Part shown: positions 1-64,000 of the stretch, piece by piece
Layout: the number at the start of each line of letters is the position of its first letter
How positions within the stretch are numbered: position 1 is the stretch's first letter
DNA from: Archaeoglobaceae archaeon
GTDB lineage: Archaea > Halobacteriota > Archaeoglobi > Archaeoglobales > Archaeoglobaceae
Direction: 5' to 3'
NCBI GenBank assembly: GCA_027028145.1
Contig: JALVJV010000023.1
Span: 1-64,000, forward strand
DNA length: 64,000 bases
Position numbers and translations under genes: made by a program
Notes under the pieces: model-generated
What the model was told of the DNA's origin: nothing
What the model saw: the letters and a program-made list of their open reading frames with translations, nothing else
The model's database searches: none

Positions 1-1
1 A

Positions 2-46
2 TGGAAGACGGTTCTGAGTGAAGATTTAGTCAAAAGGAGGCGATAA
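2..46 (+). CDS. C-terminal tail of an unidentified gene (partial)
   Basis: An open frame entering from the window edge reads 14 codons ending in KRRR and stops with TAA. The other two forward frames stop within 20 bases. The tail is too short to name. Because it sits directly before a hairpin that resembles the right end of an IS200/IS605-family element, it could be the end of a TnpB-like protein, but this is a guess from position only. Confidence 0.25.
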   Translation, partial: WKTVLSEDLVKRRR

Positions 47-97
47 AGAGGATATCAAGCATCTTTCCCGAACTACGTAAGTTCGGGCTGAGGGTGT
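47..97 (+). mobile_element. hairpin resembling an IS200/IS605-type right end
   Basis: Bases 67-74 and 80-87 form a perfect 8-bp stem (CCCGAACT / AGTTCGGG) around a five-base loop. The stem is followed at once by CTGAGGGTGTAA. A GC-rich stem-loop, then a GAGG-TGT-like tail just behind a gene end, is the layout of IS605/IS1341 right ends, where the omega/reRNA scaffold also ends. A plain transcription terminator is the simpler alternative. No left end or transposase body is visible. Confidence 0.3.
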
Positions 98-160
98 AAA
101 AATTTTCCATGCGATCACGATGGATAAATGTGAAAAATATTAAAAATAAAAATAAATTTT

Positions 161-478
161 TCAAACTCCTCCAGTTCCAGTTCTTCCCCATGCAATAAGT
201 AGCGCTAAGATGAATCCTGCAGCCATGACTATTGCACCGATGATGAACATATTCAACGCTGAATACCCTGTGGTTATTGCTTGATTGATAAAATTTAAAG
301 CAGCAGTGTCATTGTTCTGTTCAGCAATAGCTTTTGCTTGTGCTGAAAGCTGAGAGAAAACTATTGCGCAAATCATCAGAGATGTTAGCAGGACGATGAT
401 TCCTACGATTGCGGAGAATCCTTTTTTATCTTTAATGGGGTTTCTTATAAGTTTTCGTTCTAAGATACACACCTTCAC
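161..478 (-). CDS. small protein with two membrane spans, pilin-like or virion-like
   Basis: The 105-residue product has a basic N-terminus with a KKGFSAIVG sequence, a first hydrophobic span at about residues 22-44, a polar Ala/Asn/Gln-rich stretch, a second span at about 75-98 and a short Gly-rich tail. KKG followed by a hydrophobic span looks like a class III (type IV pilin) signal. The two-span topology with a short polar linker also resembles the small capsid proteins of spindle-shaped archaeal viruses. A GTG start at 478 is preferred because GGAGGTGA lies eight bases before it; a longer frame would start inside that ribosome site. It lies in the integrated element, which favours a viral or conjugation role, but no family is identified with certainty. 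Confidence 0.55.
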   Translation of the reverse strand: MKVCILERKLIRNPIKDKKGFSAIVGIIVLLTSLMICAIVFSQLSAQAKAIAEQNNDTAALNFINQAITTGYSALNMFIIGAIVMAAGFILALLIAWGRTGTGGV

Positions 479-638
479 TTTGGTTCTCACCTCCTAACGA
501 GTAAAACATGGATAAGACTTGCATTAAAATTTTTCGGATGATTTTATAATATAAAAATATTTTTATAATTTTATTTAATTGTTTTTATTCTTTAACTTTT
601 ATCTTAGTTTCGGATACTTATACATTGCTGTTTTATTT
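479..638. other. AT-rich intergenic stretch before the two-span protein
   Basis: Contains the Shine-Dalgarno GGAGGTGA for the minus-strand gene that ends at 161, and long A/T runs that could hold its TATA element. No open frame with coding character is visible. Confidence 0.4.
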
Positions 639-785
639 TTATCCCTCGCTTTTGTAAAATTGCGAGATTGCGAAATTTTCATCGAGCAATACATCCGGAT
701 CATCTTCGAGTAAATGACTTTATCAGACGGAAATATATCTCGCTGGAGAATCCTCTATTTTCCGAAATCTCCTATCTAAACCCAT
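639..785 (-). pseudogene. possible broken small ORF
   Basis: On the minus strand an ATG at 785 opens a frame of 20 codons (MGLDRRFRKIEDSPARYISV) that hits TGA. After a shift of frame a second stretch reads EDDPDVLLDENFAISQFYKS and stops at 639. Both halves have coding-like composition, so this may be one decayed gene, or two chance frames. No family recognised. Confidence 0.22.
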
Positions 786-790
786 GTTAA

Positions 791-964
791 TTAACAGCAT
801 CCCAGAATTTTTATTTCAACGTGGAATAGTAATACTTCGCTTTGGTCCAAACAAGTGAACAACTCCGAACGCAACCATTCATAGACAAAAGGAAGATCGT
901 CAGGGAGTTCTATTTTATACTTATCTGAGAGTTGGAAGAGGAAGTAACAAGCTCTACAAACCAT
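791..964 (-). CDS. unrecognised 57-residue protein
   Basis: A 57-codon frame starts with ATG at 964, overlapping the stop of the preceding gene, and ends at 791. The product has aromatic and acidic residues (ELPDDLPFVYEWLRSEL) and five cysteines, two of them at the extreme C-terminus. No domain recognised. It is the last member of an overlapping minus-strand string that begins with the ribbon-helix-helix gene. It could instead be the out-of-frame C-terminal half of the gene just upstream (954-1139). Confidence 0.45.
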   Translation of the reverse strand: MVCRACYFLFQLSDKYKIELPDDLPFVYEWLRSELFTCLDQSEVLLFHVEIKILGCC

Positions 965-1139
965 AGAGGATAATTTTCCTCATGAAAGAGTCATGAACAC
1001 ATATCTGTATTGAAGGTCTAAACCAGCCGTTAAGGATGGAGAAGAAGCTAATAAGCTGGATAAGATCTTCACGATCCAACTTACAATTAAGCACCGAATC
1101 AATAGCTTTAATGATTGTCTTTAGAGCATAATCAAGCAT
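954..1139 (-). CDS. unrecognised 61-residue protein
   Basis: The start at the second of two adjacent ATG codons (1139) is chosen because AGAGG precedes it by about five bases. Longer frames would run back into the upstream gene. The product is mostly helical in character (LDYALKTIIKAIDSVLNCKL) and ends ILYGL. It overlaps the stop of the upstream gene and the start of the next one, which points to translational coupling. Possibly one protein with the 57-residue frame downstream if a frameshift separates them. Confidence 0.45.
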   Translation of the reverse strand: MLDYALKTIIKAIDSVLNCKLDREDLIQLISFFSILNGWFRPSIQICVHDSFMRKIILYGL

Positions 1140-1581
1140 CATCACCTCTCTGAGGAGGAGATCCATAAACAGTAAACAAAGTATCAAGATCGTCAAAAGA
1201 TTTGATATCTTTCTTGAGTTTACTCACAATATACTCAGCTAATTCCTTAACGTCAATGCGATCCCTCTGGCTGAGGATCTTATCGAGAAAGACGAAATGA
1301 GACAAAAAGGTAGGAGCAATCCATCCCCACTTTAATCTATACAACCTAACACATACCCAACTTACAAGAAGAGCGAAAGGATTCGAAGATTGGGAAAGCA
1401 TATAACCAAAGATAGAATCCTTATCAGACTCACAAAACCTCAAAAATTCATCAATCCAAGATTTACAAATATTCTGAATCGTAGGATCTGAGATGGAGTT
1501 AACAATACCTTCGCAAAAACTCTTGAACCTCTCATAAGTATCTTTAATATCTTCAAACAAGCGAGAATACTCATCGGTCAA
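1132..1581 (-). CDS. unrecognised 149-residue helical protein of the element
   Basis: A TTG at 1581 overlaps the TGA of the ribbon-helix-helix gene (TTGA) and sits six bases after GGGAGGTG, so it is the preferred start. An ATG at 1611 in the same frame is possible but would overlap the upstream gene by 34 bases. The product is rich in Asp, Lys, Phe and Ser, with no signal peptide and no recognised motif. Tight coupling to the upstream DNA-binding protein suggests the two act together. Confidence 0.55.
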   Translation of the reverse strand: MTDEYSRLFEDIKDTYERFKSFCEGIVNSISDPTIQNICKSWIDEFLRFCESDKDSIFGYMLSQSSNPFALLVSWVCVRLYRLKWGWIAPTFLSHFVFLDKILSQRDRIDVKELAEYIVSKLKKDIKSFDDLDTLFTVYGSPPQRGDDA

Positions 1582-1718
1582 TCCTCCCACCTCCCTTTCT
1601 TTTTCAACCATTCAGTAAGAGCTTCCTTCAAGATCTGGTAGAGAGGAATTTCCAGATCAATGGAAGCTTTCCTAACCTCCTTCCAAACATCCTTTGGAAC
1701 TTTCACAGTAGTAGACAT
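1578..1718 (-). CDS. ribbon-helix-helix (CopG/Arc-like) DNA-binding protein
   Basis: The 46-residue protein begins with a short strand of alternating residues (STTVKVPKDVWKEV), followed by two helices (RKASIDLEIPLYQILKEA, then LTEWLKKKG). This is the ribbon-helix-helix fold used as a dimer that inserts its strand in the major groove. GGAGGAGA lies a few bases before ATG 1718. It heads the minus-strand string of small genes and is likely an autoregulator or copy-control protein of the integrated element, or an antitoxin. The family assignment is from pattern only. Confidence 0.7.
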   Translation of the reverse strand: MSTTVKVPKDVWKEVRKASIDLEIPLYQILKEALTEWLKKKGRWED

Positions 1719-2108
1719 CAAATTCTCCTCCTTCATACTCAAACACCAAGATACATTACCACATTAGAATATAAAAAGATTACTACAAACCCACTCCACC
1801 ACCTAAACCCTCCCACCTCAATAGTTTAGAATATTAAGAATTTTATAAAATTTAAATTTTCATAGGTCTTGAATCCCATAAAACGCTGAGTGTTACGTGT
1901 TACTCAAAACTTAATTCAAGCCTTCTTATCAGATTAATCTTTTTTATATTATTACGAAAATAGGATTTAAATTCCATTTTCTAATTTTTATAAAATTCGT
2001 TTTGTAGACTTAAATCCAATGAAAAGATTAGAATCCTACATCAATCTCAAAGCTCGTAAGTTTTCGGTATTCATTATAAAATTAATTATTTTTTCATGCT
2101 CATGAAAA
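1719..2108. other. AT-rich non-coding stretch with short repeats
   Basis: No coding frame is visible. It contains a tandem heptamer GTGTTACGTGTTAC at 1890-1903 flanked by GAG/CTC, and four loosely related copies of a T-T-(N)-AAATCC-like motif near 1868, 1963, 2009 and 2028. Such short iterated motifs in an AT-rich gap of an integrated element could be replication or regulator binding sites, but the copies are weak. It also holds the promoter for the ribbon-helix-helix gene. Confidence 0.3.
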
Positions 2109-2946
2109 TTAGATTGGAAATCGATCTACAATCTTTGCATAAAACTGATCTGCTTGTTTCGTTTTGTGGAGGTAATGCGTTGATCCAACAGTTACCGATG
2201 CTCGTCCTTGGATGAAATCTGCAACCGATTCAGGAACACCGTTCTCGATCATGAAGTTTAGATGCCATTTCCTGATGCTCAAAGCTGAAACTCTTTTGTA
2301 GTAAATTGCTTTTTTTTGCTGTTCCATACTTGATAGATGTCTGCTCAAGTTCGGAAACAAACTTTATTGGCATATATGCCCAATAAGCTCGTTTATATCC
2401 TTTGCTTATTGATGCTACAGGATAACGAGCAAGTCCAAGATCTTCCTTGATAACCAGCTTTTCTGGTTCGTAGGTAGCGAGCATATCACAAGCTTGATCC
2501 AATCTCATTCCTGAATAGACTATAAGCTTAAACAGGATGTGATACTTCGGGAGGATGTTGTTAAATGCTTCAAGGAGTTCATCGGTTGTGATGAAAACTT
2601 CACGAACTCCTGCTTTTTCTGTCTTTGCAACCTTTCGATACTTGTTAATTATAGACTCATCCCATCCTTTTTCGTATTCAAGGAACTTTAGTAGATTCCT
2701 AAAGGCGTTGATGAACCAACGCCTCACACCTTTTTGGGTTATGCTTTTGATAATGTTCGTTACGTCAGATGGCGATGTGATGGGTTCAGTTAAGAATCTA
2801 TCAAGATGCTTTACGTATTTTTTAGCTGTTCCTTCATCTATGCGCATCTCAAGCCATTCGATAAACTCGTCTCTAAGCTTCTTGTAGTCGATTATACCGC
2901 CTCTTAATCCCGCGGTCGGGGGTTCAAATCCCTCCCGGCCTGCTCC
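2109..2946 (-). pseudogene. SSV-type tyrosine integrase, C-terminal part, frameshifted
   Basis: The reading frame enters through the tRNA-Lys fragment (GREGFEPPTAGLRGG), which is the usual translation of an att site lying inside an archaeal integrase gene. It continues with a SAM-like N-terminal region and the first catalytic arginine (YSGMRLDQ). At 2310-2317 an 8-A run (minus strand) moves the sequence to another frame, which then carries the rest of the catalytic domain: SIRKWHLNFM and the tyrosine in GSTHYLHK, stopping at 2109. Seven A would restore one continuous frame. The piece is also cut at the att site, as expected for the int(C) half after integration. There is no credible start of its own. 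Confidence 0.8.
2899..2942 (+). other. att site: 3' half of a tRNA-Lys(CTT) gene
   Basis: Reading plus: anticodon loop CTCTTAA with anticodon CTT (2903-2905), 3' anticodon stem, variable region, T stem and the T loop TTCAAAT (2923-2929), then the 3' acceptor strand CCGGCCT and discriminator G. The 5' half (D arm, 5' acceptor strand) is absent upstream, where the integrase frame lies instead. This is therefore the attachment-site copy made by integration into the 3' half of a tRNA gene, and not a functional tRNA. It marks the right boundary of the element. Confidence 0.8.
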
Positions 2947-3022
2947 ATAATTGAAAATAACCCCACGCTATCAGTTGATTTTCCAAGCTTACCTTTTGCT
3001 TACGTTTAGCTAAAACGAGTAG

Positions 3023-4396
3023 TCAATCTGCATCGTGTCGATCGAGCTTTTTCAGTAGGGCATAGAAGAAACCTATCGTTCCGTGTCTATGCGGAAAAGC
3101 TCTTATCGTTCCCTTCAGAAATCCTTCGGAGTAGTATCCCTTAAGCGGCACGAGCTCCACATCATCTCTGCTCTCCAAAATCCTCTTAACCACATCCTCG
3201 TTCTCCTCCTTAAACATGGAGCATGTGCAATAAAGAACCCTACCGCCGGGTTTTAAAAGTTCAACAGCCGTCTTCAGAAGTTGATACTGAAGTTCGGCGA
3301 TATCTCCTATCTTTTCCTCCCTGATCCTCCATCTGAGTTCGGGATTCTTCATTAGAGTTCCGTCTGATGTGCAGGGTGCGTCGAGCATAACCTTGTCCGC
3401 GATTTCTCTACCGAGAACTCTCGTAGCGCTTCTGGCGTCCCTTTTGTATATCCTCACGATCCTAATTCCGCACCTGCTTATCAGTTCCTCCATCCTCCTT
3501 ATCCTAAGTTCGTCGACATCGAATGCATGTATGATTCCCTTGTTCCTCATCAACTCAGCCATATGGATCGTTTTTCCTCCGGGAGCCGCACATAGATCCA
3601 CTACGGTTTCACCGGGCTTTGGATCGAGCAGAATTGAAGCCAAAGCCGCGGCTTCCTCCTGAATAACGAACTTGCCCTTCCTATACAACTTCGATCTGTC
3701 GAAATCGTATGGTCCTTCAAATTTAAGAACCGTCGGAACGACGTTGCTTACTATGACCTTCTTTTTCTCCTTTTTTAGCTCTTCCAATACCTCTTCGACC
3801 GTTGCTTTAAGCGTGTTCACCCTGATGCTTATAAGAGGTTCCTTGTTAAGGGCTTTGAACAGTTCTTCGGCTTCATCTCCCAAGAGTTCCCTCATCTTTC
3901 TTATATACCAAGCCGGCAACAGATACTCAAGCTCCAGTCTTTCAAGCTCATCCTTAGGCTTAAGCTCGTATTCGTCTATCTTGTCGAATATCTCGTAGTA
4001 GAACATTCCAACGTAGGGATGCGTAGTTTTTGAAAGAAAATCCGCCATAGCTTTCTTTGTTTTACCTTTATCGAGACGCTTTATGTATTTCCTTTCAAAA
4101 ACGAGGAACTCAATCGTAACCCTTAAAGCCGCTCTGAGCCACGGATCCAAGATGTTTTGATGAACGCCGACGAGCTCCCTTATTATCCTGTCTATTATTC
4201 CGAGTTTACCCATAATTTTGTAATAGATAGCCGTCAGTATTCTGTCGATGTTAGTGCCGAGTATCCCATACTTCTCGAATACGATCCTTTTGGCATGTTG
4301 CGTCGGCTTTATCTCCTCGGCTTTCCTCAATACTTCGGTGAGTATTATAAAGTCGCCGGGTTTTACCCTATACACGAAGGTCACTGCCGAACTCAA
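3023..4396 (-). CDS. RsmB/NSUN-family RNA (cytosine-C5)-methyltransferase
   Basis: SAM-dependent methyltransferase that makes 5-methylcytosine in rRNA or tRNA. The C-terminal Rossmann domain has the SAM motif DLCAAPGGKT (267-276), the DAPCTSDGT motif with Cys342 and YCTCS with Cys392; these two cysteines are the release and nucleophile residues of this family. The N-terminal 150 residues are helical, resembling the NusB-like region found in RsmB-type enzymes. The frame begins at a TTG (4396), with a GTG four codons later as an alternative. It is the first chromosomal gene to the right of the integrated element. The exact RNA target cannot be read from the sequence. Confidence 0.88.
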   Translation of the reverse strand: MSSAVTFVYRVKPGDFIILTEVLRKAEEIKPTQHAKRIVFEKYGILGTNIDRILTAIYYKIMGKLGIIDRIIRELVGVHQNILDPWLRAALRVTIEFLVFERKYIKRLDKGKTKKAMADFLSKTTHPYVGMFYYEIFDKIDEYELKPKDELERLELEYLLPAWYIRKMRELLGDEAEELFKALNKEPLISIRVNTLKATVEEVLEELKKEKKKVIVSNVVPTVLKFEGPYDFDRSKLYRKGKFVIQEEAAALASILLDPKPGETVVDLCAAPGGKTIHMAELMRNKGIIHAFDVDELRIRRMEELISRCGIRIVRIYKRDARSATRVLGREIADKVMLDAPCTSDGTLMKNPELRWRIREEKIGDIAELQYQLLKTAVELLKPGGRVLYCTCSMFKEENEDVVKRILESRDDVELVPLKGYYSEGFLKGTIRAFPHRHGTIGFFYALLKKLDRHDAD

Positions 4397-4435
4397 GTAA
4401 ATAAAAGGTTCCGTCTCAAGACGTGATAGACCACC

Positions 4436-5005
4436 TTAGATTCTGATTAACTCATCGATTTCGTTTCCGATGACCGCTATCCAATCTATCTTGCCCGGTT
4501 TGAATTTCCTTTTGACCTCCTCGTCGCCTTTTGCGATCATTTCGATTACGTTTGCGACGTCTTCGGGAGATCTTTCAGTCGTATCTATCTCGTAAACTTC
4601 CTTACAGCGTTCAAGAGCCTCGATCAAAATAACATCCACGATCTCAGCTTCAACGTTTTCCAAAACCTTTTCCTCACTCCAACCCTTTCCTTCGAGTCTT
4701 CTCTTAAGCTCTACGGGATTGCAACGTAGAACTACAGTTATGTCCGGATTCAGAAGGTGGGAAAGGTGTCCTTCCAAGAATACGAGACCTTCCGGAAGAA
4801 CATCGGCAATTTTCTTCGCGAGTTCGTCGACATCCACTATCTTACAGCCTTCCTCCTCTCCGATTATGCAGTCCAACCGCTCCGCAAGCTCGTTTACGGA
4901 GAGAACACTGTAACCCCTTCTTCGCAGAATCTTAGCTACCGTCGTCTTTCCGGTTCCGGGGGTTCCCGTTATCGCTACCACCTCAGAAACGGGTGGATTC
5001 ATCAT
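4436..5005 (-). CDS. AK6/Fap7-type adenylate kinase-like NTPase
   Basis: A P-loop GTPGTGKT at residues 14-21 opens a small kinase fold. The length (189 residues) and the sequence around VLSVNELAERLDC and VFLEGHLSHLL fit the archaeal AK6/Fap7 group, which converts AMP or other NMPs and in eukaryotes helps 18S rRNA maturation with Rps14. Two adjacent ATG codons make the start uncertain by one residue. It lies 39 bases upstream of the m5C methyltransferase on the same strand, so both may be co-transcribed, with a shared theme of RNA or ribosome maturation. Confidence 0.85.
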   Translation of the reverse strand: MMNPPVSEVVAITGTPGTGKTTVAKILRRRGYSVLSVNELAERLDCIIGEEEGCKIVDVDELAKKIADVLPEGLVFLEGHLSHLLNPDITVVLRCNPVELKRRLEGKGWSEEKVLENVEAEIVDVILIEALERCKEVYEIDTTERSPEDVANVIEMIAKGDEEVKRKFKPGKIDWIAVIGNEIDELIRI

Positions 5006-5152
5006 ACGTCAGCTCGCCCTCGTTTCATCATCGGTTAAAAAAGGTTAACCGACGAGGTATATATTCGTTTCAATATGAAGACGTCCGTAACTCACGAGAC
5101 GGCACCATGAGCAACCGCAAACGGTTTTAACATGCAAGCTTAAAATGATACG

Positions 5153-7024
5153 ATGGAAATCGATTACGATGCTGTAGGCTTAAGGGTGGGAATCGAAATT
5201 CACCAGCAACTCGATACGAAGCACAAGCTCTTCTGCTACTGTCCAACTGTTCAAAGAGATGTAGAAGAATCAAACTTTGAGTTCTTCCGTTATCTAAGAT
5301 TGAAGAGGAGCGAGATCGGAGAAGAAGACAGGGCCGCAAAGGAGGAGGTTATGAGAAGCAAGAAGTTCGTCTACAAGTTCTACGACACGACATGCTTGGT
5401 TGAAGCCGATGAAGAGCCTCCAAGGGAGCTAAACATGGAAGCCCTTAAGATTGCGATACAGATCGGGAAGATGCTCAACATGGAATTCGTCGACGAGGTT
5501 CACGTGATGCGTAAGATAGTCATAGACGGTAGCAACACGACCGGATTCCAGAGGACGGCTTTAATAGCTTTCGATGGCTACATAGAGGTTGACGGACAAA
5601 GAATAGGCATTGCCACGCTCTGCTTGGAAGAGGAAGCCTGCAGGAAGATCGAGGATAAGGGAAACGTAGTGGTATATTCCCTCGACAGATTGGGAATTCC
5701 TCTCGTTGAGATCGGCACTTATCCGGATATAACAACGCCGAGGATGGCTAAAGCAGTTGCTAAGAAGCTCGGAATGATACTCAGATCGACCGGCAAGGTT
5801 AAGAGGGGCTTGGGAACGATAAGGCAGGATGTTAACATATCTATAAGGGACGGGGCGAGAATTGAGATCAAGGGCGTTCAAGATTTGGATATCCTCGACA
5901 AGATCGTCGAGTATGAGGTAATCAGGCAGTTGAATCTGCTAAAGATAAGGGATGAGCTTAAAGCGAGAGGGGCTTCGGTGGTGAAAGATATCTTCGACGT
6001 GACGGATGTATTCGCAAATACGAAGTCGAAGGTTATAGCAAAGGCTATCAAAGGCGGCGGTAGGGTTAAGGCTATTTTGCTGAAGAAGTTCGCCGGCGTA
6101 GTTGGCAGAGAGATTCAGCCGGGGAGAAGGCTCGGAACCGAATTTGCGGATATAGCAAAGATGTTCGGTTTGGGCGGAATCTTCCATACAGATGAACTGC
6201 CGAAATATGGAATCAGCGAAGAGGAAGTTGCCAAGTTGAAGGAGAAGGTTGAGGCGAGCGATGAGGACGCTGTGGTCATAGCTTGCGGAGATGAGACGAG
6301 AGTCGAAAGGGCTTTGAGGAGAATAATTGAAAGAGCCGAGTATTGTCTAATCGGAGTCCCGGAAGAGACGAGGAAGGCGAATGAGGACGGAACGACTTCC
6401 TATTTAAGACCACTACCCGGAGCGGCGAGAATGTATCCAGAGACGGATGTTCCTCCCGTGAGAATTACGAAAGAACTGCTCGATGTCGAGATTCCGGAGC
6501 TGATAGAGGATAGGGCAAAGAGATACGCTGAGAAATACGGCTTAAGCTACGATCTGGCTTACACCATAGCAGATTCCGAATACTACGAGCTTTTTGAGGA
6601 GTTCGCAGAAAAGATCGCCCCGACCATCGTCGCGAGAGTTCTGCACATAATTCCGGCTGAGCTAAAGAAGGACGGATACAACATCGATGTTCTCAACGAG
6701 AGACACTTCAGAATCGCGCTTGAGCTTATTGCAGATGGAAAGATCGCTAAGGAGGGAGCCGAGGAAGTCTTGAAGATGTTCTGTCAAAATCCGAACGCCA
6801 GAGTTGATGAAATCTTGGAATCCCTCAGCAAAGCCGAGAATTTGGACGAGTTCATAGCTAAGCTTGTGGATGAGAAGATCGAACTCATAAGGGAGAGAGG
6901 AGAGCACGCTTTCAAACCTCTTATGGGCTTGGTTATGAAGGAGTTCAGGGGAAAGGTCGATGGCAAGGTCGTTGCTGAGAAGCTTATGAGTGCGATAAGG
7001 GCAAAGATAGACGAATTTAAATAA
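5153..7024 (+). CDS. gatE: glutamyl-tRNA(Gln) amidotransferase subunit E
   Basis: Subunit of the archaeal GatDE enzyme that converts Glu-tRNA(Gln) to Gln-tRNA(Gln), needed where no glutaminyl-tRNA synthetase is present. The 623-residue length, the opening GLRVGIEIHQQLDT, the GatB-like cradle with DGSNTTGFQRTA, an inserted AspRS-like region (about 280-400) and a helical C-terminal YqeY-like tail are all typical of GatE and separate it from GatB. The ATG at 5153 directly precedes the conserved N-terminus. The gatD partner is not in the window. Confidence 0.95.
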   Translation: MEIDYDAVGLRVGIEIHQQLDTKHKLFCYCPTVQRDVEESNFEFFRYLRLKRSEIGEEDRAAKEEVMRSKKFVYKFYDTTCLVEADEEPPRELNMEALKIAIQIGKMLNMEFVDEVHVMRKIVIDGSNTTGFQRTALIAFDGYIEVDGQRIGIATLCLEEEACRKIEDKGNVVVYSLDRLGIPLVEIGTYPDITTPRMAKAVAKKLGMILRSTGKVKRGLGTIRQDVNISIRDGARIEIKGVQDLDILDKIVEYEVIRQLNLLKIRDELKARGASVVKDIFDVTDVFANTKSKVIAKAIKGGGRVKAILLKKFAGVVGREIQPGRRLGTEFADIAKMFGLGGIFHTDELPKYGISEEEVAKLKEKVEASDEDAVVIACGDETRVERALRRIIERAEYCLIGVPEETRKANEDGTTSYLRPLPGAARMYPETDVPPVRITKELLDVEIPELIEDRAKRYAEKYGLSYDLAYTIADSEYYELFEEFAEKIAPTIVARVLHIIPAELKKDGYNIDVLNERHFRIALELIADGKIAKEGAEEVLKMFCQNPNARVDEILESLSKAENLDEFIAKLVDEKIELIRERGEHAFKPLMGLVMKEFRGKVDGKVVAEKLMSAIRAKIDEFK

Positions 7025-7079
7025 TTTTACATCTGCAACTGCGGATCCATGTGATGCCTGCGGGTATTTTAGTTGGTTC

Positions 7080-7094
7080 AAAAAGCTTTAATAT
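7080..7094 (+). promoter_or_regulatory. TATA/BRE promoter of the SRP RNA gene
   Basis: AAAAAGCTTTAATATC has a purine BRE-like lead followed by a TTTAATAT box centred about 25-27 bases before the predicted 5' end of the 7S RNA, the normal archaeal spacing. Confidence 0.55.
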
Positions 7095-7113
7095 CTTTCC
7101 ACTTAACAGTATC

Positions 7114-7428
7114 CGGTGGGCTAGGCCGGGGGGTTCGGCGTCCCCTGTAACCCGAAACCGTCGATATGCGGGGGCCGAAGCCGAGGGAAGGCCCGCCGAG
7201 CGGAAATCTACAGTCCGATCCAGCCTCGCAGAGTCCCCGTCCCGAAGGGTCGGCGGTCACGGTGGGGACATCTGGAGGGATGTCCCGCCGTGTTTGCCGG
7301 GGGGACCGGCCCAGGCCCGGAAGGGAGCAGGCTTACCCCGGACGACCGGCGCTTTCGGGGGTGCGGGGAGGAGAGGCTGGGTCGGACTGCTTTCCGTAAG
7401 GCGGGTCGACCCGAGGCGCGCCCACCAT
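7114..7428 (+). ncRNA. signal recognition particle 7S RNA
   Basis: A GC-rich block of about 315 bases in an AT-richer background. Its ends pair (GGTGGGC at 7115-7121 with GCCCACC at 7420-7426), as in helix 1 of archaeal SRP RNA. The S domain carries the conserved helix 8 stretch GGCCCGGAAGGGAGCAGGC, which binds SRP54. The 5' Alu-like part contains the G-rich and CCCCTGTAACCCG-like loops. With SRP54/SRP19 it targets nascent membrane and secreted proteins. Open frames across this block are by-products of GC content. End positions are accurate to a few bases only. Confidence 0.93.
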
Positions 7429-7445
7429 TTTCTAACATGTTTTAA

Positions 7446-8078
7446 TTAAAGCAGACCTTCGAATTCCAGGATCTTCTTAGCCCATCTCAGTTTTTTCAGC
7501 TTAATACCTTCAGCTCTATCGAAATCGAATCCCACAAGCTTTACGCACTTAGCGTTAAACGTTTTTGCAATGATTGCGGCACGATCTCCATCCGTAAATC
7601 CCCCAAAGTTGTATATTTTGTCAAAAGGCTCGGCTTGCGTCGTAGCTACGAATCTACCGAGCTTCGGGACGACCGAACGGATTCTGTCGATGTTGTCTCC
7701 GTGAGCATGTAAGACCAAGACGCATCCTTGTTTTTCAAGTTCAATCAAAATCTCGTCGTCTTCCTCCATATCCGTAACATGAACGGTCGGAATAAAATTA
7801 GGCAGGAAATCCTTAATTCTCAAGATGGACTTGCCAGCTGTTATTACTACCCACTCGTTCAATTCAAGAATTTTTTCGAAATCCGCTTTTTTTATAGCTC
7901 CTCCAACTACGATCACTTTTCTATTTGCAATTCTATCTTTCAAAACCGAGCAATCAGTAAGTTTGTCCCTACTGAGCTCGTATAAAATTTTTGCAGACTT
8001 AACGTCTTTTTCTCTGCTAAATCCGAAATCCGAAATAATTTTTGGATAAAAGTAATTCAGCCAGATTTCAACGTTCAT
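7446..8078 (-). CDS. mptE: 6-hydroxymethyl-7,8-dihydropterin pyrophosphokinase, MptE type
   Basis: Member of the DUF115 family. In archaea MptE transfers pyrophosphate to 6-hydroxymethyl-dihydropterin during tetrahydromethanopterin synthesis. The signatures are a glycine-rich VVGGAIKK start of the core, VHVTDMEEDDE, VLHAHGDN and the very characteristic NFGGFTDGDRA. The length of 210 residues suits the family. It is convergent with the SRP RNA. Presence fits an organism using H4MPT as C1 carrier, in agreement with the fae-hps gene at 31.3 kb. Confidence 0.88.
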   Translation of the reverse strand: MNVEIWLNYFYPKIISDFGFSREKDVKSAKILYELSRDKLTDCSVLKDRIANRKVIVVGGAIKKADFEKILELNEWVVITAGKSILRIKDFLPNFIPTVHVTDMEEDDEILIELEKQGCVLVLHAHGDNIDRIRSVVPKLGRFVATTQAEPFDKIYNFGGFTDGDRAAIIAKTFNAKCVKLVGFDFDRAEGIKLKKLRWAKKILEFEGLL

Positions 8079-8131
8079 GGTATCTTAATTTGTTGAAGTG
8101 TAATAATTACGATTCGGAAGTAAACCAAACC

Positions 8132-8502
8132 AAATATTGCATTCTTTAGTCTGATTTAAACCCCATCAAATCCGCAACGGACAAGGCATTTAGCTTCTCC
8201 TTTCAATCCTAAATTAGTCTGATTTAAACATTGCTAAAGGAACACCAGCAAGCGGTCTGAAGCTGTCTTTTCAATCCTAAATTAGTCTGATTTAAACTCG
8301 ATGAGCGTTTCCTCGATTTTATCGCCATTAACGTATGTTTTCAATCCTAAATTAGTCTGATTTAAACGTAAAATCACTCTCGCGGCTATGCAACCGGCGG
8401 AAATTTTTCAATCCTAAATTAGTCTGATTTAATCATTTTATAAGTAATCAGGTTAGTTCACTTTATAATTATTTTTCAATCCTAAATTAGTCTGATTTAA
8501 TC
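8132..8502 (-). CRISPR. CRISPR array, six repeats, five spacers
   Basis: A 30-base repeat (5' part YTTTCAATCCTAAATTAG, 3' part TCTGATTTAAAC as written on plus) occurs at 8200-8229, 8268-8297, 8338-8367, 8405-8434 and 8473-8502. A degenerate copy at 8132-8161 keeps only its 3' 16 bases. Spacers are 37-40 bases. Read on the minus strand the repeat ends in GATTGAAAG or GATTGAAAA, the usual 8-base 5' tag of type I/III crRNAs, so transcription should be leftward with the leader right of 8502. The degenerate repeat is then the terminal one, as is common. The two leader-side repeats share a T for A change (GATTTAATC). No cas genes are in the window. Confidence 0.95.
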
Positions 8503-8840
8503 TTTGAGTAATTTGGGGATATTCACAGATATAAACTTTTCTGAATTAGTGTTTAATTTAAATACGTTCTGACGACATCGATAATGTAGATCATATATAA
8601 CCTTACCCGATTTTTATCTTTCCGATTTCTTCCAATTTAATTCACTATCGCTCACCTAATCGAAAATCTAATCAATTTCATCAAGGATAAACTTCAAAAT
8701 AATTATCCCATCCCTCCAATAACCAAAATAACTAAACCTAAATTACAAGTTTAATCTATAAAACTTGGGAATCTTAAGATCCCCGACTAACTCAGATCTA
8801 TCCAATCATTCTTCAACCATCCTCAATACCTTTAAATGCT
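8503..8840 (-). promoter_or_regulatory. putative CRISPR leader and AT-rich intergenic region
   Basis: About 340 bases without a gene, very AT-rich, lying on the side from which the array should be transcribed. Length, composition and position fit an archaeal CRISPR leader with the array promoter. The part nearest the herA gene end may belong to other transcription signals. No conserved leader motif can be named from one copy. Confidence 0.5.
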
Positions 8841-8864
8841 AAAATGTCAGTGATAATCGGGAAT

Positions 8865-10433
8865 CTACTCCTCCCAGAACAACCTCCCTTGCTTAGCCTT
8901 AATAACCGCTTTCTCTTCCCTACTCAAGCTCCTCCACTTGATCCATTCCTTCGGGGCATCCTTGCTCGTTCCTCCGTGCTTCGTCAGCCTCTCTCTTACC
9001 CTTATAAGCACGGGAGCGTTTATCGAGACTCCGGCAACCAAAGCCTGTCCCTTGGTCAAGCCGGGCAGTTCTTCGATCATATCCCTTCCGATGCTCTCTA
9101 TGCTGTTCCTGATATTCTCCTGATCCGCTGGATTGACGATTCTCATAATTATTTGAGTCATGCACTGGCTTAAAATGTCCGAATCGATCTTGGAAGGTCT
9201 CTGGCTTATCAGGCAAACTCCGACGCCGAACTTTCTTCCTTCAGCGAGTATCGTCTTCAGAACACCATAGCTCCTTGCATCGCGCGATGCGAATCTGTGA
9301 GCCTCTTCGATTATCACGAATACGGGATACTCAAGTTTCTCGCCGTTTCTTCCCTTCTCAGCATTAATCCTTGCATTTAGAATCTTCTTGAGCAGAACGC
9401 AGGCTAGGATCTGCTGTTCAATCTCCTCCATATCCGTAAGCTGAAGTATGCTCGCCTGCCCGGGCTTTAAAAGCTCCTTAAGCTCTATATGCTCGTAATC
9501 GTCGAGGACGCTCATGCCTTGGATGTATCTCCTTATCCTCCATATCAATCCGTAAGCCGTTGATCTCAAATTAGGCTCCTGCTGGGCGATCTCTTCAAGC
9601 CTTTCTATTAGCTCCTCACTCGTCCAGAGCCTTCCCGAGAGATCCCTATAGATCTCGCTCAGCAAAGCTTCCATCTTATCCGTTAATCTTGGCAGTAACG
9701 TAACGAGCTCATCGTAGTCGAGCTCGCAAACCCTAATTTTGATCTCACCCTTCCCGAATATCCTAACTCTCGGAACGTAATCGCCGAGTCTGAATTCATC
9801 AAGTCCTTCTATCTCCTTCAGCGTGTGATATTCTCCGTGAGGATCCAAGATTAGCAAGGCTCCTGAGTTGTAAGGCTTGAGCAATTCTTCAGCAATTACT
9901 CCAGCCAAGTAGCTCTTTCCACTGCCCGTAGATGCTAAAATGCACATGTGCTCGCTCGTAACCAATGCTGAATCGAGAACGACCGGCACATCCTCATCTC
10001 TGTTCAGCAGGTAGCCTATATGAAGAGAACCTATCTCACCGACTTTCTTCTTCATCAAAACCTCCTGAATCGTCTCGGCTTCCGCAAGGTATATCGGTTG
10101 CCCCGGCTTCGGGGGGATTCTGGGATTAACGAATCCGAGTTTTCGGTCGTAGTAACCCATTATCGAAGCTCTAACTTCGAAGAGCTCGAATTCCTTCGCG
10201 TTGATTCCCAAAGCTCGAACTATCCTTTCCGGACTCACATTTGGCTTCGAAAGGTATAGATCCGGATAAAGACGGAGGGGATATCTCTTAACGACTCTGC
10301 ATATAACCTTCTTGCCGTTAAGGATGTAGTAAACGAACTCACCGCTCTTGAGCTTGGTCTTATCCGGAGTTATAAACTTGAACTCCAAAGGCGAATCCGC
10401 CGGCCCCTTTACGAGCCCGATGGGTGTTTGCAT
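8865..10433 (-). CDS. herA: HerA-type DNA translocase/helicase
   Basis: Hexameric FtsK/HerA-family ATPase. An N-terminal HAS-barrel (about 1-120) is followed by a Walker A ASTGSGKS (167-174), the strand LLILDPHGEY, a Walker B VFVIIEEAHRF, and the C-terminal LISQRPSKI and arginine-finger-like region. HerA normally loads the NurA nuclease and works with Mre11-Rad50 in end resection. Those partners are not beside it here, so this could be a stand-alone HerA paralogue. The ATG at 10433 gives the usual length (522). Confidence 0.87.
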   Translation of the reverse strand: MQTPIGLVKGPADSPLEFKFITPDKTKLKSGEFVYYILNGKKVICRVVKRYPLRLYPDLYLSKPNVSPERIVRALGINAKEFELFEVRASIMGYYDRKLGFVNPRIPPKPGQPIYLAEAETIQEVLMKKKVGEIGSLHIGYLLNRDEDVPVVLDSALVTSEHMCILASTGSGKSYLAGVIAEELLKPYNSGALLILDPHGEYHTLKEIEGLDEFRLGDYVPRVRIFGKGEIKIRVCELDYDELVTLLPRLTDKMEALLSEIYRDLSGRLWTSEELIERLEEIAQQEPNLRSTAYGLIWRIRRYIQGMSVLDDYEHIELKELLKPGQASILQLTDMEEIEQQILACVLLKKILNARINAEKGRNGEKLEYPVFVIIEEAHRFASRDARSYGVLKTILAEGRKFGVGVCLISQRPSKIDSDILSQCMTQIIMRIVNPADQENIRNSIESIGRDMIEELPGLTKGQALVAGVSINAPVLIRVRERLTKHGGTSKDAPKEWIKWRSLSREEKAVIKAKQGRLFWEE

Positions 10434-10507
10434 CCAACATAAAATGGACTCGGATTTCTTAACGTTGTCGGTATCTTTATATTCCTACGGCTGGCTTCTG
10501 TTTAGAG

Positions 10508-12487
10508 ATGAAACTCGTCACGTGCGGTTTGCCCTATGCAAACGGTAAAGCCCATATCGGACACCTAAGAACTTACGTGCCGGCTGACGTTTACGTTCGC
10601 TACCTCAGGCTGATGGGGCAAGATGTTCTCTTCATCTGCGGTAGCGATTGCCACGGAACGCCCATCGTCGTGAATGCGGAGAAGGAAGGTATAAGTCCGA
10701 AGGAGTTAGTGGATAGATACCACGAGCACTTCCAAAAAATTTTCAGGGAATTGGGAATCGAATTCGACTTCTACGGGAGGACCGATGCAGAATACAACCA
10801 TCGCAGAACTCAGGAGATAGTGAAAAGGCTCATAGAGAACGGATACGTTTACGCAAAGGAGATAGAGCTTGCGTATTGTCCGAAATGCGACCGATTTCTG
10901 CCGGATCGTTATGTGGAAGGTATCTGCCCATACTGCGGAGCGATTGCGAGGGGGGATGAGTGCGATCAGGGTTGCGGAAGGCATCTTGAACCCGGCGAAA
11001 TTAAGGAGCCGAGGTGTAAGATTTGCGGAAGTAAAGCGGAGTTCAGAAAGCAGAAGCATTATTTCTTCAAGCTTACGGCTTTTAAGGATTTTCTGATCGA
11101 TTACTTGGAAAACAAACTGCAGGGAACGGAGAACGCTCTCAACTACGCAAGGCAGTGGGTGAAGTCAGAGCTCAGAGATTGGTGCATAACCCGAAACTTG
11201 GAATGGGGAGTCAAGTTTCCGGGGGAAGACTTGGTCGTTTACGTTTGGGTTGATGCTCCGATCGGATACATCAGCTTTACCGAAGAGGCTTGCAAGCGTA
11301 AGGGTTTGGATTGGAAGGAGATCTGGCTAAACGGTGAGATTTCGGATATAACGCACTTCATAGGATTGGATATAGTCTATCACCACTGCATATTCTGGCC
11401 GGCGATGCTCAAAGGAGCCGGTTATTCACTACCGAAGGCCGTTGTTGCTTCGGGCATGGTTAAGGTTGAAGGAAAGACATTCTCCAAGACCAGAGGCTAC
11501 GTTGTCTGGGTGGAGGATGACTACCTAAAAGCCGGATTCAATCCGGATTACCTGAGATACTACATAGTGAACTACACATCACATGAGAAGGATCTGAACT
11601 TCTCTTGGAAGGTCTTTAGGGATAAGGTAAACAACGAGATAATAGCGACTCTGGGCAACTTCATCTACAGAGTTCTCCACTTCGCTTGGAAGAACTTCGG
11701 AAGGATAGAAGGAAAGGTAGATCCGGTTGTTATCGACAAGATAGCTGAGATAAAAGATAAGATAGTTTCCGCTATAAATAGATGGGAGTTCAAGGAAGCA
11801 AGCGATGCATTTATGGAGCTCGCAACTTTCGGTAATGAATTCTTCCAGAGTTCCAAGCCTTGGGATTTAATCAAGGAGGATAGGGATAAATGCATGGACG
11901 TCTTGGCTTCATGCATTCAGATCGTGAAGGCTTTGGTTATCTTCGCCTATCCCGTGATGCCGAAAACCATGAGCAAGCTCGCCGAATTCTTGGGCTTCGA
12001 CATTGCCAATGCGAGACTCGAGGACGCTTTGAAGCCGATTGAATCGATAGAACTCAAAAAGCCGTTCATACCTTTCGAGAAGGTGGATGATAAGAAGATC
12101 GAGGAGATGGAGAGGGTAATGCTCGAAAGGATAAGGAGAGCCGAAGAAGCTGAATCAGGCAAAGAACTTATAGACATCAAGGAGTTCGAAAAGCTCGACA
12201 TAAGAATCGGCAAGATATTGAAGGCCGAGAGGATTAAGGGAAGCAAGAAGCTGATGAGACTCGAAGTCGATATCGGCAACGAGGTTAGGCAGATCGTAGC
12301 GGGAATTGCGGAGGTTTACAAGCCGGAAGAGGTAGTCGGCAAGCTGGTCCCAGTTTTGGTCAACATCAAACCTGCAAAGCTTATGGGTGTTGAGAGCAGG
12401 GGAATGATTCTCGCGGCTGATGTGAACGGAAAGCCGGTGCTGTTGCATCCGGATAGGGAAGTTCCTCCGGGTTCAAAGATCAGATGA
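10508..12487 (+). CDS. metG: methionyl-tRNA synthetase
   Basis: Class I aminoacyl-tRNA synthetase. The catalytic domain has HIGH at 16-19, a four-cysteine-rich zinc insertion between about 125 and 185 (CPKCDRF, CPYCG, CKICG) and the KMSKS equivalent FSKTRG. An anticodon-binding helical domain follows, then a C-terminal EMAP/Trbp-like tRNA-binding OB domain (from about residue 560, [15 protein letters not shown]). The length of 659 agrees with archaeal enzymes that keep this C-terminal domain. Divergent from herA with a 74-base gap. Confidence 0.97.
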
Positions 12488-12551
12488 TCTAACAAAAGTA
12501 ATCAAAATTTAAGATTGGAATTACCATTCAATTAATATTTCTTACACTCGA

Positions 12552-13589
12552 TCACTCATTAAATCCGCCAAGAAATTTCTTCAAACTATCGGCAAGCTTG
12601 AAGGGATCACTCGAAACTACCGATGTCCTCGCAAACAGTTCCATACATCCGATATCACAAGTTCGACTTGCCAAATCTCCTCTATCAACGATTCTTGCTA
12701 AGCATAGATCGCTCTCACCGATAGGTGGCAAAAACACCGCCAGATTAAAGCTTCTTACACCTATGCCGTAATACCAACGCAATACATTGCTAAGAGCGTT
12801 CGGAAGATCCAAGAAATCTTCCGCAAGCATAAGAATTTCCTTCTCCTTAATCGGCGTCAGGTGAACCATAACCCTGACTTTTCCAATCCTAAAACCCAAG
12901 CCCAAGGCTTCGTGAACTCTGAAGAGATCATCGAAGTATTCGGAATCGAATTCCCGTTTATACAACTTTCTGACTTTGTTGTAGAACTCCTGCATCGCGT
13001 AAGGCTCCTTTGATAGCAGAACCTGAGCGTGCCCGTGGATTACGCTCGCACCGGCTCTCCAAAGGCAGTTCCACATAAAAAACGGATACCTCGCCGATTC
13101 GTCGAACTCGTTAGCCATTTTAAACCAAGTCCGAGCAACTTTCAGGTAATCTCTTATCTTCTCTTCCTCGCAAACGAAGGGATCGTGATCTCCAAAAATT
13201 ATTATAGCATGAAGGTAATCGTATTTCGCCATGTTGCTCGCAGTTACGCAATGCTTGCCCTTTATTCTTCCAAACACATCCTCTGCCGTCAGCTCTTCAG
13301 CCCTACAGAACCTACATTCTCCCAATGAGTAGTCTATGCTTTCCATCTTTGCTTCTATGGGTCTCTTAGCTCTAAGTTCGTTGAAAAGGGTGCTTTCGAG
13401 CGTTATCTTATTCGTAACCCTGACGATCGTCTGCTCCTCGCATTCCCCGAATTCCCTTAAATCTCTAATTCCATCGGGCAATTTCAACCTTCCAACTTCA
13501 ACGTAGTATCGGTAGATTCTATCGAATAGCTCTCTATCTTCTTTTGGTAGTGATCTGACGATTTCCGGAATGTTTACGATCGATCTCAT
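12552..13589 (-). CDS. galactose-1-phosphate uridylyltransferase-like HIT protein
   Basis: A HIT-superfamily nucleotidyl transferase fold. The active-site motif HGHAQ (185-189) is the HxHxQ signature of GalT-like enzymes, and a CRFC pair (92-95) may bind zinc. N- and C-terminal halves match the two-lobe GalT plan, but overall similarity to true GalT is hard to judge, so the nucleotide-sugar substrate is open. It lies 15 bases downstream of lysA on the same strand. Confidence 0.65.
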   Translation of the reverse strand: MRSIVNIPEIVRSLPKEDRELFDRIYRYYVEVGRLKLPDGIRDLREFGECEEQTIVRVTNKITLESTLFNELRAKRPIEAKMESIDYSLGECRFCRAEELTAEDVFGRIKGKHCVTASNMAKYDYLHAIIIFGDHDPFVCEEEKIRDYLKVARTWFKMANEFDESARYPFFMWNCLWRAGASVIHGHAQVLLSKEPYAMQEFYNKVRKLYKREFDSEYFDDLFRVHEALGLGFRIGKVRVMVHLTPIKEKEILMLAEDFLDLPNALSNVLRWYYGIGVRSFNLAVFLPPIGESDLCLARIVDRGDLASRTCDIGCMELFARTSVVSSDPFKLADSLKKFLGGFNE

Positions 13590-13604
13590 CTCAATGCTAA
13601 AAAA

Positions 13605-14864
13605 TCACAGCAAAAAGTCTGGAATTATCTGCTTGCTTATGAGATCGTAGAAGTTCTCCCTTTCCCTTATCACGAACCAGTTCGAGCCATCTACGAGCAC
13701 TTCCGCACACCTCGGTCTTCCGTTGTATTGACTGCTCATAACGAAGCCGTAGGCTCCTGCATCGAATATGGCAATAAGATCGCCCTTTTCAACCTTCGGA
13801 AGCTTTCGATCTTCCGCAAGGATATCCCCGCTCTCACAGATAGGCCCAACTATAGTGTAAACCTCTTCAGCGGGCTTATCCATCTTGTTTGCAACTGCTA
13901 CTCTGTGGTATGCCCCATACATAGCCGGACGGAGCAATAGGTTGAATCCGGCATCGACCGCAACGAAGTTCTTGTAAGACCTCTTTACGGCGTTTACTCT
14001 GGTTAGAAGAATCGTGGTGTCTCCGACGATGCTCCTACCCGGTTCCAACCATAGCTCCGGCTTCGACTTCAGATCCTTGCAACGCTTTTCGAATACCGGC
14101 GTAATTACATCCGCAAAATCCTTCGGAGTCGGTGCACCCTTCCCTTCGTAATCTATCCCCAATCCGCCGCCCAAGTCCAAAAACTTAACTTTTATCCCCA
14201 TCTCCTCAAGCTTCACCGCTACATCGAAAAGTCTGTTTAATGCTTCGACGAAAGGACTGAGCTCTGTGATCTGGCTTCCGATGTGGCAGTGGATACCTAT
14301 GGGAACGACGTTCGGCAACTCCAACGCAAGCCTGTAGGCATCGAGCACTTTTTCCCAAGGTATTCCGAACTTCGAAGTCTTCAAGCCTGTTGCGATCTTA
14401 GGATGAGTTTTGGGGTCTATTTCCGGATTTATCCTGAATGCTATCTCAACCTCTTTGCCTTCTTCGACGGCTATCTCCGAAATGGTGTAGAGTTCGTCGA
14501 TGCTATCTACGCTGAACTTCACGCCCGTTCTTATACCCATTCTGATTTCCTCATCGCTCTTCGAGTTTCCGTTGAATAGGATTTTTTCCGGCTTGAATCC
14601 TGCAAGCAACGCCATGTAAAGCTCTCCGGCGCTGAAAACATCCGCTCCGAATCCCTTCCTTGCAATTATCCTCATAATTGATAGGTTGTTGTTGGCCTTA
14701 ACAGCATAAAGCAGACCCGCTTCCGGAAAAGCATCCTTGTAAGCCTTCAGATTTAACTCAAGCTTCGATTTCGAGGTAATGTAGAGAGGAGTTCCAAGCT
14801 TCTCAGCCAACTCCGCAACGCTGACATCTTCGACATGAAGGATGCCGTTTACGCTCTTGAACAT
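13605..14864 (-). CDS. lysA: diaminopimelate decarboxylase
   Basis: Last step of lysine synthesis, meso-diaminopimelate to lysine, PLP-dependent. The alanine-racemase-like barrel carries the PLP lysine in YAVKANNN (Lys56), the glycine loop LDLGGGLGIDY, EPGRSIVGD and the substrate motif GPICESGD; the C-terminal tyrosine in the AYGF region completes the site. The length of 419 is normal. Its presence implies the DAP route for lysine in this organism. Confidence 0.95.
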   Translation of the reverse strand: MFKSVNGILHVEDVSVAELAEKLGTPLYITSKSKLELNLKAYKDAFPEAGLLYAVKANNNLSIMRIIARKGFGADVFSAGELYMALLAGFKPEKILFNGNSKSDEEIRMGIRTGVKFSVDSIDELYTISEIAVEEGKEVEIAFRINPEIDPKTHPKIATGLKTSKFGIPWEKVLDAYRLALELPNVVPIGIHCHIGSQITELSPFVEALNRLFDVAVKLEEMGIKVKFLDLGGGLGIDYEGKGAPTPKDFADVITPVFEKRCKDLKSKPELWLEPGRSIVGDTTILLTRVNAVKRSYKNFVAVDAGFNLLLRPAMYGAYHRVAVANKMDKPAEEVYTIVGPICESGDILAEDRKLPKVEKGDLIAIFDAGAYGFVMSSQYNGRPRCAEVLVDGSNWFVIRERENFYDLISKQIIPDFLL

Positions 14865-14949
14865 GCTCTAATGATCGGCTTAAGGGTTATTAACGTTTTA
14901 CGATCACCTGTCGGCAACCGTTTTATAACCGTCTGAGAAAATTAAATCG

Positions 14950-16056
14950 ATGTGGAAGATATTCCGTCCCGACTCCATACTCGTTTGGGAAGATCCCACC
15001 GTTCAGGAACGCTTGGCATGGTATAAGGCGGTGATGGATAACGAAAAGCCGGCCAAGTTCATGATATGCAAGAAGATACCGGCTGAAAAGGATCCGGAAA
15101 GCTTAAGCTTGGAAGAACTCTGGAATCTTCACGAGCATCTTTCCGAGAAGTTCGATGAAACGTTTGCGAAGATAAGATCGGGTGAAATCGATTTCGAGGA
15201 TCTCGAAGATGCAGATCCAAACTTTTTGGACGTTAAGATAGAAATAGCGAAGAGGATTTATGAGAAATGCGAGTTTTGCGAGAGGAGATGCGGAGTTAAT
15301 AGGAAAGAAGGAGAGATAGGAGTTTGCGGTGTGGATAAGGTTTACGTTCACAGCTATTTCCTTCATCACGGTGAGGAAGCTCCTCTGGTTCCGAGCGGGA
15401 CTATATTCTACGGCGGATGCAACTTCAAATGCGTCTTCTGCCAGAATCACGACATAAGTCAGGAGTTCCCGAAGGATGGAGTCGTTGTGGATGCTGTAAA
15501 ACTTGCTTTGATTCAGAAGGAGCTTAGGGATGAGGGAGCGAGAAACATAAACCACGTCGGAGGGGATCCGACTCCGAACACGCACGTTATATTGGAAAGC
15601 CTCAGATATTTGGACGTTAACGTCCCCCAGCTCTGGAACAGCAACATGTATTGTAGCGAGGAGACTATGAAGCTTTTGAGGGAGGTTATCGATATCTGGC
15701 TCCCAGATTTTAAATACGGAAGCGACGAATGTGCGAAAAGGTTGAGCTCGGTAAAGAACTACTGGAAGGTTGTAACGAGGAACATAAAGTGGGCTCACGA
15801 CTGGGCGGATATAATCATACGTCATCTCGTCCTACCGAACCATATTGATTGTTGCACTAAACCCGTTCTGAAGTGGATCGCGGAAAATTGCCCGAGGGCT
15901 TTGGTGAACGTAATGGAGCAGTATAGACCAGAGTTTCTTGTTGCGAGGTATCCGGAGAGATGGAAGGATATTGCAAGACGCCCGAGTGCTGAAGAAATGA
16001 GAGAAGCCTACGATTATGCAAAAAAGTTGGGGATAGTCTATGAGCCGGTTAGCTAA
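14950..16056 (+). CDS. radical SAM protein, PflX-like (COG1313)
   Basis: The CxxxCxxC cluster CNFKCVFC (Cys157, 161, 164) binds the 4Fe-4S that cleaves SAM. Four further cysteines upstream (107, 110, 114, 126) could bind another metal site. The order of elements (IFYGGCNFKCVFCQNHDIS, NHVGGDPTPN, LPDFKYG, RHLVLPNHIDC) is that of PflX/COG1313 proteins, whose substrate is unknown although they resemble pyruvate formate-lyase activases. No glycyl-radical enzyme lies nearby. Divergent from lysA across an 85-base gap. Confidence 0.8.
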   Translation: MWKIFRPDSILVWEDPTVQERLAWYKAVMDNEKPAKFMICKKIPAEKDPESLSLEELWNLHEHLSEKFDETFAKIRSGEIDFEDLEDADPNFLDVKIEIAKRIYEKCEFCERRCGVNRKEGEIGVCGVDKVYVHSYFLHHGEEAPLVPSGTIFYGGCNFKCVFCQNHDISQEFPKDGVVVDAVKLALIQKELRDEGARNINHVGGDPTPNTHVILESLRYLDVNVPQLWNSNMYCSEETMKLLREVIDIWLPDFKYGSDECAKRLSSVKNYWKVVTRNIKWAHDWADIIIRHLVLPNHIDCCTKPVLKWIAENCPRALVNVMEQYRPEFLVARYPERWKDIARRPSAEEMREAYDYAKKLGIVYEPVS

Positions 16057-16108
16057 TTGAAGAAAAGTCGTCGATGATTTTTTAAACCCATTTAGCCCTG
16101 CCAGTTTT

Positions 16109-17080
16109 ATGGATTTAGAGACGAGGATATCACTGGTTACGAGGAATGCAGTTGAAATAGTAACCGAAGATGAACTGAGACGGCTTTTGGAAACTAACGA
16201 CAAGCCGACAGCTTACGTTGGCTACGAGCCGAGTGGAGAGATACACTTGGGACACATGATGACCGTCCAGAAGCTCATGGATCTCCAGAAGGCTGGATTC
16301 AGAGTTATAGTTCTCCTTGCTGACGTTCATGCCTATCTCAACGAGAAGGGAGATTTCGATGAGATTGCGAAGATTGCGGAATACAACAAAAAAGCCTTCA
16401 TAGCTTTGGGCTTGGATGAAAGCAAAGCCAAGTTCGTTTTGGGAAGCGAATATCAGCTGAGCAGGGATTACGTGCTCGACGTATTGAGGATGGCTCGAAT
16501 CACGACGCTGAATAGGGCGAGGAGAAGCATGGATGAGGTAAGCAGGAGAAAGGAGGATCCTATGGTTTCCCAGATGATATATCCGCTCATGCAGGCTTTG
16601 GATATAGCACATCTCGGCGTCGATTTGGCCGTTGGAGGAATGGATCAGAGAAAGATCCACATGCTTGCAAGGGAGAATCTGCCAAGGTTGGGATACAAAG
16701 CCCCTGTATGCCTGCACACACCGATTCTCGTCGGATTGGATGGACAGAAGATGAGTTCTTCTAAGGGCAACTACATATCCGTGCGGGATTCCGCTGAGGA
16801 TGTTGAGAGGAAGATCCTAAAAGCATACTGTCCGAGGGGGCAGGTTGAGGATAATCCGATTCTGCAGATAGTTCAGTATTACATCTTCCCGAGGTTCGGA
16901 AAGGTGGTTGTTGAAAGGGAAGAGAAGTTCGGCGGAGATGTTGAATACGAATCGTTCGATCAGCTTGCTTCTGACTATAAATCCGGAAATCTTCATCCTT
17001 TGGATTTGAAGAAGGCTGTAGCAAAATATTTAAACAAAATCTTAGAAAATGTTAGAGAAAAATTAAAAGGAGGTGATTGA
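16109..17080 (+). CDS. tyrS: tyrosyl-tRNA synthetase
   Basis: Class Ic synthetase of the short archaeal/eukaryotic form (323 residues). The HIGH-like sequence is EIHLGHMM, the tyrosine pocket includes GMDQRKIHMLARE, and the KMSKS loop is KMSSSKG. The archaeal enzyme lacks the bacterial S4 domain, as here. It is directly followed, with no spacer, by the aIF1A gene, so both belong to one transcript. Confidence 0.96.
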   Translation: MDLETRISLVTRNAVEIVTEDELRRLLETNDKPTAYVGYEPSGEIHLGHMMTVQKLMDLQKAGFRVIVLLADVHAYLNEKGDFDEIAKIAEYNKKAFIALGLDESKAKFVLGSEYQLSRDYVLDVLRMARITTLNRARRSMDEVSRRKEDPMVSQMIYPLMQALDIAHLGVDLAVGGMDQRKIHMLARENLPRLGYKAPVCLHTPILVGLDGQKMSSSKGNYISVRDSAEDVERKILKAYCPRGQVEDNPILQIVQYYIFPRFGKVVVEREEKFGGDVEYESFDQLASDYKSGNLHPLDLKKAVAKYLNKILENVREKLKGGD

Positions 17081-17368
17081 ATGGAAGAAGAGGTAATACG
17101 TGTTAAATTGCCGGATAGGGAGAAAGGAGAGATGTTCGCGATAGTCACATCGATGCTCGGTGCCGGGCATGTTAAGGTTAGGTGTGAAGACGGCGTAGAA
17201 AGATTGGCGAGGATACCGGGTAAGATGAGGAAGAGGGTTTGGATCAGGGAAGGAGACGTCGTTATAATAGTTCCTTGGCCGTTTAGAAAGGATAGGGCGG
17301 ATATAGTTTGGAGGTATACGAATCCTCAGGTAGAATGGCTCGAAAGAAAGGGTTATCTGAAGTTTTAG
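17081..17368 (+). CDS. eif1A: translation initiation factor aIF1A
   Basis: A 95-residue OB-fold protein that binds the A site of the small subunit during initiation. Conserved features are the [20 protein letters not shown] strand-loop region and [18 protein letters not shown] strong GGAGGTGATT site in the end of tyrS precedes the ATG. Basic and acidic tails are short, as usual in archaea. Confidence 0.95.
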
Positions 17369-18240
17369 GCTTGAACATTAACGGAGACCTTCCGGATGAA
17401 AAAATTGTTGAAGTTGCTTTTAAAGCTGATGAGGTTGGTGTTGTTATTTGGATAGGAGAAAACGAACTCTTTAAGGATCCGTTTTACGTTGCGGATCTTA
17501 TAGCGGATTTCGTTTCGGTTCCCATAGGCTTCGGAATAGTTTCTCCCCTAAGAAGGAGCTGTTCCGAAATAATCGATCGAGTTCGTAGCTTGATGAATAA
17601 GCATTCAAACGAATTTCTACTGGGCATCGCTCCGGGAAAGTTTAAAGATCCGAAAACGGCTCTCGAGATAACTTTGAAATGCCTGAGAAGGCTTAAGAGA
17701 GAACTTGAGGTTCCGATATTCTGTGGTTGCTCAAGTCCTCTTATAACCGCTAAGGCTTCTAAAATAGCTGACGGAATTCTCTTCAACTACTGCCATCCGG
17801 ATTTTCTGCGATGGATATCCCGCTTTGCAGAACGAGATATAATTAGGGTTGCTTTTGCCCCTTCCCTGATTCTCCCCAGCGAATTCGAACAAGATCTGCT
17901 GTTGGCTTGCGCAATAGTATCGTGTAGCAGTAGAAAGTTCGTCGAGGAGTTCGGATTCGTCGACATGTGCAGGGATTTCGCATTCGATTTCGGAAGGTTG
18001 ATCTCGATAAGGCAGAAAGGAGGTAATTTGCTCGAAGTCGATGAATTTAAAAAGATTTTAATGTATAAAGACGTTCTGCTTGAGAAATTCAGCATAAGCG
18101 GTAGCTTGGATGAGGTAAAGGGGAAGATAAATGACATTCTCAAGATTTGCGACCACGTCGTTTTGGGAGATCCGTTCTTTCGTGATCGCAAAGCCGTCGA
18201 TCTCTTGATACGTTTGGTGGAGTTAGGATACCTCGAATGA
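17335..18240 (+). CDS. luciferase-like (F420-dependent, Mer-related) oxidoreductase homologue
   Basis: The frame overlaps the end of aIF1A; the ATG at 17335 ([10 protein letters not shown]) is preferred over an earlier ATG at 17308. The product looks like a TIM barrel of the luciferase-like family: [18 protein letters not shown], then [22 protein letters not shown] and [10 protein letters not shown] near the usual cofactor loops. Mer (methylene-H4MPT reductase) and other F420 enzymes share this plan, but the similarity is weak in the C-terminal half, so substrate and even cofactor are uncertain. Its position behind aIF1A is likely only operon linkage. Confidence 0.55.
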
Positions 18241-18463
18241 TCGAACTTTAATCGAGCTCCATACTTTTTTATTTATTAAAATTCTCTGATTAACAATATT
18301 TTCTAAACTGCAATACTACACAATCATAAAATTATTTTATTTTTAATGTTTACTAAAAATCATTTATTAAAATAAGCCATGTTTATCATTTTAATACTAA
18401 TAAGGATAAAATAATAGAACAAAAATCGTAAAAACTTTAAAGAATGCTTGAAGTTATAAATCT
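18241..18463. other. AT-rich intergenic region at the left edge of the surface-fibre island
   Basis: About 220 bases of A/T runs without coding frames. A TATA-like stretch near 18430-18450 could serve the winged-helix gene that starts at 18464. The drop in GC begins here and lasts to about 19.1 kb. Confidence 0.4.
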
Positions 18464-18754
18464 ATGGAATATAATTACTACTGTGAAATAAGAATAATAG
18501 ATAAAATAAAATGCAAAAAAAGAAATAGAGTTCAGATTATCTTTGAAATTCTCGAGAATTTGTATAGAAGAAGTATGAGTTCATCAGAGTTAATCAGAAG
18601 AGTAAACTTAAACTTCGATCTTGGTAAAAAGATAATTTCATTATTGGAAGAGCAGTGTTTAGTTAAAAAGGTGGAAAGGCGTATTGAGATTACAGAAGAA
18701 GGTGTCAGAATTCTAAATTACTTAAGAGAACTGAAAAAAATGACAATAATTTAG
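18464..18754 (+). CDS. winged helix-turn-helix regulator, HTH_45/ArnR-like
   Basis: A 96-residue protein. After a short N-terminal strand (CEIRIIDKI) it has a winged-helix core: helix IFEILENLYRRSMSSSELIRRV, recognition helix GKKIISLLEEQCLV, wing KKVERRIEITEEG and a last helix. This pattern matches small archaeal transcription regulators. It is AT-rich and very Lys/Ile-rich. Its location just before the fibre operon, with a second small helix-turn-helix gene facing it, makes it a candidate regulator of that operon. Confidence 0.65.
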   Translation: MEYNYYCEIRIIDKIKCKKRNRVQIIFEILENLYRRSMSSSELIRRVNLNFDLGKKIISLLEEQCLVKKVERRIEITEEGVRILNYLRELKKMTII

Positions 18755-18984
18755 ATATTATTTATAATTTTTCCTAACTTTCCAAGCTTTACACGATTGT
18801 TATCAATTATAAATATTTCAATTGGCGAGATCATACTAAATAATAAATTATTAAGAACATACGCTGGCATGTTTAACATGGTTGCTAATTCTTCGATCGT
18901 GTATTCTTTTTCTTTAATTAAATCTACTATTTCATCTATAATTTCGTATATATCCATCATTATCATTTCGATCATAATTGTCAT
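18751..18984 (-). CDS. small helix-turn-helix protein
   Basis: The 77-residue frame starts at an ATG at 18984; internal ATG codons at 18960 or 18957 (MMDIYEIIDE) are plausible starts. The core IIDEIVDLIKEKEYTIEELATMLNMPAYVLNNLLFSM looks like a helix-turn-helix, followed by a short wing IFIIDNNRVKLGKLG. It overlaps the end of the convergent winged-helix gene by four bases and its start faces the fibre operon promoter, so it may be a divergent regulator. Confidence 0.5.
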   Translation of the reverse strand: MTIMIEMIMMDIYEIIDEIVDLIKEKEYTIEELATMLNMPAYVLNNLLFSMISPIEIFIIDNNRVKLGKLGKIINNI

Positions 18985-19054
18985 AATAATTTTTTGGATG
19001 ATTTATGAGTATTTTTGATGAGTATTTTTGTTAATCACATAACTTTCTGATTGA

Positions 19055-19066
19055 TTTTTATATATT
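19055..19066 (+). promoter_or_regulatory. TATA box of the fibre operon
   Basis: TTTTTATATATT is the clearest TATA element in this AT-rich region. It lies about 50 bases before the ATG at 19111, leaving a leader of some 20 bases that contains the ribosome site GGGGGGAAGG. Confidence 0.6.
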
Positions 19067-19110
19067 GACAATTTTAGATGTTAACAGCAGTTGGAGTTGG
19101 GGGGAAGGAT

Positions 19111-19608
19111 ATGAAGAAGTTTGGGGCGATATTTGTAACATTGCTGTTTGGATTGCTGGTAGCTGCGGCAACATATGCCTACTGGAGCCAGACACTGACG
19201 ATAAGTGGCACCGTGGGCACGGGTGTTCTCGACGCAAACATAACGGCAGCAACAACCGGTGACAACGAAAACGTCTATGATGTGGGTGCAATTAACTACG
19301 TAATAGCTCCGGACATGAAATCAGCGACGATCACGATCACGAATGCTTATCCGGGTTACGTAGCTTGGGCGAACTTCTCAATAGTGAACACTGGAACGAT
19401 TCCGGTTAAGTTGTCGGATACTGTGGACAATCCGAACACTGAAATAGCCGTTAGCACATCATGGACTGGCCTTGACAGCAACGGCGTCCTGCTTCCGGGT
19501 CAGACGGCTTACCTGAATGTTACCACCACCGTCACAGATCTGGCTGCCCAGAACTCGACATACACGTTCACAGTTACCATAAACGTCAACCAATTCAACG
19601 CACCTTAA
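19111..19608 (+). CDS. TasA/camelysin-like secreted fibre subunit (archaeal bundling-pilin type)
   Basis: The ATG at 19111, preceded by GGGGGGAAGG, gives 165 residues. A short signal span (KFGAIFVTLLFGLLVAAATYA) is followed by YWSQTLTISGTVGTGVLDAN, matching the N-terminal plan of the TasA/CalY family (Y/F-S-D..., SGN...AGTLDL). The rest is a jelly-roll-like beta domain with Thr/Asn-rich strands, ending NVNQFNAP. TasA makes biofilm fibres in Bacillus, and archaeal relatives form bundling pili by donor-strand exchange. Such proteins need a SipW-type signal peptidase, and one is encoded three genes on. The TasA match is from sequence pattern and context. Confidence 0.7.
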   Translation: MKKFGAIFVTLLFGLLVAAATYAYWSQTLTISGTVGTGVLDANITAATTGDNENVYDVGAINYVIAPDMKSATITITNAYPGYVAWANFSIVNTGTIPVKLSDTVDNPNTEIAVSTSWTGLDSNGVLLPGQTAYLNVTTTVTDLAAQNSTYTFTVTINVNQFNAP

Positions 19609-19659
19609 TTAACTTCAACTCTATTACCATTTTATTTTTTTGTTTTGGGGTGAAACTAT

Positions 19660-20466
19660 ATGAAGAAAGCCATAATGTTACTACCGATCGCAGTGATGGT
19701 CTTAAGTATCACATATTCTGGATTCTCATCTACGGTGGGTATAGGTAATGTTGACAAGCCAAACATTGTTCAAACCGGAACGATGGATTGGAAGCTGTAT
19801 CTACCGTCTGAGCTGGATTGGATAAATGCCCCTGATATTGCCGACTTCGCATTTTATGGCAGTTACAACTATGCCATAGTTACAACATCCAACAATGTAA
19901 GTATAATTCCATTAGAGCCCCCTGAAAGCATAGATGTAGGTAATGCAAGCATATCGAAGAATGGAGACACAGTATCCATAACACTAAAAAATGTCTACCC
20001 TGGATACGGTGCCGTGGCTCATTTCGTATATGTAAATGAAGGTTCCATCCCATCAAAGTTGAGTGACGTCAACATAACAATAAACGATCCATACAACATT
20101 GCTAAAGATGTAAGAGCGGCAATGATTATAGTTTGGAGTCCTACGGGTGACTTTACTACTACTCCAGTATATGAAGCATCAATCGTTGGCTGTAACCTCA
20201 CAGATATACCGAGATTCATCAAAAAGGTATTGAGCAATGTAGTTTTTCAGCCCGGCGGGTGGGTGGCTTTCTGTAAACCGAATAACGCCACCATAAAAAT
20301 AACCGATGTCGAAATAAATCCAAACTCTGGACTACCACAATACTTAATCGATTATCTGAACAACACTGACAGTTTCTGGATAGTAATCAAACCCGACTCG
20401 AAACCACCACAAGGTGCATATCTAAGCTTTAACCTCACGTTGACGTTCGGGCAGTTTAATGAATAA
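19660..20466 (+). CDS. second TasA-like secreted protein, longer
   Basis: The 268-residue protein has a signal span (AIMLLPIAVMVLSITYSGFSS) and then a beta-rich, Asn/Thr/Pro-rich domain. Parallel phrases link it to the preceding gene: SISKNGDTVSITLKNVYPGYG against SATITITNAYPGYV, SIPSKLSD against TIPVKLSD, and the end LTLTFGQFNE against VTINVNQFNA. It is therefore a diverged paralogue with an insertion of about 100 residues. It may be a minor, tip or anchoring subunit of the same fibre. RBS GGGGTGA precedes ATG 19660. Confidence 0.65.
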   Translation: MKKAIMLLPIAVMVLSITYSGFSSTVGIGNVDKPNIVQTGTMDWKLYLPSELDWINAPDIADFAFYGSYNYAIVTTSNNVSIIPLEPPESIDVGNASISKNGDTVSITLKNVYPGYGAVAHFVYVNEGSIPSKLSDVNITINDPYNIAKDVRAAMIIVWSPTGDFTTTPVYEASIVGCNLTDIPRFIKKVLSNVVFQPGGWVAFCKPNNATIKITDVEINPNSGLPQYLIDYLNNTDSFWIVIKPDSKPPQGAYLSFNLTLTFGQFNE

Positions 20467-20498
20467 ATTTTTAAATTTTTTAGGCTCCTAAATTTTTG

Positions 20499-21629
20499 AT
20501 GGATGTATTGATATTGATTGGACTTCTGGTAGTATCTAACTCTCTGCTCATAATCGCTCCTATAAACGGGTTCTACCTTCAGATCATTCTCAACTTCTTC
20601 ATCTTCTGCTTATCCATGTTCTTCGCAAGAAGAAGAGGTTATAATATATGTAAAAAGTTATTTAGGATGAAGACTTTCGGTAACGCAATAAAATTTGCTG
20701 TATATATCGGTATTTTCTACGTAATTCTGATGATTTCAGCCGGTTTTATCATGGGATTCGGTAAAAGCCCTTACTCCCATACGCCCCTTGGCATGCTGAT
20801 TAACGTATTATACATCTCATCGTTCGTTTTGAGCTTCGAATTTTCAAGAGCTTACATTCTCAGAAGGATTAAAAGATCGTGGGTGATACCGGCTGTGGCA
20901 TTAATTTACACCGTTATATTCTTAACACCAACACTCAAATTCCTACCTAAAGGCAAACTTGAGATTTTGAGATACATAGGTTCCAAGGCTATACCCACTC
21001 TTTCTCAGCAATTCTTTGCAACCCTTCTTGCTTATTACTCCGGTGCCTATGCATCTTCGACGTATTTCGGTATAATGATGGGCTTTGAATGGTTATCTCC
21101 AATACTACCGAAACTCGATTGGATGGTTAAATCGTTCATAAGGGCATTGGTTCCGACAATAGGCTATGCAATAATGTCGAGTGAGGTTTCGGTTAAGCAT
21201 GTTAAAGTCAGGAAGGAAGAAGACATAAAATCTTGGATTGCTACATTTGTTGCGTGCGTTCTTTTAATTTTATTCTTTACTGGAAAGCTCGGTTATCATC
21301 CAGCAGTAGTGGGTAGCGGTAGCATGACGCCCACTATATGCACGGGGGACATAGTAATCGTAAAAAAGGTTAAACCATCCGAAATCCATGTCGGTGATAT
21401 CGTGCAGTATTACTCTGGCAAAGGATATACAATAACCCACAGGGTAATAAAAATAGAAGAAACTCCAAACGGTCTGATTTTTATAACAAAAGGCGATGCA
21501 AACAACGTTCCAGATAAACCTTTTAAGGCGGATAGAATAATCGGAAAGGTCGTATTTGTGATACCCAAAATCGGGTGGATACCGCTCATGGTGAGAGATT
21601 TTATAAGACACATCATAGGAGGTGGTTGA
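20499..21629 (+). CDS. signal peptidase I (SipW/Sec11 type) with large N-terminal membrane domain
   Basis: The C-terminal 120 residues are an S26B signal peptidase: GSGSMTPTI with the catalytic serine (about Ser275), ITHRV with the general-base histidine (about His314) and KGDANNVPD with the acidic residue. Before it lie about 240 residues with seven or so hydrophobic spans, which ordinary Sec11/SipW proteins lack. The ATG at 20499 is preferred to a TTG one codon earlier. Bacterial SipW is dedicated to TasA-class substrates. The gene order here suggests the same role, with the extra membrane part perhaps adding assembly or export functions. Confidence 0.8.
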   Translation: MDVLILIGLLVVSNSLLIIAPINGFYLQIILNFFIFCLSMFFARRRGYNICKKLFRMKTFGNAIKFAVYIGIFYVILMISAGFIMGFGKSPYSHTPLGMLINVLYISSFVLSFEFSRAYILRRIKRSWVIPAVALIYTVIFLTPTLKFLPKGKLEILRYIGSKAIPTLSQQFFATLLAYYSGAYASSTYFGIMMGFEWLSPILPKLDWMVKSFIRALVPTIGYAIMSSEVSVKHVKVRKEEDIKSWIATFVACVLLILFFTGKLGYHPAVVGSGSMTPTICTGDIVIVKKVKPSEIHVGDIVQYYSGKGYTITHRVIKIEETPNGLIFITKGDANNVPDKPFKADRIIGKVVFVIPKIGWIPLMVRDFIRHIIGGG

Positions 21630-22559
21630 TTGGAGATTGAGAGGAAGAAGTATTACGGAATCGTCGTAGCACTTTTAATGATATCTCTGCTACTTGCCGC
21701 CTACTCCGTCACTATAAACGTTAAAGCGAAAAGGGAGATCGTTGTTAACAGGTATACCCTAACAGACTATCTTGATTATTATGTTTATTTAAAACCAAAT
21801 TTTTTATTTAATAAAACTATATTAAAAGATTCCACAATATATATTAATATAACGAAGAATATTGTTGTTAGATATATGTTTTTCTCTAAGTCTTCTGGCA
21901 GTGTTGATGGTATATATAAGGTAATAGCTGAGATTAAAACGAAGGAGTGGAACAAGACAATTGTAATTATACCTGAAAGAGAGTTCAAAAATTCTTATAT
22001 TTTGAATTTCCCAATAGATGTATACTATTTTAGAAGTATATACAACAGAATAAACAATGAGCTCGGTTTTAAGGGAACAAATCCTGAGGTGGTTATATCC
22101 ATAAAAACTTACGTAAGAGGTAGAAATTTCTCAGATACGTTCTTACATACCCTCAGCTTTCCCCTCCTTTCGAAAGCTTTTAAGATTTCGACAAAACATA
22201 AAACATCGAAGGTAAGGACATTGAAAAAGATAGTTTACGTTGTTGATGAAGGTAAGAATTCAATGAAGATTGCAACGGGAATTTTGTCCGTCCTGTCTTT
22301 CTTGGCTGTCGGTATATTTTGCTGGAGAGTTAAGCCCATAAAGATAGAAAAGGATTTGGCTACAATTATGTATGAAAGAAATAAGGATTTTATAATACTC
22401 GGAAAACTTGAAATTAAGGACTCCACAGTTGTTACAGTTAATAGCTTTGATGATTTACTTAAAACGGCAGAAATATTAAATAAACCAATAATAAAAGATG
22501 GGAAGAGGTTTGGATTGATCGACGGACATACTGTTTATGTTTTCGAGTTTAAGGGATAA
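21630..22559 (+). CDS. DUF5305-like membrane protein
   Basis: A TTG start follows GGAGGTGGTTGA, which includes the stop of the signal peptidase gene, so translation is coupled. The 309 residues have an N-terminal span (IVVALLMISLLLAAYSVTI), an extracytoplasmic beta-rich part of about 190 residues, a second span (ATGILSVLSFLAVGIFCWRV) and a cytoplasmic tail of about 75 residues. This plan and the location after a signal peptidase are those of archaeal DUF5305 proteins. The function is unknown; a role in secretion or anchoring of the fibre proteins is inferred from the operon. Confidence 0.65.
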   Translation: MEIERKKYYGIVVALLMISLLLAAYSVTINVKAKREIVVNRYTLTDYLDYYVYLKPNFLFNKTILKDSTIYINITKNIVVRYMFFSKSSGSVDGIYKVIAEIKTKEWNKTIVIIPEREFKNSYILNFPIDVYYFRSIYNRINNELGFKGTNPEVVISIKTYVRGRNFSDTFLHTLSFPLLSKAFKISTKHKTSKVRTLKKIVYVVDEGKNSMKIATGILSVLSFLAVGIFCWRVKPIKIEKDLATIMYERNKDFIILGKLEIKDSTVVTVNSFDDLLKTAEILNKPIIKDGKRFGLIDGHTVYVFEFKG

Positions 22560-22560
22560 A

Positions 22561-25167
22561 TCACCATCTCTTGACTCCCCATTTCCAGTAGACATATAGG
22601 TTAAGGATGTCCTTCAAATCCAATTTGCCATCCGGCCAGAAGTCGTAGTATTTCTTATACTGCTGGAACTTTGGATCCTTAAAGTGCCACTGGAAGTAAT
22701 TTATATCGTTGATGTCAAATTTTCCGTCGCCGTTTATATCTTCATATAACCCATCGCCATCCAAATCTTTCGACATTGGAGGACCATGCTCACCGACGCA
22801 AACTTTCTTTGTTACGCTTGATGATACATTAGTGTCATCAACGACCGTCAAAGTTACGTTGTATTTTCCATATTTCTTATACGTATGCGTCACTTTGCAC
22901 CCCGTAGTTTTGCTTCCGTCTCCGAAGTTCCAGTAGCATTTAACTTTTCCGTTATCTGGATCGTAACCCGCAAATGTAAACGTTACGTTTTTACCGGAAA
23001 CTGTGTATTTGAAGTCTGCTATTGGAGCATAACTTGTCGTGAAATTCCAAGTTCTGGATTTAACCTCTCCGAAATCTCCCTTAACGATTACAAACCACTT
23101 GTAAGTGGTTCCCGGTTTGAGGTTGTTCCATGTTATACTGCCGTTGTTCGAAGTTCCTATTAGCCTTCCCCCTCCACTGTAAAATTCGACAGTATAGTTT
23201 TTAGCACTCTCAACCTTAACCCTCAGAGTGGGTGAAAGATGAACATTTGTCGCTCCGTTTGGAGGATATACCAGCGTTATATTTATAGCAACACCACATA
23301 CGTGGATTATGAAAGTTCCTTCGGTGCTTGCGCCCTTATCGTCAGATACGACGAACTTAACCGTGTAATTACCCGGCTTCTGTGGTATCCAGTAGAATGT
23401 AAAGTTCGTTAGCTTTGCACCTTCCGGCAGTTCCAAGGGCTTACAAGTTATGCTGTCTCCATCGGGATCGCTTGCATTTATGTGAACGATAACCTTTTCT
23501 CCAACCTTTGCGTATATTTCGCCTATCTTTTCAACCGTTGGCGGATGATTTGGCAAGGGTTCGGCGTAGAAATCATACCAAACCTCTGTTCTTCTATCCG
23601 AAATTTTAATGAGATACTTTCCATATTTCTTCGGTTTAAACACATAGTCACCGCTAACTTGCTTTCTTTCAATTAGTGGCACAGTTATCTGGGAGAGCTC
23701 AAAGACTTTAACCGTAACATTTTCGTTGAACCTTATGCGAACTGCTCCTTCATAGAAAGGATACGTATAGTATCTGCGCTCGTAATTGCTGAACACTGTA
23801 ACATTCTTTTCGGGTTTGCTTAATATCTCGACCTTCAATGAACTCGGCTTTCCGCTTTCAAGCTTAGGTAACTTCAGCGTGGGATCTCCAAGCAGAACCG
23901 TTTGAAGGAATACCTGATATATCCACTTGCCTCTCTTATCTTTCGGATTTACTGGTTTAAGGTTATACTTCTCCGAGTAATACGTTAAAGCATCCTTGAA
24001 AGCTTCACCGAGCGTGTTAACTTTGCCTATGTCCTCAAGAATTCTCGATGTTATAACGTGCATGTAATCGAAGTTTGTGAACTTCACGAAACCGTTATCT
24101 ATCTCGAACTGTCCATCTATAGTAGTACTCCTAGTCGACGCTATTGATGCTATGGCTCCGGCTTTTATGGTAAGCAGGTATTCGGCGAATGACTTATCTT
24201 TAGGTGGATACCATGTCCATAGGTTCGGGGCAAGTTCGGTATCGTAAGCTGCAACTTCGCAACCCTCAGATATGAATATCGGAAGTATAGAGTCCTTTTT
24301 TTTCAGTAGACTACTGTCCCTTTTAGTATATATCGGCCCCTTGATCACGATTCCATCCGCTGTAGCATGTTGACTGTGAAATACAATTCCGTATCCACCC
24401 GAAAATGCCTTATTGAATATACTTCTAATGATGTCCTTTGAATATCCGTCACTCTCCATAATTATGGTCGAGTTAAACTTGGAAGTTACGTTCTTCCACA
24501 TCAAATCGGCTACGCTTAACTCGCCTTGCCAGACTTCGACATCATCTATAGCCTTATAATCCGTTCTCCCGGGACACGCTTCGATCTTACCACCGTAGAA
24601 GATAGCCCTCCTAAATTTGTCGATGCTGAAGTTTGCATAGTAATCCTTTAGCTTGTCAATGTATATTTTAGCTTCCTCTGCATTATTGACGGGAATCCTT
24701 CCGACTGCAAAATCCGGTTTCATGTCATAGTCTGGAGATGCATAGAAGAAGTCAGTGGGTGTTTCCGTGACCCCTGCGAATAGCTTATAATCGAAGTAGT
24801 AGCTCGGTGGAATGATCTTTGCATCTCCGAATAGTGTTACATATTCAGCATTTCCAATCTGAGTTCTCAGAAATGCTATTATTTTTTTAGCAAGTATGTA
24901 GTTGTATCCTTTTATATCCTTTAGCGTTTCATTTGCGCAACCGTAAATCGGTGGATCGTTGGCTGGAGTATAATTCTTCCATATTTCTCCGATTGTTACG
25001 ATCTCTGATGATATTCCCATGGACTTATGAAGTGACGATAATTCCTCCGCATACGGCTTTAGATCGTTAGAAGTTATTATTATTTCGTCGATCGCCGTTG
25101 CAATTCCACAGATCATAATTATTATCATTGCCACTCCAAATAAACATCCGAACTTGCCTATTTTCAT
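22561..25167 (-). CDS. secreted gingipain-like (C25) cysteine peptidase with Ig-like, PKD and dockerin modules
   Basis: ATG 25167 follows GGAGGTGA by five bases; signal peptide at about 1-25. The catalytic part (to about 440) has YVTLFGDAKIIPPSYYFD, DFAVGRIPV, a histidine in VFHSQHA (264 or 267) and a cysteine in ISEGCEVAAYD (303), the order of the gingipain His-Cys dyad. After it come a cadherin/He-PIG-like module (NHPPTVEKIGEI), a fibronectin-like module, a PKD domain (WNFGDGSKTTG) and a C-terminal dockerin with two EF-hand-like loops (DLDGDGLYEDINGDGKFDI; FWPDGKLDLKDI). It ends two bases from the fibre operon, convergently. A cohesin partner is not in the window. Confidence 0.75.
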   Translation of the reverse strand: MKIGKFGCLFGVAMIIIMICGIATAIDEIIITSNDLKPYAEELSSLHKSMGISSEIVTIGEIWKNYTPANDPPIYGCANETLKDIKGYNYILAKKIIAFLRTQIGNAEYVTLFGDAKIIPPSYYFDYKLFAGVTETPTDFFYASPDYDMKPDFAVGRIPVNNAEEAKIYIDKLKDYYANFSIDKFRRAIFYGGKIEACPGRTDYKAIDDVEVWQGELSVADLMWKNVTSKFNSTIIMESDGYSKDIIRSIFNKAFSGGYGIVFHSQHATADGIVIKGPIYTKRDSSLLKKKDSILPIFISEGCEVAAYDTELAPNLWTWYPPKDKSFAEYLLTIKAGAIASIASTRSTTIDGQFEIDNGFVKFTNFDYMHVITSRILEDIGKVNTLGEAFKDALTYYSEKYNLKPVNPKDKRGKWIYQVFLQTVLLGDPTLKLPKLESGKPSSLKVEILSKPEKNVTVFSNYERRYYTYPFYEGAVRIRFNENVTVKVFELSQITVPLIERKQVSGDYVFKPKKYGKYLIKISDRRTEVWYDFYAEPLPNHPPTVEKIGEIYAKVGEKVIVHINASDPDGDSITCKPLELPEGAKLTNFTFYWIPQKPGNYTVKFVVSDDKGASTEGTFIIHVCGVAINITLVYPPNGATNVHLSPTLRVKVESAKNYTVEFYSGGGRLIGTSNNGSITWNNLKPGTTYKWFVIVKGDFGEVKSRTWNFTTSYAPIADFKYTVSGKNVTFTFAGYDPDNGKVKCYWNFGDGSKTTGCKVTHTYKKYGKYNVTLTVVDDTNVSSSVTKKVCVGEHGPPMSKDLDGDGLYEDINGDGKFDINDINYFQWHFKDPKFQQYKKYYDFWPDGKLDLKDILNLYVYWKWGVKRW

Positions 25168-25292
25168 ATATATCACCTCCTAAATTCTACTCATCATTAT
25201 TATTGTCATCATCCTTTTTTAGAAAATATGTATTTTGAAAAATAAAAACCTTTCGGCAGAACTCTAAAAATCACAAAAATTCTATAATAAAA

Positions 25293-25541
25293 TTAAACTA
25301 AAATTCCGATATTCAAACCGATTTCAAGCCAAGCCCATGCCCAGACGACGCATTCAAAAGCCCTAACGAGATCGCCTTTATTCAAAAAGTATTCCGAATC
25401 CGAGATGTAGGCTCGAATATTTCTCAGAAATTCTTCGCCGTTTCGATCAACAGCTTTAACGTTTTTGATCCTGCTCTTAATTCTTTCCAGCCATTTCAAA
25501 GTTTCGTTTCTAAGCTCTTCGGCTATCTTTTCCTCATTCAT
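25293..25541 (-). CDS. DUF357-family small protein
   Basis: An 82-residue helical protein (EKIAEELRNETLKWLERI..., ISDSEYFLNKGDLVRAFECVVWAWAWLEIG). The KGD-LVRAFE-VVWAWAWLE block is characteristic of the archaeal DUF357 family, which forms a helical hairpin and has no known function. It is four bases downstream of nfeD on the same strand. Confidence 0.75.
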   Translation of the reverse strand: MNEEKIAEELRNETLKWLERIKSRIKNVKAVDRNGEEFLRNIRAYISDSEYFLNKGDLVRAFECVVWAWAWLEIGLNIGILV

Positions 25542-25545
25542 TTTA

Positions 25546-26814
25546 TCACCGCTTTTTCACGAACAGCGTTAAACCTTCCCTTCCGACGACTACGACTTCG
25601 TCACCCTTCTTCAGATCATCCTCACTCACGCATCTCCAAATCTCTCCCCTCACCTTAACCAATCCCTTTCCCTCTTTGAACTCCATTACCTCACCGACTT
25701 CGCCGATCATGGCTTCCCCGCCGACCTTTTTCTTCATCCTCTTCAACTGAGCGACCTTGATTATTACGAACGTCATTATGGTGGCAATCCCCAAGCTTAT
25801 CCCGCCGACGAACATCAGAAAATACCTGTAGAATTCCTTCGGCATCAGAGGTTCTCTGAACAGCATGATGCAACCCAAGGTCATGCATATTACTGAAGCT
25901 ATACCCAATATGCCTAAGGTGGGTGTTAGAAGCTCCAAAACGAGCAGAAGTATCCCGAGCAAAATCAGAATCACGGCGAACGCGTTTATGCTTATGGCAC
26001 CCAAGCCGAACAAAGCCAAGATAAGACAAATAGTTCCGAATACCTCCATTCCGAAGCCGGGGGTCATGAGTCCGAATATGAGGCAGTAGATGCCCAGAAT
26101 TAGGAGAACGAAGGCGACCATCGGATTCGAGAGGATCTCGTATATCCGAGACTTCAGAGGCTTTTTAACATTTACAATTTCCACAGTGCCGAAATCGAGT
26201 TTTATTTTCCTCCCTTTAACGTTAACCGTCCAACCGTTTATCTTTTCGAAGAGTTCGTTAGGAGAATCGGCTAAAACGTCTATGACACCCTTTTTGTAGG
26301 CTTCCTCGGCTGACAGACTCAAACCTTCCGTTACGAACTTTTCGATCACATCGGCAGGTCTTCCCCTCATCTCCGCGATACTTTTAGCGTAACTCGCAAT
26401 GTAGTTGACAGTCTTGTTCTCAATCTTCGGCGGAAAGCCAGAAACGTAAGGAGTAGCCGCTCCTACCGATGTCCCGTTAGCCATCGCCGCGATATTTCCG
26501 GCTATAAGTATAAACGAGCCGGCGGAAGCTGAGAAGGCTCCGGAGGGATAAACGTAAGTTATTACGGGGATGTCGCTGTTCAGAATGTCGGAAACTATCT
26601 CCTTCGTTGCCGAAAGCAAGCCGCCGGGAGTGTCTATAACGATCAGAATTGCATCCGCATGAATTTCCTCCGCCTTCTTGAAAGCGTAATCTACAAGGAT
26701 CGCAGTTCCCTGATTTATCTCACCCTTTACATCGACTCTAACAACGACAGCACCATCTGCTATCGATATGAGAAGGATTAGAGCCGTAAGTATCGTGAAA
26801 ATCCTTAAACGCAT
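25546..26814 (-). CDS. NfeD-type membrane serine protease (ClpP class)
   Basis: Signal span, then a ClpP-like protease domain with IDTPGGLL and the nucleophile in SGAFSASAGSF (Ser97), and a lysine about 45 residues later (Lys144) as general base, as known for the Pyrococcus NfeD homologue. Four or five membrane spans follow (about 235-370) and a C-terminal OB domain (GEVGEVMEFKEGKGLVKVRGEIW). The family works with stomatin-like partners; none is adjacent here. The length (422) is that of the full three-part form. Confidence 0.9.
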   Translation of the reverse strand: MRLRIFTILTALILLISIADGAVVVRVDVKGEINQGTAILVDYAFKKAEEIHADAILIVIDTPGGLLSATKEIVSDILNSDIPVITYVYPSGAFSASAGSFILIAGNIAAMANGTSVGAATPYVSGFPPKIENKTVNYIASYAKSIAEMRGRPADVIEKFVTEGLSLSAEEAYKKGVIDVLADSPNELFEKINGWTVNVKGRKIKLDFGTVEIVNVKKPLKSRIYEILSNPMVAFVLLILGIYCLIFGLMTPGFGMEVFGTICLILALFGLGAISINAFAVILILLGILLLVLELLTPTLGILGIASVICMTLGCIMLFREPLMPKEFYRYFLMFVGGISLGIATIMTFVIIKVAQLKRMKKKVGGEAMIGEVGEVMEFKEGKGLVKVRGEIWRCVSEDDLKKGDEVVVVGREGLTLFVKKR

Positions 26815-26884
26815 ATGATAGATTCACAGCTACTGTATATTACCCTTTGCTCGAATAGGTTAAATTGAAAGTTGACGAGGATAG

Positions 26885-28080
<1,196 letters not shown>

Positions 28081-28103
<23 letters not shown>

Positions 28104-29256
28104 CGCAACAACCCGCAAGCTCCAAATCGTGAGTGGCTAAAATTACCGTTTTTCCGAGCTTCCTTGCAATTTCCAGCAACTTCAATTTGAATCTCCAATC
28201 CTGCCCGGCTGTCGGCTCATCGAGCAATACTACATCTCCGCAGAAGGCTTTTGCAATCGCAACCCTCTTAGCCTGCCCAAAGCTTAGGGAGTGCGGATGT
28301 CTGTTGGCTAAGCTCTCCAATCCGAAGAGTTTGAGCATTTCGGGCTTAGCTTCTTCACAAACCCTATTTTCGAACAGATGGTAATTCGGGAAGCTGAAGG
28401 ACATCGAAACACACCCTTTAACCTCTATGCTACCATCCCAAGGCTTCAGAAGTCCGGCTATGATCTTCAGCAGTGTTGTCTTACCACATCCGTTCAGTCC
28501 GACTATCGCAAGTATCTCGCCCTCCTTAACTTCAAAGGAGAGATCTTCAAACAGCGGTTCATCGTAGCCGAAAGTAACGGACTTAACTTTAACTACAGTT
28601 TTATTCGATTTGAGCTCTCTCTTACAATCTAAAGCGAAATCTAAGTCCGGGAAGTCCGTAATCCTTCCGTCGTCCATCCAAATTCGTTTATTGAAATATT
28701 CTGCAAATTCTAGTCTGTGCTCCGATAGAACGATCGTTCTGTCCAGCTTGAGCAGAATTTTTAGGATATCCTTCGCAATTTTCGGATGGAGGTTGCCGAA
28801 GGGTTCATCCAAAGCTAAGCAACCGCAATCGCTTGCCAAGGCTGAGGCAATTGTAACCAACTGCTTTTGCCCATCCGATAGCTCGGAAGTTCTCCTGTTC
28901 AGCAGATTTCTAATTCCACATATTTTTGCAACCCTCCTAACCCTCCTATCGACCTCATCCCAGTCGTAGCCTTTATGCAAGAGATGCAAAGCGATTTCAT
29001 CGTAAACTCTGCTCGCAATTATCTGCTCATCCGCATTCTGACCAAGGAAATATACATCCGAATCGATGACGACTTCTCCTTCAAGCCTTCCGCCGTATAA
29101 ATTAGGAATGAGTCCGTTGAAAGTCCTCAGCAACGTGGATTTTCCGCTTCCGGTAAAACCGCTCAGGAACGTATTCTCCTCTATCCTAAGCGTTACACCT
29201 TTTAATCCTACGATTCCGTTCGGATAAACGTATCTGACATTCTTAAGGCAGATCAT
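28081..29256 (-). CDS. ecfA: ECF transporter ATPase with two fused ABC domains
   Basis: The 391-residue chain holds two ABC cassettes, each with its own signatures: FTGSGKST and later SELSDGQKQ with LALDEPFG in the first; VGLNGCGKTT, SLSFGQAKR and VLLDEPTAGQD in the second. Most ECF systems use two separate ATPases or a homodimer; here both halves are in one protein. It overlaps bioY by 14 bases at its start and ecfT at its end. It powers biotin uptake. Confidence 0.9.
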
Positions 29257-29860
29257 AACCCCTCTGCTTCAGCAACTCGTGGAGGTATCTGAATACCAAT
29301 ATGGCAATGACGTGATCCATGAAGATATCCTGCGGGATGAATATAACGACTGACACAAAGAAAACGGTCCAGAAAGGACTTAGATGTATTCCGAAGTAAT
29401 TTGCCACGTTTTTGCACCAATCCATCAATCCCGAACATCCGCTTGCGAAGTGGTAGAACACGAGAAATCCCACGATGTAAAGAGGAATCACGGCAATTAC
29501 GCTTCCGATCCACAGCGCAATCAACTCCTTCAGGTTACCACTTTTATAAATCTTCTCCCTTATAAGTCCGATTATGAAGGCTGAAACGGGAAACATCCAG
29601 AGGTATCCGGCTGTGTAGCCGAACAAGACTCCGATACCCCCTTTAAACCCCGCTCCGGCTGGAATGCCAACGGCGATCATGCCCAAGTATATAAGCTGAG
29701 CAAACGCTCCGAATTTGCCGAGCAGAAGCCCGGAAAGAACTATCGCAAAGTTCTGCATCGTGTAAGGAACGGGGCCAATCTTGAACTGGATCTGTGCCGA
29801 AATTGCCGTTAGAACTGCCATAGCGCACGCAAGCGAAAAACGTATATATTTGTTAACCAT
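29243..29860 (-). CDS. bioY: biotin transporter substrate-binding subunit BioY
   Basis: Integral membrane S component. Six hydrophobic spans and the family motif PVPYTMQNFAIVLSGLLLG, followed by GFKGGIGVLFGYTAGYLWMFP. First gene of bioY-ecfA-ecfT, all overlapping. Biotin is needed in this organism by the biotin-dependent pyruvate carboxylase, whose carboxylase subunit gene lies at 34.0 kb. The ATG at 29860 sits inside a palindromic operator; a TATA-like TTAAATTC (29883-29890) is 26-28 bases upstream, so the transcript is likely leaderless. Confidence 0.93.
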   Translation of the reverse strand: MVNKYIRFSLACAMAVLTAISAQIQFKIGPVPYTMQNFAIVLSGLLLGKFGAFAQLIYLGMIAVGIPAGAGFKGGIGVLFGYTAGYLWMFPVSAFIIGLIREKIYKSGNLKELIALWIGSVIAVIPLYIVGFLVFYHFASGCSGLMDWCKNVANYFGIHLSPFWTVFFVSVVIFIPQDIFMDHVIAILVFRYLHELLKQRGYDLP

Positions 29861-29878
29861 GCAAACGGTGAAGTTAAC
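29852..29878 (-). promoter_or_regulatory. inverted-repeat operator over the bioY start, BirA-like
   Basis: GTTAAC occurs at 29852-29857 and 29873-29878, 15 bases apart. Extended half-sites TTTGTTAAC and (inverted) AAATGTTAAC make a bipartite palindrome spanning the presumed transcription start and the ATG. Biotin repressor (BirA) operators in bacteria and archaea have two inverted half-sites of the TTGT-AAC kind about 14-16 bases apart. The match and the gene controlled suggest biotin-dependent repression. birA itself is not in the window. Confidence 0.6.
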
Positions 29879-30257
29879 ATTTGAATTTAAGCATTTCGTT
29901 TTTGCAGATCTTCCACCATCTACAACCTTTACAAGCCCTTTTAATCCAGATCGGAAGGACTTTTGGTAGTTTTCGTCTTACCTCATCCCAGTTGATCCTC
30001 GAGCCGACTTTAGCGGAGAGCAGAGATAAAGCCAGTCTGTCGAGACACCATATCCTTTCGTTCGAAGTTCTCGGATTGGAGCATCTGCCATTAGTGTTGT
30101 AAGGGTAAGCTCGGCATACGTCGTCCAAGCCATCAACGATTGTGATCCTATCCTTTTCTCTAAGAACTTTTAACGTATTTCTGACGAATCTGCGACTGTA
30201 ACCCTTCCCAACGAAAAACTGAAGGCAGATCAGATGGTGTCCCCTCAGCTTCGGCAT
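29874..30257 (-). CDS. DUF1284-family cysteine-rich protein
   Basis: Starting at ATG 30257 gives MPKLRGHHLICLQFFVGKGYS, the conserved opening of DUF1284 proteins. An upstream ATG at 30290 is possible; longer frames run into the promoter of the divergent gene. Cysteines cluster in two places (VCRAYPYNTNGRCSN and CKGCRWWKIC), suggesting a metal or iron-sulfur site. Function unknown. It ends just before bioY, and its last codons overlap the bioY operator. Confidence 0.7.
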   Translation of the reverse strand: MPKLRGHHLICLQFFVGKGYSRRFVRNTLKVLREKDRITIVDGLDDVCRAYPYNTNGRCSNPRTSNERIWCLDRLALSLLSAKVGSRINWDEVRRKLPKVLPIWIKRACKGCRWWKICKNEMLKFKC

Positions 30258-30330
30258 CGTTGCAATTTGGGGATGTTTCGATAAATCCATTTCGTAAAAT
30301 TTAACAAAGCCTCTCAGCAGAGCGAATCTC

Positions 30331-31221
30331 ATGGACGTTCTCGTTTTGTTTACGTCGCACAGGGTTGAGATGTTGCCCCATTTTGAGGAAGAAGCAAAGA
30401 AAAGGGACGTCATCATTATCGAAGAGCCGAAAGACGATCAATTTCGGAAAATGCTCAGCGGAGAGATTTCGATAGATAACTACGTAAGAACGCTCGACAC
30501 CTCTTTTCCTATCTATTCGAAGCATCAGTGCGAAATATTAAGGAAACTGCACGGTCTGGGCAAAAGGATCTATCAGGTCGAGCCATATCTTGAGATTATC
30601 GAAGTCATTCATAGGGCTATAGAGAGGGGAGAGTTCGAGAAGCTTCCGAAGGAAGGTCGGATCGCCGAAGTCATAGATGCGGAGAGGAAGGCGAACTTAG
30701 CTTGGCTCGATTATCAGGAAGCGTTCCTTCGCAAAGATTTCGATGCGCTTGTGGATGCTACGGTTAGGTTCACGAAAGCCGATGCAGAGAGGTTCAAAGT
30801 TAGAGATAGGATGAGGGCTGAAGAGATAGCGAAGGTTTTGGAAGTGGAAAGCGGTGGCGTCCTTATTGAGGCTGGTCAGATTCATCTTCTTCTGCCTCGC
30901 TATCTTGAGGAGTTGGGATTCGAAGTTTCCACGCTCAACTTACCAGAAATGGTTGCGAAGAAGCTCGGAATAAAGCTGTATCCGAATCCGGGAAACGAGC
31001 TCACGAAGAAGTTTATGCTCGGCGAAAACATCGACGAAGAAACTGCAAAGATTATGGCGGCGAGAGGAATCATCTACATCTCGCTCATTCCGAAGGACGA
31101 GATGCTTCCAACCGAAGACAATCCGTATCCACATCTCGTTGAAGAAAACAAGATTGCAAAAGCTGTAAGCAAGCTCAGCTACGAAGGATGCAGAAGGTTG
31201 TTCTATAAAATTTGGTCTTGA
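30331..31221 (+). CDS. unrecognised protein, possibly TraB/ChaN-like fold
   Basis: The 296-residue soluble protein has no signal peptide. Near the start it reads LFTSHRVEMLPHFEEEA and IIIEEPKDD; later GGVLIEAGQIHLLLPRYLEELGF. The arrangement of an early H/E-containing strand and a late E-G-Q-I-H-x-x-x-L-P strand-helix resembles the repeats of the TraB/Tiki/ChaN group, but this is a weak reading. The fae-hps gene starts 39 bases after its end, so the two may share a transcript. Confidence 0.5.
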   Translation: MDVLVLFTSHRVEMLPHFEEEAKKRDVIIIEEPKDDQFRKMLSGEISIDNYVRTLDTSFPIYSKHQCEILRKLHGLGKRIYQVEPYLEIIEVIHRAIERGEFEKLPKEGRIAEVIDAERKANLAWLDYQEAFLRKDFDALVDATVRFTKADAERFKVRDRMRAEEIAKVLEVESGGVLIEAGQIHLLLPRYLEELGFEVSTLNLPEMVAKKLGIKLYPNPGNELTKKFMLGENIDEETAKIMAARGIIYISLIPKDEMLPTEDNPYPHLVEENKIAKAVSKLSYEGCRRLFYKIWS

Positions 31222-31259
31222 TCGATATTTTTTTATGGTTCTCGAATTTCAAAGAGGAC

Positions 31260-32447
31260 ATGAAGTTTCTCATCGGCGAAGCCCTCATAGGGCAGGGATA
31301 CGAGGTTGCGCACGTAGATCTGATGATAGGGACGAAAGACAGCCCAGTAGGGCAAGCTTTTGCGAACGCTTTATCTCAGCTATCAGCCGGACACACGCCG
31401 CTTTTAGCCGTTCTCAGACCCAACCTCATCACGAAACCTCCGGCGATAATCGTTCCCAAGGTTACAATAAAGGACATGCATCAGGCTGAGTTGATTTTCG
31501 GACCGGCACAGGCTGCGGTTGCTAAGGCTATAGCCGATGCGGTTGAGGAAGGCATAATTCCGAAGGATGAAGCTGAAGATTTGGTTGTAATCGTCAGCGT
31601 CTTCATACATCCAAAGGCGAAGGATAAGAACAAGATATACTACTACAACTACGGTGCCACAAAGCTCGCTTTGAAGAGGGCTATGAGGGGATTTCCGGAC
31701 GTCGACAAGGTTCTATGGGAGAAAGACAGAGCGTTCCATCCGCTCGTCGGTAGAAAGCTCACTAAGCTATGGGATCCGCCCTACTTACAGATAGCCTTCG
31801 ACCTCACGAGCTTAAATGAAGTTCTGAACGTGATGAGGCAGATTCCGGAGAGCGATCACATCATATACGAAGTAGGAACGCCCCTTGCGAAGAGGTATGG
31901 TGCAGAGGTTATTCTGAAGCTCAGAGAAGTTAAGCCAGACGCATTCTACGTGCTGGACTTAAAAACGCTGGATGTAGGAAAGTTGGAGGCAAGGATGGCG
32001 GCGGATGCAACCGCCAACGCCATAGTCATCTCCGGTTTAGCCCCGATAAAGACCATAATCGAAGGAATAAAGGAGGCTGACAAAACCGGCATCTACGCTG
32101 TCGTTGACATGTTAGGTGTTGAGGATCCGATAAAGAGGCTTGAAAAGATCAAGGAGTCTGGATACATGCCAAATGTCGTTGAGTTGCATAGGGCTATAGA
32201 TGTCGAAGGCGAAGCTCCGCCGCCTTGGCATCTTGCTAAGGATGTGAAGGAGAAGTTCAACGTTTTGGTTGCGGTAGCCGGAGGAATCAGACCTGAAAAC
32301 GTGCCAGAGGTTATGGCCGCCGGAGCGGACATACTAATCGTGGGAAGAGCCATTACGAGGGCGAGGGATGTTGAAGGAGCGGTCAGAAAGTTTCTTCGTT
32401 ATATGAAGCCGGACACAGACCAGTTCAGAATTATGACAGACTTTTGA
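31260..32447 (+). CDS. bifunctional formaldehyde-activating enzyme / 3-hexulose-6-phosphate synthase
   Basis: The N-terminal domain (about 1-160) is Fae, which joins formaldehyde to tetrahydromethanopterin: [24 protein letters not shown] and the catalytic-histidine context. The C-terminal domain (about 170-395) is the hexulose-phosphate synthase barrel ([35 protein letters not shown]). In archaea the fusion mainly works backwards to make ribulose 5-phosphate and captures the released formaldehyde. ATG 31260, after AGAGGAC, is chosen because it gives the conserved Fae N-terminus; an upstream start at 31212 would overlap the previous gene. Confidence 0.95.
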
Positions 32448-32488
32448 TTCGATTAACTTTTTATTGATTTTCGATTAAATGATGAAAT

Positions 32489-33511
32489 ATGAGCTCCAAA
32501 TCATCTGAAGAATTTCCGCCCGTAAAAAAAGTTAAAATTGAAAACTTCAAATCGATAAAACATATTGAATTGGAGTGTAGAAGGGTTAACGTCTTTATAG
32601 GTGAGCCGAACAGCGGAAAATCGAACATACTTGAAGCTGTAGTTGGTTTTCCATCGCTATATTACTACGGTGGATCTTATTATAATTATGGGAATGTAAG
32701 TTTATTCATAAGGCAGAAAGATTACAGCAATCTATTTTATGACAACAGTTTAGACGAAGAAATTAGAATTGCTTTTCGAAGTTACGCTGGCAAGCAAGAT
32801 TTTACGATTGTAATGATCTACGACGGTTCATACAAATTTAAGGTAGAACCAAATTTAACTCCGTTAATAGGTTTCACCCATAACTTTGGTGAGTATAAAT
32901 TTAATGAGATAGCTAAGGATTTTAAGTTTTACAGATTCAACAAGTTTGCCAAGTTTAACGAAAGGAAAGAGATCAATTTCTTACTTCCACCGGACGGACG
33001 CAATCTATTTTCTGTATACTTAACACATAAATCGGTTAAAAGCATTTGTAAGGATATATTCGCTAAGTTTGGACTAAAAGCACTAATGGATCCCGCATCC
33101 AATGAGTTAAAACTTGTTAAAGAATCCGAAGATGTAATTATTATGTATCCATACGAAATTCTCTCAGACACAATCCAACGTCTAATATTTTACATATCTG
33201 CTATTTTGACAAACAAAAACTCTGTAATCGCAATGGAAGAACCGGAAGCACACGCGTTTCCATTCTACACAAAACATTTAGCCGAATTAATCGCCTTAGA
33301 CGAAACTAATCAATACTTCATAACAACACATAATCCCTACTTCTTACTGACGTTAATCGAAAAAACGCCGAAGAAAGATCTTGCTGTTTATGTAACATAT
33401 TACGAGGATTACCAAACTAAAGTTAAAAAGATGAGCGAAAAGAAAATTCAGGAAATTCTTGACTTGGGTTCGAGTGTATTTTTCAACTTGGACATACTGT
33501 TGGAGGATTAA
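32489..33511 (+). CDS. OLD/RecF-like AAA ATPase of a two-gene module
   Basis: An ABC-type AAA ATPase of the AAA_15/AAA_21 kind: KIENFKSIKHIELE leads to Walker A GEPNSGKS (38-45), there is a Tyr-rich middle, and the C-terminal half has Walker B IAMEEPEAHAFPF and the switch ITTHNPYFLLTLI. No nuclease domain of its own is seen. The next gene starts three bases later and encodes a small Toprim-like protein. The pair is AT-richer than fae-hps and pycA on either side, a sign of transfer. ATPase-plus-Toprim pairs of this kind are anti-phage systems (OLD, Gabija, PARIS). Confidence 0.75.
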   Translation: MSSKSSEEFPPVKKVKIENFKSIKHIELECRRVNVFIGEPNSGKSNILEAVVGFPSLYYYGGSYYNYGNVSLFIRQKDYSNLFYDNSLDEEIRIAFRSYAGKQDFTIVMIYDGSYKFKVEPNLTPLIGFTHNFGEYKFNEIAKDFKFYRFNKFAKFNERKEINFLLPPDGRNLFSVYLTHKSVKSICKDIFAKFGLKALMDPASNELKLVKESEDVIIMYPYEILSDTIQRLIFYISAILTNKNSVIAMEEPEAHAFPFYTKHLAELIALDETNQYFITTHNPYFLLTLIEKTPKKDLAVYVTYYEDYQTKVKKMSEKKIQEILDLGSSVFFNLDILLED

Positions 33512-33513
33512 AA

Positions 33514-34044
33514 ATGGCGAAATTCAGCGGGATGATCTTTATCGAGTGCAAAACGGACAAAATTCTAGTTCTTAAATTGGTCAGTAAAAAGTATGTCAGA
33601 TGTGCTGGGGGTATAGGAGAGGTTTGCAATAAATTGAAGCATAGTGTAAACTCCTGCGGGGTAGTTGATGAAGATCTGACAAAAACCAGACCGACATACA
33701 TGGAAAACCTACTTAGAAACTCACTGATTCTAAACGAGAACGATATCAAAGTAGCTCACGATGGAAAGAGAAATAATTATCTGATAGTTCTCTGTCCAGA
33801 TCTTGAAAATTGGCTTATAAAAACTGCCAAAATACTCGGTGTTAGCTTAAGTAATTTCGGATTGCCGAGTAACCCGAAGGATCTGAAAATGTTAAATTTA
33901 AGAAATCCAAATAAAATAGAACCTCTTATTAACGACTTGCTAAAAAGAAATGATCCCAGAATACAGACACTCAAAGACGTTTTCAGTCGGTGCCATAAGT
34001 TTACTTTAAATTTTCGAGCCTTGCATGGAGCTTCCAACCGCTGA
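33514..34044 (+). CDS. small Toprim-like protein, partner of the ATPase
   Basis: 176 residues. The N-terminus [16 protein letters not shown] offers the conserved glutamate (Glu11), GGIGEV lies at about 32-37, and a DxD appears in [10 protein letters not shown] (Asp52, Asp54). Strand-E, then glycine, then DxD is the order of metal-binding residues in Toprim nucleases (DUF4435/RloB/OLD type). The E-G of classical Toprim is E-C here. The rest is helical without a known match. The end overlaps the end of convergent pycA by 44 bases. Confidence 0.55.
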
Positions 34045-35521
34045 CCTTAGGCTCTTCCATCTTCGCGTAAGCTATCGCCGATGCTATTGCGACCACTTCC
34101 TCTTCAACAGGCTTAGCCGTTGCGAACATCTCGTCGAGTCTCTTCTTAATCGGATGCAGTTCGACCATGAACTTCTTAACCTCTTCTCTTATATTGTGCT
34201 CCTCGATGAACTTAGTGTGGGTATCACCCCTAACGAAGGCTTCGTGATGCAGAACGGCCATGTGGAACGGGATGTTCGTTTCGACACCCTCTATTACGTA
34301 TTCGTATAACGCCCTTCTCATCCTCATAATAGCCTCCATCCTGTTTTCTCCCCAAGCAATGAGCTTCGCTATCATCGGATCGTATTCCTTCGGAATCCTG
34401 TATCCCATATGAACACCGCTGTCGATTCTTATTCCAATTCCTCCGGGGCTTCTGTAGTGTATTATCCTTCCTGTTCTCGGAAGAAAGTCGATCGGATCTT
34501 CAGCATTAATCCTGCACTCGATCGCATGTCCCCTCATTACGATGTCCTCCTGATCGTGCTGAAGTTCCTCGCCATATGCAATCCTGATCTGATACTTGAC
34601 AATATCTATGCCGGTGACCATTTCGGTAATCGTGTGTTCAACTTGCAGACGTGTGTTCATCTCAAGGAAGTAGAAGTTGCCTTCGTAATAAAGAAACTCC
34701 ATCGTTCCAGCGTTCGTGTATCCTATGTGCTTCGCACCCTTAACGACCAATCTGCCCATCTTCTCGCGGGTTTCATCGTCCACAGCCGGAGATGGACATT
34801 CTTCTATCAGCTTCTGATGTCTTCGCTGGATTGAGCATTCCCTTTCGCCCATGTGAATAACGTTGCCGTGCTCATCGGCTAAAACCTGAAATTCTATATG
34901 CCTCGGTTTCGGAAGGAACTTTTCGATGTAGACGGTATCATCTCCGAAATACTTTTCGCCCAACTTCTTAGAACGGTTGAACGCATCTTCGATCTCATTC
35001 TCGTTCCATACGACGGTTATACCTATTCCACCGCCGCCGCCGGAAGCTTTTATGGCAACCGGATAGCCGATCTTCTCAGCCCATTTGATCGCATCATCCA
35101 CATCCTTTAAAGCCGGAGATCCCGGAACTACTGGCAAGCCGGCTTCCTCCATCATCTTCCTTGCGTTCACCTTGGAGCCCATAGCTTCGATTACCTTCGG
35201 CTTCGGACCTATGAAAACTAATCCTTCCTCCTCACACCTCTTCGCGAATTCTGCATTTTCCGCAAGAAAGCCGTAGCCGGGATGTATGGCTTCGGCACCG
35301 CTCTTCTTGGCTATCTCGATGATCTTATCCATGTTCAGATAGCTCTTCATAGCTTCAGCTTCGCCGACGTAATAGCTCTCATCGGCGTAAAGGCGATGCA
35401 AAGCCCTTCTATCTGCGGAACTGTAGATTGCAACACTCTTGATGCCCATCTCCCTGCAGGCACGCATCACCCTTATGGCTATCTCTCCCCTATTCGCGAC
35501 GAGAATCTTTTTGAACATCAT
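34001..35521 (-). CDS. pycA: pyruvate carboxylase subunit A (biotin carboxylase)
   Basis: ATP-grasp enzyme that carboxylates biotin with bicarbonate and ATP. Motifs: [32 protein letters not shown], the glycine loop [26 protein letters not shown], and [14 protein letters not shown]. The length (506) is that of the separate archaeal subunit; the biotin-carrier/carboxyltransferase subunit is not adjacent. It could alternatively serve acetyl-CoA carboxylase. Two adjacent ATG codons at the start. Confidence 0.9.
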
Positions 35522-35563
35522 AGCAATGGGCGGGGAAATTTATAATAATTTTTTGCTTCAGAT

Positions 35564-36160
35564 TCACCTTTCGGTCCAAATCACTTCGTCTGGCGTTAAA
35601 ATAACATCAGCCTTAACGTCATGTTTATCCATCAAATGGCTCAAATCATCGAAGATCTGAATGGGATGAGCTACGACGACATACAAACAATCATCCGAAA
35701 GCAAACCCATCTCTTTCAAAAGCCGATACTCCTTATCCCCGAAACCGCTACCCTTTCCGATTCTGTTTCCTTTCTTATCAACCGCAACGCAACCCTGAAG
35801 GAATATATCCACCTTCAGATTCAATTCTTCAAGCTTTACTTCTCTGCCGTATCTCATCATTTCCTTTATCGTTCCGGCCCTTCCCCTTTCTATAACAAGA
35901 AATCCGGTCATCTTCGGCTTCACGGCAAGCAAAATCTTGCCATCTTCGAGCACGATTTCTCTCGCTCTTCTCAGCGGGGAATCCGGAGCGGAAAATACGA
36001 CTTCAGCCTTTTTATACGCTTCAAGATCTCTCAACTTCTCGCAAGCCTTCTCAGCTCCGATGAAGTTAGGTATTCTACCGAAAGGCGGAGGGAACTTTGC
36101 AAACCTCTCGATCTTCTTCCAAACGAATTCCCTAACTTCCTGCTTGTTTCTGAACTTCAT
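35564..36160 (-). CDS. 5-formyltetrahydrofolate cyclo-ligase family protein
   Basis: The MTHFS fold is indicated by the N-terminal RNKQEVREFVWKKIER, the phosphate-binding loop GNRIGKGSGFGDKEY and the end strand VVVAHPIQIFDD. In an organism using methanopterin the exact substrate is unclear; it may be a salvage or an unrelated kinase-like reaction. Length 198 residues, normal for the archaeal version. Confidence 0.8.
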   Translation of the reverse strand: MKFRNKQEVREFVWKKIERFAKFPPPFGRIPNFIGAEKACEKLRDLEAYKKAEVVFSAPDSPLRRAREIVLEDGKILLAVKPKMTGFLVIERGRAGTIKEMMRYGREVKLEELNLKVDIFLQGCVAVDKKGNRIGKGSGFGDKEYRLLKEMGLLSDDCLYVVVAHPIQIFDDLSHLMDKHDVKADVILTPDEVIWTER

Positions 36161-36233
36161 GATTACCTTTTAAATCTTCTTTTGATGAAATTTGCTACGG
36201 GTAGGCTGAAGAACGCCGAAATTCCGATACACC

Positions 36234-37019
36234 TTAAACTTCGATGACGCTACCGCTTCCAACCATCTTAAACCTATCTCCGAGCATCTCCATAAGCAAA
36301 AACTCGGCCTTCAATCCTGTGCAGTGGCAGGGTGCTATGAACTCGAAGTCGAGCTTGCTTATGATCTCTCTTATCTTTTCCGGGCTGTAGGCAATCAAAT
36401 GCGTCCCGCCAACGATGAATTTTACCTCATCACCTGTCACTTCCTCAGCCCACCTTACGGTATTTCTCAAACCGGAATGACAGCAACCGAGTATCAGCAG
36501 AACACCTTTATCCGTCTTTACAGCCAAACTCTGATCGTCCAATATCTTATCCTCTTCAAGTTTCCCATCCCTTATTATGTAAGAATCCTTAAGCAGAGCC
36601 GTCTCGAACTGCCTCGGAATTTCACCCAAAGCCCAAACGTTCTTCGATACTTCGATCGGCTCTCTATGCTCGATAACTTCGGCTTTGTCTTCAATTCTCT
36701 CCCTTCTGAACGGAATTCCGATGTATTCCCCCTTGTATATTCTCGGAAGGAATGCATCGGGATGTGCATACAGCTTAACATCCCTTAGGAACGGCAAAAG
36801 TCCGCCGGTGTGATCGTAATGTCCGTGGCTGAGAACTATCTTTTTCGGAATAGGCTTATTCAGCAGTTGCAGGTTTTCAAAAGCTATCCCAGTTTGCCCG
36901 GCATCGAACAGTATGGGCTCAGAGCATTCAATCAGAGCCGAAAATCCCCATTCGGCCTTCAAGCCCTGAGGTCTCAGAGCGATGACCTTGTTATCAGATA
37001 ATACGGTCACTTTAACCAT
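36234..37019 (-). CDS. metallo-beta-lactamase-fold hydrolase (COG1237)
   Basis: The metal motif HGHYDHTGG (about 65-73) and a later CCHSG and PCHCTG supply the other ligands. The N-terminal WGFSALIECSEPILFDAGQTG is typical of COG1237. A methanogen member has been linked to methanopterin assembly (dihydropterin-ribofuranosylaminobenzene phosphate synthase), but family members differ and the assignment here is open. Confidence 0.75.
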   Translation of the reverse strand: MVKVTVLSDNKVIALRPQGLKAEWGFSALIECSEPILFDAGQTGIAFENLQLLNKPIPKKIVLSHGHYDHTGGLLPFLRDVKLYAHPDAFLPRIYKGEYIGIPFRRERIEDKAEVIEHREPIEVSKNVWALGEIPRQFETALLKDSYIIRDGKLEEDKILDDQSLAVKTDKGVLLILGCCHSGLRNTVRWAEEVTGDEVKFIVGGTHLIAYSPEKIREIISKLDFEFIAPCHCTGLKAEFLLMEMLGDRFKMVGSGSVIEV

Positions 37020-37025
37020 GAGCTC

Positions 37026-37460
37026 CTATGGTTCCTGAGTCCTTAATAAGCTTTCGAGCCATTTTACGTATTCCTCAGGCAAACGATGAAATTTTGCCCC
37101 TCTTACCATCTTCTCTATGCAGGATCTGTCCGGCTTTAATCTATCATTCACGAACTCCGGTTTGGCTACGTAAACCCACGCATCGCGCTCGTTCCCATTA
37201 ACCATAACCCTAACCAGCCTCCTTTCATATTTGGGACTTATCCTGTCGAGCTTTTGCAAATCATTTTCATCTACCTCGTATACGACTCCCCAAACACCCC
37301 TTTCGCCGGGCTTTATGTTCGGATTTCCCTTTTCCAATCCTTCCTTGTTAAATACGACTTCGTATCCCGGCAAAAACGCGACCTTAGCCTTTGGTAACCT
37401 CCTGAATATCCTTTCAGCTTTTTCGGGATCCATCAACGTTCCGTAAACGAAGAGCCACAC
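37026..37460 (-). CDS. gamma-glutamylcyclotransferase (AIG2)-like protein
   Basis: The family hallmark WLFVYGTLMDPEKAERIF opens the domain, with LPGYEVVFN and GVWGVVYEVDENDLQKLDR following. A GTG at 37460 (or TTG at 37466) is preferred because the longer frame up to 37565 would run 86 bases into the DUF72 gene and add residues not in the family. Substrate unknown. Confidence 0.75.
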   Translation of the reverse strand: MWLFVYGTLMDPEKAERIFRRLPKAKVAFLPGYEVVFNKEGLEKGNPNIKPGERGVWGVVYEVDENDLQKLDRISPKYERRLVRVMVNGNERDAWVYVAKPEFVNDRLKPDRSCIEKMVRGAKFHRLPEEYVKWLESLLRTQEP

Positions 37461-37479
37461 ATCCAAGAAGTTCCAGTGG

Positions 37480-38187
37480 TCATATATTCGGTTCGGTTTG
37501 TAGGATACTCCGAAAAGTTCTCGCATCCTCAAACATGTAGACGTTGTTGAACATAACGTAGACATCCCTATCCAAGCTTTTTACGTAAGACGCAAGCCAT
37601 CTGAGTTCTTCTTCACTATACTTATGCTTATAAATCCGAGTATGCCCGTGAAGACGGAAATAATAGATTTTGCCGCAAACGGGCTTTGAAACGAAGGGAT
37701 CCACAACGTGAACCAAATCCAAATCCTCGCAAACCGCTTTTACGCTCTCATCCTTCCAACCTCTCGGCTCGAATGCGAAAATGAAGTCCCTCTCGACGGA
37801 TGAGAAGAAATCCTTCATGTTTCGAATGTTTTCTTCGGTATCCTTAAACGACTTTGGAGTCTGAAATAGGATAACCTTAGCCTTCAGTATCTTTGCGATT
37901 TCCTTGGTAATTTCCCAAGCTTCAAAAACCTCCCTGCAGGGTTTGAAAAATCCGGCATTTTTCGGCTTGTAACCTAACCTTCTGTATGTGGGTGAGTTCG
38001 GAGGGTGCGTTATAATCTGAAAGGCCTTTACGGTGAATTCGAAATCTTCCGGAGCTTCTTTCCTCCATTTCTTAGCCGTCGAAGGCTTCGGAGGCTTGTA
38101 GAAGGTTTGCTGAATCTCAACAACTGAAAAATTTTTGTAGTATTCTTCCCTTTTAACCGGAAAACCGCAACATCCGACCTTTATCAT
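37480..38187 (-). CDS. DUF72-family TIM-barrel protein
   Basis: Signature elements are KVGCCGFP at the start, FSVVEIQQTFYKPP, the WRKEAPEDFEFTVKAFQIITH block, the FEPRGWKDES strand and the late YYFRLHGH. The family is widespread with unknown activity; the fold resembles xylose-isomerase-like barrels. Six bases downstream of the glycerate kinase gene, so part of the same minus-strand transcript. Confidence 0.8.
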   Translation of the reverse strand: MIKVGCCGFPVKREEYYKNFSVVEIQQTFYKPPKPSTAKKWRKEAPEDFEFTVKAFQIITHPPNSPTYRRLGYKPKNAGFFKPCREVFEAWEITKEIAKILKAKVILFQTPKSFKDTEENIRNMKDFFSSVERDFIFAFEPRGWKDESVKAVCEDLDLVHVVDPFVSKPVCGKIYYFRLHGHTRIYKHKYSEEELRWLASYVKSLDRDVYVMFNNVYMFEDARTFRSILQTEPNI

Positions 38188-38193
38188 AAGCTA

Positions 38194-39537
38194 TTATAAG
38201 ACTACGGCCACAACTAAAGAGTTCACGTTCGTTTTGGTTGCTCCGGTAAAAACCAAACCCTTGGCAACTTTCAAAGCTTCGTATGCGTTGTGATTGCTAA
38301 GATATTCATCCACATCTATTCCGTTGGCATCTAAGACTTCGACAGTATGGCTATCAACTATTCCGCCAGCCGCATCCGTTGGACCATCCGTTCCGTCGGT
38401 ATCGATCGATATTATGCAACATCCCCTAAGTTTATCGATCTTTTTAGCGGAACTCAAAGCCAACTCCTGATTGGGCCCACCCTTTCCGGCTTTTCCGGCT
38501 ATTGTTACCGTCGTTTCGCCCCCGAATATCAAAACTGCTGGCTTCTTAAAGGGTCTGTTGTTTCTCCATATCTCTTGAACGATCGAAGCTATTACCGTTC
38601 CGGCGTGTTTTGCTTCTCCTTCGAGCGATGAGGTTACGATGTATGCTCGATATCCTAACTCTTCAGCTTTCTCGCTTGCGAACTCGCATACCTTCTTCGA
38701 GCTACAGATCAGGAAGTTGTGGACGTTTTTAAGATCTTCCTTAAGCGTCTCCTCCCTCATCCCTTTCATTCCGAGCTCTATATGCTTTCTGACCGATTCC
38801 GGAACCTTATCCCATATCGAGTAATGCTTTAGGACTCTGTAAGCATCTTCGAATGTCGTCGGATCCTTAACCGTAATTCCAGAAGCTATGACCTCCAAGT
38901 TATCCCCAACCACATCGGAGATTATGAGCGATATGACCGTTCCCTCAACATCCTTAACGAATTTTCCGCCCTTAACCTTCGATATGTGCTTTCTAACGGC
39001 ATTTATCTCGTGAATCTTAGCACCGCTTTTCAGCAGTAGCTCGTTGGTTTTTACCTTGTCATCGAGGCTTATTCCATCTTCTGGCATCACGAACAATGCA
39101 GAACCTCCTCCGGAAACGAGAACGATCAGAATATCGTCTTTGCCGACCTTCTTAGCTATTTCTATCGCTCTCTCAGCCCCTCTAACGGAGTTCTCATCGG
39201 GAATGGGATGTCCCGCTTCTACGACATCTATTCTGCTTAGCTGAACAGCATAGCCGTATTTCGTTACGGCTACGCCCTCTTTGATCCTATCACCCAAAAG
39301 CTCTTCTATAGCCTTTGCCATTGGACATGATGCTTTACCGATCGCAACAACGTAGATGTCTCCCTTAATCTCGAAGCTTCTTCCCTCCACAATGATTTTG
39401 CTACCTTCAACCTTAACGCTCTCCTTAACGATTCTATACGGATCGGCCCTTGCAATAGCGTGCTCGACTATTTGCAAGGCTACATCCTTGGCTTCAACAT
39501 CGCCGAAGCTCAAAATTTCATCCCTATTTTTGATCAT
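38194..39537 (-). CDS. gck: glycerate 2-kinase (MOFRL family)
   Basis: ATP-dependent phosphorylation of D-glycerate to 2-phosphoglycerate. The DUF4147 N-terminal domain has VVAIGKASCPMA and the loop LVSGGGSALF; the MOFRL C-terminal domain has FGGETTVTIAGKAGKGGPNQELAL and DTDGTDGPTDAAGG. Its start codon abuts the stop of the GH38 gene. In this context the glycerate is likely to come from mannosylglycerate breakdown. Confidence 0.9.
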   Translation of the reverse strand: MIKNRDEILSFGDVEAKDVALQIVEHAIARADPYRIVKESVKVEGSKIIVEGRSFEIKGDIYVVAIGKASCPMAKAIEELLGDRIKEGVAVTKYGYAVQLSRIDVVEAGHPIPDENSVRGAERAIEIAKKVGKDDILIVLVSGGGSALFVMPEDGISLDDKVKTNELLLKSGAKIHEINAVRKHISKVKGGKFVKDVEGTVISLIISDVVGDNLEVIASGITVKDPTTFEDAYRVLKHYSIWDKVPESVRKHIELGMKGMREETLKEDLKNVHNFLICSSKKVCEFASEKAEELGYRAYIVTSSLEGEAKHAGTVIASIVQEIWRNNRPFKKPAVLIFGGETTVTIAGKAGKGGPNQELALSSAKKIDKLRGCCIISIDTDGTDGPTDAAGGIVDSHTVEVLDANGIDVDEYLSNHNAYEALKVAKGLVFTGATKTNVNSLVVAVVL

Positions 39538-42132
39538 TCACATCCCCTTAAGCTTGACTCTAAGGGTAACTATTTCGAACGGATTTATTTCAAATCTAAC
39601 CTTATTGCCATCGATTTCTACATCCTTATCAAATTCTTCAACGTATTCCTCAAGCAGATTTACAACTTGAGCTAATTCAACGTCCCTGAAGAACTCTATC
39701 TCAGCCTTCGCCCTTTCCCCCGTTGCCTCGTAAACCCTTACGATGATGCCATCACCCTCTTCGGCCCTCTTCAAAGCCGTTAGGATGACGTTGTCCGGCT
39801 TAACCCTCAAGAACGACCTCGAAGGTCTAAACTTCCTGTTCGGAGGAATCTGAAAAGCTATAAGATCGTAGTTGAATTCGTAACCCATCTTATACGATTT
39901 TGCATCCTTCCAAGTGCCTTCGTGCGGATAAACCGAGTATCTGAACTCGTATCGTTTGTTGAGCTCCATAGCATCGTAAACAGGAATTACCGGCCCCTCT
40001 TTGCCGTGAGATAGCAGATCCACGGATCTCAGCAGTGTGATGTATATTGAGCCATCTCTAACTTCGTTTTCCGGAGTTCCTCTGTTCATAACGGTTACAC
40101 CATACTTATTATTGCTGTAATCTATCCATCTCAGCGAAGGATAGACACCGGAAGGTTTCTCAACCCAACCCTCCGGATTAAAGTAATACATGTTCGTCTT
40201 TCTGTTTATAGCTCCGAACTGCATGTCGCATGTGTATTCCTTCTCCTTTATGTTCGTCTTGAACCTTACTCTTATCCTCGTCCTCGGATGTTTGTTCTCA
40301 ACTACAGTTACGAAATCTATTCGCGGCAAGTCTCTATATACTATGATCTTCTTGATGAATGACACGTAGTTGTGTTTCCAAATAACGGGCTTCCACTTTT
40401 CAGTGAGTCTGTATGGCCAGATTAGGGAGTAGTATCTGGTTTCGACCGTTATTATAACCCTCAGAGGTGTATCCTCGACGGTTAGATTATCAACCTTAAA
40501 TCTACCGAATCTTATTCCTTCTCCACCTTCAGCCTTAACGGGAGTTTCTATATCCTCGTAGTGGTGATAAAGATCCCCCGCTTCGCTATCAACGATCATC
40601 TCGTTTCCTTCGTAAAGAATGACGTCATCACCCTTGCTGACCATGATTATTCCGTTCTCAGGATTGAAGTTAACTCGGAAGAACTTGTTGTTGATGACTG
40701 TGGAACTTCTAATCAGGTGTCTGTCCGTTTTTTCTTCTGGCTCCCTTTCGATAAGCTTGTAGACTTTGTAGCCTAAAGCAGGAACTTCTGCAACGAAACC
40801 GATTCTCGCATAACCTATCGAGCCGTCGTAGTATCTGCTTATCTTGATTATATCCACCTTTCTCTCTTCATCCCCGCACTTCACACCCTTTATGTCGTAG
40901 ATGTAACCCCTGTCAAAGCTTAGATCCACCTCAATCCAATTTTCCACATCCCAAGAGAGAGGATTGAAAACTACTATATCTCCAGTCATCGATTCGTTCG
41001 AATCCGCATCGAGTATGCTCCTGAGTATGTCTTCCATCAGATGCGGAATCTTCATTTTGAGGAAGCTTATGTTGTATCTAACTTCGGTGTAACCCTCATC
41101 CGCACCCGTTCCCGGCAGTATGTCGTGGAAAGCGTTGAACAGTATCTTCTTCCAACAGTTGTCGAGTTCTTCCTTATGATACTGACCAGACAGAAGACTG
41201 CAAACGGTATCGAACCTCTCAAGGGTTAGCAGATCGCATTCGAGCCTTCTCAAATTGAGCTTGATCCAGATTCTGCTCGATGCCGTATCCGGAAATACCG
41301 GCGAAAATCTTCCGCAATACATCTCCCCCTTCCTAACCGGCAACCTATCAGCGAATTTCTCAACCTCCCTGAAGAATTCCAAGGGAGTGGCGATCTTCAT
41401 CATCGAACTTTCGTGGGTTTCGTTCCATCTCTTCACAGCCTCTACTATCTCTTCTTGCGGAGGCGTAGAGCCGCTACCGGAAGGCATCAGAATGTGATTT
41501 GAAAACGCGCACTCCTTAAGGAAACTGTAACTGTCCTCCCACTTGTCTATGTAAAGACCGGCTCTGTATCCTAACGGAAAAACGTGAGCTATGATCCTCG
41601 TTCCGTCCAAACCTTCCCAGACGAATTCCGAAGGTTTTATTTCCGGACATCCCCTCCTGAATGCTACGTATTTGTAACCGCTCTTTCTATAAATTTGAGG
41701 TAGTTGAGCGTTCAAGCCGAAGCTGTCAGCCTGCCACATAACTTCCACGTCTTTTCCGAATTTCTGCCTGACGTATCTCTTCCCAACCAAGATCTCCCTG
41801 ACGAGGGTCTCCTCTTGGGGCAACATCGTATCCGCCATTAAATACTCCCCGTCCGCAATCTCGATCCTACCTTCTCGCACGAAGTTGCGAATCTTCTCAA
41901 AAAGCTCTGGATATCTGCTTTCGATCTCTTCGAGCAGAAATGCTTGCTCGATCAGAAACTTGTATTCGTCAAACTCCTCAAGTATCTCAATAACTTTTTT
42001 TAGAATAAAATCTATATTTATATAGAAGTAGTCCTCTTTCGTAAACACCCAAACTGCGTCGTAGTGCGTGTGCGGAACGACGTAAATAACGTCTTTTTCC
42101 TTCTTAATCTCTTCCGAGCCGTTCTCGGACAT
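39538..42132 (-). CDS. GH38 alpha-mannosidase family enzyme, candidate mannosylglycerate hydrolase
   Basis: Glycoside hydrolase 38: zinc ligands in HTHYDAVW (His21, His23, Asp25), the nucleophile in MWQADSFGLNAQ (Asp136), then FRRGCPEIKPSEFVWEGLDG and a long beta-sandwich C-terminal half. The length (864) is usual. The bacterial GH38 enzyme MngB cleaves phosphorylated mannosylglycerate; here the gene sits between mannosylglycerate synthesis genes and glycerate kinase, which suggests release of mannose and glycerate from mannosylglycerate. A general role on mannosides or glycans remains possible. Confidence 0.87.
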   Translation of the reverse strand: MSENGSEEIKKEKDVIYVVPHTHYDAVWVFTKEDYFYINIDFILKKVIEILEEFDEYKFLIEQAFLLEEIESRYPELFEKIRNFVREGRIEIADGEYLMADTMLPQEETLVREILVGKRYVRQKFGKDVEVMWQADSFGLNAQLPQIYRKSGYKYVAFRRGCPEIKPSEFVWEGLDGTRIIAHVFPLGYRAGLYIDKWEDSYSFLKECAFSNHILMPSGSGSTPPQEEIVEAVKRWNETHESSMMKIATPLEFFREVEKFADRLPVRKGEMYCGRFSPVFPDTASSRIWIKLNLRRLECDLLTLERFDTVCSLLSGQYHKEELDNCWKKILFNAFHDILPGTGADEGYTEVRYNISFLKMKIPHLMEDILRSILDADSNESMTGDIVVFNPLSWDVENWIEVDLSFDRGYIYDIKGVKCGDEERKVDIIKISRYYDGSIGYARIGFVAEVPALGYKVYKLIEREPEEKTDRHLIRSSTVINNKFFRVNFNPENGIIMVSKGDDVILYEGNEMIVDSEAGDLYHHYEDIETPVKAEGGEGIRFGRFKVDNLTVEDTPLRVIITVETRYYSLIWPYRLTEKWKPVIWKHNYVSFIKKIIVYRDLPRIDFVTVVENKHPRTRIRVRFKTNIKEKEYTCDMQFGAINRKTNMYYFNPEGWVEKPSGVYPSLRWIDYSNNKYGVTVMNRGTPENEVRDGSIYITLLRSVDLLSHGKEGPVIPVYDAMELNKRYEFRYSVYPHEGTWKDAKSYKMGYEFNYDLIAFQIPPNRKFRPSRSFLRVKPDNVILTALKRAEEGDGIIVRVYEATGERAKAEIEFFRDVELAQVVNLLEEYVEEFDKDVEIDGNKVRFEINPFEIVTLRVKLKGM

Positions 42133-42136
42133 GGTA

Positions 42137-42916
42137 TCACCCTAAAACGAACTTCTCAACGACTTCAACCCATCCCACCGTTGCTATACCCTCCGCTTTA
42201 TAAAGATTTTTAATATTAATATCTGCCCAACAATCGGGATTCTTCACGAGAGCCGGAATGTCCACCGCTCTGAGCATAGGCTCGTCGGTGTATGAGTTTC
42301 CGATCCCTACAGTTACGACGTCTCCGTAAAGTTCCCTGTAAAGACCGGTCAGAATTCTGACCGCTTTCCCCTTATCCGCATTCTTTCCGTATACGTGAAT
42401 AAACTTACCGCCCACCACGACGTTAAAATCCTTCTCAAGTTCTTTTAGAGCTTCCTCTTCCGCAAAAACTATTGTTTCGCTGAATTCCCTGATCTTTGCA
42501 AGTTTTGCAAGCTCCAAACTCAAGCCGGTAACCTTGGCGACCTCCTCTACGCTCATGAAGTAGTAGCTCTTTATTTCATACTTCTTCCTCAGTTCTTCGA
42601 TCTTGTTCACTATTTTCTCGTATTCAACTCCCAAAACTATGACCTCGTATCCATCCCTCGGCTCTCCGCACCTCCTCGCAAAGTAGCCTTTCGGAACGTA
42701 TATCGCTGAGCCGTCCTCAACTACAAAAGGATCGTTTATTCCCATCTCAGCCCTGAAAACTTCCTGTTCGGCTTTCGTTTTTGCCGAACAGAAAACTATA
42801 GGAACTCCGAGACTTTTGAGCCTGTCTATCGTTGGTTTTGCGTAATCGAAGGAGTAGTTTTCGTCTAAAAGAGTCCCGTCTAAGTCCGTAAATACGACGA
42901 ATTTACTCATCACCAT
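42137..42916 (-). CDS. mpgP: mannosyl-3-phosphoglycerate phosphatase
   Basis: HAD-superfamily Cof-type phosphatase. Motif I FTDLDGTLLDE (nucleophile Asp), motif II VFCSAKTKAEQ, the C2 cap with the family-typical YYFMSVEEVAKVTGLSLELAKLAKIREFSE, and motif IV VGIGNSYTDEPML. It removes phosphate from mannosyl-3-phosphoglycerate to give mannosylglycerate. An ATG two codons in (42910) is an alternative start. It lies 11 bases after mpgS. Confidence 0.92.
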   Translation of the reverse strand: MVMSKFVVFTDLDGTLLDENYSFDYAKPTIDRLKSLGVPIVFCSAKTKAEQEVFRAEMGINDPFVVEDGSAIYVPKGYFARRCGEPRDGYEVIVLGVEYEKIVNKIEELRKKYEIKSYYFMSVEEVAKVTGLSLELAKLAKIREFSETIVFAEEEALKELEKDFNVVVGGKFIHVYGKNADKGKAVRILTGLYRELYGDVVTVGIGNSYTDEPMLRAVDIPALVKNPDCWADINIKNLYKAEGIATVGWVEVVEKFVLG

Positions 42917-42927
42917 TATTAAGATGA

Positions 42928-44097
42928 TTATCCATACATTATAAACGTTTCGGAGTATTCGTCTAAGAGTTTATTGAACTCCTTTATATCAATCGAATTT
43001 ATCGGTGGCATAATTTCGTTCTTCTTTATTTCGGATCTTCTTTTTATCACTCCGTTCCTCTTCAACTCCTCTACGATGTCGTTTCTGAGCTTTTCATTCG
43101 AAAGCTTGCTGTGGTATATGGTTGCCAGAGACTGGAGAAGCATCTCCTTTATGTGCTCATCACCTTTTTCCTCATGTATATGCGGGTTGAGCGTTTCGAT
43201 TTGATAGACTTCGATTCCGGAAGTTACGGCTTCTTTAAACTTCGTTTCGCCCTTCCAGAACTCCTCAAGGAGATATACTAACTGGTAAGGCTCGATTGAG
43301 TAGCCGGTGGAAAACGCCATAATTTCGGCCAGCTTCATCGTCATCGCATGCTCGCCGGCGTTTCCAGTTTTTATTATATTAGTTTCGAATCCGGTTTGAA
43401 CGGCTAAAAGCATGTTGAGGTATCTGTTCGTAATTTCGGAAACCCTCCCCCATTTTCTGAAGTATAGCCTATCTTCGATTACCTTCGGCTTGTATCTCCA
43501 GTGAAGCCTAACCATAGAGTATGGAGTGTTGGAAATGCTTAGTCCCGCACAGTAGAGCCTGACGTATTCGTTTACGGAGCATGGAATGTAATTATCGGCA
43601 TCGACAAAACCGACGTAATCGCTACCGATCCTCTTGGCAAGAAGCAAACCGATGATCATACCCTCAGCCTTACCGTTCCTAACGAAACCGGTCTCATCCA
43701 AAATATACTCATAGCCGACTTCCTTAAAAGCAACACCCAAACCGGGATCCTTTTGATGAATTAAAGCGATGGGATGCTTAGTAACTCTATAAAAATCGGA
43801 AATTAGGTCTCTCTCCATTTTAAATATGTCCTTCTCCCCCCTCTGGCTGTTCGAAACCACGACTATGTTGCATCCCAACGGAATGGATCTAAGAACTCCG
43901 TCGAGCAGATGCATCTTCTCATCCTTTATCGGAACGACTATCGTCATTCTGTGGAGAATCTCCTCCATCTCCTCCTTCGAAAATCCTCGGAGTAATTCCG
44001 AATGAACCTCCTCGGATTCGAATTTCAGGACTCTCTGAACTTCGTGGATTTTGATGCACCCAAATATCTCCGTATGCTTGGGCAACTCTATGAGCAT
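42928..44097 (-). CDS. mpgS: mannosyl-3-phosphoglycerate synthase
   Basis: GT55 glycosyltransferase that joins GDP-mannose to 3-phosphoglycerate. Family features: EIFGCIKIHEVQRVLKF at the N-terminus, IVVPIKDEKMHLLDGVL, IVVVSNSQRG, HQKDPGLGVAFKE and the metal-binding YVGFVDADNYIP. The length (389) is usual. First gene of mpgS-mpgP-GH38-gck. Mannosylglycerate is a heat and salt protectant in thermophiles. Confidence 0.95.
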   Translation of the reverse strand: MLIELPKHTEIFGCIKIHEVQRVLKFESEEVHSELLRGFSKEEMEEILHRMTIVVPIKDEKMHLLDGVLRSIPLGCNIVVVSNSQRGEKDIFKMERDLISDFYRVTKHPIALIHQKDPGLGVAFKEVGYEYILDETGFVRNGKAEGMIIGLLLAKRIGSDYVGFVDADNYIPCSVNEYVRLYCAGLSISNTPYSMVRLHWRYKPKVIEDRLYFRKWGRVSEITNRYLNMLLAVQTGFETNIIKTGNAGEHAMTMKLAEIMAFSTGYSIEPYQLVYLLEEFWKGETKFKEAVTSGIEVYQIETLNPHIHEEKGDEHIKEMLLQSLATIYHSKLSNEKLRNDIVEELKRNGVIKRRSEIKKNEIMPPINSIDIKEFNKLLDEYSETFIMYG

Positions 44098-44119
44098 TAA
44101 TTAAGTTTTAAAGGGAGGA

Positions 44120-44127
44120 TATATAAA
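44120..44127 (-). promoter_or_regulatory. TATA box of the mannosylglycerate operon
   Basis: TTTATATA on the minus strand is centred 26 bases before ATG 44097, so the mpgS transcript is probably leaderless. The divergent argS gene has its own weaker box near 44153-44160, also about 26 bases before its ATG. Confidence 0.6.
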
Positions 44128-44182
44128 GGTTAGGACATACTTCCGAGGATAATAATTTAAGTCCCGCTTTCAATTTGCAAAT

Positions 44183-45835
44183 ATGTTTCTGAAGTTTAAG
44201 AGGGAAGTTTTAAAGATGCTCAACGTTGACGAGAGATACGTTAAAGAAAGCGATCACGCTGACTTGGCTTGCACCGTAGCTTTTAAACTTGCGAAGGAAC
44301 AGAAGAGAAGCCCGCAGGAGATTGCCGAAGAGATCGTTGCCGGGCTTGAGCCGAGAGACTACGTAGGATGCATCGAAGTCGTGAACGGATACATAAACTT
44401 CTTCGTAAGCGAGGAATTTTTGGAGGACACGATCAACTTGATCCTCGACGAGGATTACGACTACGGCTCTCCGAAGATAAAAGGAGAGGTTTTGATCGAG
44501 CATACATCGGCGAATCCCGATGGCCCACTGCACATAGGACACATCAGAAATTCGATAATAGGAGACACGCTTACGAGGATAATGAAAAAAGCCGGCTTGA
44601 ACGTTAGGACTCAGTATTACGTCAACGATATGGGTAGGCAGATAGCGATTACAGCTTTGGGCTACAAGAGGTTCGGAATAGATAGAACGAAGAAGCCCGA
44701 TCATGCAATAGTTGAAGCTTACATAAAGATGAATAAGGAGCTTGAGGAGAATCCAGAGCTTGAGAAGGAAGTTGAGGATCTGATGATAAGGTATGAGAGG
44801 GGAGATGAAGAAGCGATCAAGCTTTTTAAGGATGTCGTGGAGCTCGCGCTTGAAGGGATTAAGGAGACTCTGCGAAAGTTAAACGTTCAGCACGACGAGT
44901 TCGTTTGGGAATCCGAATTCGTCAGGAACGGTTACGTCGACAGGATTCTGAAGATGCTCGATGAGAAGGGATTGCTTAAGAAGGACGGGGCTTGGATAAT
45001 CGACTTGAGCGATTTGGGTTACGAGAAGGAGGTTGTAGTTAGAAGGGAAAACGGCACAACTCTTTACGTTACTAGAGATCTCGCCTACCATCTCTGGAAA
45101 AACGAAAACTTCGAGCGATTTATAAACGTGCTGGGAGCGGATCACAAGCTCGTAGGAAGGCAACTGCAGGATATACTTAGATTGCTCGGATTGAAACCGC
45201 CAGAAATAGTGTTCTTCGAATTCGTCTCTCTGCCGGAAGGATCTATGAGCACGAGGAAGGGGAAGTTCATATCAGCTGATGAGCTCATAGAGAAGGTCTA
45301 CGAGGAGGCTAAGAAGATAGTTGAGGGGAGGGAAGAGCTAAAAGAGGAGGAGAAGGAACACATAGCAAGAGCCGTTGCGATTGGAGCACTGAGATTCGAC
45401 TTCGTTAAGATCGCTCCAGAAAAACCGATGGTCTTCGACTGGCGGAAGGCTTTGGATTTCGAAAGACAGACAGCAAGCTACATCCAATACTCCCACGCGA
45501 GATGTTGCTCGATTCTAAGGAAAGCCGTCGAAAGCGGTATGCCAGATTTGGATTTCAGAGGAGATCTTTGCACTCCTTTGGAAAGAAAACTCGTAGTTCT
45601 GCTGTCGAAGTTCTCTTACGTGGTTCTTAGAGTCGTGAACGAACTCAAGCCGAACGTATTTGCCGATTACCTACTCAAAGTTGCGAACGCCTTCAACGAC
45701 TTTTACAGGGATCATCCGGTGCTTAAGGCTGAGAGCGAGTTGAGGATGCACAGGTTGGCTATCGTAGATGCTACGAGAATAGTCCTGAGGAACGGACTCG
45801 AATTGCTGGGAATAGAACCGCTCGAAAGGATGTAG
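44183..45835 (+). CDS. argS: arginyl-tRNA synthetase
   Basis: Class I synthetase. The N-terminal Add-1 domain (1-90), the HIGH motif HIGH at 117-120 within TSANPDGPLHIGHIRN, YYVNDMGRQIA, the loop GSMSTRKGKFISADELI in KMSKS position, and the C-terminal anticodon-binding DALR domain ending LLGIEPLERM. The length of 550 is normal for archaea. Confidence 0.97.
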   Translation: MFLKFKREVLKMLNVDERYVKESDHADLACTVAFKLAKEQKRSPQEIAEEIVAGLEPRDYVGCIEVVNGYINFFVSEEFLEDTINLILDEDYDYGSPKIKGEVLIEHTSANPDGPLHIGHIRNSIIGDTLTRIMKKAGLNVRTQYYVNDMGRQIAITALGYKRFGIDRTKKPDHAIVEAYIKMNKELEENPELEKEVEDLMIRYERGDEEAIKLFKDVVELALEGIKETLRKLNVQHDEFVWESEFVRNGYVDRILKMLDEKGLLKKDGAWIIDLSDLGYEKEVVVRRENGTTLYVTRDLAYHLWKNENFERFINVLGADHKLVGRQLQDILRLLGLKPPEIVFFEFVSLPEGSMSTRKGKFISADELIEKVYEEAKKIVEGREELKEEEKEHIARAVAIGALRFDFVKIAPEKPMVFDWRKALDFERQTASYIQYSHARCCSILRKAVESGMPDLDFRGDLCTPLERKLVVLLSKFSYVVLRVVNELKPNVFADYLLKVANAFNDFYRDHPVLKAESELRMHRLAIVDATRIVLRNGLELLGIEPLERM

Positions 45836-45836
45836 C

Positions 45837-46274
45837 ATGAAGGTTGCCGTAATCGGAATAGGTAACTTATTGATGGGAGATGAAGGCGTAGGTATAGCTG
45901 TAATAAACGAACTGAAGAAGATGAATGTGAACGCTGACATTTACGACTGCGGAACGATGGGCGTTGACATACTGAACACCATGCTTGGATACGACAAGGT
46001 GATAGTTGTAGATGCCGTAAAGGGCTTCGGAAAGCCGGGCGATGTGGTAAAGATTGATCCCAAAGAATTACGTGAGAGCAAGAGAGTAGTTTCGATGCAC
46101 GATGTGGACTTCGCTTTTTTGATCAAAGTCGTCGGAGAATTTATCGACCTTCCGGAGATCGTTATAGTCGGTATCGAGGTCGAAAAAGTTGGAGAGGGTA
46201 TTGGATTGTCCGAAAGCGTAAGGAAAGCTATTCCGAAGGCTTTAGAGCTTATAATAGATGAGCTGAAGATTTAG
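45837..46274 (+). CDS. hydrogenase maturation-type endopeptidase (HycI/HyaD family)
   Basis: Nickel-dependent peptidase that clips the C-terminus of [NiFe]-hydrogenase large subunits. GIGNLLMGDEGVGIAV carries the metal Glu16; VVVDAVKG and SMHDVDF provide the Asp and His ligands; VGIEVEKVGEGIGLS ends the core. It starts one base after argS, so it is co-transcribed. No hydrogenase genes are in the window. Confidence 0.85.
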   Translation: MKVAVIGIGNLLMGDEGVGIAVINELKKMNVNADIYDCGTMGVDILNTMLGYDKVIVVDAVKGFGKPGDVVKIDPKELRESKRVVSMHDVDFAFLIKVVGEFIDLPEIVIVGIEVEKVGEGIGLSESVRKAIPKALELIIDELKI

Positions 46275-46319
46275 AACAAAATATTTATATTTGCGTTGTT
46301 AACGTTTTGTGGGATTAAA

Positions 46320-47129
46320 ATGAGGAAGTTAGTTGTTGTGATGGTGTTGCTCGGAGTTCTGATGTGTTTGTGTGTCCAGAGTATTAATCCAGAGGTAATA
46401 AAGCAGAAGGCTATTGAATCGTCAAAAAATATAAAGACATATAAATTTAAAATGAGCGTTCGATCCGAAGTGGTATTCGGAAACGAATCGGAGGGTTTGA
46501 AGTCGACGATGGTGTCAAATGCAACGGGAGCGGTCGATCTCGTAAACAAGAAGATGTATGTGGATGTCCATACCGTTATAAACAGACTCGGGCGGACTTA
46601 CGAGATGAAATCCGAAACATACGTGATCAACGATACAGCCTACGTAAGGTCTGTAAGACCCAACGGATCGTCCGTCTGGTTCAAGACGAAGGTGCGAAAC
46701 GATTTTTGGATTCGCAACAATCAGATCGACCGGCAAATTGAATTTCTGAATTTTTCGAAGGTTGAAAAACTATCCGAGGAAAGTGTAAACGGAACGGAAT
46801 GCTACGTTCTCGAATTGAAGCCCGATCTCGATAAGTTCGTGGAATATATGGCGAACTCATCCAAAAGCGTTCCGCAAAACATGAGCATGCTCAAGAACAC
46901 GATCAAAGAGGTGGAGATCAAGGAATGGATCGCCAAAGATACGTTCTACCCAATCAAATCCGAGGTTTTGACGGTAATGGAAATGCCCATGAAAATTTCG
47001 ATCGGGTCACTCAAGGGAAACATCAGCATTAAAGAGAGGATAAAAACTACTGTGGAATTTTACGACTACAACGAACCGATTGTGATAAAATTGCCGAAAG
47101 ATGCACTAAACGCAACTAAATACGGCTGA
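46320..47129 (+). CDS. secreted or lipid-anchored LolA-like protein
   Basis: ATG 46320 gives a hydrophobic signal (LVVVMVLLGVLMCLCVQ). The mature part is beta-rich: IESSKNIKTYKFKMSVRSEV, GAVDLVNKKMYVDV, ETYVINDTAYVR, ECYVLELKPD, then EVEIKEWIAKDTFYPIKSEV. This is the order of half-barrel LolA/LppX-like proteins that bind lipids. A TATA-like ATATTTATATT lies about 30-35 bases upstream, so it has its own promoter. Function unknown. Confidence 0.6.
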   Translation: MRKLVVVMVLLGVLMCLCVQSINPEVIKQKAIESSKNIKTYKFKMSVRSEVVFGNESEGLKSTMVSNATGAVDLVNKKMYVDVHTVINRLGRTYEMKSETYVINDTAYVRSVRPNGSSVWFKTKVRNDFWIRNNQIDRQIEFLNFSKVEKLSEESVNGTECYVLELKPDLDKFVEYMANSSKSVPQNMSMLKNTIKEVEIKEWIAKDTFYPIKSEVLTVMEMPMKISIGSLKGNISIKERIKTTVEFYDYNEPIVIKLPKDALNATKYG

Positions 47130-47138
47130 CTGTCTATA

Positions 47139-48140
47139 TTACAAAACTATGTTCTGCTTGTAACCGCACTCCGGACACCTGTCGCCGTCCAAATCGATTC
47201 GAACGATGTAAAATCCGTCCCTGTCTATCAGAAGATGCCCGCAGTTCGGACAGTATGTGTCCTCATACCTATGCCCCCAGACGTTTCCTATGTAAACGTA
47301 TTCGAGTCCAACGTCCTTTGCAACCTCTATAGCCTTTTCGAGCGTTGAAACCGGCGTAGGCGGTTTGTCGAGCATCTGATAATCGGGATGGAACCTTGAG
47401 AAGTGAACCGGTATCCTCTTGCTCAAGCCGTAAACCCATTCCGCGAACTCCCTTATTTCATCCATCGAATCGTTTTCCCCCGGAATGATCAAGTAGGTCA
47501 GCTCCAAGAATATCCCCTTTCTGTGCATGTATTCAACGCTTTTAAGCACGTTTTCAAGCTTCGCCTTGCATATTCGCTTGTAGAAGTCTTCGTTAAAAGC
47601 CTTAACATCGACGTTTGCGGCATCCAATATTCCCTCAAACTGATCTATCGCCTCGAAGCTCATATATCCGTTCGTAACGTATACCACATAATACCCTTCC
47701 CTCTTAACGAGTTTGCTCGAATCCAATGCGAATTCGTGCCAGATCGATGGCTCGTTGTAAGTCCAAGCGATACCATCGGCTCTATTTTCCTTCGTAAGCT
47801 CCAAAATGTCTTCGGGAGTGTATTCCCTAACGTAAGGGTAGCTCAGATCCGCGAACGCTATCGTGTAGTTCTGACAGTGCTTGCATCTGAAGTTACAGCT
47901 TACACCGCCGAAGGACAAAACCGCACTTCCCGGCTTGAAGTTGTGCAAGGGCTTCTTCTCGATCGGATCCAACGCAACTGATGAAACCAAACCGTAGTTG
48001 TAAACCTTAAGAACTCCATCCTCGTTCTTCCTAACTCTGCATATCCCCCATTTACCCGGTTTGAGCCTGCATCTGTGCATGCAGGTTTTACAGATAACTG
48101 TGTCGTTTTCTCTCTCGTATAGATAGGATTCGACGATCAT
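47139..48140 (-). CDS. amrS: AmmeMemoRadiSam-system radical SAM enzyme
   Basis: Radical SAM cluster CNFRCKHC after VLSFGGVS, with an N-terminal cysteine pair (CKTCMHRCRLKPG, CRVR) and a C-terminal zinc-ribbon-like CPNCGHLL/CPECGYKQ. YNEPSIWHE and HFSRFHPDYQML are typical of AmrS proteins that occur with AMMECR1 and Memo genes. Those two partners are not in the window. Substrate unknown. Confidence 0.85.
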   Translation of the reverse strand: MIVESYLYERENDTVICKTCMHRCRLKPGKWGICRVRKNEDGVLKVYNYGLVSSVALDPIEKKPLHNFKPGSAVLSFGGVSCNFRCKHCQNYTIAFADLSYPYVREYTPEDILELTKENRADGIAWTYNEPSIWHEFALDSSKLVKREGYYVVYVTNGYMSFEAIDQFEGILDAANVDVKAFNEDFYKRICKAKLENVLKSVEYMHRKGIFLELTYLIIPGENDSMDEIREFAEWVYGLSKRIPVHFSRFHPDYQMLDKPPTPVSTLEKAIEVAKDVGLEYVYIGNVWGHRYEDTYCPNCGHLLIDRDGFYIVRIDLDGDRCPECGYKQNIVL

Positions 48141-48210
48141 ATTATAGCGTTGATTTCAATCGATTTAAGCATTCCGTAAAGTTCAAAAAACGGTCGTTTA
48201 ACAAAATTCG

Positions 48211-49936
<1,726 letters not shown>

Positions 49937-49940
<4 letters not shown>

Positions 49941-50656
49941 AATTTTTGAAGGGTGCTCTGGGCTTCTTCTCAACTCTCCCGATTGGAAGGGATGCGGAAA
50001 GCTTCGAAGCTCTCAGAAGGAACCTCTGGATTTTGCCGATCGTCGGAATCATCTTGGGTTTAATCATCGCCATTCCAACCCTCGCCTTGGCAACCCTCGC
50101 CAAGAACATTACGTTCGTTGCCGTTTTAATCTACTTGGCTGTTGAAGGAATAAACCACATCGACGGGCTTGCGGATTTCGGAGATGCGCTCTTCGCACCT
50201 AAAGATAGGAAGCTGAAGGCTTTGAAGGATCTGAAAACCGGCGTTGGAGGAACGGTTGCGGTCTGCTTTTACGTCTTCACATTAATGCAAAGTTTTACGA
50301 GCTTAGGTTCGGATAAAATCGCCGTAGCAATCGTGGATTCCCAGATGATGTCAAAGTTCGGAATGCTTCTGCTCTTAACTACAACGAAACCGATTTGGCA
50401 AGGTATGGCTTCTTACATGATGGAATTTGCTCGAAAAAAGGACTTACTGATCGGTTTAATAATTACGGTAGCTTTCACGTTGGTTTGCATGAAAGCGTAT
50501 CCGAAGATCGTTTTGATCAACGTTCTAAGTATCATTCTCTGCGTTCTTTACAGATCATACGTAATGAAATCTTTCGGCGGTGTGAATGGGGATATAATAG
50601 GCGCTCTAAACTGCATAGTTTTCGCTTTCAGTTTGATCTTGTTTAGTTTAGTTTAA
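49937..50656 (+). CDS. cobS: adenosylcobinamide-GDP ribazoletransferase (cobalamin synthase)
   Basis: Membrane enzyme joining the lower ligand in cobamide synthesis. The conserved EGINHIDGLADFGDALFAP supplies the acidic metal site and FGGVNGDIIGALN is the C-terminal signature; six or so membrane spans. Starts four bases before the end of ogt (ATGA overlap). Confidence 0.93.
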
Positions 50657-50662
50657 AAAATG

Positions 50663-50833
50663 TTAGCCGAAAACCTCGAGGATTTCCGCCTTAATTATGC
50701 CCTTTCCTCCCGTCGGTTCGGCTAAGGTTCTCCCGCAGACCAAACATTTCACTACAGTCGAGGGGTGGTCGAAGATAACCTGAACGTTTTCACAATCCGG
50801 ACACTTCACCTTAAGAAACTTGCTCGTGGGCAT
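50663..50833 (-). CDS. rps27e: ribosomal protein S27e
   Basis: Zinc-ribbon protein of the small subunit: [16 protein letters not shown] and [19 protein letters not shown] give the C-x2-C pairs. ATG 50833, after GGAGAGA, is the family start; the longer frame to 50878 overlaps L44e and is not used. Confidence 0.95.
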
Positions 50834-50858
50834 TCTCTCCTCCAACCCGACCACCCCC

Positions 50859-51140
50859 TTACTTTTCAACCAATTCAAACCTCTTCACTCTCCAAGTCGG
50901 TCTGCAGTGGGCTTTCTTACATTCCGTGCACCTAAACCTGATGTTAACTCTTTTCGTCGGCTTGTCTCCTCCAGGGACTTTGCTGAACTTACCTAAGTTA
51001 CCTACCTTACCTCTCCTCCTTTTCTGTCTGTTGATCCACTTGAGAGCACTCTGCTTACCCCTGCCTACCTTCTCAACTTCATGAATCGTGTGCCTTCCGC
51101 AGAACGGGCAAAATGTCCTAACCTTCTTCGGATACTTCAT
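50859..51140 (-). CDS. rpl44e: ribosomal protein L44e
   Basis: Large-subunit zinc protein: [17 protein letters not shown] and [14 protein letters not shown] provide two cysteine pairs, and [17 protein letters not shown] is the rRNA-binding basic part. Overlaps the upstream GINS gene by four bases; followed by S27e, a gene order common in archaea. Confidence 0.97.
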
Positions 51141-51685
51141 CCTTTCACCTCTATCTCTTCTGCAATTCCATCTTTTATTAAAGCTTTAGCGTTAAGCTCA
51201 GGTAGCACAACTACATCCTCTCTACGCAATTTATATGTTTTTCCGTCGACACCGACAAATTCGGGAATATCTTTTTTTATTCTAACGACTACATATTCTG
51301 TCTCTCTTACCACACCTTCCTTCTTAACATGTTCGAGTATCCGCTTTTTGAAGTCCTCCAATATCTCTACGAGCTTTTTAAACAAACTCTTCTCCGCAGA
51401 CGTCATGCTATCGAGCTCCTCGTCAGTTTCGGTTTCGCAGACCTTAGCCCAAGCGATCTTAATTATCCTGCTGGTTCTGGCTTCAAAAATTCTTCTTTGA
51501 ATTTTCTTTAAAGTTCTGATTTCGTCTTCGAGTCTTACAGCCTCAACCTCACTACCCGCACTCTTCTTTCTTTCTTCGAGCTCCGCAATCCTTTCCTTAA
51601 TTTTTTCGTATAAATCCTCGTCGATCTTTTGAAGCTTTCCGCTCTTTGACTTTTCAAGGATCGTCAAAAGTTCGTCAATGTCCAT
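51137..51685 (-). CDS. GINS complex subunit (Gins15/Gins51)
   Basis: A replisome scaffold that binds MCM and GAN/Cdc45. The A domain is helical (EDLYEKIKERIAELEE... to about residue 110), followed by a small B domain of strands (ETEYVVVRIKKDIPEFVGVDGKTY... EDVVVLPELNAKALI), the order of the Gins51/Sld5-Psf1 type. It overlaps priS by 11 bases, in keeping with a joint role at the fork. Confidence 0.88.
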   Translation of the reverse strand: MDIDELLTILEKSKSGKLQKIDEDLYEKIKERIAELEERKKSAGSEVEAVRLEDEIRTLKKIQRRIFEARTSRIIKIAWAKVCETETDEELDSMTSAEKSLFKKLVEILEDFKKRILEHVKKEGVVRETEYVVVRIKKDIPEFVGVDGKTYKLRREDVVVLPELNAKALIKDGIAEEIEVKG

Positions 51686-52721
51686 ACAACGCTACACCCC
51701 TGCAGATCAAGAACACAGCCAAATATTCGGGAATTTTATCTTTTCCGGGTTGCAGTTTGAATTCCTCTTCCATCATTCTTAACCTTATCCTTTTTAAAAT
51801 TCTAACTTTAACCTTATCATCACCGAAAACCACCGCATCTCTAAGCGGATCGAACTCATCGAGCTTATCGAGAGGGACTATCGTAACCCTCAACCCCGTT
51901 TTACCGTGCAATGAATTCGGAAGCCTTATGAGCCTCTTTATGTCTGCTGTGACGGGCGGATCGACGTAAACTGTGAGTCTCGATGAGCACAGATTGAAAG
52001 CCCTTTCGAATACCTCCTCCGGTATCGACGACAGATCACCTTCGGCTATGTTTTTTAAGTTGGACTTCAAAATTGATATCAACCTCTGCCTTTTGCTCTC
52101 GTCGTAGTTCTCCAAGAGCCTTTCGATTCTATTGTCCTTAATCGCATTTGCGATGTATTTCGCTATGCACTTCGCAATCCTTCTCATCTGCCTGCTCTCC
52201 GAATTCTTCAGGTTGTTCAGCGTTAGATAATCCACGATCTCTCTCCTCTCAGCCGATCCCAAATCTCTAAACCTCTCATCGTAGACGTGAATGTGGTATC
52301 CCCTATGCCCCGAAAATGCCACCTCGATGTCGTCCTCGCTGACTCCGAAATCATCTGTCAAGATCTTGATGAGTTTCAAAACCTCAAGCTTTGCCGCCTT
52401 CAGCGATTTTCTCGGCAGATGATCGGCGTCGATATCGAAGATTAAATCCGCACCTTTCCACCCCTTCCTTTCCATTTCCGCGGACGGATCATCGTAATAC
52501 GCCGAAGAGTAGTAAGCATGAGCGGGAACGTTTGATATGACGTATGCCTTAAGCTCTAAATCAGAAGAGAAGGAAATGTGTCTGTGCATCACGAAATCGG
52601 GAAAGTGCTCAAGCGGAACGAAAGCCCACTCCCTTCTCCCAAACTCTTTGGGGATGTAAAGATCCGCATCGATGTAGTATTCCTTAAACTTCTTTAATAA
52701 GAATGCCTTAGTTAGCTCCAC
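51675..52721 (-). CDS. priS: DNA primase catalytic subunit PriS
   Basis: Archaeo-eukaryotic primase. DLIFDIDADH holds catalytic Asp96 and Asp98; VAFSGHRGYHIHVYDE is the SGxRGxH motif, and VDPPVTADIKRLIRLPNSLHGKTG the third region. The length (348) is usual. The large subunit gene priL is not in the window. Confidence 0.96.
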   Translation of the reverse strand: MELTKAFLLKKFKEYYIDADLYIPKEFGRREWAFVPLEHFPDFVMHRHISFSSDLELKAYVISNVPAHAYYSSAYYDDPSAEMERKGWKGADLIFDIDADHLPRKSLKAAKLEVLKLIKILTDDFGVSEDDIEVAFSGHRGYHIHVYDERFRDLGSAERREIVDYLTLNNLKNSESRQMRRIAKCIAKYIANAIKDNRIERLLENYDESKRQRLISILKSNLKNIAEGDLSSIPEEVFERAFNLCSSRLTVYVDPPVTADIKRLIRLPNSLHGKTGLRVTIVPLDKLDEFDPLRDAVVFGDDKVKVRILKRIRLRMMEEEFKLQPGKDKIPEYLAVFLICRGVALYGH

Positions 52722-52743
52722 ATACTACGGATTCCGCGAAGGT

Positions 52744-52977
52744 TTATAATATTGCGCCGGTGAGGGTTTTGGTTTCGACAACACCGTCTATAGTTCTTAT
52801 CTTCTTCAAAACGACCTCGCTTAAGTGCTCGAAATCTCTAACTACGATCTTTGCGATGAGATCGTATTCTCCGAAAAGGGGATAAAGCTCTTCGACTTCC
52901 TCAAGCTCAGCAAGCCTGTCGTAGACATACTTTTCTTTAGTGGGTAGCACCTTTATCAAAACGAAACCTAAAGCCAT
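52744..52977 (-). CDS. stand-alone Lrp/AsnC ligand-binding (RAM) domain protein
   Basis: A 77-residue alpha-beta domain: MALGFVLIKVLPTKEKYVYDRL, EEVEELYPLFGEYDLIAKIVV and IDGVVETKTLTGA. This is the effector domain of Lrp-family regulators without the helix-turn-helix. Such proteins form oligomers that sense amino acids or modulate full-length partners. ATG 52977 is taken as start. Confidence 0.85.
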   Translation of the reverse strand: MALGFVLIKVLPTKEKYVYDRLAELEEVEELYPLFGEYDLIAKIVVRDFEHLSEVVLKKIRTIDGVVETKTLTGAIL

Positions 52978-53069
52978 AATACAATTTGTCAAGTAAAAAA
53001 TAAAAAATTTGTCCTCCCGTTGCTTGCGAGATCTGTTCTCCTTAGCTTTTCTCGTTCCGAGAACATTTT

Positions 53070-53388
53070 TTAAGGAGTGATGAGGTAGATTCTGTAGGTT
53101 TTACCTCTATATTCAACACAATGTCCGCTCAGGTGTCTCATTTTGTTGAATTCTTCGACTGTGATCTTTAACGTAACTTCACCCCTCTTTTCCGCAATTT
53201 CAAGCGCTTTTTTGAGTGTCGGTAAATCTTTCAGCATGTCATCCGTGATATGTTCAGCGTTAGAGCAGTTTGCAACTTCCACGTGCACGTTTATCAGTGT
53301 AATGCTTATACGCGTAGTATCCCATAATTGCAAAAAGTCCGGCGACTGCACATGCTACGATTATCAAAATCACTAACGTTTTTCTCAT
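53070..53388 (-). pseudogene. membrane-anchored small protein, apparently frameshifted
   Basis: ATG 53388, after GAGGTCAATC, opens a frame with a signal or membrane span (MRKTLVILIIVACAVAGLFA then IMGYYAYKHYTD) that stops at 53260. Overlapping it in another frame is a longer coding-like stretch (VHVEVANCSNAEHITDDMLK ... VEYRGKTYRIYLITP) ending at 53070. One frame change near 53300-53315 would join span and domain in a protein of about 105 residues. The alternative is two genes, the second starting at a GTG near 53288. No family recognised. Confidence 0.45.
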
Positions 53389-53420
53389 GATTGACCTCGT
53401 AGTTTGAAAAAAAGATGGGT

Positions 53421-53876
53421 TCAATCTTCCCTTTTAAGTTCAACGACCTTCAAGCTGAACCCCTTCTTGCATTCAGCCGGAGCATCCCCTATTATCTTTT
53501 CAACTATAACCGAGTCCCCTTCCTTAAGCTCAACCGGATTGCATAGGTTATACATCTCGCAGTCGAGTATGTTGCATTTTTTGCCTTCGAACCTTATCTT
53601 CGCACCCTCAACAGCCATCTTCGAGTCTATTAGAGCCACTATGGGCAGTTCCACCACTTCGACAGCTACAACGCCTTCGTCATGCAACGGGCATTCGTGG
53701 ACGGCTCCATCTCTGAGTCCGACTATCTTATACTTAGCCCCCTCTCTAAGCCTTAAGCAGATGGTTTTAAGCCTACAATTTTCGCACTCCTGTTTTCCAC
53801 CCAAAAATATGAATTCGACGCCGATCTTAGCCCAATCCTTTCCGCATAACGTGATGATCTTGTTAACTTCTTCCAT
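53421..53876 (-). CDS. UPF0179-family cysteine-rich protein
   Basis: About 151 residues with paired cysteines (QECENCRLKTICLRL, ECPLH, KKCNILDCEMYNLCNP, ECKKGF) and small beta domains. This matches the archaeal UPF0179 family; function unknown, metal or Fe-S binding likely from the cysteines. ATG 53876 is chosen because GAGGTG lies six bases before it; an earlier GTG/ATG overlaps the ribosome site. Confidence 0.82.
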   Translation of the reverse strand: MEEVNKIITLCGKDWAKIGVEFIFLGGKQECENCRLKTICLRLREGAKYKIVGLRDGAVHECPLHDEGVVAVEVVELPIVALIDSKMAVEGAKIRFEGKKCNILDCEMYNLCNPVELKEGDSVIVEKIIGDAPAECKKGFSLKVVELKRED

Positions 53877-54036
53877 GAGCATCACCTCTCGCCAATTTTC
53901 GCAACGTTATAAAACCGTTTGCCCTTGCGGGCACTTGAGTATTTTGGCAGATATTAAAAACGAATACAAAACTTTAGCGATTCAATTCGGTTCGTATTCC
54001 AAAACGGTTATCAATACTCCATACTTCAAGCAATTT

Positions 54037-54371
54037 ATGAGCATTAAAAAAGCGTATGGTTTGCTGTTGATAGCCACCGGTATCGGTTTTTTTTCTTAAT
54101 CTGGATATTAGCGCTCTTCAAAGCGATAGGTATCAACGAGCTTCAAAAGTTGGAGACTTTGGGCTATCTAACGGGAATAGTAGGGCTGTCCCTTATAATT
54201 GTCGATCTCAAAGTTAGAAGAAGGATCAAATCCGAAGTTCCGACTTGGATTAGGTCAACGCTGATCCTGATAACGTGCATGCTGTTCTTGGTAAGCGCAC
54301 TTTTAAAAAACATTGATTTTCTATTCTCGGCTGTTGTATATATGGAATGCACGATTCTCATAGCGTTCTGA
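54037..54371 (+). pseudogene. small membrane protein interrupted at an 8-T run
   Basis: ATG 54037 starts MSIKKAYGLLLIATGIGFF and then stops at 54099 directly after eight T (54087-54094). In another frame the sequence continues without a gap as FFLIWILALFKAIGINELQK through LGYLTGIVGLSLIIVDLKVR and two more hydrophobic stretches to 54371. Nine T would give one 111-residue protein with four spans. Either a real one-base deletion or a homopolymer error. No family recognised. Confidence 0.6.
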
Positions 54372-54379
54372 TCCTTTTA

Positions 54380-54853
54380 CTAACGTATTTCGCGAATGCG
54401 TAAATATTCCTCGACGCTAACGACTTTAAAGCCGTTTTGCACCAGTAAAGCCGAGGTAACGCCGAATCCTTCTCTCCTTTTACCGCTGAAGCTCCCGTCG
54501 TATATAAGACCGCATCCGCAAGACGGACTGAAGTTCCTCATTATAGCGACATCGGCTTTAACCAACCTTGCTATCTTCACGACTTCTTTTGCTCCCCTCA
54601 CAAATTTTTCGGTCAAATCCTCCCCATCTTTCGTCAAAACCCTTGCCTTCCCATTTAAAACGTCGAAGCCGTCTCCGCCAACGATCTCACAGGTTTTTCG
54701 TGGCGTTGGTAGTCCCGAAAGCTGTTCCGGGCAGACCGGAATCGGAACTACTTTTCCGGCTTTAACAACTTCGATCAACTCTTTGTCGGCTACATTGCCC
54801 CCATCGTATCTGCAGTTTATACCGAGTAGACATGCGCTTACGATCGCGATCAT
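54380..54853 (-). CDS. DUF523-family protein
   Basis: Recognised by the opening VSACLLGINCRYDGGN, then PVCPEQLSGLPTPRKTCEI and the late NFSPSCGCGLIYDGSFSGKR. The many conserved cysteines suggest an iron-sulfur or thiol role. Function not established. Convergent with the broken membrane gene. Confidence 0.85.
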   Translation of the reverse strand: MIAIVSACLLGINCRYDGGNVADKELIEVVKAGKVVPIPVCPEQLSGLPTPRKTCEIVGGDGFDVLNGKARVLTKDGEDLTEKFVRGAKEVVKIARLVKADVAIMRNFSPSCGCGLIYDGSFSGKRREGFGVTSALLVQNGFKVVSVEEYLRIREIR

Positions 54854-54898
54854 AAAAAAAGAAAGACTTTTTTAATTCAAAGGCTTAACTGAGTTAGG

Positions 54899-56680
54899 AT
54901 GCTTCAAACGAGACCCCCCCTAAGATTCGGATTCCTGATATTTCTATCCGTTATAGTTGGGGTAGTAACCGGTATCGCTTCGTTCGCCCTCTACTACTTG
55001 ACCCAATTCTTCACCAAGCTGTTTCTATCCGGTTTAGACAGCTTCAAGATGCCCCGCCCCGGCGGGGAGGTAGAAGTCGTTCACTTAGGCGTTCACTGGG
55101 GCATCCTGCCCCTCTTCGTTATTCCCGCTTTGGGCGGTCTGATTGTTGGTTTGGTGGCATACACCTTAGCACCGGAAACTGCCGGAGGCGGAACGGGGCA
55201 CGTGATAGATGCGTTCCATAGATTCAGGGGTTTCGTGAGGGCGAGAGTTCCGGTGATAAAGACGATCATATCGGCAATAACTATAGGTAGCGGTGGAAGT
55301 GCGGGAAGAGAGGGTCCGATCACGCAGATAGGAGGTGGAATAGGCTCAACGATAGCCAACCTGTTCAAGCTTTCGGATAAAGACAGAAGGATTCTTTTGG
55401 TAAGCGGAATGGCTGGAGGAATAGGTAGCGTTTTTTTGGCTCCGATGGGTGGAGCTTTCTTCGGTATAGAGGTTCTCTACAAGAGAGACTACGAGATCGA
55501 AGCCCTCATTCCCGCTATCACATCCTCCATAGTTGCATACACCGTGCTGGAGACCCTGCTGTCGAATATAGCCGGAGTTCCTTTCGGTCAGATCAGGATC
55601 TTTAAGATGCATCCCCTCAGAATCAGTTCGCCGATAGAGTTCCTGACGTATGCCGCACTCGGAGCCATAGCGGGAGGAGTCGGACTGGTCTACATATTCA
55701 GCTATCACTACACGAAAAAGCTGTTCAAGAAACTCAGAATTCCCGATCACGTCAAGCCGGCGATAGGCGGTTTGATTGTCGGAATAATGGGTGTTTACAT
55801 TCACCAAATATTGGGAACAGGATACGGATTCACGCAGATGGTTTTATCCAACTGCGCTAAGTTTACGATAACATTTCTCCTCTTCCTAACATTCGCAAAG
55901 ATTTTTGCAACTGCTTTAACCGTTGGAAGCGGCGGTAGCGGTGGTCTGTTTGCCCCATCGCTTGTAATAGGTAGCTTTTTAGGTGGAGCGGTCGGTCTGT
56001 TCTTCAACAGTTTGATGCCAAACATAGTTACCCAGCCGGAAGCTTACGCTTTAGTGGGGATGGCCGCCTTCCTCGCCGGAGTTTCTAAGACGCCCCTAAC
56101 TGCAATAATACTCGTCCTCGAAATAACCGGTAGCTACACCCTTCTACCGGCGACAATGGTAGCTTCAATCGTAGCTTACATAGTCACCGGAGAATACACC
56201 CTCTACACGAAGCAGGTTCCGACGAGAGTGGAAAGTCCCGCACACAGAAGTGAGATGCTGATAGATCTACTCGAAGAGGTTAAGGTTAAAGACGCCATGG
56301 TTCCAGCCGAAAAGATCGTGACCGTTTCGCCCGACGATACCGTGCTTGACGTCCTAAAGCTGATTGAGAAGATGGGTTACATAGGATATCCGGTCATCGA
56401 AAACGGAAAACTCGTGGGGATAGTAACATTTGAGGATATCGAGAAGATACCAGTAGAGGACAGAGCCAAAACGAAGGTTAGAGATGTGATGACTACCGAA
56501 CTGATCGTGGCATATCCGGACGAAGATCTTAGATCGGCCTTGGCTAAGATGGTGAATCACAACATCGGGAGACTCTTGGTTGTTTCAAGAGAGGATAAAA
56601 CGAAACTGTTGGGCATAATTACTAAGGGTGACATAATAAGAGCCTACGCGAGGGTTAGAGCTAAGCTGATATCTACATAA
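54899..56680 (+). CDS. ClC-family chloride channel/antiporter with CBS pair
   Basis: About 18 helical segments over 440 residues. The gating motif is GREGPITQ (in GSGGSAGREGP) and GGLFAPSL matches GxFxP. The first ion-binding motif is GGGTGHVIDAFH in place of GSGIPE, as in a subset of prokaryotic ClC proteins. Residues from about 460 form two CBS domains (VKDAMVPAEKIVTVSPDDT; VRDVMTTELIVAYPDED), which usually bind adenosyl nucleotides and regulate transport. Confidence 0.92.
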   Translation: MLQTRPPLRFGFLIFLSVIVGVVTGIASFALYYLTQFFTKLFLSGLDSFKMPRPGGEVEVVHLGVHWGILPLFVIPALGGLIVGLVAYTLAPETAGGGTGHVIDAFHRFRGFVRARVPVIKTIISAITIGSGGSAGREGPITQIGGGIGSTIANLFKLSDKDRRILLVSGMAGGIGSVFLAPMGGAFFGIEVLYKRDYEIEALIPAITSSIVAYTVLETLLSNIAGVPFGQIRIFKMHPLRISSPIEFLTYAALGAIAGGVGLVYIFSYHYTKKLFKKLRIPDHVKPAIGGLIVGIMGVYIHQILGTGYGFTQMVLSNCAKFTITFLLFLTFAKIFATALTVGSGGSGGLFAPSLVIGSFLGGAVGLFFNSLMPNIVTQPEAYALVGMAAFLAGVSKTPLTAIILVLEITGSYTLLPATMVASIVAYIVTGEYTLYTKQVPTRVESPAHRSEMLIDLLEEVKVKDAMVPAEKIVTVSPDDTVLDVLKLIEKMGYIGYPVIENGKLVGIVTFEDIEKIPVEDRAKTKVRDVMTTELIVAYPDEDLRSALAKMVNHNIGRLLVVSREDKTKLLGIITKGDIIRAYARVRAKLIST

Positions 56681-56697
56681 TTTTATAAAATTTTTGA

Positions 56698-57876
56698 TTA
56701 TTTTGACATAACATCTTTGTAAATTCTACCCTGCAGACCGTGGAACTTCGAGAAACCCTCCGCAAACCTCTGATCGATTGCTATTGTATCGAAGGAAGTA
56801 AGCTCGGGCTTGTAGAGCGAATACGGAGAAAACCTCGCTACCGGCATAACGGAACCTTTGAATAACTTTACCGTAACCCATCCCGTAACCCTCTCCTGAG
56901 TTTTATCTATGAACGCGTTCAAAGCTTCGAAAAGCGGGTCGTTCGTTAAGCCGTAGTATACGAGCTCAGCCCACTCCTCTTCAACGAACCTCTTGAACTT
57001 CAGCTCCCTTCTGCTCAAAACCAATCTTTCAAGATCCCTGTGAGCTGTAATAAGAATGGTTGCGGCGGGATGCTCGTAGCACTCTCTGGATTTCAAACCC
57101 AGCACTCTATCTTCGATCATATCCGTTCTACCTATTCCGTGCCTACCTCCGATGGCGTTCAATCTTTTTATAAGCTCTAGCCCGTCCATCTTCTCATCGT
57201 TAATCGCAACTGGTATCCCCCTCTCGAACTCTATCTTAACTATCTCCGGCTCATCCGGGGCTTTGGAAGGGTCGCTCGTCCATTCCCAGATGTCTTCCGG
57301 CGGAATAAAAGTCGGATCCTCCAGCTTTCCCCCCTCTATGCTTCTGCTCCATAGATTTTCATCTATACTGTATGGCTTCTCCTTCGTCGCCGGCACCTCT
57401 ATTCCGTGTTGCTTGGCGTATTCTATCTCCCACTCCCTCGTTAAGTTCATTTCCCTCATCGGAGCTACGACCTTGAAACCGTATTGGTAGAAGATGTTTT
57501 CGAATCTCAGCTGATCGTTGCCTTTTCCCGTGCACCCGTGGGCTATAGCATCCGCTTTCTCTTTCTTCGCAACCTCAACGACCTTTTCGGCTATCAACGG
57601 ACGAGCTAAAGCTGTTCCGAGCACGTATCCTTCGTATTCACCGTTCGCCTTGATCAGCTTGAAAAGCAGTTCAACATACTCCTTTTTGGCATCGATCGTG
57701 TAATGCTTGTCCGCATACCTCTTACCTCTTTCTTCAGCCTTCTTGATCTCATCCTCCGGCTGACCTATGTCAACCGTAACCGTGATAACTTCATCGAAAC
57801 CGTATTTTTCCTTAAGCAGAGGAATGCAGACGGTCGTATCCAAACCGCCGGAATACGACAAAACGACTTTGCTCAT
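56698..57876 (-). CDS. argG: argininosuccinate synthase
   Basis: Joins citrulline and aspartate using ATP. The PP-loop [13 protein letters not shown] opens the protein; [15 protein letters not shown] and [17 protein letters not shown] are standard. The length (392) is normal. Confidence 0.97.
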
Positions 57877-57949
57877 AGCGCACGAATAAACGTTTAAGCT
57901 TTTTTAGATTTTCGAAACAGATATATTTGAAATCATCCCATCCAAACTT

Positions 57950-59938
57950 ATGAAGAAAATAGTTTTGTTGATTTTACTTTTTGTTCTACTGCAAGGAACG
58001 GCATCGGCAAATGAGTATATCGTTTTATACAAATACAAACCGTGCATGCAGGACAAGATGGCTATAAGGCGTTGCGGTGGCAGGATAAAGAAGGAATTTC
58101 ACATAATAAACGCCATGGTCGTTGATCTGCCGAAGGATGCGGTTAGGAAGGTTAAGAGGCTTAAGGGTGTTTTAGCCGTGGAGCCGAATGTGAGGGTTCA
58201 CGCTTACGGATTCGCAAACTATACGGACGTAATTCCTTGGAACGTTCGGGATATCAAAGCCAACTTGGTCTGGAACTACACGATGGGCGTTGGAGTGAAC
58301 GTCTGCGTTATAGACACCGGCATAGACTACACCCATCCGGACTTGGCTCCTCTGTATAAGGGCGGATACGATTTCGTGAACAACGATACCGATCCGCTCG
58401 ACGATAACGGACACGGAACGCACTGTGCGGGAATAATAGCGGCAACTCTTAACAACTACGGACTCGTCGGCGTTGCTCCGAAGGTGAATCTGTATGCGGT
58501 TAAGGTTCTCGATTCTACCGGTTCAGGTTCGCTTTCGGACTGTATATCTGGAATTGAGTGGGCGATTCAGCACCACATGGATGTTATATCGATGAGCTGG
58601 GGATCGTCATACAACTCGACATCTCTCAAATTGGCGTGCGATGCCGCGTATAAAGCTGGAATAGTTCTTGTTGCCGCTGCCGGAAACGAAGGAGACGGAA
58701 ACATAAATACCACCGAATACTCGTATCCAGCCGCATACGATTCGGTCATAGCCGTCGGAGCGGTTGACAGCTCGAACAACTTGGCGAACTTCAGCAACAC
58801 CGGTGATTTCGTCGAGCTCGTTGCTCCGGGAGTAAATGTAAACTCGACTCTTCCGACTTACGGTTCACCGCTCGGCACGAACTACGGAATTTTAAGCGGA
58901 ACCTCAATGGCCTGCCCGCACGTAAGCGGAGTGGCGGCTTTGCTGAAGGCGTTCGGCTTGAACAACACTGAAATCAGAACGATCCTCGATCAAACAGCGG
59001 ACGATTTAGGCTTGCCGGGTAAGGATCCGGGATACGGATACGGTTTGGTTAATGCGACGAGGGCAGTGGAATACGCTTTAAGTCTAACCAACGCCGTAAC
59101 TATAAAGCCGATAAGTCCTCCGAACGGAGCCTATCTGAACTATTCGACGGTAACAATTTCTGCAGAAGTTTTGAACGCCGACGGGGCGAGGATGCTGTTG
59201 AACGGTGCATTAGTTAACGCAACGTTCAACGGAACAATCATATCCTATACAGCCAACCTATCCGACGGAAACTACACGGTAACGGTGGAAGCTTGGAACG
59301 AAGCCGGAAATGTAAGCGTAAACTGGAACTTCGTCGTCGATACAGTTCCTCCAGCCAAGGTTACCGGTTTGAAGGCTGTAACGGTTTCGCCTTTCGAAAT
59401 CGATCTGAGCTGGAACGCTGTCAGCGATGCGGTGAAGTATAGGGTATACAGAAGCACGAACGGAACGTTCGTTGCGATCGCAACTGTGAACACAACCGCA
59501 TATGCCGACACGAACTTACAGCCGAACACGACATACAGCTACTACGTCACAGCAATCGATAGGGCCGGAAACGAGGGTGAGCCTTCGGATGTAGTAACGA
59601 ATACGACGTTCGAGCTTCAAAACGTTATGAGGGTGCAGTCGATAGACATAACCATTTACGGCTGGGGAAGATGGTGGCGCTATGCGGTTGCAACGGTTAA
59701 GGTGGTCGATTCTTCAGGAAACCCGATCGATTCGGCCGAAGTCTACGGACATTGGGAGGGAATAGTGAGCGGAAATGCAACGGCTTATACGAATGCAAAC
59801 GGAATTGCGACTTTCTATTCACCTTGGGTCAGAGCCTATCCGGGAGCAGAATTCACGTTCGTAGTGGATAACGTTGTGAAGGACGGCTGGACATACGACG
59901 CGAATTCATCGGTTACGAGAGCTACCGTCTACTACTGA
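57950..59938 (+). CDS. secreted subtilisin-like serine protease with C-terminal beta modules
   Basis: Signal peptide (1-20), I9-like propeptide (EYIVLYKYKP ... LAVEPNVRV), then the S8 catalytic domain: Asp122 in VIDTGID, His155 in NGHGTH, Ser319 in SGTSMACPH. From about 385 on there is an Ig-like module (PPNGAYLNYSTVTISA), a fibronectin III module (PAKVTGLKAVTVSPFEIDLS) and a C-terminal beta domain of about 105 residues (IYGWGRWWRYAVATVKVVDS). Likely a cell-surface or extracellular protease. Its end overlaps the convergent GTPase gene by 17 bases. Confidence 0.93.
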   Translation: MKKIVLLILLFVLLQGTASANEYIVLYKYKPCMQDKMAIRRCGGRIKKEFHIINAMVVDLPKDAVRKVKRLKGVLAVEPNVRVHAYGFANYTDVIPWNVRDIKANLVWNYTMGVGVNVCVIDTGIDYTHPDLAPLYKGGYDFVNNDTDPLDDNGHGTHCAGIIAATLNNYGLVGVAPKVNLYAVKVLDSTGSGSLSDCISGIEWAIQHHMDVISMSWGSSYNSTSLKLACDAAYKAGIVLVAAAGNEGDGNINTTEYSYPAAYDSVIAVGAVDSSNNLANFSNTGDFVELVAPGVNVNSTLPTYGSPLGTNYGILSGTSMACPHVSGVAALLKAFGLNNTEIRTILDQTADDLGLPGKDPGYGYGLVNATRAVEYALSLTNAVTIKPISPPNGAYLNYSTVTISAEVLNADGARMLLNGALVNATFNGTIISYTANLSDGNYTVTVEAWNEAGNVSVNWNFVVDTVPPAKVTGLKAVTVSPFEIDLSWNAVSDAVKYRVYRSTNGTFVAIATVNTTAYADTNLQPNTTYSYYVTAIDRAGNEGEPSDVVTNTTFELQNVMRVQSIDITIYGWGRWWRYAVATVKVVDSSGNPIDSAEVYGHWEGIVSGNATAYTNANGIATFYSPWVRAYPGAEFTFVVDNVVKDGWTYDANSSVTRATVYY

Positions 59939-60857
59939 TCCCCATCTTCTCCTTTACTATTTTTAAAATTTCGTCTATCCCTTCTCCCGTTACACTCGAG
60001 AAAGCCGGAAGATCCCTTTTATCGTGCATGTCCGCTTTGCTGTAAGCGGCTATAACCGGGACTTCGAAGTTTTCCTTAACTTCTTCGAGCAAAGCCAACT
60101 GGTTCTCAATCAGATAACCGCAGGTTTCCGTTGGATCGATTATGAACAGTATGCAGTTTGCGAGATGCTTTAAGCATAGTATCGCCCTCTTCTCTATCTC
60201 ATTTCTCTTATGGATAGGTCTGTCGAGCAAACCGGGTGTGTCGATGACCTGAATTCTAACTCCATCTATCTCGGTGTATCCGACGTAGATCTTCTTCGTC
60301 GTGAACGGATAGCTCGCTATTTCTGGCTTAACGCTCGAGATCCTCGATACGAAACTCGACTTCCCCACGTTCGGATAACCGGCAACCACAAGCGTGGGAT
60401 CATCGGTCAGCGAAGGGATCTCCCTCAGAATCTTCTTGGCTTCGTTCAAAAACCTTAGTTCCGGATCTATCTGCTCGATTATTGATGCTATTCTACCGTA
60501 TGCCGATTTGAGCACTTGCTCGGGATTTTTACCTGCTTTAACTTCTCTTATACTCTTCGTGATTATCTTCTGCGTCATCGAATTCGCCCAGTCCAAAGCC
60601 GCCAAAGCTTTCTTAATCTTCCTCAGACCCACCGCAACATCTACCATCTCCTTGTAAAAATCCGGGAGATTATCGTAACTTGGATGAGACCTGATGATCT
60701 TGTTGAAGTAATCCCTCAAAACGTTCGAAACGGTTGAAAGCTTATTGATCGTTTTTTCCTTTTTAGTCCTACCGGTAACCTTGGATGCTCTTCCAAAAGC
60801 TTTATCGAGCAACTCTTCGGCTGTCAGCACCGTAGGCAACTTTTTAGCTTCGAACAT
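59922..60857 (-). CDS. Nog1-like GTPase (ribosome assembly, Obg-related)
   Basis: A helical N-terminal domain (MFEAKKLPTVLTAEELLDKA ... about 150 residues) precedes a G domain: GYPNVGKSS (G1), YPFTTKK (G2), DTPGLLDRP (G3), YSKADMHD (G4). This is the archaeal Nog1 plan, implicated in large-subunit assembly. ATG 60857 is the family start; the upstream extension to 60977 has AT-rich, non-conserved sequence. Confidence 0.88.
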   Translation of the reverse strand: MFEAKKLPTVLTAEELLDKAFGRASKVTGRTKKEKTINKLSTVSNVLRDYFNKIIRSHPSYDNLPDFYKEMVDVAVGLRKIKKALAALDWANSMTQKIITKSIREVKAGKNPEQVLKSAYGRIASIIEQIDPELRFLNEAKKILREIPSLTDDPTLVVAGYPNVGKSSFVSRISSVKPEIASYPFTTKKIYVGYTEIDGVRIQVIDTPGLLDRPIHKRNEIEKRAILCLKHLANCILFIIDPTETCGYLIENQLALLEEVKENFEVPVIAAYSKADMHDKRDLPAFSSVTGEGIDEILKIVKEKMGISSRR

Positions 60858-61034
60858 TGTAACCGATTTGCACCGAAATTTAAAAAGTCTTTTCGAACGA
60901 TTAATAATTATATTTAAAGCTATTTTAATTAAAAATAAAAATATCTGCATTTTTTGATGGGAATTAAAATTTCTCAACTCTTGCGCAAATTACCCAAGAA
61001 AAATATTTATAATTCTTCATTCAAAAGTGATGTG

Positions 61035-61928
61035 ATGGAGTTAGAGCTTACTCCCATTCAGAAAGATATCCTATACGCACTCATAACGCTCTACAAAAAG
61101 AAGGGCGGAGCTCCGGTAAAAGGAGAGGAAATCTCCGAACTGATCAACCGAAACCCCGGAACCGTTCGAAATCAGATGCAGGCTTTGAGGGCTTTGGGAT
61201 TGGTTGAAGGTGCTCCCGGTCCTAAAGGAGGCTACAGACCAACTGCCAAAGCCTACGAACTGTTATCCATTACGAAACCGGATGAAGCTGTTAAAGTTCC
61301 CGTTATCGTTAACGGCGTTCTTATGGAGGATTTAAGCGCGGAAGAGATGAGCCTACCATCGCTTTCGCATCCGGAAGTTTGTCAGGCTAAGGTGAGGATC
61401 ATCGGAAACATAAGAAGAATTATGCCCGGAGACGAGGTGGCGATAGGGCCTACGCCGGTCAACGAGATGATGATCTACGGCAGAGTTACCGGCAGAGACG
61501 ATACCGAGAACATAATCGTTATTGACATTCGAAAGATCTTTGCCCTTCCAAAAGACAAAGTTGAGGAGCACATGTCTTCGCCGATAATAACCGTCGACGC
61601 TGATGATACAATAAAAAACGCGGCAAAGGTTTTGGTTGACAACAAGATACACAGAGCACCCGTGAAAGAAAACGACAAATTTATAGGAATATTCTCGCTC
61701 GCGAACGCCGTTCAGGCTTTTATAGAAGGTAAGGCTGACGATAAAGTAAGGAACTTCATGGATCCTAAGTTGATAACAGTTGAAAAGGATACGAAACTCA
61801 GAGAAGTTCTGAAGATTATGAGAGACGAAGGAGTTCGGCTGGTTGTCGTTACGGACGGCGGTGAGCCGATAGGTGTTATAACGGACTACCAGATACTCAC
61901 GAGATTGGCTCCGGAGCACGTTCGTTAA
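61035..61928 (+). CDS. winged-helix regulator with CBS domains
   Basis: The N-terminal helix-turn-helix (ELELTPIQKDILYALITLYK; EEISELINRNPGTVRNQMQAL; wing GAPGPKGGYRPTAKA) is followed by a small beta domain (about 95-165) and a CBS pair (MSSPIITVDADDTIKNA; FMDPKLITVEKDTKLREV). It likely binds DNA and senses an adenine nucleotide. ATG 61035 is preferred; a TATA-like AAATATTTATAATTC (about 61000-61014) fits a short or absent leader. Confidence 0.85.
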   Translation: MELELTPIQKDILYALITLYKKKGGAPVKGEEISELINRNPGTVRNQMQALRALGLVEGAPGPKGGYRPTAKAYELLSITKPDEAVKVPVIVNGVLMEDLSAEEMSLPSLSHPEVCQAKVRIIGNIRRIMPGDEVAIGPTPVNEMMIYGRVTGRDDTENIIVIDIRKIFALPKDKVEEHMSSPIITVDADDTIKNAAKVLVDNKIHRAPVKENDKFIGIFSLANAVQAFIEGKADDKVRNFMDPKLITVEKDTKLREVLKIMRDEGVRLVVVTDGGEPIGVITDYQILTRLAPEHVR

Positions 61929-62952
61929 AGAGTTTCAGCAACAACTTTTTCTTTTCGAAATCGCCCAATCTGGATTGTTCTATCACGGAGCGCATGAACT
62001 CTATAACCTCGTCGTAGACCCTTCTGTTGACCGGAAACGGCACACCGTCCTTTCCACCCAAAGCAAAGCAGTATTTGGCTGGATCTTGCTTATCGTATTC
62101 GGTGTTGTAGATCAGATCCGCTATCAGTGTTAGGGCTCTGAGTGTTCCCTTTCCGATACCTCTGATTAGCAACAGATCCTCGAATCGCTCCGGCTGGAGT
62201 TCGTAAGCGACTTCGATTGCTTTCCAGTCGATCCTTTTCGGAACGGATATACCGTCTCTGAATCTAACGATCGAGATCAACTTCGTGTAGTCCCTTTTGA
62301 ACGCTCCGTCTTTCAGTATGTCGAGCATGACCTTTCTCGCATCTCTGCTCCTATCGGATGTGAGGTTGATAACTTCATTCTCCCTTCTTACAGCTATTAT
62401 CCCCGAATGCGGATTCTCAACTTCGGGATTGGATGAATAAACGTCCCAGTGGTATCTCCTCGCCATTCTAAGCTGAGTGTTCATTCCCTGCTGAATTACC
62501 GTCCAGAACCGCTTAGAAAATATTATCGCGTGATGGTATACGTCGTATCCATCCTGCAGAGCCGAGTTATCGATCTTAGCTGTCAATCTGCTCGCCTTAA
62601 TCAGCTTTTCGGCGTCCACATCGATCTCTTTGGCGAATGTCCTTATCTCTTCCGGAGTCTTTAGTGCATTCACACCCTTTCCACCGGCAACTCTGATCTC
62701 GAACTCTTCGGAATTCAGAACGGACTTCAAAACACCTATCAGAACCGTAGTAGAGCCCGAAGAGTTCCAGTCGAAGCCTAAAACGTTTGAGAACGATTGG
62801 AAGAATATAGGATCGGAGATCCTTTCAAAAAACTCTCTTTCCCCGAACTCTTCGATTATGAGCGTGATTATGGGCTTGGCTAACTTTTTCATTCTGTTGA
62901 GCAACCAATAGGGAGCCTTTCCGTTGTGAAGGGGTAGATACATCGATTTCAT
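61897..62952 (-). CDS. DUF763-family protein
   Basis: Family signs are the N-terminal PLHNGKAPYWLLNRMKKLA, the central ALQDGYDVYHHAIIFS, MARRYHWDVYSS and a helix-hairpin-helix-like LLIRGIGKGTLRALTLIADL near the C-terminus. The last suggests nucleic-acid contact. Function unknown. Ends 32 bases inside the convergent CBS regulator gene. Confidence 0.8.
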   Translation of the reverse strand: MKSMYLPLHNGKAPYWLLNRMKKLAKPIITLIIEEFGEREFFERISDPIFFQSFSNVLGFDWNSSGSTTVLIGVLKSVLNSEEFEIRVAGGKGVNALKTPEEIRTFAKEIDVDAEKLIKASRLTAKIDNSALQDGYDVYHHAIIFSKRFWTVIQQGMNTQLRMARRYHWDVYSSNPEVENPHSGIIAVRRENEVINLTSDRSRDARKVMLDILKDGAFKRDYTKLISIVRFRDGISVPKRIDWKAIEVAYELQPERFEDLLLIRGIGKGTLRALTLIADLIYNTEYDKQDPAKYCFALGGKDGVPFPVNRRVYDEVIEFMRSVIEQSRLGDFEKKKLLLKLFNERAPEPIS

Positions 62953-62980
62953 AACGATACAGGTTTAGTCTTGAGAATAT

Positions 62981-63904
62981 TTAAGATTTCGATGGTCGAT
63001 AAAACCTGAAGGGAATTAGGTCGGTCATCTTAATCAAACCGGGCTTGTGCTCCACCACAGCCTTCGCCAGATTGATCAAAACAGCCGCTGTTCCCAACTC
63101 ACCTTTAATACCGCTACTCCTCCAGATAACCTTGTTGTCGCCATCTATAACGATCTCTTCGAATTCCTCAGCGTTTGCGTAAGCGTGAAACTCCACTCTG
63201 ACCACCTCTTCGCCTTCGGAGAAGACCGAACCGAAACCCTTCATCCCCAATATTCTACCGTTTTTAACCACTGAATTTTGCTCCTCCTCAACCTTTTCGG
63301 CTTTGAAGCCCAAAGCTTCGCTTATCAGCAAAGCGGATTCGGCGTAACCGACATGACCGGTCGGACTTGCCTTTTTGAATTCATCCACACTCAAGCCTAC
63401 TCCGACCTTCTTCCGAAACTGCGACCTTCTCTTTAACGCATCTACGCATCTAATCGCTTTAATTTTTCTAACTTCAACGCAGGGTGCTGAAAGGACTATC
63501 GGAAGAGTATCGAGCAGAAATCCGGGGTTTATTCCGGTTCCGAGCACGGTAACTCCGTATTCCTTAGCGAGTTCGTCGATTTTTCTCGCGAGTTCCGGAT
63601 AGCGGTATTCCGGATATGCGAGGGTCTCGCACGTGCTTATAACGTTGAAACCTTTCTCAATGCACTTCTCAATTTGCGGGTAAACTTCGTCTAAAAACGA
63701 ACCGGTAGTTACAAAAGCCAGATCTCCCTCAAAGCTGAGTGAGTTCTCGATCTTGGCATCGCTATCTATTCCGAAATCTCTGAGAGTTTTCCCAACAATC
63801 TCCGGGTTAACGTCCACAGCACCAACTACGTCGTATCCTCTTTTGATGCAGTTTTCAGCCAGCAGTCTTCCGATCTGCCCGAAGCCGTAGATCACGACTT
63901 TCAT
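62981..63904 (-). CDS. NAD(P)-dependent amino acid dehydrogenase, DapB/Ord-like
   Basis: Rossmann start VVIYGFGQIGRLLAENC, then VVGAVDVNPEIVGK, STCETLAYPEYRYPELARKI and LGTGINPGFLLDTLPI. This resembles 2,4-diaminopentanoate dehydrogenase and the dihydrodipicolinate reductase N-terminus. The substrate is not clear. Its ATG abuts the stop of the leuD-like gene upstream on the same strand. Confidence 0.7.
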   Translation of the reverse strand: MKVVIYGFGQIGRLLAENCIKRGYDVVGAVDVNPEIVGKTLRDFGIDSDAKIENSLSFEGDLAFVTTGSFLDEVYPQIEKCIEKGFNVISTCETLAYPEYRYPELARKIDELAKEYGVTVLGTGINPGFLLDTLPIVLSAPCVEVRKIKAIRCVDALKRRSQFRKKVGVGLSVDEFKKASPTGHVGYAESALLISEALGFKAEKVEEEQNSVVKNGRILGMKGFGSVFSEGEEVVRVEFHAYANAEEFEEIVIDGDNKVIWRSSGIKGELGTAAVLINLAKAVVEHKPGLIKMTDLIPFRFYRPSKS

Positions 63905-64000
63905 CTAAACTTCAAAAGTTCCATACTTCTTAACGAACTCCACCAATCCGCCTTCCTGCAGAATCTTAATCATTATGTCCGGCAGAGGTTTCGCCTTTAG
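63905..64000 (-). CDS. leuD: isopropylmalate/homoaconitate dehydratase small subunit, C-terminal end (partial)
   Basis: Only 31 codons are inside the window: ...KPLPDIMIKILQEGGLVEFV and a short tail ending YGTFEV. The LP-I-M-IL-GGLVE-VKK pattern is the usual C-terminus of LeuD/HacB small subunits. The gene begins beyond the right edge. Which substrate it uses cannot be told from this part. Confidence 0.75.
   Translation of the reverse strand, partial: LKAKPLPDIMIKILQEGGLVEFVKKYGTFEV

Follow-up and report, generated by a model that had tools for sequence, protein, structure and literature searches.

Does the gene cluster at positions 18464–22559 of the window, the 64,000-nucleotide stretch of Archaeoglobaceae DNA analysed here, encode an extracellular fibre? 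Fibres of the TasA type have been described in Bacillus biofilms and in a handful of crenarchaea. The original prediction read this cluster as an archaeal relative of those systems, and every part that it had claimed was found: HTH1, HTH2, TasA1, TasA2, a fused signal peptidase (SP) and DUF5305 (Table 1). The assignment to the TasA/bundling-pilus kind follows from the homology, the signal peptide and the active site described below. On this evidence the genes of the cluster are probably (probability about 0.82) devoted to exporting and building a donor-strand-complemented extracellular fibre of the TasA/bundling-pilus (AbpA/AbpX) kind.

Table 1. Features of the locus and its convergent neighbour, in window positions.
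Feature	Position	Strand	Description
HTH1	18464..18754	+	HTH_45 winged-helix; PF14947 54 bits, cut-off 25.5
HTH2	18751..18984	−	Small HTH protein, the second of the two; oriented divergently to TasA1
TATA-like promoter box of TasA1	19055..19066	+	TTTTTATATATT
TasA1	19111..19608	+	165 aa, SipW-type secreted protein; ORF 19078–19608
TasA2	19660..20466	+	268-aa paralogue of TasA1; hhalign 99%
SP	20499..21629 (start 20496/20499)	+	Fused signal peptidase; TIGR02228 98.5 bits
DUF5305	21630..22559	+	PF17231 60.8 bits, cut-off 29; two-TM protein
C25 (gingipain-family) secreted peptidase	22561..25176	−	PF01364 167 bits; PKD, dockerin-like tail

TasA1 probably starts at the ATG at 19111, which has a ribosome-binding site, GGGGGGAAGGA, at 19099; the orthologue in G003, a genome of the same genus, begins at the equivalent residue. 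The signal peptide of TasA1 is of the SipW type (TIGR04088, 24.6 bits, cut-off 19). Together with the detection of TasA2 as its paralogue, which phmmer also made (3e-8), this upheld the claim of two paralogous secreted beta proteins with TasA-like N-termini. Cleavage is predicted at ATYA↓YWSQTL in TasA1 and ITYS↓GFSSTV in TasA2, and both sites have the small-x-small↓x-aromatic pattern of SipW-type processing, with an aromatic residue at P2′. Such a residue is poorly tolerated by bacterial LepB; TasA has one and is cut by SipW (PMC10269814). The structure model of TasA2 (pLDDT 81) resembled beta-jelly-roll proteins in a fold search, with low TM-scores, and TasA was absent among the 50 matches listed. 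We regard TasA1 as the probable major fibre subunit and TasA2 as probably a second one.

The relationship to solved fibre proteins was examined with profiles searched against the PDB. A profile of four orthologues, representing the TasA1 clade, matched AbpX, the solved Pyrodictium bundling pilin, at 7e-14, with an alignment that starts at the mature N-terminus, enters the core and takes in the first half of the mature chain. A broader profile (A1) matched AbpX at 3e-9 and TasA at 3e-7 (5of1) and 5e-7 (8aur), and it aligned with Bacillus TasA over most of the length of TasA. These matches bear out the proposed kinship with TasA and the bundling pilins. AbpX of Pyrodictium abyssi (PDB 9sj2, 9rhp) shares with TasA1 both the mature N-terminus WSxTLxxSxTxxTG and an AYPG...NxGTIP motif. 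The N-terminal segment of TasA1 also weakly matched the C-terminal end of the second AbpX chain, 9rhp, which looks to us like a donor-strand construct. The comparison with AbpX covered the protein chain; around its AbpX-like subunit the present locus has a paralogue, the fused signal peptidase, DUF5305 and the C25 peptidase. The AbpA bundling pili of Pyrobaculum calidifontis (Wang 2022, as cited in PMC9674648) are archaeal TasA-related donor-strand fibres; none of the chains matched in the PDB carried the name AbpA. The Bacillus TasA-SipW(-TapA) operon has in common with the present locus a TasA-type subunit, an ER-type signal peptidase and a cleavage site with an aromatic P2′, but the signal peptidase here carries a multi-TM N-terminal domain, and DUF5305 and C25 are absent from the Bacillus operon parts named in the literature found.

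The signal peptidase corresponds to the S26B enzyme with a membrane extension that had been described from the sequence. Residues ~245–376 form an archaeal/ER-type S26 catalytic domain, in which S275, H314 and D333 are invariant in three full-length orthologues, a Ser-His-Asp arrangement that is ER-type and not Ser-Lys; GFGKSPYS and ExSR are among the other invariant motifs. Residues 1 to ~240 form the multi-TM domain. This domain had no match in Pfam at E ≤ 10, and searching the phylum with a profile of it brought in no further members. It occurs in 4 of 393 sampled phylum genomes, always at TasA loci, and when the fused enzyme was sought in genome contigs the G003 relative alone was found. 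The extension was thus, as suggested, without a match to any described family.

DUF5305, the membrane protein that had been likened to this family and belongs to it (Table 1), begins with a TTG immediately after the stop codon of the signal peptidase gene, behind GGAGGTG. Its AF2 model (pLDDT 85) has two TM helices, with a beta domain (33–204) between them and a C-terminal domain after the second; the beta domain is the best-predicted part. From this layout we infer that the beta domain is extracytoplasmic and the C-terminal domain cytoplasmic. A fold search of the model against the PDB gave no match at E ≤ 0.001, a search for DUF5305 in one literature library found no paper, and no described function was matched, in keeping with the suggestion that this part is undescribed. 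The protein was found in 67 of 295 phylum genomes and, by profile, in 28 of 55 family genomes; a signal peptidase lay in the same cluster at all 30 complete family loci read.

A survey of gene neighbourhoods in the 55 Archaeoglobaceae genomes placed the TasA-profile matches at nine loci in eight genomes. Each of these loci has a signal peptidase and eight have DUF5305, the ninth (G003) being cut by the contig end, so that the proposed linkage of the three genes held. Since the profile was derived from those very loci, their exclusivity is partly circular and says only that no further relatives turned up elsewhere. The gene order of the operon recurs in G003, G135 and G170, making three genera, and is therefore not due to chance. 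At L065 and L071 (TasA locus, G130 and G170) a secreted subtilase adjoins DUF5305 instead of C25, with PKD in L071.

The strong promoter of the original prediction is represented by a TATA-like box upstream of TasA1, and G003 has TTTTTATATTT in the equivalent position. The operon does not, as had been stated, lie between helix-turn-helix genes: both HTH1 and HTH2 are upstream, and the downstream neighbour is the convergent C25 gene. An HTH_45 gene was found no more than 8 kb away at 15 of 20 DUF5305/TasA loci, compared with roughly 0.1 expected per locus, a value that we estimated ourselves from 6–20 copies per genome. HTH1 is thus a probable regulator of the locus. HTH2 is HTH-like, with no family above the cut-off in the family search; its orthologue in G003 is 54% identical, and other loci gave weak matches to it.

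The C25 neighbour, like the DUF1102 loci described below, is an addition to what had been noted earlier. Its gene adjoins DUF5305 convergently in all four genomes with sufficient contig (G000, the window genome, and G001, G135 and G170; three genera), and C25 genes are present in only 11 of the 55 family genomes. Candidates for the catalytic His and Cys come from an H..H motif and a Cys residue, both unchanged in the four orthologues, and PKD domains are present in three of the four. The tail is 68–70% identical across genera, compared with 42–47% for the catalytic domain, and is the sole dockerin match per genome at E ≤ 0.01; a cohesin partner for it was searched for and none was found.

At the remaining loci, DUF1102 proteins replace TasA. 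DUF1102, signal peptidase and DUF5305 occur together at L057–L059, L062–L064, L067–L069, L082–L085 and L101–L109, and in the same order at L066. These loci share the signal peptidase and DUF5305 with the present locus, often have HTH_45 or DUF7344 genes, and many of their secreted proteins have similar predicted cleavage sites; they differ in that the secreted proteins are DUF1102 and the signal peptidase has no membrane domain. Comparisons of the DUF1102 and TasA profiles were weak and inconsistent (hhalign 75% in one, 2% in another), and common ancestry is therefore not claimed; a search of DUF1102 against the PDB gave nothing useful. The DUF1102 loci are possibly a sister fibre system.

The divergence of the locus between G000 and G003 is uneven. 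By dS, TasA1 (0.16) and the start of SP (0.11) are far more alike (window 19111–20800 compared with L056) than 13 comparison genes of one other region, which gave 0.43–1.15, and TasA2 (1.31) and HTH1 (1.87) lie above that range. Such a mosaic is consistent with parts of the locus having recombined between species. Positive selection as a reading of the TasA2 divergence was rejected, as its dN/dS is about 0.17. A different left flank in G003 raised the idea of a mobile locus, which lost force because the protein on that side in G003 resembles one that in G002 sits roughly 4 kb from the right-hand flank of the window. The G002 region L120:1576–7042, which precedes DUF357-NfeD, does not contain the fibre locus; it encodes an RLI-like ABC protein and a secreted protein of 848 aa that begins with a caspase-like part and has a repeat region.

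Taken as a fibre system, the locus would work as follows. The HTH proteins would regulate it, and TasA1, expressed from its own strong promoter, would be the major subunit, with TasA2 as a second and possibly capping or adhesive subunit. Sec would export both, and the adjacent fused signal peptidase would cleave them at their small-x-small↓x-aromatic sites; the N-terminal strand thereby released (YWSQTLTISGTVGTG in TasA1) would insert into the next subunit. DUF5305 may serve as membrane anchor or assembly platform, its beta domain outside and its small domain inside, and the C25 peptidase may mature, release or decorate the fibre.

This fibre reading, which agrees with the one first proposed, draws its support from the AbpX and TasA profile matches and the consistent linkage. 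The secreted pair could instead be non-filamentous surface or S-layer-associated proteins that share SipW-type signal peptides and are served by the signal peptidase. TIGR04088 and PF12389 do cover mainly the N-terminal signal region, and TasA2 is divergent and without a family match. However, the similarity to AbpX runs well into the mature protein and the broader profile aligns along most of TasA, which makes a non-filamentous pair unlikely. A better case can be made for TasA2 as an assembly chaperone or terminator and not a structural subunit, since such roles are filled in Bacillus by TapA and CapP (PMC10151520, PMC13082335), TasA2 exceeds TasA1 in both size and divergence, and its expression could be reduced by a T-rich stretch between the two genes. 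Its paralogy to TasA1, its own SipW-type cleavage site and the several TasA copies at other loci favour a subunit all the same, and the chaperone or terminator role is only tentatively entertained.

If DUF5305 were to sense or regulate, from the membrane, either the signal peptidase or secretion stress, this would account for the conserved C-terminal domain beyond the second TM helix, and for the fact that DUF5305 accompanies the signal peptidase even where DUF1102 takes the place of TasA. The family search gave it no known sensor or signalling domain, however, and its best-predicted part is the beta domain between the TM helices; such a role seems doubtful beside that of a fibre anchor. That C25 is an unrelated neighbour is suggested by its convergent position on the opposite strand and by the occurrence of C25 genes in the family away from any such locus, but is improbable given that it adjoins DUF5305 at all four visible loci with a fused signal peptidase, in three genera. 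Carrying the fibre reading further, one could imagine, as a speculation that we hold at well below even odds, that the signal peptidase, DUF5305 and HTH_45 constitute a general archaeal fibre machine with interchangeable TasA or DUF1102 subunits and DUF5305 as platform, that the membrane domain, gained in one lineage, couples processing to assembly, and that C25 docks on the fibre via a dockerin-like tail that can do without a cohesin.

The locus places TasA-type fibres, at the strength given above, in the Archaeoglobaceae together with a conserved gene kit. Two undescribed parts of that kit can now be named, the membrane domain fused to the signal peptidase and the linked C25 protease. DUF5305 gains a testable role, and the DUF1102 loci are pointed to as possible sister fibre systems.
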